64,000 bases of DNA from Siphonodentalium dalli (taxonomy: Eukaryota; Mollusca; Scaphopoda; Gadilida; Siphonodentaliidae). The notes beneath the pieces were generated by a model. That model did no database searches, was not told where the DNA came from, and was given only the letters and a program-made list of their open reading frames with translations. This document shows, one piece after another, positions 1 to 64,000 of this stretch; position 1 is the first letter of the stretch, and each line of letters starts with the position of its first letter. The translations under genes and the position numbers were made by a program. The stretch is from positions 54,663,899-54,727,898 of the forward strand of contig CP136067.1 in the NCBI GenBank assembly GCA_032622095.1, read 5' to 3'.

Positions 1-90
1 CTCTGCTCGGTCGGGAAAATTTCGGAAAATGTGGCAAAATGACCACCTGGGTCGAACTTTTTGGGCCGAAAAATATTTGGGGAAAATCAC
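1..90 (-). repeat. Diverged inverted fragment of the 390-bp satellite
   Basis: The first 35 bases are the reverse complement of the CCGAAATTTTCCCGACCGAG block found in every unit of the array at 12982-17308, followed by the TGGCCATTT/GGTCGAA and GGGCCGAAAAATATTTGG parts in rearranged order. It lies 13 kb from the array and in opposite orientation, so it is a dispersed fragment or the edge of another array outside the window. Bases 180-255 (CGAAGATATTTTCGG, CCGCTCGACAAAATCGGGG) look like a more decayed relative. Confidence 0.75.
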
Positions 91-635
91 CATGGCATCA
101 TCTTTTTCTGTGTCGAATTTTATTTTTAATTCCAGATCTGTCTCGAAAATATGCGAGGTCTGAATATTTTGTCTTAGGTAAAGTCCAAGCCGAAGATATT
201 TTCGGTCGTCCCAAAAGGGGATTCCCACTCCGCTCGACAAAATCGGGGACAGTGTGGTAAATGTCCGGGTAGTATTTACATAAGCCTGAACTCAACACGG
301 TATCATAAATGCGCTATATAAATTAACCCGTTATTAGCTGGCCAAACATGGTAAATGAGCATAAATTTTTATAATTCAATTTGCATGACTGTGTGACTGT
401 GGCACAGCATGTTTTGATGATTATCGACATTTCGAATTCAGTCGCTAGGCCACGTGCACACCATTGTCAGTTTTACGGTCGGGAATTAAAATATCATGGA
501 GCTCAACCGTTAATTTCAATTGGCATTCACGCCACCGATTGTATACACCCCGACCCCAACATTGTTTCCACTCTTTGTGAAGTTATCGGGTACAATAACA
601 AGTTTGTTTCTTCTAGAAAACATACGTCGTGCGGA
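91..635. other. No gene seen; decayed repeat and unique sequence
   Basis: Short open frames exist on both strands, none with a recognisable domain. The stretch between the satellite fragment and the LINE 3' tail looks like ordinary AT-rich non-coding DNA. It is the pre-insertion flank on the 3' side of the minus-strand LINE. Confidence 0.5.
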
Positions 636-664
636 TCATACGATACGATACGATACGATACGAT
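636..664 (-). repeat. LINE 3' tail, (TATCG)n pentamer
   Basis: On the plus strand this reads (CGATA)n, about five units. It lies about 140 bases downstream of the ORF2 stop of the minus-strand LINE, in the position of a 3' terminal tail. Non-LTR elements of the CR1/L2 type are known to end in short tandem repeats instead of poly(A), so this pentamer probably marks the exact 3' end of the element. No target-site duplication was found because the 5' end is not defined. Confidence 0.65.
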
Positions 665-803
665 TTATTTGCATAAACACCAATAAAGGCAGTATGCTAA
701 CGATACAAATAATAATAAAACAATAAACAATTAATAAACAATTACATGTGAACATGGCATGTCTAGCTATATGTATTTTATTGTGTGATGGCAAGCATAA
801 TAT

Positions 804-3800
804 TCATTCAGAGCGCTTATCAAAGAAGCGCCGGACCACGTTGCTGATTTTGCTGCTTATTTCAGGGTTATCATTTTTCATTACAAGATTAAATTTCTGA
901 TCGTTTGACATACTTGTAAAATAGCTGTGATATCTACCAACAATTTGGAAAAGTTCATTTCTGAGATCGCAATAGTGTGGACATTCCATAATGAAATGAT
1001 AGTCATTTTCTATATCCGAACCTGTCCTGCATTTAAGGCACAGTCTCTTCCCCTCCTTAATTATAGGCTGATGATGTCTACCTTTTTCAATAGCGAGTTT
1101 GTGATCACTAACACGGAGTTTTGTAAAACTGATCCTATCTTTTAAAGATGTTGTGTTTATTAAGTAAGTCTCTAAGATATAATCATTTTTAAACAATCTA
1201 TATGTTCTGAGTTTATTTTTATGGCCATCTCGTTTTGAGTCATCAAATACAGATCTCTTGAATTCTTTCACATGTTCTTCCTGGAGCTTACACTTGAGAT
1301 TTCTAATGATACTATATGTTTGGTTATTTAATGGAACCTGTATATTGTTACAGCCAAATGCGTTTATCGTCCTGAATAAAGAGTTGCATTTGGCTTTCCT
1401 CATCACATGTTCAGAGACGGCTGATGCCATTAGTTTGTTTTTAGATACATTTGATAATTTTGCACCATAGTTAGCCATTCTGCATAATATTTCGACGGAA
1501 CATGGATATCTACCGAGCTCTGCTCTCACTGCATGATTTGGAGCGTACTTACCTACTCCCAATATATGCTTACAATAAGTAGTGTGTAACTTTTCGCAAC
1601 TCAAACTATACTGGTTACTTCGTGATGTACCACATCCCCATACTTCACATCCGTATAATATGATTGGTTTGATCAATCTGTCAAATAATTTCAACAAGAT
1701 ATTTACTGAAGGATATGCTGTTGCCCTGAATGCATTCAAAAGTGAGTACATGGCTTTCTGACCTTTTTGAAAAAGAGCCTCTTGTGCTTTGGAAAACTTC
1801 CCATCATCTGAAAATTTTATTCCCAGATATGAATAATCTCTAACATTCTCAATTTGACTACTATTTATACTGAATACTGGAGAGTTAGTGAGATACTTAG
1901 ATCCGAAAACAACACATTTAGTTTTCTCCACGTTAAGTCTTAATTTGTTCTGATAAGTATATTCCTCAAGCTTGTCAAGACATCTCTGTAAGCCCACCTG
2001 GCTTTCCGACACCAGAGCCAAATCGTCAGCAAAGAGCAAATGGTTTAATTTGTAATTTGGAAGAGTGATAGCTTCACAATTGTCGTCAAATATATTCTTA
2101 ATATCCTCGATGAAAATTTTAAAGAGGTTTGGAGATAAAGTATACCCTTGTAGTACGCCTACTTTAGAGAGACATGGGGGTCCTAATCCTATGCTTGTTT
2201 TTGTAACATAGTAGCTTGAATTATACATTGATCTAATGAGGTCAAAGATTTGTCCAGATATGCCTAATTTTTCCATTTTGATCATTAAAAGCGACCTATC
2301 AACAGAGTCAAACGCTTTTCTGAAATCGATAAAGGCAACGTACAGAGGTTTTCTAGCGGTGTTGTATTTATCCACGATTGTTTTCAACACAAAAGCGCTA
2401 TCTGTTGTGCTCTTTCCTTCACAAAAACCAAACTGATTATCACTTATTATTTCGTTGTCAAATAAAAACTTATTAAGCCGTCTATTGATAATTTTGTTAA
2501 ACAATTTTCCTACCGCTGAACTTACTGCAATAGCCCTATAATTATTTGGGTCATTTCGATCACCTTTCTTGTAAATTAAACTAAGCACCGATCTACTCCA
2601 ATCATTCGGATAATACCCCGAAGAAAGTATGTGATTAAATAGTTTAAGTATTTCGTCTATTAATAGCGGACCTATTGTTTTGATAAGTTCATTTGACACG
2701 TTATCCAGTCCTTTTGCCTTTCCGTTTTTCAACTCCCGGATTGCTGTAATAATTTCTTCCACAGTAAACGGGGAATTATTTATGCGATATTTTGTAGCAT
2801 TGGTGTTTTGGGGAACACAATATTGTGTGTTCATGATTGAATCTGGAGAATAAAGTTTGTTGAAAAAATCAACCGACTTGTCTGGATCTAAATCATTAAA
2901 ATGCGTTTTATTTTGTTTCAACTTCCCTATAACATCCCAGTAACTTTTTGGATCAGCACACTCGATTTTCTCAAGTTCATTATGCAAGTTTTGATAATAC
3001 TGTTTCCGCTTAAACTTCACTTCCCTCTTGTATTTTTTTTTCAAAGTAAAATATTTCACCCGCAGACTGTCATCATACGGATTACTTCTCATATCGCGAA
3101 TAGCTCTGTCTAAGTCATTTTTAAGACATTTACATCCATTATCAAACCACATTCTTTTACGTTTATTTTTCATTTTATTATTTCGAATAAGCTTACATGC
3201 GTCTAAATTTATCGCTTCAATAACAGACATAAAATCATTCGTCGCAGACTCAACGCCATTATCATCATTTCCATAGAATTTCATTTTAAAATCTGTTATT
3301 TGCTTCTGAATTTCGGGACGTTTAACAGAGGAAATAGCCCTTTGTTTGCTTGCTTCTGTCCACTGAATTTTGAATCGCTGTTTAGAAAATTCATGTTTTC
3401 GTTTCTTTTCGCCGATTGCCTTTGTGCCATAAGTGAAATGTGCAGCCAGTTGACAATGATCAGAATACTCGCAGGGTAACTTAACACAAAAATAACTAAC
3501 ATCAGAAATATATCTGTCTGAGACGAGTATATAATCAACCACACTAGCGCCATTGTATTGGTAACTGGTAAAATGTCCTAAATTGTCACCAATGATACGA
3601 CCGTTCAATATTCGGATACCGGTTTTAATGCAAAATGATAGTAACTGGTTACCAAAAGAATTGACCTTCGAGTCCATATTAACCCTTTCTCGTGATGTAT
3701 CTATAGTATAGCTATCCGGCAGTGGTATGTGTTTATCGTTGTCCCCCGCAACGTGGTCCAGCTTACTTCCGGTTCTGGCATTCAAATCACCGCCTACAAT

Positions 3801-4259
3801 AATAAGATCTTCGCTCTGATATTCAATAAGACTCGTTTCAATTTCACCAAATATATTTTCATCTATTTCTCTTGATTCCCAGTAACTAGAATTTATTGGA
3901 GGTAAGTAGCAAGACACAAATACTATTGATTTACCGTTCAACTTGAATAATTCGCCATGAAACTCCACAAATATGGCTAACTCCCCAATCAATTGAATTT
4001 TTTTGACAAAGCGCTTATATTTCTTACGAAAATAGAATGCAATGCCTCCACGCCCGCCAGTTTGGCGAGTAAGTTGAACAGACTCATATCCCGGGATATC
4101 GATGTCATTCTTATCTTGATGCCATGTTTCAATTAGTGTTAAGAAGTCATACTTTGTCAACTTATTTTTGAAATCACCGTCTAACGACTTGAATCCTTGC
4201 ACATTCCATACGGAATAGGGCACCTCGTTCATTTGGTGCGTATCATTTGATTGTGTCAT
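804..4259 (-). CDS. LINE ORF2: AP endonuclease-reverse transcriptase
   Basis: Open for 1151 codons without interruption; it should nick target DNA and prime reverse transcription of its own RNA. Residues 15-275 form an APE-type endonuclease: WNVQG at 18-22, ET at 44-45, GRGG at 69-72, GGDLNA at 156-161, VDYILVS at 241-247 and SDH at 266-268. Residues ~495-850 are a non-LTR reverse transcriptase: FIDFRKAFDSVD at 643-654 with the first catalytic Asp, LQG at 703-705 followed by LSP, and FADD at 743-746 with the catalytic Asp pair. The C-terminus has a zinc knuckle, C1074-x2-C1077-x10-H1088-x4-C1093. No RNase H domain is visible. The start ATG sits 469 bases after ORF1. All catalytic motifs are present, so ORF2 could still be functional although ORF1 is broken. 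The clade is probably within the CR1/L2 group, judged from the ORF1 esterase and the non-poly(A) tail; a tree is needed to place it. Confidence 0.95.
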   Translation of the reverse strand: MTQSNDTHQMNEVPYSVWNVQGFKSLDGDFKNKLTKYDFLTLIETWHQDKNDIDIPGYESVQLTRQTGGRGGIAFYFRKKYKRFVKKIQLIGELAIFVEFHGELFKLNGKSIVFVSCYLPPINSSYWESREIDENIFGEIETSLIEYQSEDLIIVGGDLNARTGSKLDHVAGDNDKHIPLPDSYTIDTSRERVNMDSKVNSFGNQLLSFCIKTGIRILNGRIIGDNLGHFTSYQYNGASVVDYILVSDRYISDVSYFCVKLPCEYSDHCQLAAHFTYGTKAIGEKKRKHEFSKQRFKIQWTEASKQRAISSVKRPEIQKQITDFKMKFYGNDDNGVESATNDFMSVIEAINLDACKLIRNNKMKNKRKRMWFDNGCKCLKNDLDRAIRDMRSNPYDDSLRVKYFTLKKKYKREVKFKRKQYYQNLHNELEKIECADPKSYWDVIGKLKQNKTHFNDLDPDKSVDFFNKLYSPDSIMNTQYCVPQNTNATKYRINNSPFTVEEIITAIRELKNGKAKGLDNVSNELIKTIGPLLIDEILKLFNHILSSGYYPNDWSRSVLSLIYKKGDRNDPNNYRAIAVSSAVGKLFNKIINRRLNKFLFDNEIISDNQFGFCEGKSTTDSAFVLKTIVDKYNTARKPLYVAFIDFRKAFDSVDRSLLMIKMEKLGISGQIFDLIRSMYNSSYYVTKTSIGLGPPCLSKVGVLQGYTLSPNLFKIFIEDIKNIFDDNCEAITLPNYKLNHLLFADDLALVSESQVGLQRCLDKLEEYTYQNKLRLNVEKTKCVVFGSKYLTNSPVFSINSSQIENVRDYSYLGIKFSDDGKFSKAQEALFQKGQKAMYSLLNAFRATAYPSVNILLKLFDRLIKPIILYGCEVWGCGTSRSNQYSLSCEKLHTTYCKHILGVGKYAPNHAVRAELGRYPCSVEILCRMANYGAKLSNVSKNKLMASAVSEHVMRKAKCNSLFRTINAFGCNNIQVPLNNQTYSIIRNLKCKLQEEHVKEFKRSVFDDSKRDGHKNKLRTYRLFKNDYILETYLINTTSLKDRISFTKLRVSDHKLAIEKGRHHQPIIKEGKRLCLKCRTGSDIENDYHFIMECPHYCDLRNELFQIVGRYHSYFTSMSNDQKFNLVMKNDNPEISSKISNVVRRFFDKRSE

Positions 4260-4727
4260 TTTAAATATATTGGTTACTACTGCCGGAGTTGAAATAGCGA
4301 CTGAATAAGAGAATGAATAATTTCGGAATTAAACATTCGGAAGCTCGATTAATATAAAACAATATGTGACATCTGAAAATGAATAATAATCTGTCTAACA
4401 CCACTAATCACAAACGTGCGATGAACACTGTATAAGTATAATTGTGTCATACATTATTTTTCAATTGAACTAATTATTTATAGCAACTTCACTGAATACT
4501 TTGATTAAAACTAATTACTCTCAAAATTAAAGCATGCATTCCTTTCTGACTGTAAAATCACTTCTACAATTGACTAGCGTCTACCATGTATATATTGACA
4601 AATACCTCTTTTCGGAAGATAAAATGATTTAAATTTTAAATTTATGTTTTTCTGAAAATCTAATTCATAACATAATTTGATTGCATACCTATGAATACAA
4701 TGTATAACACAATTATTTTCATTCTAC
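4260..4727 (-). other. AT-rich spacer between LINE ORF1 and ORF2
   Basis: No open frame of note and no repeat structure. It separates the two coding regions of the same element and is unusually long for an ORF1-ORF2 gap, which would need re-initiation or an internal ribosome entry for ORF2 translation (inference). Confidence 0.6.
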
Positions 4728-6776
4728 TTATTGATCAATGTGTAAAGGCAAAAATTCTGTAAGAGTTGTACACAAGCTTGATATCTGACGTTTCATTTCT
4801 GTTAATTCTTTACGCATTTCTGGATGTTGAGTGTTAGACGATCTACCATTCCTTGCAAAGCTGGTATCGTTGGAACGAAACGTATTACTGGCGTATCGTC
4901 CTCCGTCAAATTTATTCTGTGACCCACGGTGAAGTGACGACCGCACACGATGCACATCAGACAACTCCTCAGCCGAACAACTACCACATTTCAATCCAGT
5001 CCCTAACCTCTCTAATCCAGCATCGTTAGGGTGCATGCCAATTATCGTGAAATGACGCCCGAGAAACATAACCGTTACGCTCAGCAAATTTTGGAGAATG
5101 GTCGATGAATTCACATCCAAAACTGGAACACACTTCCTTATAGCACTCATTTGTTTGGAAAATCAGTCGGTTTGCACCGGCTCTGCTCGGCGTCGGTAAA
5201 ACTGACGAAATGCGTACGGTGGCGGAAGGAAATTTGTCCCTTATTGCAGTGACCACCGACTTAACTTTGACTGACTCTGTTCTAATCCCATGTCGGCATG
5301 AATTTATCCCGACGTGAATCGTAACCTTATGTACATTTACATCGCTGTTCGATTTCATTATCCAATCCATAAGTCCATCTAGCCTGAGACCGCCTATCGA
5401 TACTATATTCACATACTCGTCTCGATTTGCTAATCGTCTCGCATTAAGATATACCGCAGAACCGAATCTCCAATTAGCAGATGAACTTTCTTTGGTTGTC
5501 GCGAGTATGAAGATTCCAAAATCGTAGTGTCGTTAATATACATAGGCCGTGTGTCTCGCTTCGCCAAGTTTAGATCACTAAACGTAGACTCCACTTCCTC
5601 GTGCTCATCTCCTGACACAGCAGTTTCCCGTTGAGTTCCATCGTTTTCAAATTGACCATCCAAAACATCAAATTTGTTTGAAATGTTAACATTTATGGTG
5701 ACTTCATCTTCCTGTCGATCAGAAGTGCCATTATTCTCGATTGAGTTGACAGTTTTAGAAACATTTCCAGTTTGGATTTTGGGAACTTCAGTTTGAATTT
5801 GAAGATTATTTTCCGTTTGTGTTGATTTACCTGCACACGTGTTCTTTTTTGACGATGTGAGTGATTTTCGTTTTGTACATTTTGGTGTATCGTTTGTTGC
5901 TCCTAATATATTTAATGTTTCTTCCGCTGCTTTAGCTGCCAACTTTGCATTTTTCCCACGTAAATTTTTAATTTCAGACTCCAGCTTATCTATTATCTCA
6001 CTGAGTCGCGATTCTACATTCAGTTGGTGAAATTTCATTTCCTCAATGAGAGTTTGGAGCTCGGAAATGGTCATCTTCATTCGAAATGATGCTGAAACGT
6101 CCGTATACGATTTTCGTTTTTGACTTATACGTCCTCTTTGAGTAATGAAACTGACACCTCCTCGCGATTTCTTTAACGAAAGTTGACATTTCTGAGATAC
6201 CGGAGTTTCCGTCAAGAGCGCAGATGTAGAGTGAGAATTCTGAGACTCCATAAGTTCATCCCAAGTATACATTCCGTGTTGGACGGACACGTCTAGTCCT
6301 TCTGTGTCCATGACAAATTCCTCAATGTTAGCACAATGATGAATCACGGGGAGTTCAGTATCTAGCCACCAATATACACTTAACTTCGATCCTTGTATCA
6401 TCACTCTGTTATTCGTTTTATATATGTGTACTGTTACTTTTCTTTTTGGCTTTTTCTTAATTATTGTTATCAAGTCTCCAACCGTTATACCATCCGTATC
6501 TGTCACAACCTTCCATAAAGCACCATTCTTTTCCGTTTTCTTCGAATTATTCCAGTATCTGTCCACAAAACCTTTTGTATATTTTGCAAATCTAACATTG
6601 TCCAATGCAATTGTCACACACTTTCCGCTATCTTTTTGTTCCGATTCTATTATATTGTCAGAAAAGTTAATTTTCTTTTTCATCAGTTTGTCCACATTAA
6701 GAGAGTATGTTTTGACATCTTTTAAAATAGATTCATTACAAAGTTCCTCGTTATTAACAGCTTCTGAGTCTTCCAT
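4728..6776 (-). pseudogene. LINE ORF1: coiled coil plus SGNH/GDSL esterase, broken by two frameshifts
   Basis: Three minus-strand frames join into one ORF1. The first (6776-5430, 448 codons from ATG) holds an unrecognised N-terminal domain rich in basic residues (VTVHIYKTNNRVMIQG at ~114-129), a predicted coiled coil at ~236-290, a low-complexity linker, and the esterase nucleophile block LLIGDSVLRY with the Ser at ~438. It then stops at 5430-5432. The second frame (to 5026) carries SIGG and the HVGINS block. The third (to 4728) carries HPNDAGLERL, the catalytic His block, and a polar tail. Esterase-bearing ORF1 proteins are known from CR1-like non-LTR elements. The frame changes are near 5435-5450 and 5035-5045; each looks like a small indel. 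ORF1 proteins of this type bind the element RNA; the role of the esterase is unknown. Confidence 0.85.
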
Positions 6777-7194
6777 ATTGATAGTTATAAGCTAAGCATT
6801 CAATTTGAAGTGAACGTTAGACTTACGGTACATATATTAGCGTCACTGTTCCATTAACCATCCATATCCAGTCGCTTTCCTCTTCCTCCTCCGACAGTAA
6901 CCACCAATCCCTGTTTACAACATTTTGTTTTTCTATTGTGACGGAATTCAACACCAATCTGACAGACCTTTTCTTTCCACGCTGGTTAGGTTAGAGGCAA
7001 CTTGTGTTGACACTGTCATGCAGAAATATAAACGATAATGTATACTTTGATGTATTGACAATTGTGTCGTTGTTTCACATAAAAAAAAGGTTCAACGGCT
7101 AACACAGTATGGGTCTTATCAGATTGGTGTCCATGGTGTGTCGGTTAGAGGGCCTTTATTGAACATTCACGCTCGTCACACATTCACCACATGG
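6777..7194 (-). other. Probable LINE 5' UTR and flank
   Basis: Sequence upstream of the ORF1 start with no coding signal. The 5' end of the element lies somewhere here, but no target duplication of the 3' flank could be found. A short A-run at 7081-7088 and pyrimidine-rich stretches are present. Confidence 0.4.
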
Positions 7195-9352
7195 CGATTC
7201 TTTCATGACTGGAGCTGCGTTGGGCGTTGGTGCAGCATTAACTATTTCATGACGGGAGCTGCGCTGGTGCAGCATTAATTATTTCATGAAGGGAGCTGCG
7301 TTGGTGCAACATTAATTATTTGATGATGGGAGCCCGAGTTGGTTCAGCATTAACTATTTCATGGCGGGAGCTGCGCTGGTGCAGCATTAATTATTTCACG
7401 ACGGGAGCTGCGTTGATGATGGGAGCTACGCGCTGGTGTAGCATTAATTATTTCATGACGGGAGCTGCGTTGGTGCAGCATTAGTTATTTGATGATGGGA
7501 GCTGCGTTAGGGCAGCATTAATTCTTTCATGACTGGAGCTGCGTTGGGCAGCATTAATTCTTTCATGATGGGAGCTGTGCTGGTGCAGCGTTAACCTTTT
7601 TATGACGGAAGCTGTGTTGGTGCAGTATTAACCCTTTCATGACGGGAGCTGCGCTGATGCAGCATTAATTATTTCACGACGGGATCTGTGCTGGTGCAGC
7701 ATTAATTATTTAATGACGGGAGCTGCGTTGGTGCAGCATTAACTAATTCATGACGGGAGCTGCGCTGGTGCAGCATTAACCCTTTCATGACGGGTAGCTG
7801 TGTTGGTCCAGCATTAACCCTTCCATGGTGGGACCATGGCGGCAGTTGCGTTGGTGCAGCATTAGTTATTTCATGAAGGGAGCTGCGTTGGTGCAGCATT
7901 AACTCTTTCATGACGGGAGCTGCGCTGGTGTAGCATTAATTATTTGATGACGGGAGCTGCGTTGGTGCAGCATTAATTCTTTCATGACTGGAGCTGCGTT
8001 GGGCAGCATTAACCCTTCCATGACGGTAGTTGAGTTGGTGCAGGATTAGTTATTTCATGAAGGGAGCTGCGTTGGTGCAGCATTAAATATTTGATGATGG
8101 GAGCTGCGTTGGTGCAGCATTAACTATTTCATGACGGGAGCTGCGCTGGTGCAGCATTAATTATTTCATGAAGGGAGCTGCGTTGGTGCAGCATTAATTA
8201 TTTGATGATGGGAGCCCGAGTTGGTGCAGCATTAACTATTTCATGACGGGAGCTGCGCTGGTGCAGCATTAATTATTTCACGACGGGAGCTGCGTTGATG
8301 ATGGGAGCTACGCGCTGGTGTAGCATTAATTATTTCATGACGGGAGCTGCGTTGGTGCAGCATTAGTTATTTGATGATGGGAGCTGCGTTAGGGCACCAT
8401 TAATTCTTTCATGACTGGAGCTCTGCTGGTGCAGTATTAACCCTTTCATGACGGGAGCTGCGCTGATGCAGCATTAATTATTTCATGACGGGATCTGTGC
8501 TGGTGCAGCATTAATTATTTAATGACGGGAGCTGCGTTGGTGCAGCATTAACTAATTCATGACGGGAGCTGCGCTGGTGCAGCATTAACCCTTTCATGAC
8601 GGGTAGCTGTGTTGGTCCAGCATTAACCCTTCCATGGTGGGACCATGGCGGCAGTTGCGTTGTTGCAGCATTAGTTATTTCATGAAGGGAGCTGCGTTGG
8701 TGCAGCATTAACTCTTTCATGACGGGAGCTGCGTTGGTGCAGCATTAATTATTTGATGATGGGAGCTGCGTTGGTGCATCATTAACCCTTTCATGACGGG
8801 AGCTGCGCTGATGCAGCATTAATTATTTCACGACGGGAGCTGCGTTGATGATGGGAGCTACGCGTTGGTGCAGCATTAACTCTCTCATGACGGGAGCTGC
8901 GCTGGTGTAGCATTAATTATTTGATGACGGGAGCTGCGTTGGTGCAGCATTAATTCTTTCATGACTGGAGCTGCGTTGGGCAGCATTAACCCTTCCATGA
9001 CGGTAGTTGAGTTGGTGCAGGATTAGTTATTTCATGAAGGGAGCTGCGTTGGTGCAGCATTAAATATTTGATGATGGGAGATGCGTTGGTGCAGCATTAA
9101 CTATTTCATGACGGGAGCTGCGCTGGTGCAGCATTAATTATTTCATGAAGGGAGCTGCGTTGGTGCAGCATTAACTATTTTATGATGGGATATGTGCTGG
9201 TGCAGCATTAACCCTTTCATGACGGGTAGCTGTGCTGGTCCAGCATTAACCCTTCCATGGTGGGAGCTGCATTGGTGCAGCATTAACCATTTCATGACGG
9301 CAGCTGTGCTGGTGCAGCATTAATTATTTTATGACGGGACCTGCGTTGGTGA
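7195..9352 (+). repeat. 37-bp minisatellite with higher-order repeats
   Basis: About 58 tandem units with the core TTTCATGACGGGAGCTGCG followed by a TGGTGCAGCATTAA half. The period measured between two CATGA starts (7248 and 7285) is 37. Each unit can form a GCTGC/GCAGC hairpin. Variants (GCCCGAG, GATGATGGGAGCTACG, CCATGGTGGGACCATGG) recur in the same order: the segment at 7702-7911 is repeated almost unchanged at 8511-8720, 809 bases apart, and other blocks recur at offsets near 880 and 983. This shows duplication of multi-unit blocks with gain or loss of whole units. Open frames crossing it are a by-product of the repeat. Confidence 0.92.
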
Positions 9353-10117
9353 TGAAAAGCAAATTCGGGATACAGCATGTGTGGTTGCTCCACTACGTGT
9401 CACGTATGATTCATATTACATATTTATATGCATTCCGCGGGGTGTTATCTGAGCTTACATGATATACCCGATAATACCGGTAGTATATAACATTGACATG
9501 GGTTATATTCTGATAGCACGGAATCCATATTGGACGCCATATTGGTGTTCTTAAAACCCTCAACTGCAAGCTCACCACTATTACCGTGCCACATCTGCAA
9601 TTTGCAGAAGAGAAAAAATATTATGTTACCCACCCAGCTGGTGGACCGTGGTATCGGTAGGCCTATTATTTAATATAGACTATACATAATTGTTCTTACC
9701 AAACTGTGTTAATACTGTTATGAAATGTCGGATTTGTTGAAAACCATCTTTACTTTCAATTCACAGATGAATTACATTGAGTCAATCAGATAAGAATAAG
9801 ATATAAACATTGCCATTGGAGCACACAAAGTTCGTTGGAAATCGTCCAATTTCGCGCGGAACAAACTTGAATAAAAATATTGTATTCTGGTCACACAAAC
9901 CAACAACCTTAATAGAACGATAACATATAATGTAAACAACACGAACTCTTATTCGGCAATTGTTTTCTATAGACTCTGTCAATTCAACTAAAGAAAATTA
10001 TGCACAATCAATTAATTAAGAACAGATAGGTATCAATTTAAGAATAGGCGATATTTTGGTGACGTCACGAGTCACGTGTCAAACATGAATAAACCAGAGC
10101 TGGTAGGCAGAACGGTG
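9353..10117. other. No gene seen; non-repetitive AT-rich stretch
   Basis: Both strands have only short frames without domain resemblance. No tandem or inverted structure was noticed. Confidence 0.5.
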
Positions 10118-10123
10118 GAAGCG

Positions 10124-10724
10124 TATGGAGCCCCGCAGGTGACATGCGGAGATTTTTTTTTTTACAATTCGTGCGCACGAATTGCAATTCGTGGTAACGG
10201 ACTCGGTTCGTGGGAACGGACTCAGTTCGTGGGAACGGCCTCAGTTCGTGCGCGCGAATTGCAATTCGTGGCCACGGACTCAGTTCGTGGGAACGGACTC
10301 GGTTCGTGCGCACGAATTGCATTTCGTGGCAACGGACTCGGTTCGTGGGAACGGACTCAGTTCGTGGGAACGGCCTCAGTTCGTGCGCACGAATTGCAAT
10401 TCGTGGCCACGGACTCAGTTCGTGGGAACGGACTCGGTTCGTGCGCACGAATTGCATTTCGTGGCAACGGACTCAGTTCGTGGGAACGGACTCAGTTCGT
10501 GCGCATGAATTTTAATTTAACACCGGTATCGAAATGATGAATTATATGAAGCCCCGTGGGTGACATGCGGAGAAACAAAATATTACAATTCGTGGGCACG
10601 AACTGGGTTCGTTCCCATGAACTGAGTCCGTTCCCACAAACTGAGTCCGTTCCCATGAATTGCAATTCGTGCGCACGAATTGTAATATTTTGTTTCTCCG
10701 CATTGTCACCTGCGGGGCTCCATA
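10124..10724 (+). mobile_element. 601-bp foldback element with palindromic internal array
   Basis: Left end TATGGAGCCCCGCAGGTGAC, right end the reverse complement of the same, and the inverted match continues inward through a GCGGAGA block to the palindrome TTCGTGCGCACGAA. Between the arms is an array of TTCGTGGGAACGGACTCAG-type units alternating with TTCGTGCGCACGAATTGCAA palindromes (10170-10500). A third, direct copy of the terminus starts near 10549, so this may be one element nested in or fused to another. Flanks GAAGCG (10118-10123) and GAATCG (10725-10730) could be a 6-bp target duplication with one change. There is no transposase, so it is non-autonomous. Confidence 0.8.
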
Positions 10725-11043
10725 GAATCGCAGTGCTTTCTCGTAGAAGATATGATCGCGTGTTTGATAATATATGCATAAAAAAAAAAAAACCAGGGGG
10801 GGGGGGGGGGGGTCTGCATTTTTTTCCGAACACTGGGGGGGGGGGGGGGGTTCAACAGCCCGGCTAACACAATTTTTCCTGACTTCCTAATTTTTTCCCT
10901 ATTGTCATTTTTCTTCAAAATAATGCGACAAAAGGTATTAAGAATGCTTCTATTATGTACTATGTATGAACGTAACTCTTAGTAGGGGTGTTGAGTTCAT
11001 TGTCAGTTAGTAATGAGGGATGACATCAATGGGTAATAAATGG
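10725..11043. other. Poly(G) tracts and unique sequence
   Basis: Two long G runs (near 10797-10812 and 10837-10850) flank a CTGCATTTTTTTCCGAACACT segment. Similar C/G-run neighbourhoods with TCCGAACACT or GCAGACCCC occur near 39765, 41130 and 46870, so this is part of a dispersed repeat rich in homopolymer G. Homopolymer lengths are prone to assembly error. Confidence 0.6.
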
Positions 11044-11199
11044 GTCAGTTTGCTAATTGTTTTCATCAAAGATATATCAATTCACATTGACAAGGAAAGG
11101 CTCAGTTTTAATAGTTTAAAAAAAGGTCAGTTTGCTAAGTGTTTTCATCAAAGATATATCAATTCACATTGACAAGGAAAGGCTCAGTTTTAATAGTTT
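11044..11199 (+). repeat. 82-bp tandem duplication
   Basis: The segment beginning GTCAGTTTGCTAA at 11044 is repeated from 11126 with one or two changes, including the shared ATATATCAATTCACATTG and GGAAAGGCTCAG blocks. The 74-base copies are separated by an A-rich spacer. No coding potential. Confidence 0.9.
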
Positions 11200-11290
11200 T
11201 AAATCATCTATTCAACGACAACCGGATACAAATGAAAACATAACACAATATAGATTTTTTAAATAAATGTAAACTCTATAAGTAAAATTA

Positions 11291-12710
11291 TATGGGAGGC
11301 CCTTTTCGCATTTATTATTGGTTTGCGCTTAAGTTGGCTTGAGCGCAAATATTTGTGCTTAAGGCCAAAACAAAATGAATGCGTGTTTCCCGTAACCCGA
11401 CCGACCATCTTCAAAACCCCCGACCCAAGTTCATTTTATTGATCTTATATTTTAAAAAATCAATATTTAAACCGACCGACCGCACTGATAACCAAACTAT
11501 ACGTACGCGTGGTTCCATTTTATCTGATTCACCTCGCGAGAGATATCTTTGATATATTTATAAATTTTTCGCAAAGCCACGTCACTCTTAAAGGTGGATT
11601 ATCTCTTTGTAAACATGTATTATATAGTTACCGGGGTATAAAATATTAGATTTGAATCAAAGACTCCTGTCCGGAAATGCTTCTATCGATTAATATTAAT
11701 TTTATTTCGAATATTTTCTGGTCTAAAAAGGCCTGTTTGTTCAGCTAACGAACAATAGTGGTTATTGTTAACCAAGACCATAAATTTTATTGTACAATTT
11801 TGTCACAAATACACGTCAATTATCGCTTATATATGTGTAACAAAACAATACATACAATCAATCTGGGACATTTGACTTTCGGTGCGTAGCCAAAGGAACA
11901 GTCCAGTGCTCTAAATCGCAATATATGGTATCATCCGAATGGTCTGTTCTAAAAATAGTAACATGAACGGTCCCGATTTAATATTCGAAATAAAATCAAT
12001 ATTAGTTGATAGAAGCTTTTCCGGACAGGGATCTTCGGTTCATATCTGTTATTTTATACCCACGCAACTATTTAAAATTTGTTATATAAAGAGACAATCC
12101 ATCTTTAAAACAGACAGATAAATTACGACCGGACGCAATACCGGAAGATTACAGCTTATCGTTCCTCTTCGTTGACCGTATGCACGTATTGATATGGACT
12201 ATTGTTGAGTGTATTTGAGCAAAAAAGAAGTAGCCGTCTTTGAATTATAAGACATGCGCAGTAGGAAGCGACAGCGGCCAGGGAAATGAATGACTACTAT
12301 CACTAAAGTAAACATTGTACCCCGACTCTGATATGAGAATTTCTTATCGGGGAGATATTTTTTTAATACTAATCTCTGAACTAGATATTTTATATCTACA
12401 ATATATTTACTGTTTGGTGAATAATTAAACTTATTTCGTAAATATATAATTATGGCTTGTTTGCATATATCAGTTTTATCACCAATTTGTTGGTTGCTCG
12501 GGTCATTGTATTGTGTTTGATGGTGGTTAGGCATGGCCCACACGAGACTATACAAAAAATAAAATGAACAAATAAAATAAAATGAAAAGCCTATCGCCCG
12601 CCCCAATTTTTTTTGGGCTGGTTACGGGAAACATGCATTCATTTTCTTTTGGCCTAAGCGTAATTGATAAACATGTGTCTATCAATTTATTTGCGCTTAA
12701 GCGCAAATAC
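11291..12710 (+). mobile_element. 1.4-kb diverged foldback element, TATGGGAGGCC family
   Basis: The left end TATGGGAGGCC matches the terminus of the element at 54748-56888. Next come GCGCTTAAG/TTGAGCGCAA motifs and GGCCAAAACAAAATGAATG, which reappear inverted at 12620-12710 (GGCCAAAAGAAAATGAATG in reverse, then GCGCTTAAGCGCAAAT). Inner arms also pair: 11585-11735 (TCCGGAAATGCTTCTATC) with 11935-12125 (TCCGGAAAAGCTTCTATC in reverse). The loop is ~11750-11930. The right terminal CCTCCCATA is missing, so that end is truncated. The arms are clearly diverged, so this is an old copy. No transposase. Confidence 0.8.
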
Positions 12711-12981
12711 CTAACACTCTCTTACATCCCTCTGATGTGAATGATTGAGTCCATCTCATATTATATTATCATGGGCCCACAGTAGTAGCCCCATACAGTC
12801 TGGAAAGTTGAAAAAAAACACATGCATATCAGCATAAGAGTCGAAACATGATATGACATGCGCTTAGCATGGCATATAGTCAGCAAACTGCAACTGATGG
12901 TCTTATAAAAACATTCTGGCATCTTTTTAACTCATTGTGAGTAATTTTAAAAAACCTCGAAATTCTACCTTTGGCATTAAA
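12711..12981. other. No gene seen
   Basis: AT-rich sequence between the foldback element and the satellite array, without notable structure. Confidence 0.5.
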
Positions 12982-15900
12982 GACATGCCGTGGTCATTTG
13001 CCACATTTCCCCAAATTTTCCTGACCGAGCAGAGCGGGAATTTCTATTTGACCCACTTTTTGGGACTCGACCCAAACACTTTTGAGCCCAAAAAGTTCGG
13101 CCCAGGTGGCCATTTTTTAATATGTGACAGTTTGCCACATTTTCCGAAATTTTCCCGACCGAGCAGAGCGAAAACTGGGATTCGACCCACTTTTTCGGAC
13201 TCGACCCAATTTTTTTTCGGCCCAAATATTTTGGCCGAGGTGGCCATTTATGGCTCTGCACTTGTTTCGGCCAATTTCCGTTCATTTTCGGACTTTGCCT
13301 AATTTCGTGCATTTTGGAACTTTTTTTCGAAATTTTCTTTTCCCAGGAAGTTTTGTCTCGCCCTACTTAAGACGTTGCCATGGTCATTTGCCACATTTCC
13401 CCAAATTTTTCTGACCGAGCAGAGCGGGAATTTCTATTTGACCCACTTTTTGGGACTCGACCCAAAAACTTTTCAGCCCAAAAAGTTCGGCCCAGGTGGC
13501 CATTTTTTAATATGTGACAGTTTGCCACATTTTCCGAAATTTTCCCGACCGAGCAGAGCGAAAACTGGGATTCGACCCACTTTTTCGGACTCGACCCAAT
13601 TTTTTTTCGGCCCAAAATATTTGGCCGAGGTGGCCATTTATGGCACCGCACTTGTTTCGGCCAATTTCCGTTCATTTTCGGACTTTGCCTAATTTCGTGC
13701 ATTTTGGAACTTTTTTTCGAAATTTTCTTTTCCCAGGAAGTTTTGTCTCGCCCTACTTAAGACGTTGCCATGGTCATTTGCCACATTTCCCCAAATTTTT
13801 CTGACCGAGCAGAGCGGGAATTTCTATTTGACCCACTTTTTGGGACTCGACCCAAAAACTTTTCAGCCCAAAAAGTTCGGCCCAGGTGGCCATTTTTTAA
13901 TATGTGACAGTTTGCCACATTTTCCGAAATTTTCCCGACCGAGCAGAGCGAAAACTGGGATTCGACCCACTTTTTCGGACTCGACCCAATTTTTTTTCGG
14001 CCCAAAATATTTGGCCGAGGTGGCCATTTATGGCACCGCACTTGTTTCGGCCAATTTCCGTTCATTTTCGGACTTTGCCTAATTTCGTGCATTTTGGAAC
14101 TTTTTTTCGAAAAATAAATTTCACAGGAAGTTTTGTCTCGCCCTACTTAAGACGTTGCCATGGTCATTTGCCACATTTCCCCAAATTTTTCTGACCGAGC
14201 AGAGCGGGAATTTCTATTTGACCCACTTTTTGGGACTCGACCCAAAAACTTTTCAGCCCAAAAAGTTCGGCCCAGGTGGCCATTTTTTAATATGTGACAG
14301 TTTGCCACATTTTCCGAAATTTTCCCGACCGAGCAGAGCGAAAACTGGGATTCGACCCACTTTTTCGGACTCGACCCAATTTTTTTTCGGCCCAAATATT
14401 TTGGCCGAGGTGGCCATTTATGGCTCCGCACTTGTTTCGGCCAATTTCCGTTCATTTTCGGACTTTGCCTAATTTCGTGCATTTTGGAACTTTTTTTCGA
14501 AAAATAAATTTCACAGGAAGTTTTGTCTCGCCCTACTTAAGACGTTGCCATGGTCATTTGCCACATTTCCCCAAATTTTTCTGACCGAGCAGAGCGGGAA
14601 TTTCTATTTGACCCACTTTTTGGGACTCGACCCAAAAACTTTTCAGCCCAAAAAGTTCGGCCCAGGTGGCCATTTTTTAATATGTGACAGTTTGCCACAT
14701 TTTCCGAAATTTTCCCGACCGAGCAGAGCGAAAACTGGGATTCGACCCACTTTTTCGGACTCGACCCAATTTTTGTTTGGCCCAAAATATTTGGCCGAGG
14801 TGGCCATTTATGGCACCGCACTTGTTTCGGCCAATTTCCGTTCATTTTCGGACTTTGCCTAATTTCGTGCATTTTGGAACTTTTTTTCGAAAAATAAATT
14901 TCACAGGAAGTTTTGTCTCGCCCTACTTAAGACGTTGCCATGGTCATTTGCCACATTTCCCCAAATTTTTCTGACCGAGCAGAGCGGGAATTTCTATTTG
15001 ACCCACTTTTTGGGACTCGACCCAAAAACTTTTCAGCCCAAAAAGTTCGGCCCAGGTGGCCATTTTTTAATATGTGACAGTTTGCCACATTTTCCGAAAT
15101 TTTCCCGACCGAGCAGAGCGAAAACTGGGATTCGACCCACTTTTTCGGACTCGACCCAATTTTTTTTCGGCCCAAATATTTTGGCCGAGGTGGCCATTTA
15201 TGGCTCCGCACTTGTTTCGGCCAATTTCCGTTCATTTTCGGACTTTGCCTAATTTCGTGCATTTTGGAACTTTTTTTCGAAAAATAAATTTCACAGGAAG
15301 TTTTGTCTCGCCCTACTTAAGACGTTGCCATGGTCATTTGCCACATTTCCCCAAATTTTTCTGACCGAGCAGAGCGGGAATTTCTATTTGACCCACTTTT
15401 TGGGACTCGACCCAAAAACTTTTCAGCCCAAAAAGTTCGGCCCAGGTGGCCATTTTTTAATATGTGACAGTTTGCCACATTTTCCGAAATTTTCCCGACC
15501 GAGCAGAGCGAAAACTGGGATTCGACCCACTTTTTCGGACTCGACCCAATTTTTGTTTGGCCCAAAATATTTGGCCGAGGTGGCCATTTATGGCACCGCA
15601 CTTGTTTCGGCCAATTTCCGTTCATTTTCGGACTTTGCCTAATTTCGTGCATTTTGGAACTTTTTTTCGAAAAATAAATTTTACAGGAAGTTTTGTCTCG
15701 CCCTACTTAAGACGTTGCCATGGTCATTTGCCACATTTCCCCAAATTTTCCTGACCGAGCAGAGCGGGAATTTCTATTTGACCCACTTTTTGGGACTCGA
15801 CCCAAAAACTTTTCAGCCCAAAAAGTTCGGCCCAGGTGGCCATTTTTTAATATGTGACAGTTTGCCACATTTTCCGAAATTTTCCCGACCGAGCAGAGCG

Positions 15901-17308
15901 AAAACTGGGATTCGACCCACTTTTTCGGACTCGACCCAATTTTTGTTCGGCCCAAATATTTTGGCCGAGGTGGCCATTTATGGCACCGCACTTGTTTCGG
16001 CCAATTTCCGTTCATTTTCGGACTTTGCCTAATTTCGTGCATTTTGGAACTTTTTTTCGAAAAATAAATTTCACAGGAAGTTTTGTCTCGCCCTACTTAA
16101 GACGTTGCCATGGTCATTTGCCACATTTCCCCAAATTTTCCTGACCGAGCAGAGCGGGAATTTCTATTTGACCCACTTTTTGGGACTCGACCCAAAAACT
16201 TTTCAGCCCAAAAAGTTCGGCCCAGGTGGCCATTTTTTAATATGTGACAGTTTGCCACATTTTCCGAAATTTTCCCGACCGAGCAGAGCGAAAACTGGGA
16301 TTCGACCCACTTTTTCGGACTCGACCCAAATTTTGTTCGGCCCAAATATTTTGGCCGAGGTGGCCATTTATGGCTCCGCACTTGTTTCGGCCAATTTCCG
16401 TTCATTTTCGGACTTTGCCTAATTTCGTGCATTTTGGACCTTTTTTTCGAAAAATAAATTTCACAGGAAGTTTTGTCTCGCCCTACTTAAGACGTTGCCA
16501 TGGTCATTTGCCACATTTCCCCAAATTTTCCTGACCGAGCAGAGCGGGAATTTCTATTTGACCCACTTTTTGGGACTCGACCCAAAAACTTTTCAGCCCA
16601 AAAAGTTCGGCCCAGGTGGCCATTTTTTAATATGTGACAGTTTGCCACATTTTCCGAAATTTTCCCGACCGAGCAGAGCGAAAACTGGGATTCGACCCAC
16701 TTTTTCGGACTCGACCCAAATTTTGTTCGGCTCAAAATATTTGGCCGAGGTGGCCATTTATGGCACCGCACTTGTTTCGGCCAATTTCCGTTCATTTTCG
16801 GACTTTGCCTAATTTCGTGCATTTTGGAACTTTTTTTCGAAAAATAAATTTCACAGGAAGTTTTGTCTCGCCCTACTTAAGACGTTGCCATGGTCATTTG
16901 CCACATTTCCCCAAATTTTCCTGACCGAGCAGAGCGGGAATTTCTATTTGACCCACTTTTTGGGACTCGACCCAAAAACTTTTCAGCCCAAAAAGTTCGG
17001 CCCAGGTGGCCATTTTTTAATATGTGACAGTTTGCCACATTTTCCGAAATTTTCCCGACCGAGCAGAGCGAAAACTGGGATTCGACCCACTTTTTCGGAC
17101 TCGACCCAAATTTTTTTCGGCTCAAAATATTTGGCCGAGGTGGCCATTTGTGGCACCGCACTTGTTTCGGCCAATTTCCGTTCATTTTCGGACTTTGCCT
17201 AATTTCGTGCATTTTGGAACTTTTTTTCGAAAAAAATTTTCACAGGAAGTTTTGTCTCGCCCTACTTAAGACGTTGCCATGGTCATTTGCCACATTTCCC
17301 CAATTTTT
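12982..17308 (+). repeat. 390-bp satellite array, 11 units plus a partial
   Basis: Units start near 12982 and then every 390 bases (13372, 13762 ... 16882), with a partial unit ending at 17308. Each unit is an internal dimer: two halves share TTTGCCACATTT, CCGACCGAGCAGAGCG, GACCCACTTTTT, GACTCGACCCA and GGTGGCCATTT. Units are nearly identical except for a few positions (AAATATTTT or AAAATATTT, GGCTCCGCA or GGCACCGCA, the T-run before CGGCCC, TTTTCTTTTCCC or AAATAAATTTCAC). From 14155 the variants alternate, so 14155-14932 and 14935-15712 look like two copies of a 780-bp dimer. Both strands stay open for about 105-111 codons per unit, which is a side effect of composition and not evidence of a protein. 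Confidence 0.96.
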
Positions 17309-17340
17309 TTGAATAAGGAATAAGGAATAAGGAATAAGTA
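17309..17340 (+). repeat. (GGAATAA)n heptamer microsatellite
   Basis: Four tandem GAATAAG units directly abut the last, truncated satellite unit, marking the array edge. Confidence 0.85.
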
Positions 17341-17351
17341 ACTAAATTCAC

Positions 17352-17513
17352 GCTGCTGCAGAAGCATGGGTAACTTTTCAGGATTTAGTCGGAAATATGG
17401 CTTGTTGCCATTCATCGGAAAGCTCTCCTCTATGGCTTGTTGCAATTCATCGGAAAGCTCTCATCGAGAGCTTTCCGATGAATGGCAACAAGCCATATTT
17501 CCGACTAAATCTA
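17352..17513 (+). mobile_element. Palindromic MITE, CAGTAATG family, truncated copy
   Basis: Shares GGGTAACTTTTCAGGATTTAG, CGGAAATATGGCTTGTTGCC and CGGAAAGCTCTC with the complete copies at 51454-51706 and 55322-55531, and folds back on itself around GAGAGCTTTCCGATGAA. The outer arms with the CAGTAATG termini are missing on both sides. Confidence 0.85.
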
Positions 17514-17542
17514 AAGCATTTGTATCTTATATTTATAAAGTT

Positions 17543-18287
17543 CATATGGGTGGACCTTCAATGTTCAAATAACACAATCGAGGTGATGAAAGTTTCTTTA
17601 ATAGGAATTCGACTCAAACTCCTAAAAAATACTGATCGTGTAAACCACGCCAATTTTACAAAAAAAGCTTTACTGTGATACGATAGAAATATAGGGGTCA
17701 TTGAACATCCTATTATCTCCCAATTGTACTTTAACCCACATACCCCGTTTTTAAATTAATCATTTTTTTTGGGTAAGAAATAACACCAATAATCGATTCC
17801 TTATAACTCTGTCAGCACAGTTTAGTAGAAAAGATACTAATGTCTCATGTCATTCTTGTCATAGACATATATACTGTACAGTGTCGCATGTCCCATGTCC
17901 ATCTACTCACTAATGGGAATATTATGACCAGAAATCTGACCACACCCAAATTTCAGGGTTTTTCATCATAATTTAATTTGTAAAAATCGACTCGGGTGCA
18001 TAACACACACGATAGAAAGGCCTATGTATAAGTTTTGAAAACTAGTGAAGTATATCTACCATACGCTTTACGGAATTTATCTAATTTTGAACAGTACAAT
18101 GTTTAATTAGATTTGAAATAGACCCCCCCCCCCGTCAAAATTTCATCATCCGACTATGATTTGGTTCAATGATAGGTGGATGTCCCTTTAAATTTCAGTA
18201 TTTTTTAGGAGTTTGAGTCGAATTCCTATTAAAGAAACTTTCATCACCTCGATTGTGTTATTTGAACATTGAAGGTCCACCCATATG
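17543..18287 (+). mobile_element. 745-bp element with perfect 91-bp TIRs
   Basis: 17543-17633 and 18197-18287 are perfect reverse complements by eye, beginning CATATGGGTGGACCTTC. The interior has a poly(C) run at 18123-18133 and no transposase. Perfect arms imply a recent insertion or arm homogenisation. The target duplication is not clear because the terminus is itself near-palindromic (CATATG). Just left of it, 17518-17546 matches a 28-base piece of R1. Confidence 0.88.
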
Positions 18288-18949
18288 CACAAAAATGATG
18301 ATTTTCATAAAATTTCGCCTCCAGAAAAAGTTGAAGTTGCGGCGACAGAGGGTTAATAAATGTCTCGCATAATCTGAAAATGATTCGGTAGGGCGTAAAA
18401 ATAGAGTAGCTCAACAAAACGAGACAGTCTTTGTTTATCAGTGCTTCTAAATTCGCTTCCCTGAACGATATTTGAAAAATGTGAATTTTCTGCCTATAGG
18501 TTACACACAACTAATTATTTTCCATAGGCGACAGTGTTAACTAAAAGTCCCACCGGCCATGGGTTAAGCCTATTTGAACTTCAAGTGGTCAATTTTCCAT
18601 TAGAACGTCACCCTCTGCACCAGTATGTGACAACAAATGCGCCCTTTTCGGTATTGTTTTCAAACGATAATCTTGCATTTCCACAACTACCCCATTTACT
18701 GCACAGAAATCAGCAGCATAAAAATACCCAGACCCCTTCCGTAACTTCTGGACACCACTAGACTCTTCCTGGAGATCTAGACATACATGATCGCCATATT
18801 TACGTAGGCTATGATTTTCTGTTCCCGATTAGGTATATTCCCCTCAATGATAATCAACCAATCAGCAGCCAGATTTTTTTTTATGCTGACTCGAGTTTCC
18901 CTACATAAATTCAAGAAGCGTAACTCTATATAATTAGTTGCTTGTAACC
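18288..18949. other. No gene seen
   Basis: Short frames on both strands, none recognisable. No repeat structure noticed. Confidence 0.5.
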
Positions 18950-19680
18950 TAAACACACTCGATTAATTATCTTCATCCGGGCACTCTGAACCAACGGGGC
19001 CCGCATGTTCGTTATGTCGCAATAATCAAAGTGCCACTTTAAACTGCAGAGATTTCTATTCATTGGTGGGACATGTTCAAATAACAAGTCGAACAAACGG
19101 TCATACTTAAAGGTACACAATCCGATTCTATTGTCGCCGTATCATCAGTTTCCAACAACAACAACAACAACAACAACATTTCTTCAAAAGACGCTTAAGT
19201 TTTCAGAATCGATTAATTACCAAATAAATAATGAAAACTACTGTCAACTTTAGTATCAAATTTTCCAAAACGTGTTAATTATATATCAACATTTTATTCA
19301 ACGCAATTTGGTATGGAAAGTATGTAGGTCGGCTCGTCTAATATATGCTAGGGCGCCATATATTCCAGGTGATGAAAAATAAAAGATTTCAAAAATCGAT
19401 AATTGATAACTCTGAGCTTTGATGGGTGGGTTCCTCGACTCGAATCAAATATTGTTTATATACTCCCGAAGCCGAATAAATAGTAATTTTGGAACGTTAG
19501 CGAGTAGTGGTTAACTTACCAAGGTAAAGAATTGACACATATGCAGCAGAGAGTAAAACCAAGACTTTCCAGCAGTGCCCGGCATGACGGCATGACGGCA
19601 TGGTTGTTCAATATCCAATGTCGCAACCATCACGTATATCTGGGACTGACACCCTACAAGACAAGGTACAGATATTAACC
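18950..19680 (+). repeat. Duplicated block, copy 1 (copy 2 at 58735-63905)
   Basis: AACACACTCGATTAATTATC and what follows to GACACCCTACAAGACAAGGT reappears in the same order at 58735-58994 and 63445-63905, where it is split by a 4.4-kb insertion. Copy 1 is therefore the empty-site reference for that insertion. It contains the CAA microsatellite at 19150-19179 and a TTAA MITE (19111-~19503). The two copies differ by small deletions: copy 1 lacks ~50 bases after GGAACGTTA, and copy 2 lacks the GATAACTCTGAGCTTTGATG segment. Confidence 0.9.
19111..19503 (+). mobile_element. TTAA-flanked MITE, AGGTAC(T/A)CAATC family, right end deleted
   Basis: TTAA at 19107-19110 is followed by AGGTACACAATCCGAT. 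The interior includes the CAA repeat and, near 19420-19500, the segment AGCTTTGATGGGTGGGTTCC that is shared with the copies at 44670-45080 and 46025-46337. The right terminus is missing here but present in the sister copy ending at 63691. Confidence 0.75.
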
Positions 19681-19782
19681 CTTCCTTACTAAATGAATTT
19701 TCTCATTCGCTTATACACGTAGGCCTGCACCCTAAATCTAGTTGGATAAGAACAACAGTCAACCAACCGTTGTATGCCCACA

Positions 19783-21405
19783 GAGCCGTAATTTCGCTAA
19801 AATCCGGATTGAGAATCCAAAGCCGATTACGGGGGGCGGAGCTAATTTCGGATTCTAGGTCAGATTTTGAAATCCACGTGGTCTCCGAAACTCTCCCCCA
19901 GCGTCAAACATGGCTCATGTATTTGACACAAGTATCATTTGTATCTTATATTTATAAAGTGCATGTTTGTTGTGAAAGTCATGCTGTTCTTCTATGTGTG
20001 TATACATGCACGGCACATAATTTGCTGCCAATCCGACTTAATCGCATCTTTTTTTCAAGTTAAAGTGTGTTTATTGATGATGGCAAGCATATCTAAACAT
20101 GACAGCTCTAGGCCTCCTGAATCAAATTCCGAAGATGTTGTGAAGAACACACGGAACTTGTCAGTTGAACAGGGACGTGACGACAGGGGTTGATTGGGTG
20201 TCTCGACCCCCACCCCGAACTTTGGTACAATTTGCTAAGCTGTGCAGTCATTCATACGTGAGGAAAATCAGGATTATTTTGACTAACTGTTTCAAATAAT
20301 GATACGTACAAGCCAACAAACGCAACAAACAAACCCGATTTTAAATAAATACATATACAAACTTATGACTAACTCGGGAGAGGGGGTGTCCAGTGATCTG
20401 TATATATGTTCAACTTGTTTTGGTAGTCATGTTGCTTTGCCATTACTAATTATTTATTTTTTTCAGTGTAATAACATATGGGAGAGGGGGTACCCTTAAG
20501 TGAGTCAGTACTTGTCCCCCAATTCCTTTGTATGTATAGACAAATGTATGTGTTATATATCATGTGTTATCTAAATTTGACATATATTTGAAATAAATAT
20601 ATCTAAACTAAACTTTGGTACATTCCAGCAGTCGGAAATTTCATGCATGACACAACATTAGTTGGATGTTTGGTTCAATGGGGGGGGGGGGGGTTGCAGT
20701 TGGCCGGAAATTTGAGGAAACAAAACATGTTAAAATTGCTATAACTTTAAGACTAGATGATAGTACATACGTGTATCTGATAATCCATCGATACCATATA
20801 ATCCTACTATTTCTTGAATAAGAAGAAACATTATAATAACGAACACAGCAGAAGACATATCCATGCAGGTTCATATGAATTCGGTCAATGGTGACGTATC
20901 CGCCGAATTCGAAATTGACATGCGTTCGGGCGGTATTTTAAGGATGGAATTATGAAATGGACATATGAAAGTGACAATCAACAATGATTTGCCATCAACC
21001 GAAGTGCTCCCCCAGCGTTACTATCAATAGCGTTATTATTTGGCTAATTTCACTAATATTCTCCCAGTTTACATTCAATAAAACAAATTTGTCTCCGCAT
21101 TTAAAATTCTTTGATATAGATCGTTTATATTCTGCAATAATTTGTACACAAGAGACGGATTCTTATGTTTTATTGTGTTTTTAAACTCTGAGGTGGCGGA
21201 ATCTCGGTTTGTTTACATTACGAACATTTGAGTCCGTAATCGGAATCCGAATCCAAATCGGATTACCACGAAATTAGGATTACGGTCTGTTCGTTTACTG
21301 ATTCTGCAAATTTGTGGTCTGTTCTTTTGCCGAACCAAGTCGTACGGGGACCAATCTGTAATCTGGATCCAGAATCTGAAACGGATTTTAGCGAAATAAC
21401 GCCTC
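19783..21405 (+). mobile_element. R1 TIR element, copy 1
   Basis: Left end GAGCCGTAATTTCGCTAAAAT, right end the inverse, GGATTTTAGCGAAATAACG followed by CCTC. This family (called R1 here) occurs six times in the window. Hallmarks are a TTGTATCTTATATTTATAAAG segment, a CCTCCTGAATCAAATTCCG segment, a TGTATGTATAGACAAATG segment, a hypervariable G run (14 G at 20680-20693), and a subterminal tail rich in GGATTC/GAATCC palindromes. Short open frames recur between copies but none resembles a transposase, so the element is probably non-autonomous. Copy 1 is nearly identical to copy 4 (inverted). Confidence 0.88.
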
Positions 21406-21406
21406 A

Positions 21407-22514
21407 GAGCCGTAATTTCGCTAAAATCCGGATTGAGAATCCAAAGCCGATTACGGGGGGCGGAGCTAATTTCGGATTCTAGGTCAGATTTTGAAATCCA
21501 CGTGGTCTCCGAAAATCTCTCCCAGCGTCAAACATGGCTCATGTATTTGACAAAAGTATCATTTGTATCTTATATTTATAAAGTGCATGTTTGTTGTGAA
21601 ATCATGCTTTTCGTCTATGTGTATATACACGGCACATAATTTGCTGCCAATCCGACTTAATCGCATCTTTTTTTTTCAAGTTAAAGTGTGTTTATTAATG
21701 TTGGCAAGCATATCTAAACATGACAGCTCTAGGCCTCCTGAATCAAATTCCGAAGATGTTGTGAAGAACACACAAAACTTGTCAGTTGAACAGGGACGTG
21801 ACGACAGGTGTTGCTTGGGTGTCTCGACCCCCACCCCGATTTTTGGTACAATTTGCTAAGCTGTGCAGTCATTCATACGTGAGGAAAATCAGGATTATTT
21901 TGACTAACTGTTTCAAATAATGATACGTACAAGCCAACAAACGCAACAAACAAACAAACCCGATTTTAAATAAATACATATACAAACTTAATTATGACTA
22001 ACTCGGGAGATCGAGGGGGTGTCCAGTGATCTGTATATATGTTCAACTTGTTTTGGTAGTCATGTTGCTTTGCCATTACTAATTATTTATTTTTTCAGTG
22101 TAATAACATTTGGGAGAGGGGGTACCCTTAAGTGAGTCAGTACTTGTCCCCCAATTCCTTTGTATGTATAAACAAATGTATGTGTTATATATCATGTGTT
22201 ATCTAAATGTGACATATATTTGAAATAAATATATCTAAACTAAACTTTGGTACATTCCAGCAGTCGGAAATTTCATGCATGACACAACATTAGTTGGACA
22301 TTAATTTGACACCATATATAGGTTGGCATTGTTCTCATTGTTTGATTTTTTTCAACCAGTAAAAGTTGGTAATTTTCCAATCTTAGTGTTTGTCAGATTG
22401 GATATTTCCAAGGGGAGCAAATTGAATTCTGCGAACCTGTGAGATTGATGTTTGGTTCAAGGGGGGGGGGGTGCAGTTGGCCGTAAATTTGAGGAAACTT
22501 CTAGCCACGTCCCT
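21407..22514 (+). mobile_element. R1 TIR element, copy 2 (3' truncated)
   Basis: Begins one base after copy 1 ends, in the same orientation, with GAGCCGTAATTTCGC. It matches copy 3 almost base for base, including the unusual CTCTCCCAGCG and GATCGAGGGGGTG variants, until CTAGCCACGTCCCT at 22514, where homology stops. The G run is 11 long (22461-22471). Confidence 0.88.
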
Positions 22515-22610
22515 TGAACTTACTTCAGGGTTACAACTTGGAGTTAGATGAAGTGCTCGCTGCCCCCGTTGATCCAAGGCGACAAAGAGCTCTCCCATGT
22601 GCGTTGAGGT
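22515..22610. other. Short unique junction between R1 copy 2 and the 3.9-kb foldback element
   Basis: No structure seen. It ends with CGTAAT (22611-22616), the left copy of the foldback target duplication. Confidence 0.5.
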
Positions 22611-22619
22611 CGTAATTAT

Positions 22620-23215
22620 GGAAGGCCATTTGTGTCAAAAATCAAAGTGCCAGTTTTCAAATTCTAAACTTCAATTTATATTTTTTAAGTGTCCCAACGC
22701 TAATTTTATAGACCAATTGGGCTTATTCGTTATATACACGGGTGTTATTTACTGATTCTAGAAGGCGAAATCTTCATTTCAGGAAGGCCATTTGTGTCAA
22801 AAATCAAAGTGCCAATTTTCAAATCCTAAACTTGTTTTTTAAGTGTCACAACGCTCAATTTTATAAACCAATTTTATAAACCAATTGGACTTATTCTTAT
22901 ACACGGGTGCTATTTACTGATTCCAGAAGGCAAAATCTTCATTTCAGGAATGTCGTTTGTGCCAAAAATCAAAGTGCCAATTTTCAAATTCTAAACTTCA
23001 TTTTATTTTGTTTAAGTGTCCCAATGCTCATTTTATAAACCGATTGGGCTTATTCTTTAGACTATAATACACGGGTGGTATTCACTTATTCTAAACTTCG
23101 ATTTAGTTTTTTAAGTGTCCCAACGCTCATTTTTTAAACTAACTGGGCTTATTCTTTATATAATGGTGCTATGATTTACTGATTCTAGAAGGAAAAATCT
23201 TCATTTCAGGTTCCA
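22620..23215 (+). repeat. ~165-bp tandem repeat, left arm of the foldback element
   Basis: Units begin near 22621, 22786, 22947 and ~23090, each with CAAAGTGCCA, TCTAAACTT, AAGTGTCCCAACGCT, a GGGCTTATTC block and a TGATTCTAGAAGG block. The right arm carries about two inverted units at 26275-26561. Confidence 0.85.
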
Positions 23216-23625
23216 ATTAGCTCACACAAATGTAAGCTGATTTAAAATTAAAATGGTTATATCCATAACGCAAACGGGCTATTTTCCTAATTCTAGAATA
23301 TATATTATATGTGTCTTGCATTATAGGCGAGTTAAAATTAGAATGATGAAATAAGCGTAGTAGAAGTCATAACGCGAAAGGAGGTTACGTCAATCCATGT
23401 TCGTACCCAAACTTAAACTTTTTCAGAATGAAGATTATAAAATCTACTTTTCAGAATGAAGATTATAAAATGTACAATATAAAATGAACATTTTAGCGAA
23501 GCACGGCCTTGACCCTTAAATGTCAAGGTTGTTGTTTAATGAATGATCCCCAGCTTGGCGTGGGTTGAAAGGAAGGAAGCGGGGTAACGTCGCAAGAGCT
23601 ACACTCTGACCTTAACCTCAGTTAA

Positions 23626-25680
23626 GGGTATACTTGGGTGTGACTAATTACCGCCTGGGACCGCCCGGGTGGCCCCACGTGCCTGTGGACACAATATCTC
23701 GATGTTATAACGTAGCCACATGCCACCTGAGGGCAACATAGAACAATTTACTCGCTCGCTCGTCTCTGGCCGGTCATATTAACCCCACAAATGCCTATGT
23801 TGGCTAAAGAGCCTGGGTGATTACTGGTGTCTTCGTGTGTTTTCAGACAGATTATTTTGGTGATTCTCAGTAGTGCAATACACCTGAGTGTTAATTCCAT
23901 ATATTGACTCGTTGACGCGTCCACGGCCGATGGTATTAACTCCTCAAATTCCGGTAAAATAGTGCATAAACAAAAAGAACCGGGCGGCCCCATGGGCCCG
24001 TGGACACTATATCTCGACGTTATAACATAGCAACATACCCCACGAGGTCAACCTAGAAAATGTTACTCGCTCGCTCGACTCCGGCCGATGTTATTAACCC
24101 CTCAAAATCCGATAAAATGGTATATAAACAAAAATAACATTGGGACCGCCCGGGAGGCCGCATGGGCCCATGGACACTATATCTCGACATTGTAACGTAG
24201 CGACATACACCACGGGGTCAACATAGAAAAGGTTACTCGCTCGCTCGACTCCGGCCGGTGTTATTAACACCTCAAAATCCGATAGAATGGTATATAAACA
24301 AAAAGAACACTGGGACCGCCCGGGACCGCCCCGGGGGCCCCGGGCCCATGGGCCCGTGAACACCATATCTCGACGTTATAACGTAGCGACATACCCCACG
24401 AGGTCAACCTAGAAAATGTTACTCGCTCGTTCGACTCCGGCCGGTGTTATTAACCTCTCAAAATCCGATAAAATAGTATATAAACAAAAAGCAAACTGGA
24501 AGCAAACGTTCGCTGAGAACCTCCATGCTTTGCATATCAGGTGATAATAGGAGGTGGGTGGAAGAGTGTGGCGAATACGAATAACACTTTTCTTAGAACT
24601 AGAATTTCAGAAGTTACTTTTTAGTGCATTAGATTAGATTAGGCGATCCTTAAATTGTGATTTTTTTTATTTCTAGAGAATATGCACTTGCGATGGCGCC
24701 TAATATAATACAAAAAATGAAATCAACTCAATTACACCTGCTCGTGTCAAAATATAAAAATTATAGGTGTAAAGTTATTAATTTTTATTGAAAACATTCA
24801 AGAAATTTGCGATATTTACGATCATGTAAAGCCGAATATTTATGGTGATACGTTATTTTGCGGGATTTTGTGTTGACGCGTCAGCGAGTCAATATCTGGA
24901 AGTCACTATCAGGTGGTATTACACCTGCTCGTGTCAAAATATAAAAATTATAGGTGTAAAGTTATTAATTTTTATTGAAAACATTCAAGAAATTTGCGAT
25001 ATTTACGATCATGTAAAGCCGAATATTTATGGTGATACGTTATTTTGCGGGATTTTGTGTTGACGCGTCAGCGAGTCAATATCTGGAAGTCACTATCAGG
25101 TGGTATTGCACTACCATGCATCATCAAAATATGCTGTCCGAAATCAAAGAAGACACCGAGCTGTCCGTGCCCTCTTAGCCAATATCGGATTTTTATGGGG
25201 TTAATAATACCGGCCGGAGTCGAGTGAGCGAGTAAGATTTTCTAGGTTGACCTCGTGTGGTATGTCGCTACGTTATACCGTCGAAATATAGTGTCCACGG
25301 GTCCATTGGGCCTCCCGGGCGGTCCCCAGGTTTTTTTTGTTTATACACTATTTTACCGGAATTTGAGGGGTTAATAACATCGGCCGTGGACGCGTCAACG
25401 AGTCAATATATGGAATTAACACTCAGGTGTATTGCACTACCGAGAATCACCAAAATAATCTGTCTGAAAACACACGAAGACACCGGTAATCACATAGGCT
25501 CTTTTAGACAATATCGGCATTTGTGGTGTTAATATGACCGGCCGGGGACGAGCGAGCGAGTAAATTTTTCTATGTTGCCCTCAGGTGGCATGTCGCTACG
25601 TTATAACGTCGATATATTGGGTCCACGGGCACTTGGGGCCACCGGGTGGTCCCCGGGTGGTAATTAGTCACACCGAAGTA
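23626..25680 (+). repeat. Inner inverted array of ~170-186-bp GC-rich units
   Basis: GTGTGACTAATTACCGCC near 23640 pairs with GGTAATTAGTCACACCG near 25660. Direct units in the left half are spaced 170 and 186 bases apart (CTCGCTCGCTCGACTCC near 24064, 24234, 24420). Units carry self-complementary GGCCCATGGGCCC and CCGCCCGGG blocks, strikingly GC-rich against the AT-rich surroundings. Confidence 0.85.
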
Positions 25681-26600
25681 GAGCATGCGTAAAGCGGATC
25701 TTCCTATCCCGATTCCTTCCAGTCTCTACCGTAAAGGTCAAACACAGGGAGCGCTCATTATTTCTGTATCCAAGAATGTGGGTGACCTTCACCTTCAGAA
25801 ATGTAATAAAATTGTACTGTATTTCACTGCTTTCCTTTTAGAATGCAGTTTCTTTATTTTAAAATCTTTTTTTCTCACTTCAGTTCTCATGAATCCGGAT
25901 TCTTAATTTTGAAATATTGTTTTCTTTTTGCAATTCCCACCTGATATCTTCTAGACTGTTGTCTTTCCTAGACTCATACCTGACTCAATCGTACCGATTT
26001 GCTGGCCTGGGTACTAGGCTAGTCTTTCCGACCTGCTTCGGACAACCCCGAATATTTAGTCGATTTTCGAAATTCGCCATAGAATTAACAATCCACAAGT
26101 TAATTATTAGAACAGAACGTCTTAAATTCCAACTCTCGCAAACTTTCGTTATAAAAACTGGAAAATGAAGGCTGTGACACAAATATATAAACTTTTGCGT
26201 TTAAGAACTGAAAACGGAATTTGTATATTCTAGATTATAGCCCTTTGGCCCTGATACCATTTGAACGTTATATTTGATTGTGTGTGCTGGAACGTGAAAC
26301 GAAGATTTTGATTTCTAGAATCAGCAAACAACACCCGTGTATATACATAATACGCCCAATTGGTTTATAAAATGAGCGTTGGGATACAAATGGCTTTCCT
26401 GAAATGAATATTTTGCCTTTTAGAATCAGTAAATAGCACCCATGTATAAGAATACGTCCAATTCGTTTATAAAATGAGCATTGGGACACTTAAAACAAAT
26501 AAATTGAAGTTTAGAATTTGAAAACTGGCACTTTGATTTTTGACACAAATGGCCTTCCATACGTAATACCATTTGTTGAGGCTAGTGCATGGATTTGCCT

Positions 26601-28463
26601 GAGCCGTAATTTCGCTAAAATCCGGATTGAGAATCCAAAGCCGATTACGGGGGGCGGAGCTAATTTCGGATTCTAGGTCAGATTTTGAAATCCACGTGGT
26701 CTCCGAAAATCTCTCCCAGCGTCAAACATGGCTCATGTATTTGACAAAAGTATCATTTGTATCTTATATTTATAAAGTGCATGTTTGTTGTGAAATCATG
26801 CTTTTCGTCTATGTGTATATACACGGCACATAATTTGCTGCCAATCCGACTTAATCGCATCTTTTTTTTTCAAGTTAAAGTGTGTTTATTAATGTTGGCA
26901 AGCATATCTAAACATGACAGCTCTAGGCCTCCTGAATCAAATTCCGAAGATGTTGTGAAGAACACACAAAACTTGTCAGTTGAACAGGGACGTGACGACA
27001 GGTGTTGCTTGGGTGTCTCGACCCCCACCCCGATTTTTGGTACAATTTGCTAAGCTGTGCAGTCATTCATACGTGAGGAAAATCAGGATTATTTTGACTA
27101 ACTGTTTCAAATAATGATACGTACAAGCCAACAAACGCAACAAACAAACAAACCCGATTTTAAATAAATACATATACAAACTTAATTATGACTAACTCGG
27201 GAGATCGAGGGGGTGTCCAGTGATCTGTATATATGTTCAACTTGTTTTGGTAGTCATGTTGCTTTGCCATTACTAATTATTTATTTTTTCAGTGTAATAA
27301 CATTTGGGAGAGGGGGTACCCTTAAGTGAGTCAGTACTTGTCCCCCAATTCCTTTGTATGTATAAACAAATGTATGTGTTATATATCATGTGTTATCTAA
27401 ATTTGACATATATTTGAAATAAATATATCTAAACTAAACTTTGGTACATTCCAGCAGTCGGAAATTTCATGCATGACACAACATTAGTTGGACATTAATT
27501 TGACACCATATATAGGTTGGCATTGTTCTCATTGTTTGATTTTTTTCAACCAGTAAAAGTTGGTAATTTTCCAATCTTAGTGTTTGTCAGATTGGATATT
27601 TCCAAGGGGAGCAAATTGAATTCTGCGAACCTGTGAGATTGATGTTTGGTTCAAGGGGGGGGGGGGGGGGGTGCAGTTGGCCGTAAATTTGAGGAAACTT
27701 CTAGCCACGTCCCTAGAACATGTGTCTGTTGTCTATACAGAGACTATTGTGCAAAACGACTGCATTTAACGAAACAAAACATGTTAAACATGAAATTGCT
27801 ATAACATTAAGACTAGATGATAGTACATACGTGTATCTGATAATCCATCGATACCATATAATCCTACTATTTCTTGAATAAGAAGAAACATTATAATAAC
27901 GAACACAGCAGAAGACATATCCATGCAGGTGCATATGAACTCGGTCAATGGTGACGTATCCGCCGAATTCGAAATCGACATGCGTTCGGGCGGTATTTTA
28001 AGGATGGAATTATGAAATGGACAATCAACAATGAATTGAAATTTCTTCGCCATCAACCGAAGTGCTCCCCCAGCGTTACTATCAATAGCGTTATTATTTG
28101 GCTAATTTCAGTAATATTCTCCCAGTTTACATTCAATAAAACAAATTTGTCTCCGCATTTAAAATTCTTTGATATAGATCGTTTATATTCTGCAATAATT
28201 TGTACACAAGAGACGGATTCTTATGTTTTATTGTGTTTTTAAACTCTGAGGTGGCGAAATCTCGGTTTGTTTACATTACGAACATTTGAGTCCGTAATCG
28301 GAATCCGAATCCCTATCGGATTCCCACGAAATTAGGATTACGGTCTGTTCGTTTACTGATTCTGGAAATTTGTGGTCTGTTCTTTTGCCGAACCAAGTCG
28401 TACGGGGACAAATCTGTAATCTGAATCCAGAATCCAAATCGGATTTTAGCGAAATAACGCCTC
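26601..28463 (+). mobile_element. R1 TIR element, copy 3 (most complete plus-strand copy)
   Basis: GAGCCGTAATTTCGCTAAAAT at the left and GCGAAATAACGCCTC at the right, 1863 bases, with a 17-G run (27655-27671). It serves as the reference for the others. The segment near 27811-27830, read in reverse, gives the uninterrupted ACTATCATCTAGTCT site that shows copy 6 to be interrupted. It is almost identical to copy 2 over their shared length. Confidence 0.9.
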
Positions 28464-28468
28464 TGGCA

Positions 28469-29964
28469 GAGGCGTTATTTCGCTAAAATCCGATTGGGAT
28501 TCGGATTCCGATTACGGACTCAAATGTTCGTAATGTAAACAAACCGAGATTTCGCCACCTCAGAGTTTAAAAACACAATAAAACATAAGCATCCGTCTCG
28601 TGTGTACAAATTATTGCAGAATATAAACGATCTATATCAAAGAATTTTAAATGCGGAGACAAATTTGTTTTATTGAATGTAAACTGGGAGAATATTACTG
28701 AAATTAGCCAAATAATAACGCTATTGATAGTAACGCTGGGGGAGCACTTCGGTTGATGGCGAAGCAATTGCAAACCATTGTTGATTGTCACTTTCATATG
28801 TCCATTTCATAATTCCATCCTAAAATACCGCCCGAACGCATGTCGATTTCGAATTCAGCGGACACGTCACCATTGACCGAATTCATATGAACCCCCCCCC
28901 CCCCCCCCCCCCCCCCCCATTGAACCAAACATCAATCTCACAGGTTCGCAGAATTCAATTTTCTCTTCTTGGAAATATCCAATCTGACAAACACTAAGAT
29001 TGGAAAATTACCAACTTTTACTGGTTGAAAAAAATCAAACAATGAGAACAATGCCAACCTATATATGGTGTCAAATTAATGTCCAACTAATGTTGTGTCA
29101 TGCATGAAATTTCCGACTGCTGGAATGTACCAAAGTTTAGTTTAGATATATTTATTTCAAATATATGTCAAATTTAGATAACACATGATATATAACACAT
29201 ACATTTGTCTATACATACAAAGGAATTGGGGGACAAGTACTGACTCACTTAAGGGTACCCCCTCTCCCATATGTTATTACACTGAAAAAATAAATAATTA
29301 GTAATGGCAAAGCAACATGACTACCAAAACAAGTTGAACATATATACAGATCACTGGACACCCCCTCTCCCGAGTTAGTCATAAGTTTGTATATGTATTT
29401 ATTTAAAATCGGGTTTGTTTGTTGCGTTTGTTGGCTTGTACGTATCATTATTTGAAACAGTTAGTCAAAATAATCCTAATTTTCCTCACGTATGAATGAC
29501 TGCACATCTTAGCAAATTGTACCAAAGTTCGGGGTGGGGGTCGAGACACCCAATCAACCCCTGTCGTCACGTCCCTGTTCAACTGACAAGTTCCGTGTGT
29601 TCTTCACAACATCTTCGGAATTTGATTCAGGAGGCCTAGAGCTGTCATGTTTAGATATGCTTGCCATCATCAATAAACACACTTTAACTTGAAAAAAAGA
29701 TGCGATTAAGTCGGATTGGCAGCAAATTATGTGCCGTGCATGTATACACACATAGAAGAACAGCATGACTTTCACAACAAACATGCACTTTATAAATATA
29801 AGATACAAATGATACTTGTGTCAAATACATGAGCCATGTTTGACGCTGGGGGAGAGTTTCGGAGACCACGTGGATTTCAAAATCTGACCTAGAATCCGAA
29901 ATTAGCTCCGCCCCCCGTAATCGGCTTTGGATTCTCAATCCGGATTTTAGCGAAATTACGGCTC
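28469..29964 (-). mobile_element. R1 TIR element, copy 4, inverted against copy 3
   Basis: GAGGCGTTATTTCGC at 28469 and GCGAAATTACGGCTC at 29964. Five bases (TGGCA) separate it from copy 3, and the junction CCTCTGGCAGAGG is palindromic, so copies 3 and 4 form a 3.4-kb palindrome. A run of 27 C (28892-28918) corresponds to the G tract. About 150 bases between the C run and the CATATGAA segment are missing relative to copy 6. The internal sequence matches copy 1 rather than copy 3. Confidence 0.9.
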
Positions 29965-30394
29965 AGGCCACAGCACCTACCTATACGTTGTGTGAAATGT
30001 TGCATGACAATTTTGTTGGATACACTTTTACACAACGTTGCATATATATTTACTACCAACGGTTGTATGTTAATTATACAACGTGTTGGATGAAATTTCA
30101 CACAACACTCAATCAACGTTAATTGCCCACAGCACCTATCTACGTTTATTGAACTGTTGGGTGTTGGGTAGAGTTGGATGACATTGATTTTGTTGGTTGG
30201 AAAGTTGACCCAACGTTGATTGGAAAGTAAAATGGGGCAAGACGTCGTGGATAGCTTTGCCGGTATAGTATACCTTTGTTATAATTATTCTTTGTACGAT
30301 ACACTGATTATGTAGGCTTTATATATATATATATATCTTTATTGTCCTCCATTGGTGGAGAGTTGTTATATAATATAAATACAGTTTATCACAG
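29965..30394. repeat. Direct ~156-bp repeat and a short block shared with the window end
   Basis: CCACAGCACCTACC near 29969 recurs as CCACAGCACCTATC near 30126. Bases ~30195-30290 (GTTGGTTGGAAAGTTGACCC to GCCGGTATAGTATACC) reappear at 63918-64000. A (TA)n run lies at 30322-30336. No gene seen. Confidence 0.8.
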
Positions 30395-30494
30395 NNNNNN
30401 NNNNNNNNNNNNNNNNNNNNNNNNNNNNNNNNNNNNNNNNNNNNNNNNNNNNNNNNNNNNNNNNNNNNNNNNNNNNNNNNNNNNNNNNNNNNNN
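30395..30494. other. Assembly gap, 100 N
   Basis: Exactly 100 N, the usual placeholder for a scaffold gap of unknown size. Order and distance across it are less certain than elsewhere. Confidence 0.99.
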
Positions 30495-31334
30495 CCCCAT
30501 AAAGTTCAAATTTGTGGCCATTTCGGTCCTACAGTTTAATCCAAAGTAGGAAAATATGGACTGTTACTGGTTGAAAAATCAAATGTAACACTATCAGGCA
30601 TGAAATTTCTAACTGTTCGAAAATTTTGATGAAAGTAGGGGGAGGTGTCAAAACCCCACCCCCTCTACACTTCCGCCCCATTGCCACACCCCACCCAGGC
30701 AGCTTAGAAATCAAGAGGAATCTATACATTATTATACCAGTATCAAAAAGCACAGGAAGGGTGGCTGGTTGATAATTAAATCTCTTATCTCCACCCCCAT
30801 TTGAACAAACGTGAATCCCCATCTATGAGATCCATTCATTTGGTAATTTCAGACGGTAGATTTTAATAGTTGAACTGAACTGATTTTCCTCAAATATCCT
30901 AAAATGACCCAAAATCTCAACAAATATAAACCCCAGTCACCGAAGGACCCTCCATACCAATCATAAGCTAAATAGGCCCGATGAAGAAATTGTTTTAAGA
31001 ATTACTATGGAAGGAAAGAGTTATGGCCCTGGCTTCTCACATATTAGACCTGATGAACCCATTTGAACAAATGTGAATGTAAGTCACCTAGGGGACATCC
31101 ACACCAAAATATATAAACCCATTTGGTCTTTAATATGTATCTGGAGAAGAAAAACAATTGATGGACGGATAGAGACATAAAGACAGATGGATGGATGGGA
31201 GAACAGTTTGACATAGAGACAGACAAATTCAGTTCAATATACCCCCCCCCCCCAAGTTTTCTTTGCAAAATCAGGGTATAATGAGTTCAACTGGTTACTG
31301 GTGGTTAAGGAAATAATATTCGAACAGCCAGGCC
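30495..31334. other. No gene seen; repeat-derived non-coding sequence
   Basis: Contains homopolymer C (31243-31253) and phrases resembling the GTGGCCATTTCGGTCC and GAAATTTCTAACTGTT elements found around 42.6-43.2 kb, so it is probably decayed dispersed repeat. Confidence 0.5.
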
Positions 31335-31790
31335 TGAACATAATGTCTGACATTTGCAGAATGAGGTCCCCAAAGGATGAATTTAATGATGCAATCATGC
31401 AATGCGGGCTAGCATCACCAAATTCACCCTCTGCGGACCTCATTCTGTTTAGGCCTCAACTGCTATGGAGACATAGCATCAGATTGAAGTTCTCCAGTTA
31501 AAGTTGGTGATGTGCACCCATTGGGCACCTCAATTATGCATTTTATCTTCTACAGATAAGGGGATATAGAAACTAAACAGAAGGGAAAAAGTAAGTAAAA
31601 ATGTCAATTGAAGACCCTATATACTTCCCAGAAGATGAGGGCTAAGCAGAATGGGGACCCTGCCTAGTGTATATGGTGATGCTAGCCTGCTGTGCAGGGT
31701 AGCATAACTAAATTCACCTTCTGGGGACCTCATTCTGCAAATGTCAGACACACTAAATTCAGGTTTGAGAACACACTGGCAGGAGTGCTA
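31313..31790. repeat. Inverted repeat, ~60-bp arms, ~330-bp loop
   Basis: CTGACATTTGCAGAATGAGG and CCCCAAAGGATGAATTTA near 31347-31385 are complementary to AAATTCACCTTCTGGGGACC and TCATTCTGCAAATGTCAG near 31710-31750. Pairing extends outward through the CAGGCCTGAACA and TTCAGGTTTGAG segments. A third CGGACCTCATTCTG lies at 31433. Likely a MITE. Confidence 0.75.
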
Positions 31791-32097
31791 GCTAATGCAT
31801 TTGTTCACACCTGTCAGTCTGATAACATCTCAATGATGTCTCAACATCTGATGACTGTGTATTTATATTAACTCTCTCTCTCCCTCTATGTCTGTCTGTA
31901 GCTAATACAATTGACTGAATCTGCTGGTGGGAGAGATCCTGTGAGTTATGAGATGAGATGGGGGTGGGATGCTGTTGGTTGAGGGCAGGGTGGTGGTTTG
32001 GGTCATGTGGGGGGGGGGGGGGGGGTGATGGAAAGGGAAAGTTTCCATGATTTCATTAAAGATTTTCATAACTCTGCTGATGTTACAACGGTGTTAG
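31776..32097. other. No gene seen; G run
   Basis: Plain sequence with a CTCTCTCTCTCC stretch and a 17-G run (32010-32026). Confidence 0.5.
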
Positions 32098-32339
32098 TTT
32101 TGCATTATTCGATCGACAACTGACCTAACATAAAATTGTCGAAATCAAGGCCGTAGAACAACTGTAGAAATGTATTTTTACAGCGATAACGCTATGCCCA
32201 CAAGCAGACTTGGTATTAAAATGAAGTTTATCATTTATTGCACAGCAAGAGACCGATTAACCCACCCATGCGAAGGTGCCATGAAACACGAAAAACTGCG
32301 TTCGACGTCAATGTTTAGAATTTAGATTTCTCGATGAAT

Positions 32340-34982
32340 CACTGTCTGGAATCAGTACGGCTGACTCATGTTTAGACGTTTCCGGTTTGGTCGCAAAGAC
32401 AGAAACTCGACGGTATACAACCGACTAAAATGCTTGATTTTAGATGTTCAGACTGTTGTACCATAATCTTGGTCGGATATGTTCAGGATATGTTAACAGT
32501 GCACAGGAAACTAACCAGAGTTATATAATGTCATACTTTGTTAGATTATAGCACAATTGAATCGAGAATTTTGTATATTTTTGTGCAAAAATTCGCTTTC
32601 AAATCCGTTTTACAAGTGTTTTATCCTTTTAAAATTATAATCTTGCAGGTCATATATAATTCGTAATGTTTATCAAACAATAATCCGTAACCATTTGTCC
32701 ATTCGGGTGTGTTGTATAGTAGAAAAAAGTATATTTTGGATGGTCATCGACGAATTTTTGTGTACGGTTTAGAATGCAGCTAGTGTACGGTTGATCAGCA
32801 TTTCATGTCCTAGTTGTGTACGGTTCAGACGTACTGTTTATTGGGTTTCTGTCAGTTCTTTGGCGTATATTTTACAGAAAACCTGTCATTTTTAAGTTTA
32901 TGAGTTAAAATTCATATATATAACAAATGAATGTTTGTTTTCCACAATGCATGCTATTATGAACTCGTTGTTGCTGTGATATTCCGCACAGGGAATGTGA
33001 CCGTAACCACGTGTTCATGGTGCATATATTTTGGATAACAAAAATTAATTTGTTATATTTATAGTATAATGTGTTAGCTAAGCATACAGTCGAATATTTG
33101 ACACTACTATCAGAATTCAAGATGGAGAAATTCAAGTGCCACACGTGTAACATTGGATTCGACTCCTTCTCACATAGTATAGAGCATTTTAAAGTGACTC
33201 GTGGCGACAATATACTAAAGATTAGAAGTCTAGAACTAAATATGATGACGGGGAAGATTGGCTATACAGAGCGCATAATTTTAATGTTGTGCCGAATGTG
33301 GTCAGCAGTGAGGACAAAGTTATTAAGGTCGGATCGAGCGACCCCGGTGCATTGACCATTAACATATTAAAAGTTGACAGAGCCGACAATTCAACAAATA
33401 CCGGTAATATAAATAGATGTACATTCAGCAGTTCGTTGAGCAAAAAGTTTTCTTACCTGTGAACAAAACGAAAACAAACAGAACATGCGTGGACCAAAAA
33501 TCCGAAAACATGAAACAAAACTGTAAAAAGATAAAACATAAACTGCACGATTTATAGTGTTCTCTTTATCCGCAAAGCCACGACAGGACCAAGGACCATA
33601 CAATAGGCTATTTTTTTCTAGTAGAATACAAAACGTAGACAATTAAATAATGAGTTCAATTCATATTTGAAAACAATTGCATGGTCTGATATATAGTTTT
33701 AGTGTTCAAGATATTTTTTAACGTGTATAGTAAATTTAAACATGCAGCATTTTAACATGTTCGGCTTTGTATTGGACCCCTATAGTGGTCAGATACGACC
33801 GTAAGGATGGAGAGAACACTATACTCGTAAACAAACCGAAGATAAAAATCATAATAATCAACTATTGGTCGTCCAGTAAAGGCTCGTCCACAGACCTGCG
33901 TAATGCATGCGTGTACACGTAAGGGTGCGTATATAATGGCTGATCGATGGGTCTATATACGGAGGGATCATCTAAGTGGTTAGCACTTGTCCTCCGATCC
34001 CTTTAAAATAGCCTATATATGTATTACATGTATTTTATATTAATGTACTATTTAGAGCAAATACAATATGTATAAACTACAGACGATGTCTGTCAAGTGC
34101 GTCATGATTTTGTCAAACAATCAAGTACTTTATTCTTTCACCCATTAAACAAATTGCACAAATAAGGAAGATGTTATATAAATAGTCAAGCGGATAGTTA
34201 ATTCATGTCTGTGAACGGTCTTGCCACCGTGCGTAATGCGTATAGACCCATCAACCATACGCACCCTTACGCATGCACGCTTTACACAGGTACGTGGACG
34301 AGTCTTGAGATAGGCCTACATAATTATACATATATAATTATGTAGTAGATAAGCAATTTTATTGTTGCCGGAGTCCAAATCACGAACAAAACAATTAAAT
34401 TTAGATTTGTCACATTTATTATTTATCCAACATCACGTGGTATATCTCCCAGAGAACGATTTAAAAAGAAAATTAGGTTAGTATTTATCCACACGATTCT
34501 GAGATAAACCGTACACACAATCACAATCGTTGACATCTAAACCGTACAATTTTTAACAACACCACCTGTTGAAAAACAGTCACTATATCACGAAAAATGT
34601 ATATTAAAGACAAGTGAAACTTCGTATGTGTCAGAGAATGTTCCTAGTTCGCGATGGATGTTTTATTTGTTGAATTGCTTTGCTGAAACATTGTGAATAC
34701 AATCCTAGATGATTTATTTTTCTCGATTGTTTCTTTTTTTCACTTTTTACTTGGCATAAACCACGATCGTATCGTCGTATGAAATCATTTTGCGAGCGAC
34801 TTTCAGTGTACATAGAAACAAAATAATACAGAAACAACAACTGACTACATTGTCAATCCAAAAATCCGCGCATAATGTATTTATTAAGCAAAAAGGTGTG
34901 CCTACCGCGACAACAACAATTCGAGCTCCGACGAAACCGGAAACGTCTAGACATGAGTCAGCCGTACTGATTCCAGACAGTG
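32340..34982 (+). mobile_element. 2643-bp TIR transposon with exact 7-bp target duplication
   Basis: The left end CACTGTCTGGAATCAGTACG and the inverted right end agree for over 50 bases (one early mismatch, T/C, near position 33). GATGAAT occurs at 32333-32339 and again at 34983-34989. The empty site is preserved in the other arm of the palindrome (37199-37220), which reads straight through with a single GATGAAT in reverse, so the boundaries are certain. The interior carries a degenerate coding segment (33122-33462) and a further inverted pair, 33888-33955 against 34215-34306 (AAGGGTGCGTAT, GATGGGTCTATA). Superfamily unassigned. Confidence 0.92.
33122..33462 (+). pseudogene. Degenerate zinc-finger-like coding segment inside the 2.6-kb transposon
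   Basis: From ATG at 33122 the frame reads MEKFKCHTCNIGFDSF with C6, C9, H18 and H22, spacing close to but not the classic C2H2 pattern. Near 33225-33245 the frame ends in unlikely sequence, while the next frame takes over with DDGEDWLYRAHNFNVVPNVV and continues to a TGA at 33460-33462. Both halves have protein-like composition, so a one-base indel or a lost splice junction is likely. Its place inside precise TIRs suggests a remnant of a transposon-coded protein or a captured host exon. I do not recognise the family. The following CAGCAGTTCG...CTGTGAAC has no clear donor site. Confidence 0.4.
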
Positions 34983-35640
34983 GATGAATACGCTAGCAAA
35001 CAACAAGTGTTAGGTATCAAATGACACAGTGGAATACTGCGCATTCGTTTTTAGCTACAATATGGCTGTTTTAGAACGAATAATGTAATGGCGAACTCGC
35101 AAACACGCGCCGATGAAAACAGCTAAAATAGACTCGATGTTTACAATAACAGGATCATTTCAGCTGATATATTCCATATAATGGGGCGTATAGTATATAC
35201 AAATGTAGGATTAGACACAGGGAATGTAATTTTGTCCAAATGGGTCCAACACGCAGTGAAATTGTTGCAGAAATTCGCTCCAAGAAAGAGCGCTACTTTT
35301 TCTCGTAAAAAATAGAATGGCCGACTGAAGCCGTTTTATCGTTCCAACTAAGCCTGGTCTTAGCAGCACTTCGTCAACAAAATACGAATATACACCATGT
35401 ATCAGAAGACGTATCAAATTTGATTTTTTTAAGGGCTTTGCGCTCTTCATTTGTTATAATTCGCACTTATTTTTTATTTAAGTTGTGACTAAAAGCACAG
35501 ATGCCGGAAGCCGGTGTCCGGCGATTACAAGCCAAGTTACAAAATAGATTAACTGGGTTGAACTCATGAATATGTCAATGGTGAGACTGTTCGATAGAAT
35601 ATTCAAATCAAATAGTGTTTTTAGACTTAAAATCTTATGT

Positions 35641-36552
35641 GTCTGCCGGTCATATGCGGTGGAGGTTCTCATATTATCTGCCGGTCATACGCGGGGGAGG
35701 TTCTCATATGAACATATTATCTGCCGGTCATACGCAGGGGGGTTCTCATATGAACATATTATCCGCCGGTCATACGCGGTGGAGGTTCTCATATTATCCG
35801 CAGTCATCTGCGGGGGAGGTTCTCATATTATCCTCCGGTCATACAGGGGAGGTTCTCATATAAACATATTATCCGCTGGTCATACGCGATGGAGGTTCAT
35901 ATTATTCACGCGAGGGAGGTTCTCATATTATACGCCAGTCAAACACGGGTGAGGTTCTCATATGAGAACCTCCCCCGCGTATGACTGGTGGATAATATGA
36001 GAACCTCCCTCGCGTATGACCGGCGGATAATATGAACATCCACCGTGTATGACCGACGGATAATATGTTCATATGAGAACCTCCCCCGCGTATGACCGGC
36101 AGATAATATGAGAACCCCCACCGCGTTCATATTATTCACCGGTCATACGCGAGGGAGATTCTCATATGTGGGGGAGGTTCTCATATTATCCACCGGTCAT
36201 ACGCGGTGGAGATTCATATTATCTGCCGGTCATACGTGAGGGAGGTTCTCATATTATCCGCCGGTCATACGCGGGGGTGCTTCTCATATGAGAACCTCAC
36301 CCGCGTATGACCGGCGAATAATATGAACATCCACCGCATATGACCAGCGGACAATATGTTCATATGAGAACCTCCCCTGTATGACCGGAGGATAATATGA
36401 GAACCTCCCCCGCAGATGACCGCGGATAATATGAGAACCTCCACCGCGTATGACCGGCAGATAATATGTTCATATGAGAACCTCCCCTGCATATGACCGG
36501 CAGATAATATGTTCATATGAGAACCTCCCCCGCGTATGACTGGCAGATAATA
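35641..36552. repeat. 35-43-bp minisatellite that reverses strand several times
   Basis: Unit: CCGGTCATACGCGGGGGAGG followed by TTCTCATATTATC, some units with an extra TGAACATATT. Forward units fill 35641-35965, reverse units 35960-36130, forward again 36130-36285, reverse 36285-36552. Each switch is at the palindrome TTCTCATATGAGAA (35957, 36283). The whole array is the loop of the surrounding palindrome and is itself self-complementary. Confidence 0.92.
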
Positions 36553-37430
36553 TGAGTTTTTAAGTCTATAAACACTATTTGATTTGAATATTCTTTCGAA
36601 CAGTCTCACCATTGACATATTCATGCGTTCAACCCAGTTAATCTATTTTGTAACTTGGCTTGTAATCGCCGGACACCGGCTTCCGGCATCTGGGCTTTTA
36701 GTCACAACTGAAATAAAAAATAAGTGCGAATTATAACAAATGAAGAGCGCAACGCCCTTAAAAAATCAAATTTGATACGTCTTCTGATACATGGTGTATA
36801 TTCGTATTTTGTTGACGAAGTGCTGCTAAGAACAGGTTTAGTTGGAACGATAAAACGGCTTCAGTCGGCCATTCTATTTTTTACGAGAAAAAGTAGCGCT
36901 CTTTCTTGGAGTGAATTTCTGAAACAATTTCACTGCGTGTTGGACCCATTTGGACAAAATTACATTTCCTGTGTCTAATCCTACATTTTTATATACTATA
37001 CGCCCCATTATATGGAATATATCAGCTGAAATCGATCCTGTTATTGTAAACATCGAGTCTATTTTTTAGCTGTTTTCATCGGCGCGTGTTTGCGAGTTCG
37101 CCATTACATTATTCGTTCTAAAACAGCCATATTGTAGCTAAAAACGAATGCGCAGTATTCCACTGTGTCATTTGGTACCTAACACTTGTTGTTTGCTAGC
37201 GTATTCATCGAGAAATCTAAATTCTAAACATTGACGTCGAACGCAGTTTTTCGTGTTTCATGGCACCTTCGCATGGGTGGGTTAATCGGTCTGTGCAATA
37301 GATGATAAACTTCATTTTAATACCAAGTTTGCTTGTGGGCATAGCGTTATCGCTGTAAAAATATATTTCTACAGCTGTTCTACGGCCTTGATTTCGACAA
37401 TTTTATGTTAGGACAGTTGTCGATCGAATA

Positions 37431-37778
37431 ATGCAACTTCTGCTGTCCGGTCAGTGGCGGGGTTAATATGTGTGGATAGTGCGAATGTGGGCCTTTCGCT
37501 AGACACCAAAAGTAGCCCTCTACGTGCTGTATTCCTCGAGATATTAAATTGTTAAGTTAGAATTAAAATGAGAAGTTAGGATTGTGACCCTAATAACTCT
37601 CCTTAAAATTTTATGAACCTATGAGAATATTTAAGTTGTGATTCAGTACAGTACCCCTTTAAACTTTTAATCATCACCAACACCTGACGCACAAAGGGGC
37701 CGCGGGCCCATGACCACACCGCCGCTGAATATAGGCTCCCGAAGCCATCCAACAAAATAACGGGTAGAAGTCCGCTAT
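37431..37778. mobile_element. Fragment of TTAA element family 1 and unique sequence
   Basis: CAGTACAGTACCCCT at 37644-37658 followed by TTAA (37659-37662) matches the right end of the elements at 38434-39168 and 55554-56196. The left end is not visible. The remainder shows nothing recognisable. Confidence 0.6.
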
Positions 37779-37809
37779 CGGATACCCGTTTAGGTTCGTA
37801 CGTTTCAAG

Positions 37810-37838
37810 ATGGCGGCGCCCAGTAGACAGAATAAACG
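37810..37838 (+). other. Possible first coding exon, ATG to splice donor
   Basis: ATG preceded by CAAG, then codons for MAAPSRQNK and a split Arg, followed at once by GTAAGTGTAT, a textbook donor. The upstream 40 bases are less AT-rich than the surroundings. The mirrored copy at ~48205-48233 (minus) keeps the donor and most codons but has GTG instead of ATG (VAAPSGQDK). No second exon could be identified, so this could be a real 5' exon carried in the duplication or a coincidence in a repeat. Confidence 0.35.
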
Positions 37839-38433
37839 GTAAGTGTATATATTGTCTTCAAGATTCAATTAACGACATCTTTCGGTGATACACCTTTAAA
37901 CAGTTATGTAGGAATGTGTATGCCCAACACATACGTATTATGCCTTTCGCATGACAGGCGTGTGAATTGTTGCATTTGGCGTGTCAAGTCGTCATCAAAT
38001 TTCGAAATTTAATCGAGGCGGCGAAATGTTCGCTTTTTCGTAATTTTTTGGCCCTGGCCTCATGGATCTGCAAATTTATGTATTGTCGTGGGTAGATTAA
38101 GTTACCACACATCTTCGGAATGCAAATCCGGAGATATTTTTATTGTCTAACTCCGAAAAACGACCTTTGAAAATTTCAAAATGTTCAGGTTCAGATTAGC
38201 AATATTTCCGATGATTTTGTTCAGGTTCAGAAATAATTTTCGTTCGGTTTCGGACAATTTTCGTTCAGGTTCGGACAATTTTCGTTCAGGTTCGGACGCA
38301 TCAAAACCTCACCGAGAAGCGAAATGCCGAGATGTAGTCGCGTTCTTATTGTGAGTGTTGTTTACGAACACGCATTGTTATATCGCTGTGAATCTGCAAA
38401 ATATATAAAAGGCCTCAATCATTGACTGCTTGA

Positions 38434-39168
38434 AAGGGATACTGTACTCAAATGTTGTTGTTGCTGTCTATAGTCTTTGAGTCGTAGAATAAGGTAACCA
38501 GCTTTCCGTTATTTTAAAGTATGTTGAGTATGATGTGATGTTACGGATGGCAGATTAGCCGGAATGAAAAAATACCAATTGTCGTTGTCGATTAATTTCT
38601 GTACAGTTTTCAAGCAAATGTATCAAATAAATGTTATGTTATATACTCATTTAAGTTATTTCCACTAGCCATTGAGTGGCTTGCGCATACGCCCCGTATC
38701 AACATATTTTTACACGACCGTGTGTGCCACGCGTTGCCCAATCCACTATCCGTCAATTAATTTGATTACGTCTTGTACACGGAAATTCGTAAATTAATTT
38801 ATGGCTCCAGTCATAAATTAAATTTATATCCAATTATGAACTTTGATTTTAAGATAACCTGTTGATTTGAACGTTTACAGAATACATCTCCGACTCAAAT
38901 TACTAATCTTTCTATATATTATCGATATTAGATCGTTGGTATTACCGGGAATCTATTGAAGATGGCGCACAAACTTCAATAAATTCCTGGCAATACCAAC
39001 GATCTAATATCGATAATATATCAGTAGAAAGATTAGTAATTTGAGTCGGAGAACGTTTACAGAATACATCTCCGACTCAAATTACTAACCTTTCTATATA
39101 CATGTATTATCGATATTCGATCGTTGGTATTATCGGGAATTTATTGAAGATGGCTTACAGTACCCCCT
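38434..39168 (+). mobile_element. TTAA element family 1, with an internal inverted duplication
   Basis: TTGA (38430-38433, one change from TTAA) then AAGGGATACTGTAC at the left; GTACCCCCT then TTAA (39169-39172) at the right. The right third matches 56020-56190 (CGACTCAAATTA, GATATTAGATCG, GGGAATTTATTGAAGATGG). Between 38891 and 39061 the ~80-base block CATCTCCGACTCAAATTACT is present three times, one inverted, making a hairpin. TTAA targets are typical of piggyBac and Kolobok elements; no transposase is present. Confidence 0.75.
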
Positions 39169-39172
39169 TTAA

Positions 39173-41155
39173 CTCAGTTCTGAAATTGACATAAAATGTT
39201 ACCAAGTTCCGTGCAGAGTTCAGTGCAAGACTTAGCGTAGCGAGGGGACTGAACTCTGTTTTGCAGCTTGGAATGTTACATCACCTCCCGTGAATACCAG
39301 TCTAATCTCAATGACCATGCATGTGTGCAACGTAACATGTAACAGGTAGATGTATGGACAGTTATGGACAGTTATCTGTTTCACCAACATGCGACGACCG
39401 TCGAGGCCTCGTATGTGGATGGGGGGGGGGAACCACGCGAGCACATACATGTATCTCACATGCATACAATAACACAGTGTATAAACCGTACAAACATTAA
39501 ATCGGAAGTTGTTTTCGTAAAGACGAAAAATGCTATTTTTAGAACGTAAATGTGACAGAAATATCACAACAACACCACAAAATCCAGGTTTCAGACGGAC
39601 ACACGGTTGCACCACATATACTAACGTAATTATAAATTGTACATACACATTTGCCGATCGTAAGCGGGGGCCATTTGAGCGAAGGACTCTGTTTAATAGA
39701 TAAAAACGGCCTTTGATCACTTCAGAAAATAATTTTCTCGCAAAAATTCCCTCTTCAAACAGGGGGTGGGGGGGGGGGGGTCTGGAAAAAAATTGCACAT
39801 ATAGGGCCCAACAAGTTTTTTTCCGACCTCGAGGGACCCACCATGTGCACCCCATTTTTGCAAAAAAAATATTTTTTTCCTCCAAAATTTTGGGGACCCA
39901 CCCCCCGTTTCTCATGTTTTTATAAAAATTTCAGATGGTTTTTTTAGCCGTTCTTCAATAATGTGTTAACTGCCTTACTAATTGGTAAACACAGATCAGA
40001 AAAACGAAAAATATACTGTATTTCCATGTGTTTCCTGGTGTTTTCAGTATCTAACAACAATATTAATTAAGCATTGTGTAGGTACACTATATGTCACAAA
40101 TTGCCCTAGACCCCATTATAGCCTTAATATATCGAGTGTGTTGTGTCTGACAGAGAACACTGGCCAGTGTAAATAGTGGTAAACAGGTCAGGGGTTCCAC
40201 AATTATATGTGCATGATCAACGAACTCTTTAGTCTTATCCAACGGCCGGGATGGGGTGGGAGGGGAACTGTGTTTTGGTTATGTATACACATAGATATAT
40301 GGTTATTATACTGCCCGATATTAGTCGGCGGGTATATAGTTGACGTCTCGAGCCGTCTGTCCGTACAAACATTTTGAATTTTAACTCAAGTGTCAGTTCA
40401 TATACCTTTATAGTATTTTAGTTTCGTCTTATTGAGCAGTAAAGCTCCCAGATGAAGTTCGGAAATTCAATGAGAATAGCGTCACCTTCATTTGGGATTG
40501 TCTGAGCAGTAAACAGTAATGTCATTCATCATAACCAAATCAGTTTTATTTGGATAATTGTTGCAAATTAACATTACTTGCAATCATTCAAGATGAGAAA
40601 TAACCAGAAGGAATGAATTTGATTACATGCCAGAACAAGACAGTATTTCAGACATTAGAAATTTATGAGATACCCTTTTCAATTTCATGTTATGCAACAA
40701 TCAGGTTAATGATATCTACTAGTAGTCATCATTGAGTATTCACCATGTAGTATCCAAATTGTGATAGAGTTTTTTTGTTTTATTACTTTTATTCAGATAA
40801 TACAACTGGGTAATATATTAACTTTGTTACTAAATATTTCTTCCGTTGATCATAAGTTTCCTGAACGTTAATACGGTGGTCCACTGTGAAGTGGTCCGGG
40901 ATACTGTGAAATCCAGAATGTTGCTAAATCTGAGGCTAAAGAGTCACTTTAGCTGCCTATATAGTCCTATACCAACAAGCATGGTACTAACATGCTTACA
41001 AACAACATTACATGGTCAGTACTTGTAAATTGTTTGAAAAAAACCCATTTTGGAAAAAATTTACAAGCACCATTTTTTCCGCCTCTGGACCACCCACCCA
41101 CCCCGGCCCTATATACGGAATTTTTTTGCAGACCCCCCCCCCCCCCCTGCTTCAA
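39173..41155. other. Repeat-derived sequence without a supported gene
   Basis: A 227-codon minus-strand frame covers 39232-39915 and part of it (39500-39770) stays open in the mirrored copy at 47326-47583, but composition is poor, it includes G runs and there is no domain. The G run at ~39769-39780 and the C run at ~41131-41148 belong to the same dispersed GC-homopolymer repeat. 39930-41030 shows no structure. Confidence 0.5.
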
Positions 41156-41478
41156 ATGTCATTTAAACACATATCCAGCATCTGTCGGAAATCCCACTAT
41201 ATTGCAACGGAAAGGCCGTTACGTGTGTAACATACATGGACATGCCCTTGGCTCGAGTGTATTCACAATTTGAACGTAGAGGGTATTGATTTGGACACCC
41301 CGCTCTCAGTCTATGTAAGCCTAGTTGTTTAAGTTGATGATCACTAGTTGCCAAAAATATGTACGCCAAGTTGTGATGATGGGATTTATGTGAAAAGACG
41401 AACCCATGAATTAGGTTTCCATATTAGAGATACTCGGCCTCCCGATGGTCATTATTAACCTTCAACCACAAGAGAAAG

Positions 41479-41991
41479 TATGGAATCCTATTACGGCCAC
41501 TTGCTAATGGCGCTTTCGGCGCTTTCGGCGCGATGCGCCGAAAGCGCCGAAAGCGACAAAAAGTGCGCCATTAGTAACGCGCCGAAAGCGCCGAAAGCGA
41601 CAAAAAGTGCGCCGTAACGGCGCACTATTTGTCGCTTTCGGCGCTTTCGGCGCTTTCGGCGCTTTCGGCGCGGTGCGCCGAAAGCGACAAAATGTGCGCC
41701 ATTATCGTTATTTCGGCGCGCGCCGAAAGCGCCGAAAGCGACAAAAAGTGCGCCGATCGGCGCACATTTTGGCGCTTTTGGCGCTTTCGGCGCTTTCGGC
41801 GCGCGCCGAAACAACGCTAATGGCGCACTTTTTGTCGCTTTCGGCGCGCGCGCCGAAAGCGCCGAAAGCGACAAAAAGTGCGCCGATCGGCGCACATTTT
41901 GTCGCTTTCGGCGCTTTCGGCGCGATGCGCCGAAAGCGACAAAAAGTGCGCCGAAAGCGCCATTAGCAAGTGGCCGTAATAGGATTCCATA
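41479..41991 (+). mobile_element. 513-bp foldback element made of 9-bp GCGCTTTCG units
   Basis: TATGGAATCCTATTACGGCC at the left and its inverse at the right, each followed inward by ACTTGCTAATGGCGC. The interior is built from (GCGCTTTCG)n, CGACAAAAAGTGCGCC blocks and their complements, changing strand at least eight times, with GCGCGCGCGC and GATCGGCGC centres. No 6-bp target duplication is evident; TA is present at both ends. A partial copy lies at 44305-44466. The whole element can fold into several nested hairpins. Confidence 0.88.
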
Positions 41992-42600
41992 GTAACTTCT
42001 GTATGCCATTAAAATGGAGGCGTTTATTGTTGACAATTTTTTTCTAAATTTTACACACCGTGAAATTATCTATAAGTTTTATCAGAAATATGGAATTACA
42101 ATTAGGTGAGTGAACTTCAAAAGCCACAGCTCCTGAACCCCCCCCCCCATTCGCATGGATGCAGGGATGTGGTAACGGAGAGTCCAACATGTTCTCTGCC
42201 TTGTTTGTTCAATGTTATAAAGTTCCATGTTAGAACATAAAAAAAGTTCCCATGTTTTGCACTGATGGAATAATATCTCTACAAGCACTATGCAGAGTAA
42301 AGTTTCATGGCACAATCTGGGGGGAGGGGTTCTTCTGACTTCAATTTCAACTACATGTTTGGGGGGGGGGTGTCCACCTTGGGAAATTCCAACTGCATCC
42401 CCCCTTTAGTCAGAATCAGACCAACACAAGTTTTTGAATAATTCCATTTGCACCCCCCCCCCCCCCCTTGAACCTCAGTCAGACCTAATTTCTAATATAT
42501 TCATAAGCCATGGTTTTATATTTCTATATTCCTGGTATGAGAACATTGACAGATATTTTAACCTGAACATTTATTAGTTATTTGAAAATTTCAAACCTCA
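41992..42600. other. No gene seen; homopolymer C/G runs
   Basis: Contains several C or G runs (~42139-42147, 42361-42370, 42457-42469). The sequence resembles the CCCCC-TTGAACCTCAGTCAG class of decayed repeat. No coding signal. Confidence 0.5.
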
Positions 42601-42609
42601 TACTCCCCT

Positions 42610-43230
42610 CAGGTTGGAAGTGATGACCATTTCTGTCCACAAATTTGACCAAATGTAGTAAAATATTGTTTTGCTAAACTAATTAGCAGTTTTGTATTGG
42701 CCATGTGGATGTGGGGCAATGACACACCGGGCCGACCATGGTTCGATCCGGTGTGCGAAAATTTAGAAATCTTAACAAGAAAATTTTGAAATCGTAACAT
42801 CTACACTAGCCTCAAGCCTTCCTACCGTTGTAAATTTAAACCCTACACCCCCTACTTAGGTTGGAAAATTTTCAACTGATGACAATTCCAATGACAATGT
42901 TGACCAAATGTATGACAATATTGTTTTCTTAAATTTACTAGAAGTTTTTGACTGGCCACGGGGGAGGGACCAGGACACAAGCTTTCCAAGTGTTGGAAAT
43001 TTCCAATCTGTTACCCCCCCCTAAGGTTGGAAAATTTCCAACTGATGACCATTTCTGTCCAAAGTTTTTACCAAACATAGGAACATTTCCCCCCCCCCCC
43101 AATAAATTGTTTTATAATCAAACTACAAGAACATATTTCACCTATTGTTGGTGTGAAATTTCCAACTAATGTTTTGGCAAGTATGAAATTTCCAACTGTT
43201 ATACTTTTGACCAAAGTTGGGGGGCTAACT
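42610..43230 (+). repeat. Imperfect tandem repeat, ~165-250-bp units
   Basis: GGTTGGAA...GATGACCATTTCTGTCC near 42613, GGTTGGAAAATTTTCAACTGATGACAATTCC near 42860 (phrase given in parts here), and GGTTGGAAAATTTCCAACTG near 43026 begin three related units, each followed by ACCAAA-TGTAG/TATG/ATAGG, an ATTGTTTT block and an A/T-rich ACTAGAA block. Units are strongly diverged. Short GAAATTTCCAACT phrases also occur near 43150-43200, 30600 and in R1. Confidence 0.7.
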
Positions 43231-44304
43231 ACTAGTATACGTGCGAAATAAATCTCTGTAGTTCCACTGGTAATGATGCTACCGGAATTTGCCTGTAAAT
43301 ATCATGCAAATTATCTCACAAGAATAAATCATACAGGTATTTGGAGGTAGCACTGGTAGTACAAGTGGAACTATATAAATGTTACTTCCGATGTCTTTCG
43401 CTCTGGTAAAGATGCATGTTAGGTGCATATTTCCGTTCATATTCTGGCACCATGTGGTTTTCTATGACGAAATGCCCACAAAAATGTACCTTGCAAACTT
43501 GCCAGCGTATGAACGTACCCTGAATCATGCCAGAAGCTGGGGTTTGTCCCACAAAAATATTCATGATTGCCAATTACTCAATCAATATATTCACTGCAAG
43601 TCTATCACAGCTAGTGACAGTCAGTTGTGGTGTTCAATTATTAACAGACTTTTTCATTATATTACATTTAATTACATGCGGCAACACTCACTTAAAAAGT
43701 TGCTCAAATGTATGCATACTAATCACTTGACTATATTTAGACTCATTTATAGTGAAAATTCATACATGTGTTAAGTACCATATTAATAAATAATTTTAAA
43801 TCTGAATAATGACAAATTATAGCATTTAGAGGTGTATCTACAGCAAAATTCAGCCCCTCCCTTTTAAAATTGATACATAGGCCTATACATTGTACACATA
43901 TGGCCATGTCCGATCTGCACTGAGGTGCCGGGAGCATCCAAGGGCATCGGGGGGGGGGGGGGGAGAGCCTACAAAAATGGCACTTTTCTGCCCAAAAAAG
44001 GGAATTTTCTCCGCAAACTCGGAAAAAACAACCATAAATTCATTGTGGCAAAAATCCCTATTTTAAAGGTATTTGTCGGTTTTTATGGCCGTTTTTGACA
44101 AAAAATTAATATTCCTTGTGAAATTGGTGGTATTTGGACCCAAAAAGTTACATTTTGCTATAAAAACACGAGATTAAACACAGCATTTTCTGTCTCCAGA
44201 AAAAGGGCAAGTCCTGCCCCCTTGGTCAAGGGCAGGGGATCAGCTGCCCCCTCTTCCGGCACCCCTGCTGGGCTGATCACATACTTAATTGTATACATGC
44301 CCTA
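43231..44304. other. No supported gene
   Basis: A 131-codon plus-strand frame (43379-43774) exists but has no recognisable domain, no upstream signal and typical AT-rich codon content. A 12-G run lies at 43950-43962. The remainder shows nothing. Confidence 0.45.
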
Positions 44305-44466
44305 ATGGCGCACCGCGCTAATGGCGCACTTTCTGTCGCTTTCGGCGCGCGCCGAAACAACGCTAATGGCGCACTTTTTGTCGCTTTTGGCGCGCGCGCC
44401 GAAAGCCCCGAAAGCGACAAAAAGTGCGCCGATCGGCGCACATTTTGTCGCTTTCGGCGCTTTCGG
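44305..44466 (+). mobile_element. Partial copy of the GCGCTTTCG foldback element
   Basis: CTAATGGCGCACTTTTTGTCG, GCGCGCGCCGAAA and GTGCGCCGATCGGCGCAC match 41810-41925. Neither TATGGAATCC terminus is present. Confidence 0.85.
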
Positions 44467-44669
44467 ATTTAGTGATGGAAAGAGTAAAATCCAAGATGGC
44501 TGCCAGTGGCCATATTTTTCATAAAATCATTCAAATTTGACAGCTCCCATCTATAGGTGATCCTCGACCCATATACCGAATAACGTTGAAATCGGCCAAA
44601 GTTTGTTTTAACACATTTGTTTTATTTTTTTACAGTTTTTTAATAGTCTATTTTTGTTTGAAGAGTTAA

Positions 44670-45080
44670 AAGTACTCAATCCGAAATGTCGCTCGCAAAT
44701 CTGCGCAAATTACTATTTCCTTGGCATCGGCGGTAAAAGATATTTGATTCGAGTCGCGGAACCGACCCATCAAAGCTCAGAGTGATCACATCTCGATGTT
44801 TGAATTCTATTATTTTAATTTAAATGGCCCAGTAAAAAGTCGACGAGAAGACTTCTATGAACAAATTGCGGATGAAGATGGATAACTCTAAAAACAAGTG
44901 ACTTTTTTGTGTCAGATATTTGACAATAACATGTTTTGGGCAATTTTATATTATAGTTGACTGTGATTAACATTAGTTTTGTGCAATTATTCGATTCTTA
45001 TAACTGACGCGGCATTTAAAAAAAAAATGTTGTTGTTGGAATCTGATGATATGGGAACCATCGAATCGGATTGAGTACCT
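44670..45080 (+). mobile_element. TTAA MITE, AGGTACTCAATC family, complete copy
   Basis: TTAA (44666-44669), AAGTACTCAATCCGA at the left, TCGGATTGAGTACCT at the right followed by TTAC (one change from TTAA). It shares ATATTTGATTCGAGTC and CCCATCAAAGCTCAGAGTGAT with 46025-46337. The left half is part of the palindromic core; the right half carries TGTTGTTGTTGGA, the complement of the CAA stretch at 19150. Confidence 0.78.
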
Positions 45081-45413
45081 TTACGTGAAGAGTTTACATT
45101 TATTTGAAGAATCTATTATTGTGTTATGCATGCTTTCATTTACACCAGGGGTGGTATTCACCAAGCGAGACTATTTTATAAACCAGGTAGTTTATTTGGT
45201 AGTGGCTGAACGCAAAGGTATCTTCGCTTCAGCGCCAACGATACACGCTGTCGATGATGTGATTGATCCAATCTCTCAGATTTGTCACTTGTCAATGGAC
45301 ACCGTCTCACGACTAATTCGTGAACACTCACCGGCCACAATCAGCATGTATAGCGGTATAATTTTTGGGTATAATTGTATGGAGACTCATGCTGGCGTTT
45401 ATACATCTGCAGA
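45081..45413. other. Open frame of unknown meaning
   Basis: Most of a 123-codon plus-strand frame (45046-45417) with protein-like composition in its second half (ERKGIFASAPTIHAVDDVID, then HLSMDTVSRLIREHSP). It starts inside the TTAA MITE, so the first part is not a gene start. It ends one base past the start of the Harbinger-like frame. I do not recognise it; it could be a decayed exon. Confidence 0.3.
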
Positions 45414-45542
45414 ATGAGTTTCGATGACATTATTGGGGTTTTTGAATTATCACAGCGTGAAAATGAAGAGCCAAGAAGACAACGTCTCAGAAGAATTTTA
45501 AGGGACAGATCAAACCCACTTGAACCCAATATTTGCTTCTAA
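45414..45542 (+). pseudogene. N-terminal remnant of a PIF/Harbinger-type transposase
   Basis: A 42-codon frame from ATG: MSFDDIIGVFELSQ, then an Arg-rich stretch RRQRLRRILRDRSNPLE and a stop five codons later. The pattern of an acidic-hydrophobic start, a basic helix and R(D/N)R-x-NPLE is typical of the beginning of animal Harbinger nuclease proteins, which are around 350-450 residues long. Everything after NPLE, including the DDE catalytic residues, is missing. No TIRs were found around it. Function is lost; assignment rests on this short motif. Confidence 0.5.
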
Positions 45543-46020
45543 CTATAAATTCTATGTCTATGGAGTTATCATTTTTAATTTCCATTCTTTATTCGAAAAG
45601 TTGTGTATTTATGTCAAACAAATGATGTTGTAGAATGACCGCCCCAATACATTCTTTCCACACACCCCACCCCGATCCAAAATGAACGCCCTCTGAATGG
45701 GTTCAAATAGGACGCCATATATACATGTAGGCCTTGACCGATATAGGCCAAACAAAAGCGGCGGCCATTTTGGATCGGTGGGGTGTGTATGGGGTGAATT
45801 TTAATCGGCCAAGGACTGGAAAATGGCTGTAGCCATGGAGTATTTTTAGAACATATGAAATGGGTATATCAAAATCTTGAAGCTCGAATGAGCCATGTCC
45901 GATTTAAAACAAATTAGTTTAAATAGCATGAATGTAGTTTTACCTGTAGGGTGTTATTCCATGAGAACGGAGTTTGTATCACTTACTGCTAAAATTAAAA
46001 GCTTATAATTTTTTACCAAT
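45543..46020. repeat. Short hairpin in otherwise non-coding sequence
   Basis: ACACACCCCACCCCGATCCA near 45660 pairs with TGGATCGGTGGGGTGTGT near 45771, with a loop of ~85 bases containing GCCATATATACATG. No gene seen. Confidence 0.7.
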
Positions 46021-46024
46021 TTAA

Positions 46025-46337
46025 AGGTACTCAATCAGATCAGACGCTCCTAAATTACTTTTTCTTTGGCTTCGGGTGTAAAAAATATTTGATTCGAATC
46101 AAGGAACCCACCCATCAAAGCTCAGAGTGATAACTCTTGGATATCCATCTTCATCCGCACATTCGTCCGTTCGACCACGTACTTCTGGTCCACAAACAAT
46201 AGAAATAGCAACTTCAAACATCGATATCTAATCACTCTGAGCTTTGATGGGTGGGTTCCTCGACTGGAATCAAATATTTTTTAGCCCCAAAGCCAAAGAA
46301 ATAGTAATTTATGAGCGTCTGATCGGATTGAGTACCT
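46025..46337 (+). mobile_element. 313-bp palindromic MITE with TTAA on both sides
   Basis: TTAA (46021-46024), AGGTACTCAATCAGATCAG at the left, the inverse GATTGAGTACCT at the right, TTAA (46338-46341). Arms of about 120 bases (CTTTGGCTTCGGG, TTTGATTCGAATCAAGGAAC, CATCAAAGCTCAGAGTGAT) fold around a centre near 46180. Best-preserved member of its family in the window. Confidence 0.9.
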
Positions 46338-46341
46338 TTAA

Positions 46342-47155
46342 TATTAATGTGTCTAACTGAAGTGCAATTGTGTGGTACTAAAATTAGATCAGAAATATAC
46401 ATTACCCCATACTATTAGTTTTATTTATGGCTTATTGTTTCAACCACTATATGGTATATCGTAGTGTCACAACACATTCAGTTTCGATGGCACATGGGGA
46501 TCACCAAAATGTTATCTTCATTATGACATAACGCACGGGGAGGCGCCGGATTGCCCGACTCGTGGGTTACCAGCCCCTTCAAGAGAGGGGCGGGGGGGGG
46601 AGCTATACAGGATTAGCCATTGCAGATTGCAACCCTCCCCGACGGGGGGGGGGGGGGCTTTAACTACCTCCAACCCCGATACCCCAAAACCCATCTGGTA
46701 CCACCCTTGACATATAACGAATTGAATTTTGTTCTCATAATTCGATTTTCACATCTATAATTAATGGGGAATTTGTTGTTGTCGCATTATTTTGAAGAAA
46801 AATGACTCTAGGAACAAAATTACAGGGCCAGGAAAAATGTGTAAGCAGGGCTGCAGAACCAACCACCTCCCCGCCTAGTGTTCGGAAAACAATTGCAGAC
46901 CCCACCCCTGACCTATACACAATTTCATCACAGAATACAACATATTTCCTCAAACCCCAAATACAGCTTTGTTACATGCGGAGTCGAATCAAAGTAGCTA
47001 AATATAGTATCGGAATACCTTGTTTGATTCAGGCAGAGTCTATAAGTTCAATGACGTGACATTTCGAAGACATAGTTATGTTTAAGTGGATCGAAAGGAA
47101 CATATCATTACTGTACGATTCCTGAATAACATCGCAACTAGTATTGTTGTCGTAC
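46342..47155. other. No gene seen; G/C homopolymer repeat
   Basis: G runs at ~46589-46599 and 46646-46656, then ~46850-46920 with TAGTGTTCGGAAAACAATTG and GCAGACCCCACCCC, a milder version of the 10.8-kb and 41.1-kb homopolymer repeats. Nothing coding. Confidence 0.5.
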
Positions 47156-48260
47156 ACAACTAGGCGTACATAGACTGACGAGTGGTGTGTCCAAATAAAT
47201 ACTCTCTACTTTTAAATTATGAATACACTCGAGCCAAGGGCGTGTCGATATATGTTGCACACATAACGGCCTTTCCGTTGAAATATAGTGGGATTTCCGA
47301 CAGATGCTGGATATGTGTTAAAATGACATTTGAAGGGGGAATTTTTGCGAGAAAATTATTTTCTGAAGTGATCAAAGGCCGTTTTTATCTATTAAACAGA
47401 GTCCTTCGCTCAACTAGCCCCCGCTTACGATCGGCAAATGTGTATGTACAATTTATAATTACGTTAGTAGATGTGGTGCAACCGTGTGTCCGTCTGAAAC
47501 CTGGATTTTGTGGTGTTGTTGTGATATTTCGTCTTTTCGAAAACAACTTCCGATTTAATGTTTGTACGGTTTATACACCGTGAGTAAGAAAGTCCACCCA
47601 AATTATTCCCGAGTGGGCTAAAACCATGTCACGTGTTCCCCGTTTATTGTTTTTTTTTTACGAATAGAAGATAATCAATATGTATACGCACAAAAACGCA
47701 ATAAGAACGCGACTGCATCTCGGCATTTCGCTTCTCGGTGAGGTTTTGATGCGTCCGAACCTGAACGAAAATTGTCCGAACCCGAACAAAAATTGTTTCT
47801 GAACCTGAACAAAATCATCGGAAATATTGCGAATCTGAACCTGAACATTTTGAAATTTTCAAAGGTCGTTTTTCGGAGTTAGACAATAAAATATCGCCGG
47901 TTTTGCATTCCGAAGATGTGTGGTAACCTAATCTACCCACGACAATACATAAATTTGCGGATCCATGAGCCCAGGGCCAAAAAATTACGATAAAGCGAAC
48001 ATTTCGCCGCCTCGATAAAATTTCGAAATTAATGACGACTTGACACGCCAAATGCAACATTTCACATGCCTGTCATGCGAAAGACATGTTACGTATGTGT
48101 TGGGCATACAAATTCCTACATAACTGTTTAAAGGTGTATCACCGAAAGATGTCGTTAATTGATGCTTGAAGACAATATATACACTTACCGTTTATCCTGT
48201 CCACTGGGCGCCGCCACCTTGAAACGTACGAACCTAAACGGGTATCCGACAGTGACTATT

Positions 48261-48461
48261 GGCTTGGCTTATTTCAGAATCAAATAAGTCGGATATATAT
48301 GAACCTATGTGAATATTTATGTGCAAATGTGCGCGAAGCGCACACGGGAGCTGCAGGCCCCTAACGCACAATGGGAGCTGCATTCCCCTAACGCACAAAG
48401 GGGCCTGTTTCAGCTAGTGTAAAATAATTAAATTGAATATTGAATATTATGGCTCAATTAC
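48261..48461. repeat. Short GC-rich tandem phrases
   Basis: CGCACACGGGAGCTGCAGGC, CGCACAATGGGAGCTGCATT and CGCACAAAGGGGCCTG are three ~30-base related phrases (48341-48412), also echoed at 37686 (CGCACAAAGGGGCCGCGGGC). They may mark the outer edge of the inverted duplication. Confidence 0.6.
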
Positions 48462-48735
48462 CTGAATGTGCCATCGATATATTGCAATACCGGGCCAAAT
48501 TGTTTGTGTCTACGGAAAGCTTCGCTCAGTCCAGTCAATGGTTCAAACACGTAGAAGACACCATGATGGTTGTCAAGAAGGCTTCCAGCAAATGTTGAAC
48601 CACCACGCATATAGGCTAAAAGAATGACTCCTGTTGTTTTGGTCGGTTTCGGTGCGGCAGTCAACCTCGGCATGCCACCGTCGATGAAGTAATTCAACCA
48701 GAAGTAATTCTTGATTCTCGGGATTCTCAGGTCAA
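48462..48735 (-). CDS. Exon of a carbohydrate sulfotransferase-like gene
   Basis: The frame reads VILLAYMRGGSTFAGSLLDN followed by HHGVFYVFEPL, the 5'-phosphosulfate-binding region of Golgi carbohydrate sulfotransferases (CHST1/3-type), which transfer sulfate from PAPS to glycan chains. Arg-Gly-Gly-Ser-Thr stands for the usual R-S/G-G-S-S/T loop and FEPL is the family hallmark. Boundaries: a pyrimidine tract ending CTTTCTTTCTAG precedes base 48735, and CATTCAG is followed by GTAATT after 48462, giving a 274-base exon. Other exons (the 3'-phosphate-binding block and catalytic tail) are not in sight on either side; downstream lies the inverted duplication. It is either one exon of a gene with very long repeat-filled introns or an isolated pseudo-exon. 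The exon is free of stops. Confidence 0.8.
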
Positions 48736-49231
48736 CTAGAAAGAAAGGAAGTTGCAATTTAACCTTTTCTTTACTGAATGGAGAGATGCATGTTCTCAGC
48801 TATCCGGTATGTATTATATCGCAGGTAGGTGTAATGATCCCCGAAATGAAAAAGTTGCCGCTTATAGTCTATATCGGCAGTTACTTATTATTATTGTTTT
48901 GTTTTTTTTACAGTTTTACATTCTTTTCATTTAAGCAAATGTTGGGCTCATTTCCTGGTACAGTGTATTACATTTGAACAACAGCTGCACTTAACGATTT
49001 ATTATATTATAACATAATACATTATTTCATACGACAGATACATTAACATAGTAATCATTAATTAATACAAAGTCTTCAATAGCCAGATAAATATCCGACC
49101 GAATCTAAATATGCTAGCATTGCCAACTGCCCTTAATTCTCTGTAAACCCTCTTGAAGTGACGCAGTCTGTTGTTGACGCTCCTGTATTTTCTGTTGCGG
49201 TCTGACACGGCCGCCGTTGCTTCTTGTAATA
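48736..49231. other. No gene seen; possible intron
   Basis: AT-rich sequence upstream (minus sense) of the sulfotransferase exon, consistent with intron. No further exon with family motifs was recognised. Confidence 0.5.
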
Positions 49232-49920
49232 ATAATAATATTTATATAGCGCCTATCCCCCACCTGATACAGACCAATCTTACTCTGTAGTAATACAAAA
49301 CTATTAGTTAAAAGGCCTATGTGGTAAATGGTATGTGGCATGCCACGCCAGCCGTTGAAGCATGCCACAGGATCTTTGAAAAGCTAAATCCTAACATTGC
49401 CAAAGGGTAATGACTCTATAAAGAATGTACCTTTCGAAATAACGGCGATTTGTATGAGAAATTACAACACCACAATAGATCAACTCTGGTAAAATATAAA
49501 TCAAATTCTTATACAGGGTTGGTGGGCTTGGGGGAGTTCTGGGTTACGCTCTTTAAAACACTTCTTCAAATATTTCCGTTATTTCGTCAAAAACACTTCT
49601 TCAAATATCTCCGTTATTTAGTTAATAAAAATAATTTCTTATTTCTATAATTCGCGCTATTTCGTTCTTATTTCTATAATTCGCGCTATTTCGTCATTTC
49701 GATACATTTTTTATTCCGCTATTTCGCTGTATTTTCCTATTTCGCTTTTTCGTTGTATTTCATATTTCGATAATTCGCTATATTTGACATATTATGGGAT
49801 ATTGGAATGCCTCAACGGCTGGCGTGGCATGCCACATACCCTTTACCACTGAGGCCTTTTAACTAATAGTTTTGTATTACTACAGAGTAACATTGGTCTG
49901 TATCAGGTGCTATCCCCCAT
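49232..49920. repeat. Inverted repeat with LINE/SINE-tail-like arms
   Basis: 49240-49365 (GCGCCTATCCCCCACCTGAT, TTAGTTAAAAGGCCT, GGCATGCCACGCCAGCCGTT) pairs with 49806-49917 (AACGGCTGGCGTGGCATGCC, AGGCCTTTTAACTAA, CTGTATCAGGTGCTATCCCC). The left arm ends in (TAA)n-ATATTTATATAGCGCC, a tail seen in many invertebrate LINE/SINE 3' ends. The loop (49561-49800) is a degenerate TATTTCGCTATTTCG low-complexity repeat with local duplications. Confidence 0.75.
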
Positions 49921-49980
49921 AAGGGGCCCTAAGCGCTTTACACATTATATAAATACACAAGAAATGCACATGCAAAATAA

Positions 49981-50505
49981 TCAATAGATATGTGGAATTA
50001 TATATACTAGTAATAAGATTTTGTTAGTTTTCTTTGTGTCGGGGTAGCGTCGTCGGAACATATAAGTTTTTAATGCAGATCGAAAATCGGTTAGCAAACA
50101 AGATTGCCAAATTTCATTTGGTAGAGAGTTCCAAATGTCGGGACAGGCTACAGAAAAAGCTCTGTCGCCGACGGTCATAAGATTTGCACCTTGAGGGCAG
50201 AGAAGGGACGATTCACCAGAACGAATTCATTAAGTGTTCGCCGGGGAGTGTATGGATAGACCAGACTGTTAATATATTCGGGAAGGGAATCAGAGACAAA
50301 CATCCGACGGAAACCAAATGTGGCTATTTTGAATTGTATCCGATCTTTGATAGGTAGCCAGTGAAGGTCGGCGTGCATGGTTGTTACGCTACAGCCTTTC
50401 CTTCTTCGAAGTACAATTCTGGCGGCGGTGTCCTGCAAGCGTTGAAGTCTGCTGATTTGCGAATTCTGCTGTAGTATGGTCGATTCATGATACTCTGTTC
50501 TTTTT
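49981..50505 (-). pseudogene. 3' fragment of an L2/CR1-like LINE ORF2
   Basis: Minus-strand frames read LQRLQDTAARIVLRRRKG, then LHWLPIKDRIQFKIATFGF and, after a frame change near 50178, GDRAFSVACPDIWNSLPNEI. This LQ-x-x-Q-N/D-x-AAR ... LHWLP ... RAFS-A-P-xxWNSLP series is the well-known conserved C-terminal region downstream of the RT in many animal LINEs. The RT domain and endonuclease are absent, so the copy is 5' truncated. The downstream sequence GTGTAAAGCGCTTAGGGCCC is the likely 3' UTR. Confidence 0.85.
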
Positions 50506-50586
50506 TGATGAATTCGACGATGAAGTTGAACAGATTAGGTATGTTCCCCGGCAGATAATTTTAATTATTTATAATATATACACATA

Positions 50587-50826
50587 CTAGATATTTCTTC
50601 CTGGAAGATAGCAGTGATTGGTCTGGATGTCTGTCAACAATGGTTTTATGCTCTGCGAGGATGGTGTTAGCAGCAACCGTTGGGCCTGGTCTGACTCGTG
50701 GTTATGCTGGCTTTTGTATGAGGTGACAGTGTCGTTCTTGGTGTTAACAATAGCACCGCAGCTCTTTAAACAGCATCGCCAATGTACACTGTCTTTTCTT
50801 CGAGTGACTACTCCGTGCAGGTTCAA
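50587..50826 (-). pseudogene. FLYWCH-type zinc finger fragment
   Basis: A 79-codon frame opened by TTG contains HWRCCLKSCGAIVNT and ends the finger with QHNHES: W16, C18, C23, H41 and H43 match the W-x-C ... C-x-A ... H-x-H pattern of FLYWCH fingers. The expected F-x-Y part upstream is out of frame, and a TAG sits directly before the TTG. In animals such fingers occur in host proteins and in MULE transposons. Given the surroundings a transposon remnant is more likely. The tail TPSSQSIKPLLTDI is unremarkable. It may also be an exon with the acceptor at TAG/TTG. Confidence 0.6.
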
Positions 50827-51451
50827 CTACCGTAGACACCGAGACGGATCAGATAGTTATTTTAAACTCATTGAAGTTAAATGTATCCCCATTTGTAAAT
50901 ATGTACATATCATTGTTACTTATAAATGTATTTATGTGAAATGTTTGTGAGTTTGGAGAATAAACTTGATTGAGACTTAACACAGTATATGATATCACGA
51001 ATGAAGCTTGCCAAGAATAAGGATAAGACTTCCCAGCTTACGAGGCAAAATCGAGAGCTGGACGACTGAGGGTGACTAGAAAGCCATCCATAAACGACGA
51101 CAATCGTAACAGAGGGAGAAATGAACGAAATTAGTATTTCGAATATGTTTTTTCTTTCTTCACAATTTAGGTAAATGGAAGAATGCATTCCTTACATGGT
51201 TATCTCCCAAATGTCCTAAACGCATCTGGTAGGAAAGATAATAAGTTTTATTTGTTAATACTCACCGACTTTATGAGGTCACAAAACAATCGGAACATTG
51301 TCCCGTTGTGTGAGTCTTCACGTATGACCAGCGTGTAAATCGGGTCTCAGCTCTCGGTATATAACATGTTCAACAAACGGACATGTGCCGTTTCTTAGTA
51401 AAGAAAGGTTTACGTAATCAAAGGCTTATTTACAGGATAAAAGCGCACGCA
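50827..51451. other. No gene seen
   Basis: AT-rich DNA, short frames only, no repeat structure noticed. Confidence 0.5.
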
Positions 51452-51453
51452 TA

Positions 51454-51706
51454 CATGTAATGCCCTAAGTAATCGACTCCTTAAACACAGCAGAATTATG
51501 GGTAACTTTTCAGGATTTAGTCGGAAATATGGCTTGTTGCCATTCATCGGAAAGCTCTCCTCTATGGCTTGTTGCAATTCATCGGAAAGCTCTCCTCGAG
51601 AGCTTTCCGATGAATGGCATGCAACAAGCCATATTTCCGACTAAATCCTGAAAAGTTACCCATAATTCTGCTGTGTTTAAGGAGTAGATTACTTAGGGCA
51701 TTACTG
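51454..51706 (+). mobile_element. Palindromic MITE, CAGTAATG family, 253 bp
   Basis: TA then CATGTAATGCCC at the left, GGGCATTACTG then TA at the right. Arms (GTAATCGACTCCTTAAACAC, TTCAGGATTTAGTCGG, TGCCATTCATCGGAAAGC) meet at CTCCTCGAGAG. TA target plus CA(G)TAATG ends recall Tc1/mariner-derived MITEs. It shares an extra internal duplication (TATGGCTTGTTGCAATTC) with the 17.4-kb copy that the 55.3-kb copy lacks. Confidence 0.88.
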
Positions 51707-52025
51707 TATATATGTATATTCCACCCCCTTTCCATTGACTGAAACCTGCTCGAATTTACAATATCAGTTATGAAAAGTATAATTATGGGGGTTGTGCTCT
51801 CTCGCCCCTCCGTGCTTCCACCGCCCCGAAACGTAGTTAACTGATGTTGGAAACCCTTTCTTTTCTGAATAGAATTATAAAAGTATAAATACACAGTATT
51901 CTTCATCTGGAGAGATATTTAGAATTAATGTATAAGCGGACGACAGGCAGACATATTTAAAGCGCTACAATGAGAATTTGTTCGAGTTATCTCCCTGCAT
52001 AGCTTTTTTTTTTATTATAATAGGT
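51707..52025. other. No gene seen
   Basis: Non-coding sequence between the MITE and R1 copy 5; a T run at ~52005-52013. Confidence 0.5.
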
Positions 52026-54077
52026 TGAGTCGTTATCTCGTGAGAATCCGGATTCAGAATATGGATTCAGATTACAGATTAGACCCCGTACGACTTGGTT
52101 CGGTAAACGAACAGACCAGAAATTGGCAGAATCAGTAAACGAACAGACCGTAATCTCAATCTCGTGGTAATCCAGATTCGGATTCAGATTCCGATTACGG
52201 ACTCAAATGTTCGTAATGTAAACAAACCGAGATTTCGCCACCTCGGAGTTTAAAAACACAATAAAACATAAGAATCCGTCTCTTGTGTACAAATTATTGC
52301 AGAATATAAACGATCTATATCAAACTATTTTAAATGCGGAGACAAATTTGTGTTAGCGAATGTAAACTGGGAGAATATTACTGAAATTAGCCAAATAATA
52401 ACGCTATTGATAGTACTTCGGTTGATGGCAAAGCAAATCATTGTCGAGTTCATTGTCACTTTCATATGTCCATTTCATAATTCCATCCATAAAATACCGC
52501 CCGAACGCATGTCGATTTCGAATTCGGCGGATACGTCACCATTGACAGAATTCATGTGAACCTGCATGGATATGTCTTCTGCTGTGTTCATTATTATAAT
52601 GTTTCTTCTTATTCAAGAAATAGTAGGATTATATGATATCGATGGATTATCATATACACGTATGTACTATCTAGTCTTATAGCAATTTAATGTTTAAAAT
52701 GTTTTGTTTCGTTAAATGCAGTCGTTTTGCACATAAGTCTCTGTATAGACAACAAACATAGGCATTTTTTGGCCAACGTGCTGTACATTAGTTGGAAAAT
52801 AAAGCTTTGCTCATGAAGCTAATGTTGTGGTCTTGTGATCGCAGGTGAACTGCATCTCCCAATCGCACAAACAAAAATGTAAAGCTTATTCTAGGATTTC
52901 AGGACTATATAGTGGAAATGTTAGTCAATTTATTGATTAAGTACCCACACATACAAGTTCTAGGGACGCGTGGCTAGAGGTTTCCTCAAATTTCCGGCCA
53001 ACTGCACCCCCCCCCCCATTGAACCAAACATCAATCTCACAGGTTCGCAGAATTCCATTTGCACCCCTTGGAAATAGCCAACCTGACACACACTAAGATT
53101 GGAAAATTACCAACTTTTAATGTTTGAAAAAATCAAACAATGAAAACAATTCCAACCTATATATGGTGTCAAATTAATGTCCAACTAATGTTGTGTCATG
53201 CATGAAATTTCCAACTGCTGGAAATGTACCAAAGTTTAGTTTAAACATATTTATTTCAAATATTTGTCAAATTTAGATAACACATGATATATAACACATA
53301 CATTTGTGTATACATACAATGGGATTGGAGGACAAGTGCTGACTCACTGAAGGGTACCCCCTCTCCCATATGTATTAACTGAAAAAATAAATAATTAGTA
53401 ATGGCAAAGCAACATGACTACCAAAAACAAGTTGAACATATATACAGATCACCGGTCACCCCCTTTCCCGATTTAGTCATAAGTTTGTATATGTATTTAT
53501 TTAAAATCGGGTTTGTTTGTTGCGTTTGCTGGCTTGTACGTATCATTATTTGGAACAATTAGCCAAAAGAATCCTGATTTTTCCTCACGTATGAATGACT
53601 GCACAGCTAAGCAAATTGTACCAAAGTTCGGGGGGGGGGGGGTCGAGACACCCAACCAACCCCTGTCGTCACACGTCACTGTGCAACTGACAAGTTTCGT
53701 GTGTTCTTCACAACATCTTCGGAATTTGAATCAGGAGGCCTAGAGCTGTTATAATTAAATGCTTGCCCTCATCAATAAACACACTTTAACTTGAAAAAAA
53801 AGAAGATGCGATTAAGACGGATTGGCAGCAAATTATGTGCCGTATATATACGCATAGAAGAAAAGCATGACTTTCACAACAAACGTGAACTTTATAAATA
53901 TAAGATACAAAATTGATACTTGTGTCAAATACATGAGCCATGTTTGACGCTGGGAGAACATTAAACATAGTTTCGGAGACCACGTGGATTTCAAAATCTG
54001 ACCTAGAATCGGGAATTAGCCCCGCCCCCGTAATCGGCTTTAGATTCTGAATCCGGATTCCCACCAAATAACGACTC
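52026..54077 (-). mobile_element. R1 TIR element, copy 5
   Basis: GAGTCGTTATCTCGTGAGAATCC at the left (parts only quoted) and CCAAATAACGACTC at the right. The R1 body is complete on the minus strand with an 11-C run (53007-53017). It includes a ~150-base CGTGCTGTACATTAG...CATACAAG segment (52760-52960) not seen in the other copies. Both ends are more diverged than in copies 1-4. Confidence 0.85.
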
Positions 54078-54777
54078 TCAGAGGCGTTATTTCGCTAAAA
54101 TCCCGATTCAGAATCTGGATTCAGATTACAGATTGGTCCCCGTACGACTTGGTTCGGCAAAAGAACAGACCAGAAATTGGCAGAATCAGTAAACGAACAG
54201 ACCGTAATCTCAATCTCGTGGTAATCCGAATCTGGATTCGGATTCCGATTACGGACTAAAATGTTCGTAATGTAAACAAACCGAGATTTCGCTACCTCGG
54301 AGTTTAAAAACACAATAAAACATAAGAATCCGTCTCTTGTGTACAAATTATTGCAGAATATAAACGATCTATATCAAACTATTTTAAATGCGGAGACAAA
54401 TTTGTTTTATTGAATGTAAACTGGGAGAATATTACTGAAATTAGCCAAATAATAACGCTATTGATAGTAACGCTGGGGGAGCACTTCGGTTGATGGCGAA
54501 GCAAATCATTGTTGATTGTCCCTTTCATATGTCCATTTCATAATTCCATCCATAAAATACCGCCCGAACGCATGTCGATTTCGAATTCGGCGGATACGTC
54601 ACCATTGACCGAAATTCACCGAATTCATATGAACCTGCATGGATATGTCTTCTGCTGTGTTCGTTATTATTATGTTTCTTCTTATTCAAGAAATAGTAGG
54701 ATTATATGATATCGATGGATTATCAGATACACGTATGTACTATCATCTATGGGAGGCCAAATTCACATTTAATAATG

Positions 54778-54998
54778 AATTGCACTTAAGCGCAATTGAT
54801 TGCACTTAAGCTAAGCGCAATCAATTGCGCTTAAGCTAAGCGCAATCAATTGCGCTTAAGCACAAATACCACATATTGTGCTTAAGCGCAAATAGGGGAT
54901 TTACGCTTAAGCGTAATTAATTACGCTTAAGCGCAATTAATTGCGCTTAAGCGCAATCAATTGCACTTAAGCGCGATCAATTGTGCTTAAGCGTAATT
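54778..54998 (+). repeat. Subterminal GCGCTTAAGCGCAA palindrome array
   Basis: About a dozen copies of (G/A)CTTAAGCGCAAT(T/C) in alternating phase, each itself a palindrome centred on TTAA. The mirror array is at 56700-56865, and single copies occur at both arms of 11291-12710. Repeated subterminal motifs of this kind are often transposase binding sites (inference). Confidence 0.88.
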
Positions 54999-55321
54999 GT
55001 GACTACTATCTAACCTACCCATAAACTATTAGCATGACCTGGTGTATCACCTAGCAACACAAGATGAGCATTGGGCTAATTTTTAACCTGCATGTACTCA
55101 ACAGTCATCTGTGAGTTATAATAATGTGTTCAACAATGAGAATCCCTAATTACATATTATCAGTATCCCTCTATCCAAAGAATTGATGTCTCCTTCCCGG
55201 AACTCTAGTAATTTTTGGTATGATGTTTTTTAATGTATTTTTGCACAGATTTTAGCCTTTACTATGGTAATATCCTATACATGCATGCGGTGTCACTGCA
55301 TGAGGGCTTTCTGACCTCATA

Positions 55322-55531
55322 CAGTAATGCACTAATTAATCGACTTCTTAACCACAGCAGAATTATGGGTAACTTTTCAGGATTTAGTCGGAAATATGGC
55401 TTGTTGCCATTCATCGAAAAGCTCTCGAGAGCTTTCCGATGAATAGCAACAAGCCATATTTCCGACTAAATCCTGAAAAGTTATCCATAATTCTGCTGTG
55501 GTTAAGGAGTCGATTAATTAGAGCATTACTG
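55322..55531 (+). mobile_element. Palindromic MITE, CAGTAATG family, 210 bp, intact
   Basis: TA (55320-55321), CAGTAATGC at the left, GCATTACTG at the right, TA (55532-55533). Arms of ~105 bases meet directly at the symmetric CTCTCGAGAG with no loop. Nested inside the foldback element. Confidence 0.92.
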
Positions 55532-55553
55532 TATGGTTTACTTATTGACTTAA

Positions 55554-56196
55554 AGGGGTACTGTACACAAAAATAGGCGATTTTTTAATTTACTCCCATT
55601 GAAATAACTTTCAAGTTAGATTGTGTTCGTGTTATATGAGTTTCGTACAAACCTAATTTAGCGAAGAAAATATTGATCTTGGAAACAAAAATATTACGAT
55701 TTCAAACTACGCGCCATGTTTTTGACCTTCACCGGAGAAGACGCGGTCGCAGGAACAACCGGAAGTTCATTGCTCACAGCTTCGATAGATGCATTCAATC
55801 TCTTCCATCGAACAATCTCACTCCCTATAAAATACTTGACGCTTTATGACTCTTTGTTTCTTTCTCCTTTTTTCCGAATCGGTTATAACGGGCCTTCTTT
55901 TGCAGGTAACATGTTTTGTTTGCAACTCAATAATGTTCGCGAACGGCCGTCGATAAAAGACACGCAACATATGCGATTTCAAGAACGGTAACTCGTAATG
56001 GCATAATTCTCCATTTTATGACTCCAGCCATAAATGAATTTATATTAAATAATTCAATTTAACTTTTACGATAGCCTGTTAACCGGAACGTTTTCAGTAG
56101 ACATCGTCGACTCAAATTAGTTATTTTATAATATAATATTCATATTAGATCGCTATTGTCACCGGGAATTTATTGAAATTGGGGTACAGTACCCCT
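55554..56196 (+). mobile_element. TTAA element family 1, 643 bp
   Basis: TTAA (55550-55553), AGGGGTACTGTAC; at the right GTACAGTACCCCT, TTAA (56197-56200). A plus-strand frame at 55716-55991 has no recognisable domain. Right third shared with 38434-39168. Likely non-autonomous relative of a TTAA-targeting superfamily. Confidence 0.88.
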
Positions 56197-58111
56197 TTAA
56201 ATCAGGGGAAAAAACCCTATTTTCATATTATCAGCATCCCTGTCCAAAAAATGGTGTGTAATTACTGGAGCTTTGGTGTCTCAGTCCTGGAGCTCTAGTT
56301 TTTCTTATTAAATCAGCATCTCTTGCACAAATCAATAGTATTTCCATGATCATATAGTATGAATGTGGTGTCATCGAGGGCTTTCTTCCCTCATATGGTG
56401 TGCCTGTATACTCGAAAATTGAAGAAAATCAATGTCGCCCCCGACTAATACAGAAAGTAATGCTAATGCAAGTAGCCCCAACTAATATATACCACAGATA
56501 ATATAATGCTATCACGAGTCGCTCCAGCTAAAACAGAAGGTGATACTATTGCAAGTCAGCCATTTTGATAAAGAAGTTGGGCTAGCTCCCTACCCATCCA
56601 AACCAATGAAACCAAGAGGTGATATGTCAATATGAGTTAATGCTAAGTTATGGAGAAACCTATTTATTCACCAGGGGTGTTTTGTTACATATAACCATGA
56701 ATTGCGCTTAAGCGCAATTGATTGCGCTTAAGCGCAAATAATTACACTTAAGCGCAATTAATTGCGCTTAAGCGCAATGGTTGCGCTTAAGTGCAATTGA
56801 TTGCACTTAAGCGTAATTATTTGCGCTTAAGTGCAATTGATTTCGCTTAAGCACAATTAATTATTAAATGTGAATTTGGCCTCCCATAATCATCTAGTCT
56901 TATAGCAATTTCATGTTTAAAATGTTTTGTTTCGTTAAATGCAGTCGTTTTGCACAATAGTCTCTGTATAGACAACAGACACATGTTCTAGGGACGTGGC
57001 TAGAAGTTTCCTCAAATTTCCGGCCAACTGCACCCCCCCCCCCCCCCCCCCCCCCCCCCATTGAACCAAACATCAATCTCACAGGTTCGCAGAATTCCAT
57101 TTGCTCCCCTTGGAAATATTCAACCTGACAAACACTAAGATTGGAAAATTACCAACTTTTACTGGTTGAAAAAAAAATCAAACAATGAGAACAATGCCAA
57201 CCAATATATGGTGTCAAATTAATGTCCAACTAATGTTGTGTCATGCATGAAATTTCCGACTGCTGGAATGTACCAAAGTTTAGTTTATATATATTTATTT
57301 CAAATATATGTCAAATTTAGATAACACATGATATATAACACATACATTTGTTTATACATACAAAGGAATTGGGGGACAAGTGCTGACACTTAAGGGTACC
57401 CCCTCTCCCATATGTTATTACACTGAAAAAATAAATAATTAGTAATGGCAAAGCAACATGACTACCAAAACAAGTTGAACATATATACAGATCACTGGAT
57501 ACAACCTCTCCCGAGTTAGTCATAAGTTTGTATATGTATTTATTTAAAATCGGGTTTGTTTGTTGCGTTTGCTGGCTTGTACGTATCATTATTTGGAACA
57601 GTTAGTCAAAATAATCCTGATTTTCCTCACGTATGAATGACTGCACAGCTAAGCAAATTGTACCAAAGTTCGGGGTGGGGGTCGAGACACCCAACCAACC
57701 CCTGTCGTCACGTCCCTGTTCAACTGACAAGTTTCGTGTGTTCTTCACAACATCTTCGGAATTTGATTCAGGAGGCCTAGAGCTGTCACGTTTAGATATG
57801 CTTGCCCTCATCAATAAACACACTTTAACTTGAAAAAAAGATGCGATTAAGTCGGATTGGCAGCAAATTATGTGCCGTGTATATACACATAGAAGAAAAG
57901 CATGACTTTCACAACAAACATGAACTTTATAAATATAAGATACAAATGATACTTGTGTCAAATACATGAGCCATGTTTGACGCTGGGAGAACATTAAACA
58001 TAGTTTCGGAGACCACGTGGATTTCAAAATCTGACCTAGAATCGGGAATTAGCCCCGCCCCCGTAATCGGCTTCGGATTCTGAATCCGGATTTTTAGCGA
58101 AATAACGACTC

Positions 58112-58734
58112 TGGCGATAGTAAGGCGCAAACTCCATGCAGGGTTTACCTCCCTTGTTGACTCCGGTAATACCGCTGCAACCGGCGACATTTCACCCACA
58201 TTTGGTGGACTTGCGCGAAAATAAGATATAATCTAAGCGAACAGAGCAAAATGCTGCCCTTGTTAAGCACACAAAATATCGAACAAAATTTGTATAAATT
58301 TTGAACCTTAAGTTTGAAAAGTCCCACTAAAACCGAAGAACTATATTTCGAAACGGTGTGATTCGGTTCTCCGATTATTTTATCACCACAAAAGTCAAAA
58401 CGCACATGGACGACAATGTCACGACAACACGCATGGCAAATCAGACACAAGAGTTGTAATTTGCTTCAATTTTGATGAGTTGCTTGCGAAAATCGTCAAC
58501 AAAACTACTGCTCTGATCCTCCATTCTGTCATTAAGATTTTAGTGCGGGAATCGTTCTCAAAGCACATAGGAAATTTGACTTTGGGGCGATCGGTTTTCG
58601 CCATTTTGTTCGGACAACCCCGCGCTAAATATAGAAACGGAATATGTAGCCAGCCGGTGACAGAGTCAGAAAGGAAGTATGACTGGTGCGCCCTGTGAGA
58701 GATTGAGTAAGGCGATGCAGTTAGCGCGTACTGT
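58112..58734. other. No gene seen
   Basis: Between R1 copy 6 and the duplicated block; several short frames, none with a domain. Low similarity to other parts of the window. Confidence 0.45.
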
Positions 58735-59053
58735 GACAAACACACTCGATTAATTATCTTCATCCGGGCACTCTGAACCAACGGGGCCCGCATGTTCGTT
58801 ATGTCGCAATAATCAAAGTGCCACTTTAAACTGCAAAGATTTCTATTCATTGGTGGGACATGTTCAAATAACAAGTCGAACAAACGGTCATACTTAAAGG
58901 TACACAATCCGATTCTATTGTCGCCGTATCATCAGTTTCCAACAACAACAACAACATTTCTTCAAAAGACGCTTAAGTTTTCAGAATCGATTAACCCTTT
59001 ACCCAACAGAAGGGCCCTGTGCCAATGCATTCTCTTATATATGCGAGTCGACT

Positions 59054-59867
59054 TTAGTCGAGCTGTTTTCCGAGTCTAGTAGAAATATAGTAGAGCCTCT
59101 TTAGAAGGGGAATAAGCTCTGGTTTGCGGATATGTATAAGAATGAAACACAGACTGTTGCGTAGAGCGTGTTCCGTGTCCAGTATAAGATTTTCCGTGTA
59201 GATGTTCCGGGTTAGAAGAAGTGTACAAATCTTGAGGAATTAGTCGTTTTAATTTGTACATGGATAAACATATGTAACAGCAGCAACAATATATATATAT
59301 ACACATAACATCTGTCTAGCATATAATGACCCCGCGCCGGATCGCATAGCATGCAGCCCGACGGGTAAACTTGTCCGACAGCAATCTTCCAAATTCTGAA
59401 TCTCTCTAGTGTTTTCTATCCTCCCTACCCAAAATTACCGTAGCTTTTTATATTTTTTTCGATGCAGTTCGCGATTGGTTATAACTGGTGTGATTTCGTT
59501 ACCAATCCGTTACCCGTTGTTACAACATAGGTGATTGGGCAATTACACATATGTAGAGAAAGCCGCTAACAATATATTCCCATGAATTATTTGTTTCGAT
59601 AATCTGGATCTTTTTACACAATATATTCTTAATTCGAGCGACTATTCATAAATGGGCTTTTTGCGATTGTATAATGTTTTAACAGGTTTTAGAAATTTGC
59701 CGAAGGCTACCCATTTACGACATATGTTGTAATTAGCGCTGATTATGTCAAAGTCGATCGACGTACGTGGTATTGTTATGGAATCGTGATCAATTTGAGC
59801 AAGGGGGGATTTATTCACTCTGACACGACCATAGGTCGCCTCGCATATATAAGAGAATGCATTGGCT
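59054..59867. other. Interior of the TTAA element, non-coding
   Basis: No domain in either strand. A (TA)n run is near 59290-59302. It ends with an inverted copy of the CCAATGCATTCTC hairpin sequence at 59829-59866 (GACCATAGGTCGCCTCGC side outward). Confidence 0.5.
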
Positions 59868-59880
59868 TAACACATTAAAA

Positions 59881-61782
59881 TACTTGGAGGGTATCAAGGG
59901 AAACATTAGATTTAATTCACCTTAAACGCAAAACATGCAGATTAATGCAAAAGCACCCCAAAGACTCAGAGTACAGAACCATGTATAATAACCTAACCAG
60001 ACAAGTAAATAAAGCAGTTAAACGGGAACAAAGGGAATCTTGGGAAAGGGTTACCACCGAACTTGGGGAAAGACAACTAGACGGGAAATTCTGGAAAACA
60101 TTCAAAATTCTAACTAGCCAAGCTACCTCCAATAATAATGACAAACCGCTCAAAAACGAGGCCGACGAATCATTCACAAACAACAAAGACAAAGCCAAAA
60201 TTTTTGCGACGTCATTACAAAACATCCACAAAACCCACCAGGGGGACCAATTTGATGGGAAATTTAGGAAAAAAGTAATTGAACATGTAAGACAATATAA
60301 ACAAACTTACGGTTCCTTAAAATACCCCATACCAGAGGCAGATGACAAGCATATACTGGCAACTCCCATCTCCTCCCTAGAAATTCAAGACTGCCTCAAG
60401 CGTGCGAAACCAAACAAAGCCCCAGGGGACGACGAATTAACCTTCGGCATAATCAAACAAGGCCCCAAATCACTGTTCGATAGATTAGAACTAATATATA
60501 ACAAATGTCTACAGCACGGATACTTCCCTAAATCCTGGAAATCCGCTATTGGGGTGATGATTCCAAAACCGGGCAAAGACCACAAAATAGCTACCAACTT
60601 TAGACCAATCAGCCTACTTCAGTGTATGGGTAAATTTTTGAAAGAATCATCAGCACTAGATTATTATCCTACTTAGAGAACAAAAACTTTTAAAATAAAT
60701 TTCAACGTGCATATCGTAAAGGCAAAGATGGAACCGAACACATCTACATGTACAGAATAGTTGAAGATATGCGCACAGCATTGGGTCGTGATTGGGAGGG
60801 GGCCGCCATTTTCTTGGATGTAGAAAAGGCCTTCGACTCCGTGTGGCACCATGGCCTTCGCTACAAACTAAAAACAACAACCGACATACCCACCAAAATG
60901 TTACGACTCATATCATCATTTCTCATGCACAGATCTATCAAAGTTAGGGTGGGTGACGAAAGTTCAGACAATGTTGACCTCAAAGCAGGTACTCCTCAAG
61001 GGTCGGTCCTAAGCCCGCTACTTTTCCTAATATACGTCAATGACATCCCCCACAATCCACTTCATAACATACAAATATCACAATTTGCCGACGATCTGGG
61101 CCTTTGGACCACCGGGGGGAACCCCAAAACGTTGTAATTAAGATTACAAAAACAACTTAATGACCTGGAAATATGGTGTTCCAAATGGCGCATCAAACTC
61201 AACGCCAAAAAAACTCAGTTAATTTTATTTAGTAGAAAACATACTAAAAGCAAACTAAATTTATCCATCTTTGGGGAAACTTTCGAACAAACCCAGGAAG
61301 CAACTCTATTAGGCATAACCCTCGACAACAGATTATCTTTTCACCCCCATATTAAAAACATTTCGACCAGGGCCTCCCAAAGAATTGGGCTATTAAGGAT
61401 GCTCAGGGGCACCTCATGGGGACTCAATCCAGAAACCCTGATTAAACTATATAAGCAATTTATACGACCAATCATGGAATATGGGGCCATAATAATAGCC
61501 GATCTTCCCAAATCCACACTCAACAAACTCCAAATTATACAGAATAAAACATTAAGAATGGCCCTTCAGGAAAATATACGTACCCCCATCAGAACGTTAC
61601 ATGATACAGCCGATATACCAACTATTCGCGTCAGATTACAAGTACTAGCCGCAAACAGTCTTATCAGACTACAAGGCAGTACTTTAGTCGACGAATTAGA
61701 ACTTAGGAAAACATTACTCACCAAAGACAAAACAAAAGCAGCTGGCCGGCGACGCGAAGTTGGTTCTGGTTCAGCGGAATAA
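59881..61782 (+). pseudogene. Reverse transcriptase of the 5'-truncated LINE (no endonuclease)
   Basis: Frame 1 from the insertion edge to 60676 holds the pre-RT helix region (KDSEYRTMYNNLTRQVNKAV), KRAKPNKAPGDDEL, a PKSWKSAIGVMIPKPGKD block and FRPISLLQCMGK. A frame change near 60650-60667 moves to the next frame: GKDGTEHIYMYRIVEDM, FLDVEKAFDSVWHHGL with the first catalytic Asp, GTPQGSVLSPLLFLIYVNDI, and QFADDLGLW with the Asp pair. Two nonsense codons interrupt this frame (TAA near 60688 and TAA at 61135-61137). The thumb and tail (WCSKWRIKLNAKKTQLILFS, then GITLDNRLSFHPHI) run to the stop at 61780-61782. The motifs are of the Jockey/CR1 type, different from the LINE at 0.8-7 kb. Dead copy. 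Confidence 0.9.
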
Positions 61783-63137
61783 ACCCCTCAATGGTCATGC
61801 CATCACTCCCCCAATTCAACGAACACTTCCCAATCAACATAAATAAATAGACTTATCTCATAAAACTCATAAAACGCTAGGTCGATCAAGTTACTAACAC
61901 AGTTCAATCTAAAGGAAAGTAAGTATACAAGTAGACATCTCATTATCGAGTCAGCCCCACCAGGATGACATGTAATTATAAATTATGTTTCAACAGGGCT
62001 CGATGAGACGTACTGCTCATCGACAGGATATCACAGTGAAATGGCCACGCCCTCTCTGCAGTAAAGCAAGCCCTCAATAAAACCCACTGGTAATACTCAG
62101 CTTAAACAACCTATTGGGTATGTACTAACCCATGTATGCAACATCCGCAATATCGACCGTCTAACAAGACTAACATAATATTAAAACGTAGGGTAGCGAG
62201 GGCTCCGGCCCTAGATGGCTCCTTGGGCGCTGATGAATGTCATCGGGCGGCATAGATACCCTTTTGGTGGCCATTGAGTAATTATCTCTATCAAACAACC
62301 AATGACTAACCTGCTAACCTTAAAAAAAAAATTAACAAAAAAAATTAACCCACACACCAAATACAATGTGTACAGGCTGGCACAAGAATATTCCGAGCCT
62401 GCCTTTACGCGTTGTTAGTTGTTTGCCTGTGTGGTCGCAGTATAAGCTATCAATATAATCTCCCTCAACTGACTTACTACCACAATACAAACTTAAACAC
62501 ATGTTCTCAACCACGCCCGTACATACACGAAGACACAATACTAGCAACAACAGTCGGTACCCAATCCTCAGAGACATATCACCAACAGTCTGGCCTCAGC
62601 TGCGTCCTCATCCGTCCTCATCTGTGCAACAACACAACCAGGTCAACGGGCTCTGAGATTCACACAGGAGTGTAAGGCGGGCATTGCACCACCGAGAGTT
62701 GGGGAGCCCCGACCGACCTTAAGTCAACCGGCCGGCATTGCACACCCTTCCTAGAGTTGAGCCCGTAGTATAAGCCCTAAATATAACAGACTAAGGCAAC
62801 GGAGTTCAAGCATGCACCAACTTGGACACTAGTTTACAACAAACCACTAAATAAAAAGATATCAACTAAGTTAAACAAACAGAACTCGTATTACAATCAA
62901 GGTAAGTCTTCTCGCTGGTCCGCTTTTGGAACGGGGGGGGGGGCTTTGCTTCCTGCAGGGTGGCATGTAACCCATACTCCACAAGCAAGCACCAAATGAC
63001 TAGAAAACACTCACAACCAAACTCAACAAACGCTCTTCAGCGGCACTATATCACTCAACCGTGGGTTGTAGGAGAGGGCTTACAGCCCTTTCAAATCTTC
63101 CCGGGGGGATCTTCCCAAACCCAAACTCCAAACTCTC
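59881..63137 (+). mobile_element. 5'-truncated LINE with 13-bp target duplication
   Basis: TAACACATTAAAA lies at 59868-59880 and again at 63138-63150. The insert begins in mid-ORF and ends in CCCAAACCCAAACTCCAAACT, a short heptamer-like tail instead of poly(A). The coding part is 59881-61782; 61783-63137 is a long A/C-rich 3' UTR with a G run at 62932-62943. Truncation at the 5' end plus a variable-length target duplication is the normal signature of target-primed reverse transcription. Confidence 0.85.
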
Positions 63138-63150
63138 TAACACATTAAAA

Positions 63151-63216
63151 ATTATAAAATTGTTAAAGAATGTAAGAGAAAATGGTAAAAAGTGTTAAAA
63201 AAAGATTTTTTTTTAG
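63151..63216. other. A/T-rich remnant of the host element
   Basis: AAAATTGTTAAAGAATGTAA and a T run; continues the sequence left of 59868 once the LINE is removed. Confidence 0.5.
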
Positions 63217-63283
63217 GCCAATGCATTCTCTTATATATGCGAGGCGACCTATGGTCGACTCGCATATATAAGAGAATGCATTG
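63217..63283. repeat. Perfect ~30-bp-arm hairpin, CCAATGCATTCTC family
   Basis: GCCAATGCATTCTCTTATAT, then ATGCGAGGCGACC-TATGGTCGACTCGCAT, then the inverse. The same arm appears at 59024-59053 (forward) and 59829-59867 (reverse), so four copies sit in this element. Contains a nested ATATAT and the NsiI-type ATGCAT palindrome. Confidence 0.92.
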
Positions 63284-63444
63284 GCACAGGGCATAACTGT
63301 AACTATCACAATGTGGTCAAGGAGCCGGTTCCAATGATATCCATATTTGTATGGTTCTATTGAGACAGACCGAAGATATTTTAGGCTGTTGAAGCTTTAT
63401 TTGGCCGGTACTGGCCGGTTTGTTGGGTAAAGGTTTAATCTCAA
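63284..63444. other. Right end of the TTAA element and junction
   Basis: Unique sequence, a GGCCGGTACTGGCCGG palindrome near 63401, the TGTTGGGTAAAGG terminus, TTAA and six further bases before the duplicated target sequence. Confidence 0.6.
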
Positions 63445-63905
63445 TAAGTTTTCAGAATCGATTAATTACCAAATAATAATGAAAACTACTGTCAACTTTA
63501 GTATAAAATTTTCCAAAACGTGTTAATTATCAACATTTTATTCAACGCAATTTGGTATGGAAAGTATGTAGGTCGGCTCGTCTAATATATGCTAGGGCGC
63601 CATATATTCCAGGTGATGAATCAAATATTGTTTATATACTCCCGAAGCCGAATAAATAGTAATTTTGGAACGTTAATTCTGATTTGTATCTTTAATTCAT
63701 TATTATCTGAACATGTCCTCGTCAGCGAGTAGTGGTTAACTTACCAAGATAAAGAATTGACACATATGCAGCCGAGAGTAAAACCAAGACTTTCCAGCAG
63801 TGCCTTAGATTGGATGAACCCCGGCAGGACGACATGGTTGTTCAATATCCAATGTCGCAACCATCACGTATATCTGGGACTGACACCCTACAAGACAAGG
63901 TACAT

Positions 63906-64000
63906 ATATTATATTATGTTGGTTGGAAAGTTGACCCAACGTTGATTGGAAAGTAAAATGGGACAAGACGTCGTGGATAGCTTTGCCGGTATAGTATACC
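63906..64000 (+). repeat. Block shared with 30195-30290
   Basis: TTGGTTGGAAAGTTGACCCA to GCCGGTATAGTATACC matches 30195-30290 with one substitution (GGGAC/GGGGC). It runs off the window. In copy 1 of the neighbouring duplicated block (19680 on) a different sequence follows, so this is an independent repeat or a second breakpoint. Confidence 0.88.

Follow-up and report, generated by a model that had tools for sequence, protein, structure and literature searches.

IS3EU is a known, catalogued and little-studied superfamily of DNA transposons. The accessible text of two papers describes TA..TA termini (PMC10045372) and 6-bp target-site duplications (PMC10045372, PMC12730594) and, for the fungal TET+ (Pucciniales) members, TAYGG..CCRTA ends, inverted repeats longer than 30 bp and duplications of 6 bp (PMC12730594). 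Duplications of 6-7 bp are also described for Dada, which inserts in small RNA genes and whose Dada-U6 and Dada-U1 families have no terminal inverted repeats in the available portion of the account (PMC3706591). Foldback-type elements such as Galileo and Tetris appear in the excerpts available as having long, internally repeated inverted repeats, and there the transposase of Galileo assigns it to the P superfamily. Here, we describe an element at 54748-56888 of the 64-kb window (the whole stretch of DNA analysed, from the scaphopod Siphonodentalium dalli), which we read, at a probability of roughly 0.85, as a non-autonomous, foldback-like IS3EU DNA transposon mobilised in trans by a DDE transposase of the IS3/IS481-like kind.

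Anatomy of the element and its uninterrupted target sites

The element, its target sites and the related ends in the window are arranged as follows.

54748-56888: whole element, 2141 bp, without visible transposase
54742-54747: left target-site duplication, ATCATC, present as a single copy at two uninterrupted sites
56889-56894: right target-site duplication, ATCATC
54748-54776 (+): left terminal inverted repeat of 29 bp, matching the right repeat at every base
56860-56888 (-): right terminal inverted repeat
54774-54998: left subterminal array, units of about 20-25 bp around the palindrome TTGCGCTTAAGCGCAA
56700-56862: right subterminal array with the unit AATTGCGCTTAAGCGCAATT, perfectly palindromic over its 20 bp
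55318-55535: inner palindrome, 218 bp, 95% self-complementary, retained in relatives
55554-56196: nested element, 643 bp, inverted ends AGGGGTACTGTAC, TTAA at 55550-55553 and 56197-56200
27808-27830 (-): uninterrupted site with one ATCATC
20748-20770 (-): second uninterrupted site with one ATCATC
22617-26561: sister element with TATGGAAGGCC ends, duplication CGTAAT
11291-11330 (+): left end of a related subfamily, beginning TATGGGAGGCCCTTTT, with GCGCTT just inside

As the initial annotation had recognised, the element is bounded by inverted TATGGGAGGCC ends, at 54748-54758 (+) and 56878-56888 (-), and by a duplicated ATCATC. Its termini are TA..TA, its ends read TATGG..CCATA and thus conform to TAYGG..CCRTA, and its inverted repeats, identical at 29 of 29 bases and about 80% alike across the next 210 bp, extend beyond 30 bp; the duplication is of 6 bp both here (ATCATC) and in the sister element (CGTAAT). 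In termini, ends and duplications the element therefore resembles the published accounts, as far as accessible, of IS3EU (with GingerRoot), from which it differs in lacking a transposase: it is absent among the listed genome matches to the integrase core model PF24764 and to the helix-turn-helix region considered below, the best candidates of which were scored. The available portions of the IS3EU literature searched make no mention of arrays of 20-bp palindromes like those found here, in which a palindrome as long as that of the unit AATTGCGCTTAAGCGCAATT was reached in 0 of 2000 shuffles. With Galileo and Tetris the element shares long, internally repeated inverted repeats, and it differs from them in its 6-bp duplication and TA..TA ends; it is foldback in build, and membership in that group is not claimed.

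The empty site with a single ATCATC that had been proposed for this insertion is present at 27808-27830 (-), and a second one, beyond that proposal, lies at 20748-20770 (-). When the flanks of the element are joined through one ATCATC, they align over the junction with 28023-27571 at 92% and with 20992-20710 at 91%. A third copy of the target repeat, near 52640 (+), carries a deletion at the insertion point. An Rfam scan of 20500-28200, which includes both empty sites, returned no family at gathering score.

The interval of the nested element is missing in the relatives L014 and L039-L042. Its flanking TTAA is of the kind made by TTAA-targeting superfamilies, and at another locus (L053, near 1237) an end similar to AGGGGTACTGTAC stands immediately after TTAA. 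The inner palindrome has a 79% copy at 51450-51709, so it is present beyond these elements too, and inverted repeats resembling it by eye flank the transposase-bearing IS3EU element L008 described below.

Relatives in the window and across the genome

The initial annotation had united this element with a sister at 22617-26562 and with a left end at 11291 in a TATGGRAGGCC family with 6-bp duplications and unrelated interiors. The sister stands as an element, with its CGTAAT duplication, but its right end falls one base earlier, at 26561. The end at 11291 is real, and the ends of relatives L038 and L044-L046 begin alike; no right end for it was found in the window at up to one mismatch, apart from TTTGGGAGGCC at 61381-61371 (-), which we left unassigned. 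Downstream of this end lies a tandem array with a period of 390 bp (12986-17309). Among the longest 40 of 65 self-matches of the window none joins 54748-56888 to 22617-26561, and to that extent the interiors of the two window elements are unrelated, but across the family the statement does not hold, as genomic relatives share interior: L039-L042 and L014 have two long interior blocks in common with 54748-56888, at 87-96%. These relatives measure 1185-1325 bp, the window element being longer mainly by the nested 643 bp and by longer arrays; near-matches to the unit core number 17 in the window element and 3-11 in eight other copies.

Across the 2.2 Gb of the genome, in nine contigs, TATGGRAGGCC occurs at 6759+6715 places and the reversed pattern at 447+376. 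The 24-base end of 54748-56888 is found at 1802+1735 places (control 0+0) and the 20-base end of the sister at 28+33 (none in the control), and the family of 54748-56888 has more than 1000 copies in the genome. Among the first 100 listed places of the 24-base end, neighbouring pairs within 20 kb comprise 20 that face inward and 2 that face outward; the inward pairs span 80 to 7658 bp, 17 of the 20 falling between 300 and 4500 bp. The shortest of them, of 90 and 80 bp (G000:C1:31119699-31119788 and 47371943-47372022), consist almost solely of two terminal repeats.

The 6-bp duplication proposed for the family recurs in its genomic members. Twelve two-ended relatives on contig C1 (L013, L014 and L038-L047, a count that leaves out three alternative pairings without duplication, one in L014 and two in L047) include eight with an exact 6-bp duplication, two that agree at five of six bases (L038, L043) and two that are unmatched (L044, L046), and for the eight exact copies no length other than 6 bp fits. 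Two additional copies have exact duplications, ATGACT in L054 and GATATG in L036; the latter, a complete relative of 1316 bp (L036 4379-5694), lies about 5 kb from the transposase of L010.

Matches to these end sequences also occur in other repeats. Eight sister-family ends are spread on one strand over 0.63 Mb (G000:C3:18016130-18643455), as if amplified within a segmental repeat, and TATGGGAGGCC repeats on a single strand at steps of about 14.5 kb and 11.2 kb in G000:C1:739188-923842. In two copies from the latter region (L015, L016) the sequence past TATGGGAGGCC is unlike that of these transposon ends.

Transposases, TAYGG ends and subterminal arrays

The same genome holds IS3/IS481-like transposases that are preceded by TAYGG ends and by mostly palindromic arrays. 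PF24764 has 126 matches in it, and four translated frames that match this model (L007, L008, L010, L011) also match, below curated cut-offs, IS481 models (four of four) and IS3 models (two of four, L008 and L011). Catalytic spacing of D58D(33-43)E is found in five frames of the clade (L007-L011), and a comparison of L007 with solved structures by sequence gave no match at E 0.01. L008 is a complete 3069-bp element with TACGGAAGCC ends and rva_4 inside; its inverted repeats, about 390 bp long and 86% alike, are built of tandem units, and its flanks, AGAACA and ATAACA, agree at five of six duplicated bases. While L008 has a right end, none was found for L010, L011, L021, L023, L025 and L033 in the stretches examined. 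At L052 (4860-4900), one TACGGAAGCC element has its right end directly next to the left end of another copy, which lacks the first bases, and after this junction, on C7, five transposase exon matches follow at steps of about 3 kb, for which nested insertion and head-to-tail joining are both possible. In L021 (915-2586), a 21-bp palindromic unit is repeated 79 times in a subterminal array upstream of the transposase frame.

How general is this plan? We compared 43 loci picked from the matches to PF24764 (126) and to the helix-turn-helix region of L033 (88). The helix-turn-helix clade contributes 30 loci, in which some families are represented more than once. Read in gene orientation, 27 of the 30 carry upstream tandem repeats of units 18-24 bp long, or of doubled units, and 19 combine this array with a TAYGG-type end at most 170 bp before it. 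In the 13 other rva_4 loci, for which the same array rule was anchored on the rva_4 match with slightly greater upstream reach, the corresponding numbers are 2 for the array and 1 for the end, and the background of the end word is 37 in 890 stretches of 175 bases in rva_4 loci. The element at 54748-56888 has the array plan of the genome's TAYGG rva_4 elements.

The array units vary by family. Their cores, chosen by eye, are CCTGATATATCAGG in L010, TCGTGGCCACGA in L011, TCCTAATTAGGA in L021, CTCGTTATAACGAG in L035, CTTGCTGCAGCAAG in L062 and TTGCGTTTAAACGCAA in L033. When units were chosen by machine in 14 transposase-bearing loci, 10 held a palindrome reached by fewer than 1% of shuffles, and those of L007, L008, L022 and L023 held none at this level. 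The unit AATTGCGCTTAAGCGCAATT agrees with that of transposase family L033, represented by one broken copy, at 16 of 20 bases, a likeness attained by shuffled palindromes in 0 of 500 and 3 of 2000 cases. Among the rest of the 12 units tested in that comparison none exceeds chance (at least 184 of 500 as good), and L009 (core GGCGTTTAAACGCC), compared in addition to these 12, agrees at 12 of 20 (83 of 2000 as good).

The end sequences beyond the first bases behave differently. Nine transposase-bearing ends are mutually alike, each against the other eight being equalled in 0-11 of 300 cases, whereas bases 6-26 of 54748-56888 show no significant likeness to these nine, being equalled by 186 of 1000 shuffles and by 404 of 2000 21-mers from the window. 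The corresponding bases of the sister (73 of 1000), of the end at 11291 (361) and of L045 (199) likewise lack a significant likeness. It is therefore TATGG that ties the termini to the transposase-bearing elements, and the array unit that makes the link to L033.

The initial annotation had suggested a genome-wide search for an autonomous copy with the same terminal inverted repeats, and among the matches listed, the best candidates of which were scored, this found no transposase between TATGGRAGGCC ends in the loci examined. The search covered the PF24764 places with loci around some of them, the matches to the L033 helix-turn-helix region, ten stretches upstream of exon matches, and a 100-base query from the end of 54748-56888. 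No transposase was seen in the two longest inward end pairs, L013 (7658 bp) and L054 (4424 bp). Comparing listed end places with transposase matches by eye over part of the genome, we found a single end closer than 20 kb, and none closer than 10 kb; this end, at C1:6217304, lies 18 kb from C1:6235518 and faces away. Exact ends inside transposase loci occur in L004 (one, directed away from the gene) and in L036 (the 1316-bp copy, which does not enclose the gene).

Several candidate partners were set aside. L003 and L004, with highly alike 294-aa rva_4 frames, show no TAYGG end at the single boundary compared, and L005 and L006 have no array of 18-24 bp with at least 2.5 copies. In L012, oriented from 3774 onward, there is a TATGGGGCGCC end, and a 233-aa frame limited to the C-terminal portion of the rva_4 domain stands between palindromic arrays of about 22 bp (TTGTGATATCACAA); neither a right end nor a duplication was found for this locus.

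Superfamily assignment and a model of transposition

IS3EU, which the initial annotation had offered as a guess, gives the best fit in termini, 6-bp duplications and the presence of TAYGG transposases with the same plan; the guess falls short in that no autonomous copy with TATGGRAGGCC ends was found in the loci examined. Termini, duplication and anatomy speak for membership, and IS3/IS481-like transposases are encoded by elements of this genome that share the plan; the acting partner is one that we infer. Because the likely autonomous kind belongs to a catalogued superfamily, the initial annotation's own refuting condition, that the partner might prove to come from a well-catalogued superfamily of the same structure, largely applies. 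The family-specific arrays are the part worth following.

Could the TATGGRAGGCC families instead belong to another, perhaps undescribed, DDE superfamily with 6-bp duplications, their TATGG being convergent with IS3EU? Bases 6-26 without significant likeness to transposase-bearing ends would suit such an origin, as would the lack of an IS3EU transposase between TATGGRAGGCC ends among the matches listed. We nonetheless consider it unlikely, as three IS3EU hallmarks co-occur in 54748-56888, and both its array plan, that of the genome's TAYGG rva_4 elements, and its unit, close to that of L033, point the other way. Very improbable is an origin from Dada, Polinton or another 6-bp-duplicating element, even though duplications of about 6 bp are described there too in the accessible text (PMC10045372, PMC3706591). 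Dada, named as a candidate earlier, did not hold up: its U6 and U1 families have no terminal inverted repeats and its targets are small RNA genes, in the portion of the source available (PMC3706591), whereas 54748-56888 has a perfect 29-bp inverted repeat and 20500-28200, with the empty sites, is without an Rfam match at gathering score. The TA..TA ends of 54748-56888 also set it apart from Polintons. Ends of Polinton/Maverick elements are AG..CT. That the copies are a segmental or satellite repeat with chance inverted-repeat-like ends, not moved by cut-and-paste, has next to no probability. Some TATGGRAGGCC matches do lie in other repeats and continue unlike these ends (L015, L016), but the empty sites, the eight relatives out of 12 with an exact 6-bp duplication and the ratio of 20 inward to 2 outward pairs speak against it.

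On the preferred IS3EU reading, an IS3/IS481-like transposase supplied in trans would cut at the TA of the TATGG..CCATA ends, the cut ends would be joined to the target strands with a 6-bp stagger, and gap repair would produce the 6-bp duplication. Just inside both ends, the arrayed palindromes of about 20 bp would most likely be the sites bound by the N-terminal helix-turn-helix region of the enzyme, spaced about two helical turns apart. The sequence itself shows the ends, duplications, empty sites, copy number and arrays, and the presence of such transposases, whereas the acting enzyme, the cutting chemistry and the role of the arrays are inferred.

In a wider and tentative view, possible although on balance doubtful, the IS3EU elements of this genome diversify in a lock-and-key manner, with family-private satellites of 20-23-bp units, mostly palindromic, each read by its own transposase, and 54748-56888 would be a parasite that has retained and amplified one lock to more than 1000 copies. 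With these copies, a minor superfamily gains non-autonomous members in very large numbers and with clean empty sites, and the palindromic arrays next to the ends become a concrete, testable candidate for end recognition by an IS3-like transposase in a eukaryote. Were the helix-turn-helix region to vary together with the units, the families would form a natural series of matched protein-site pairs.
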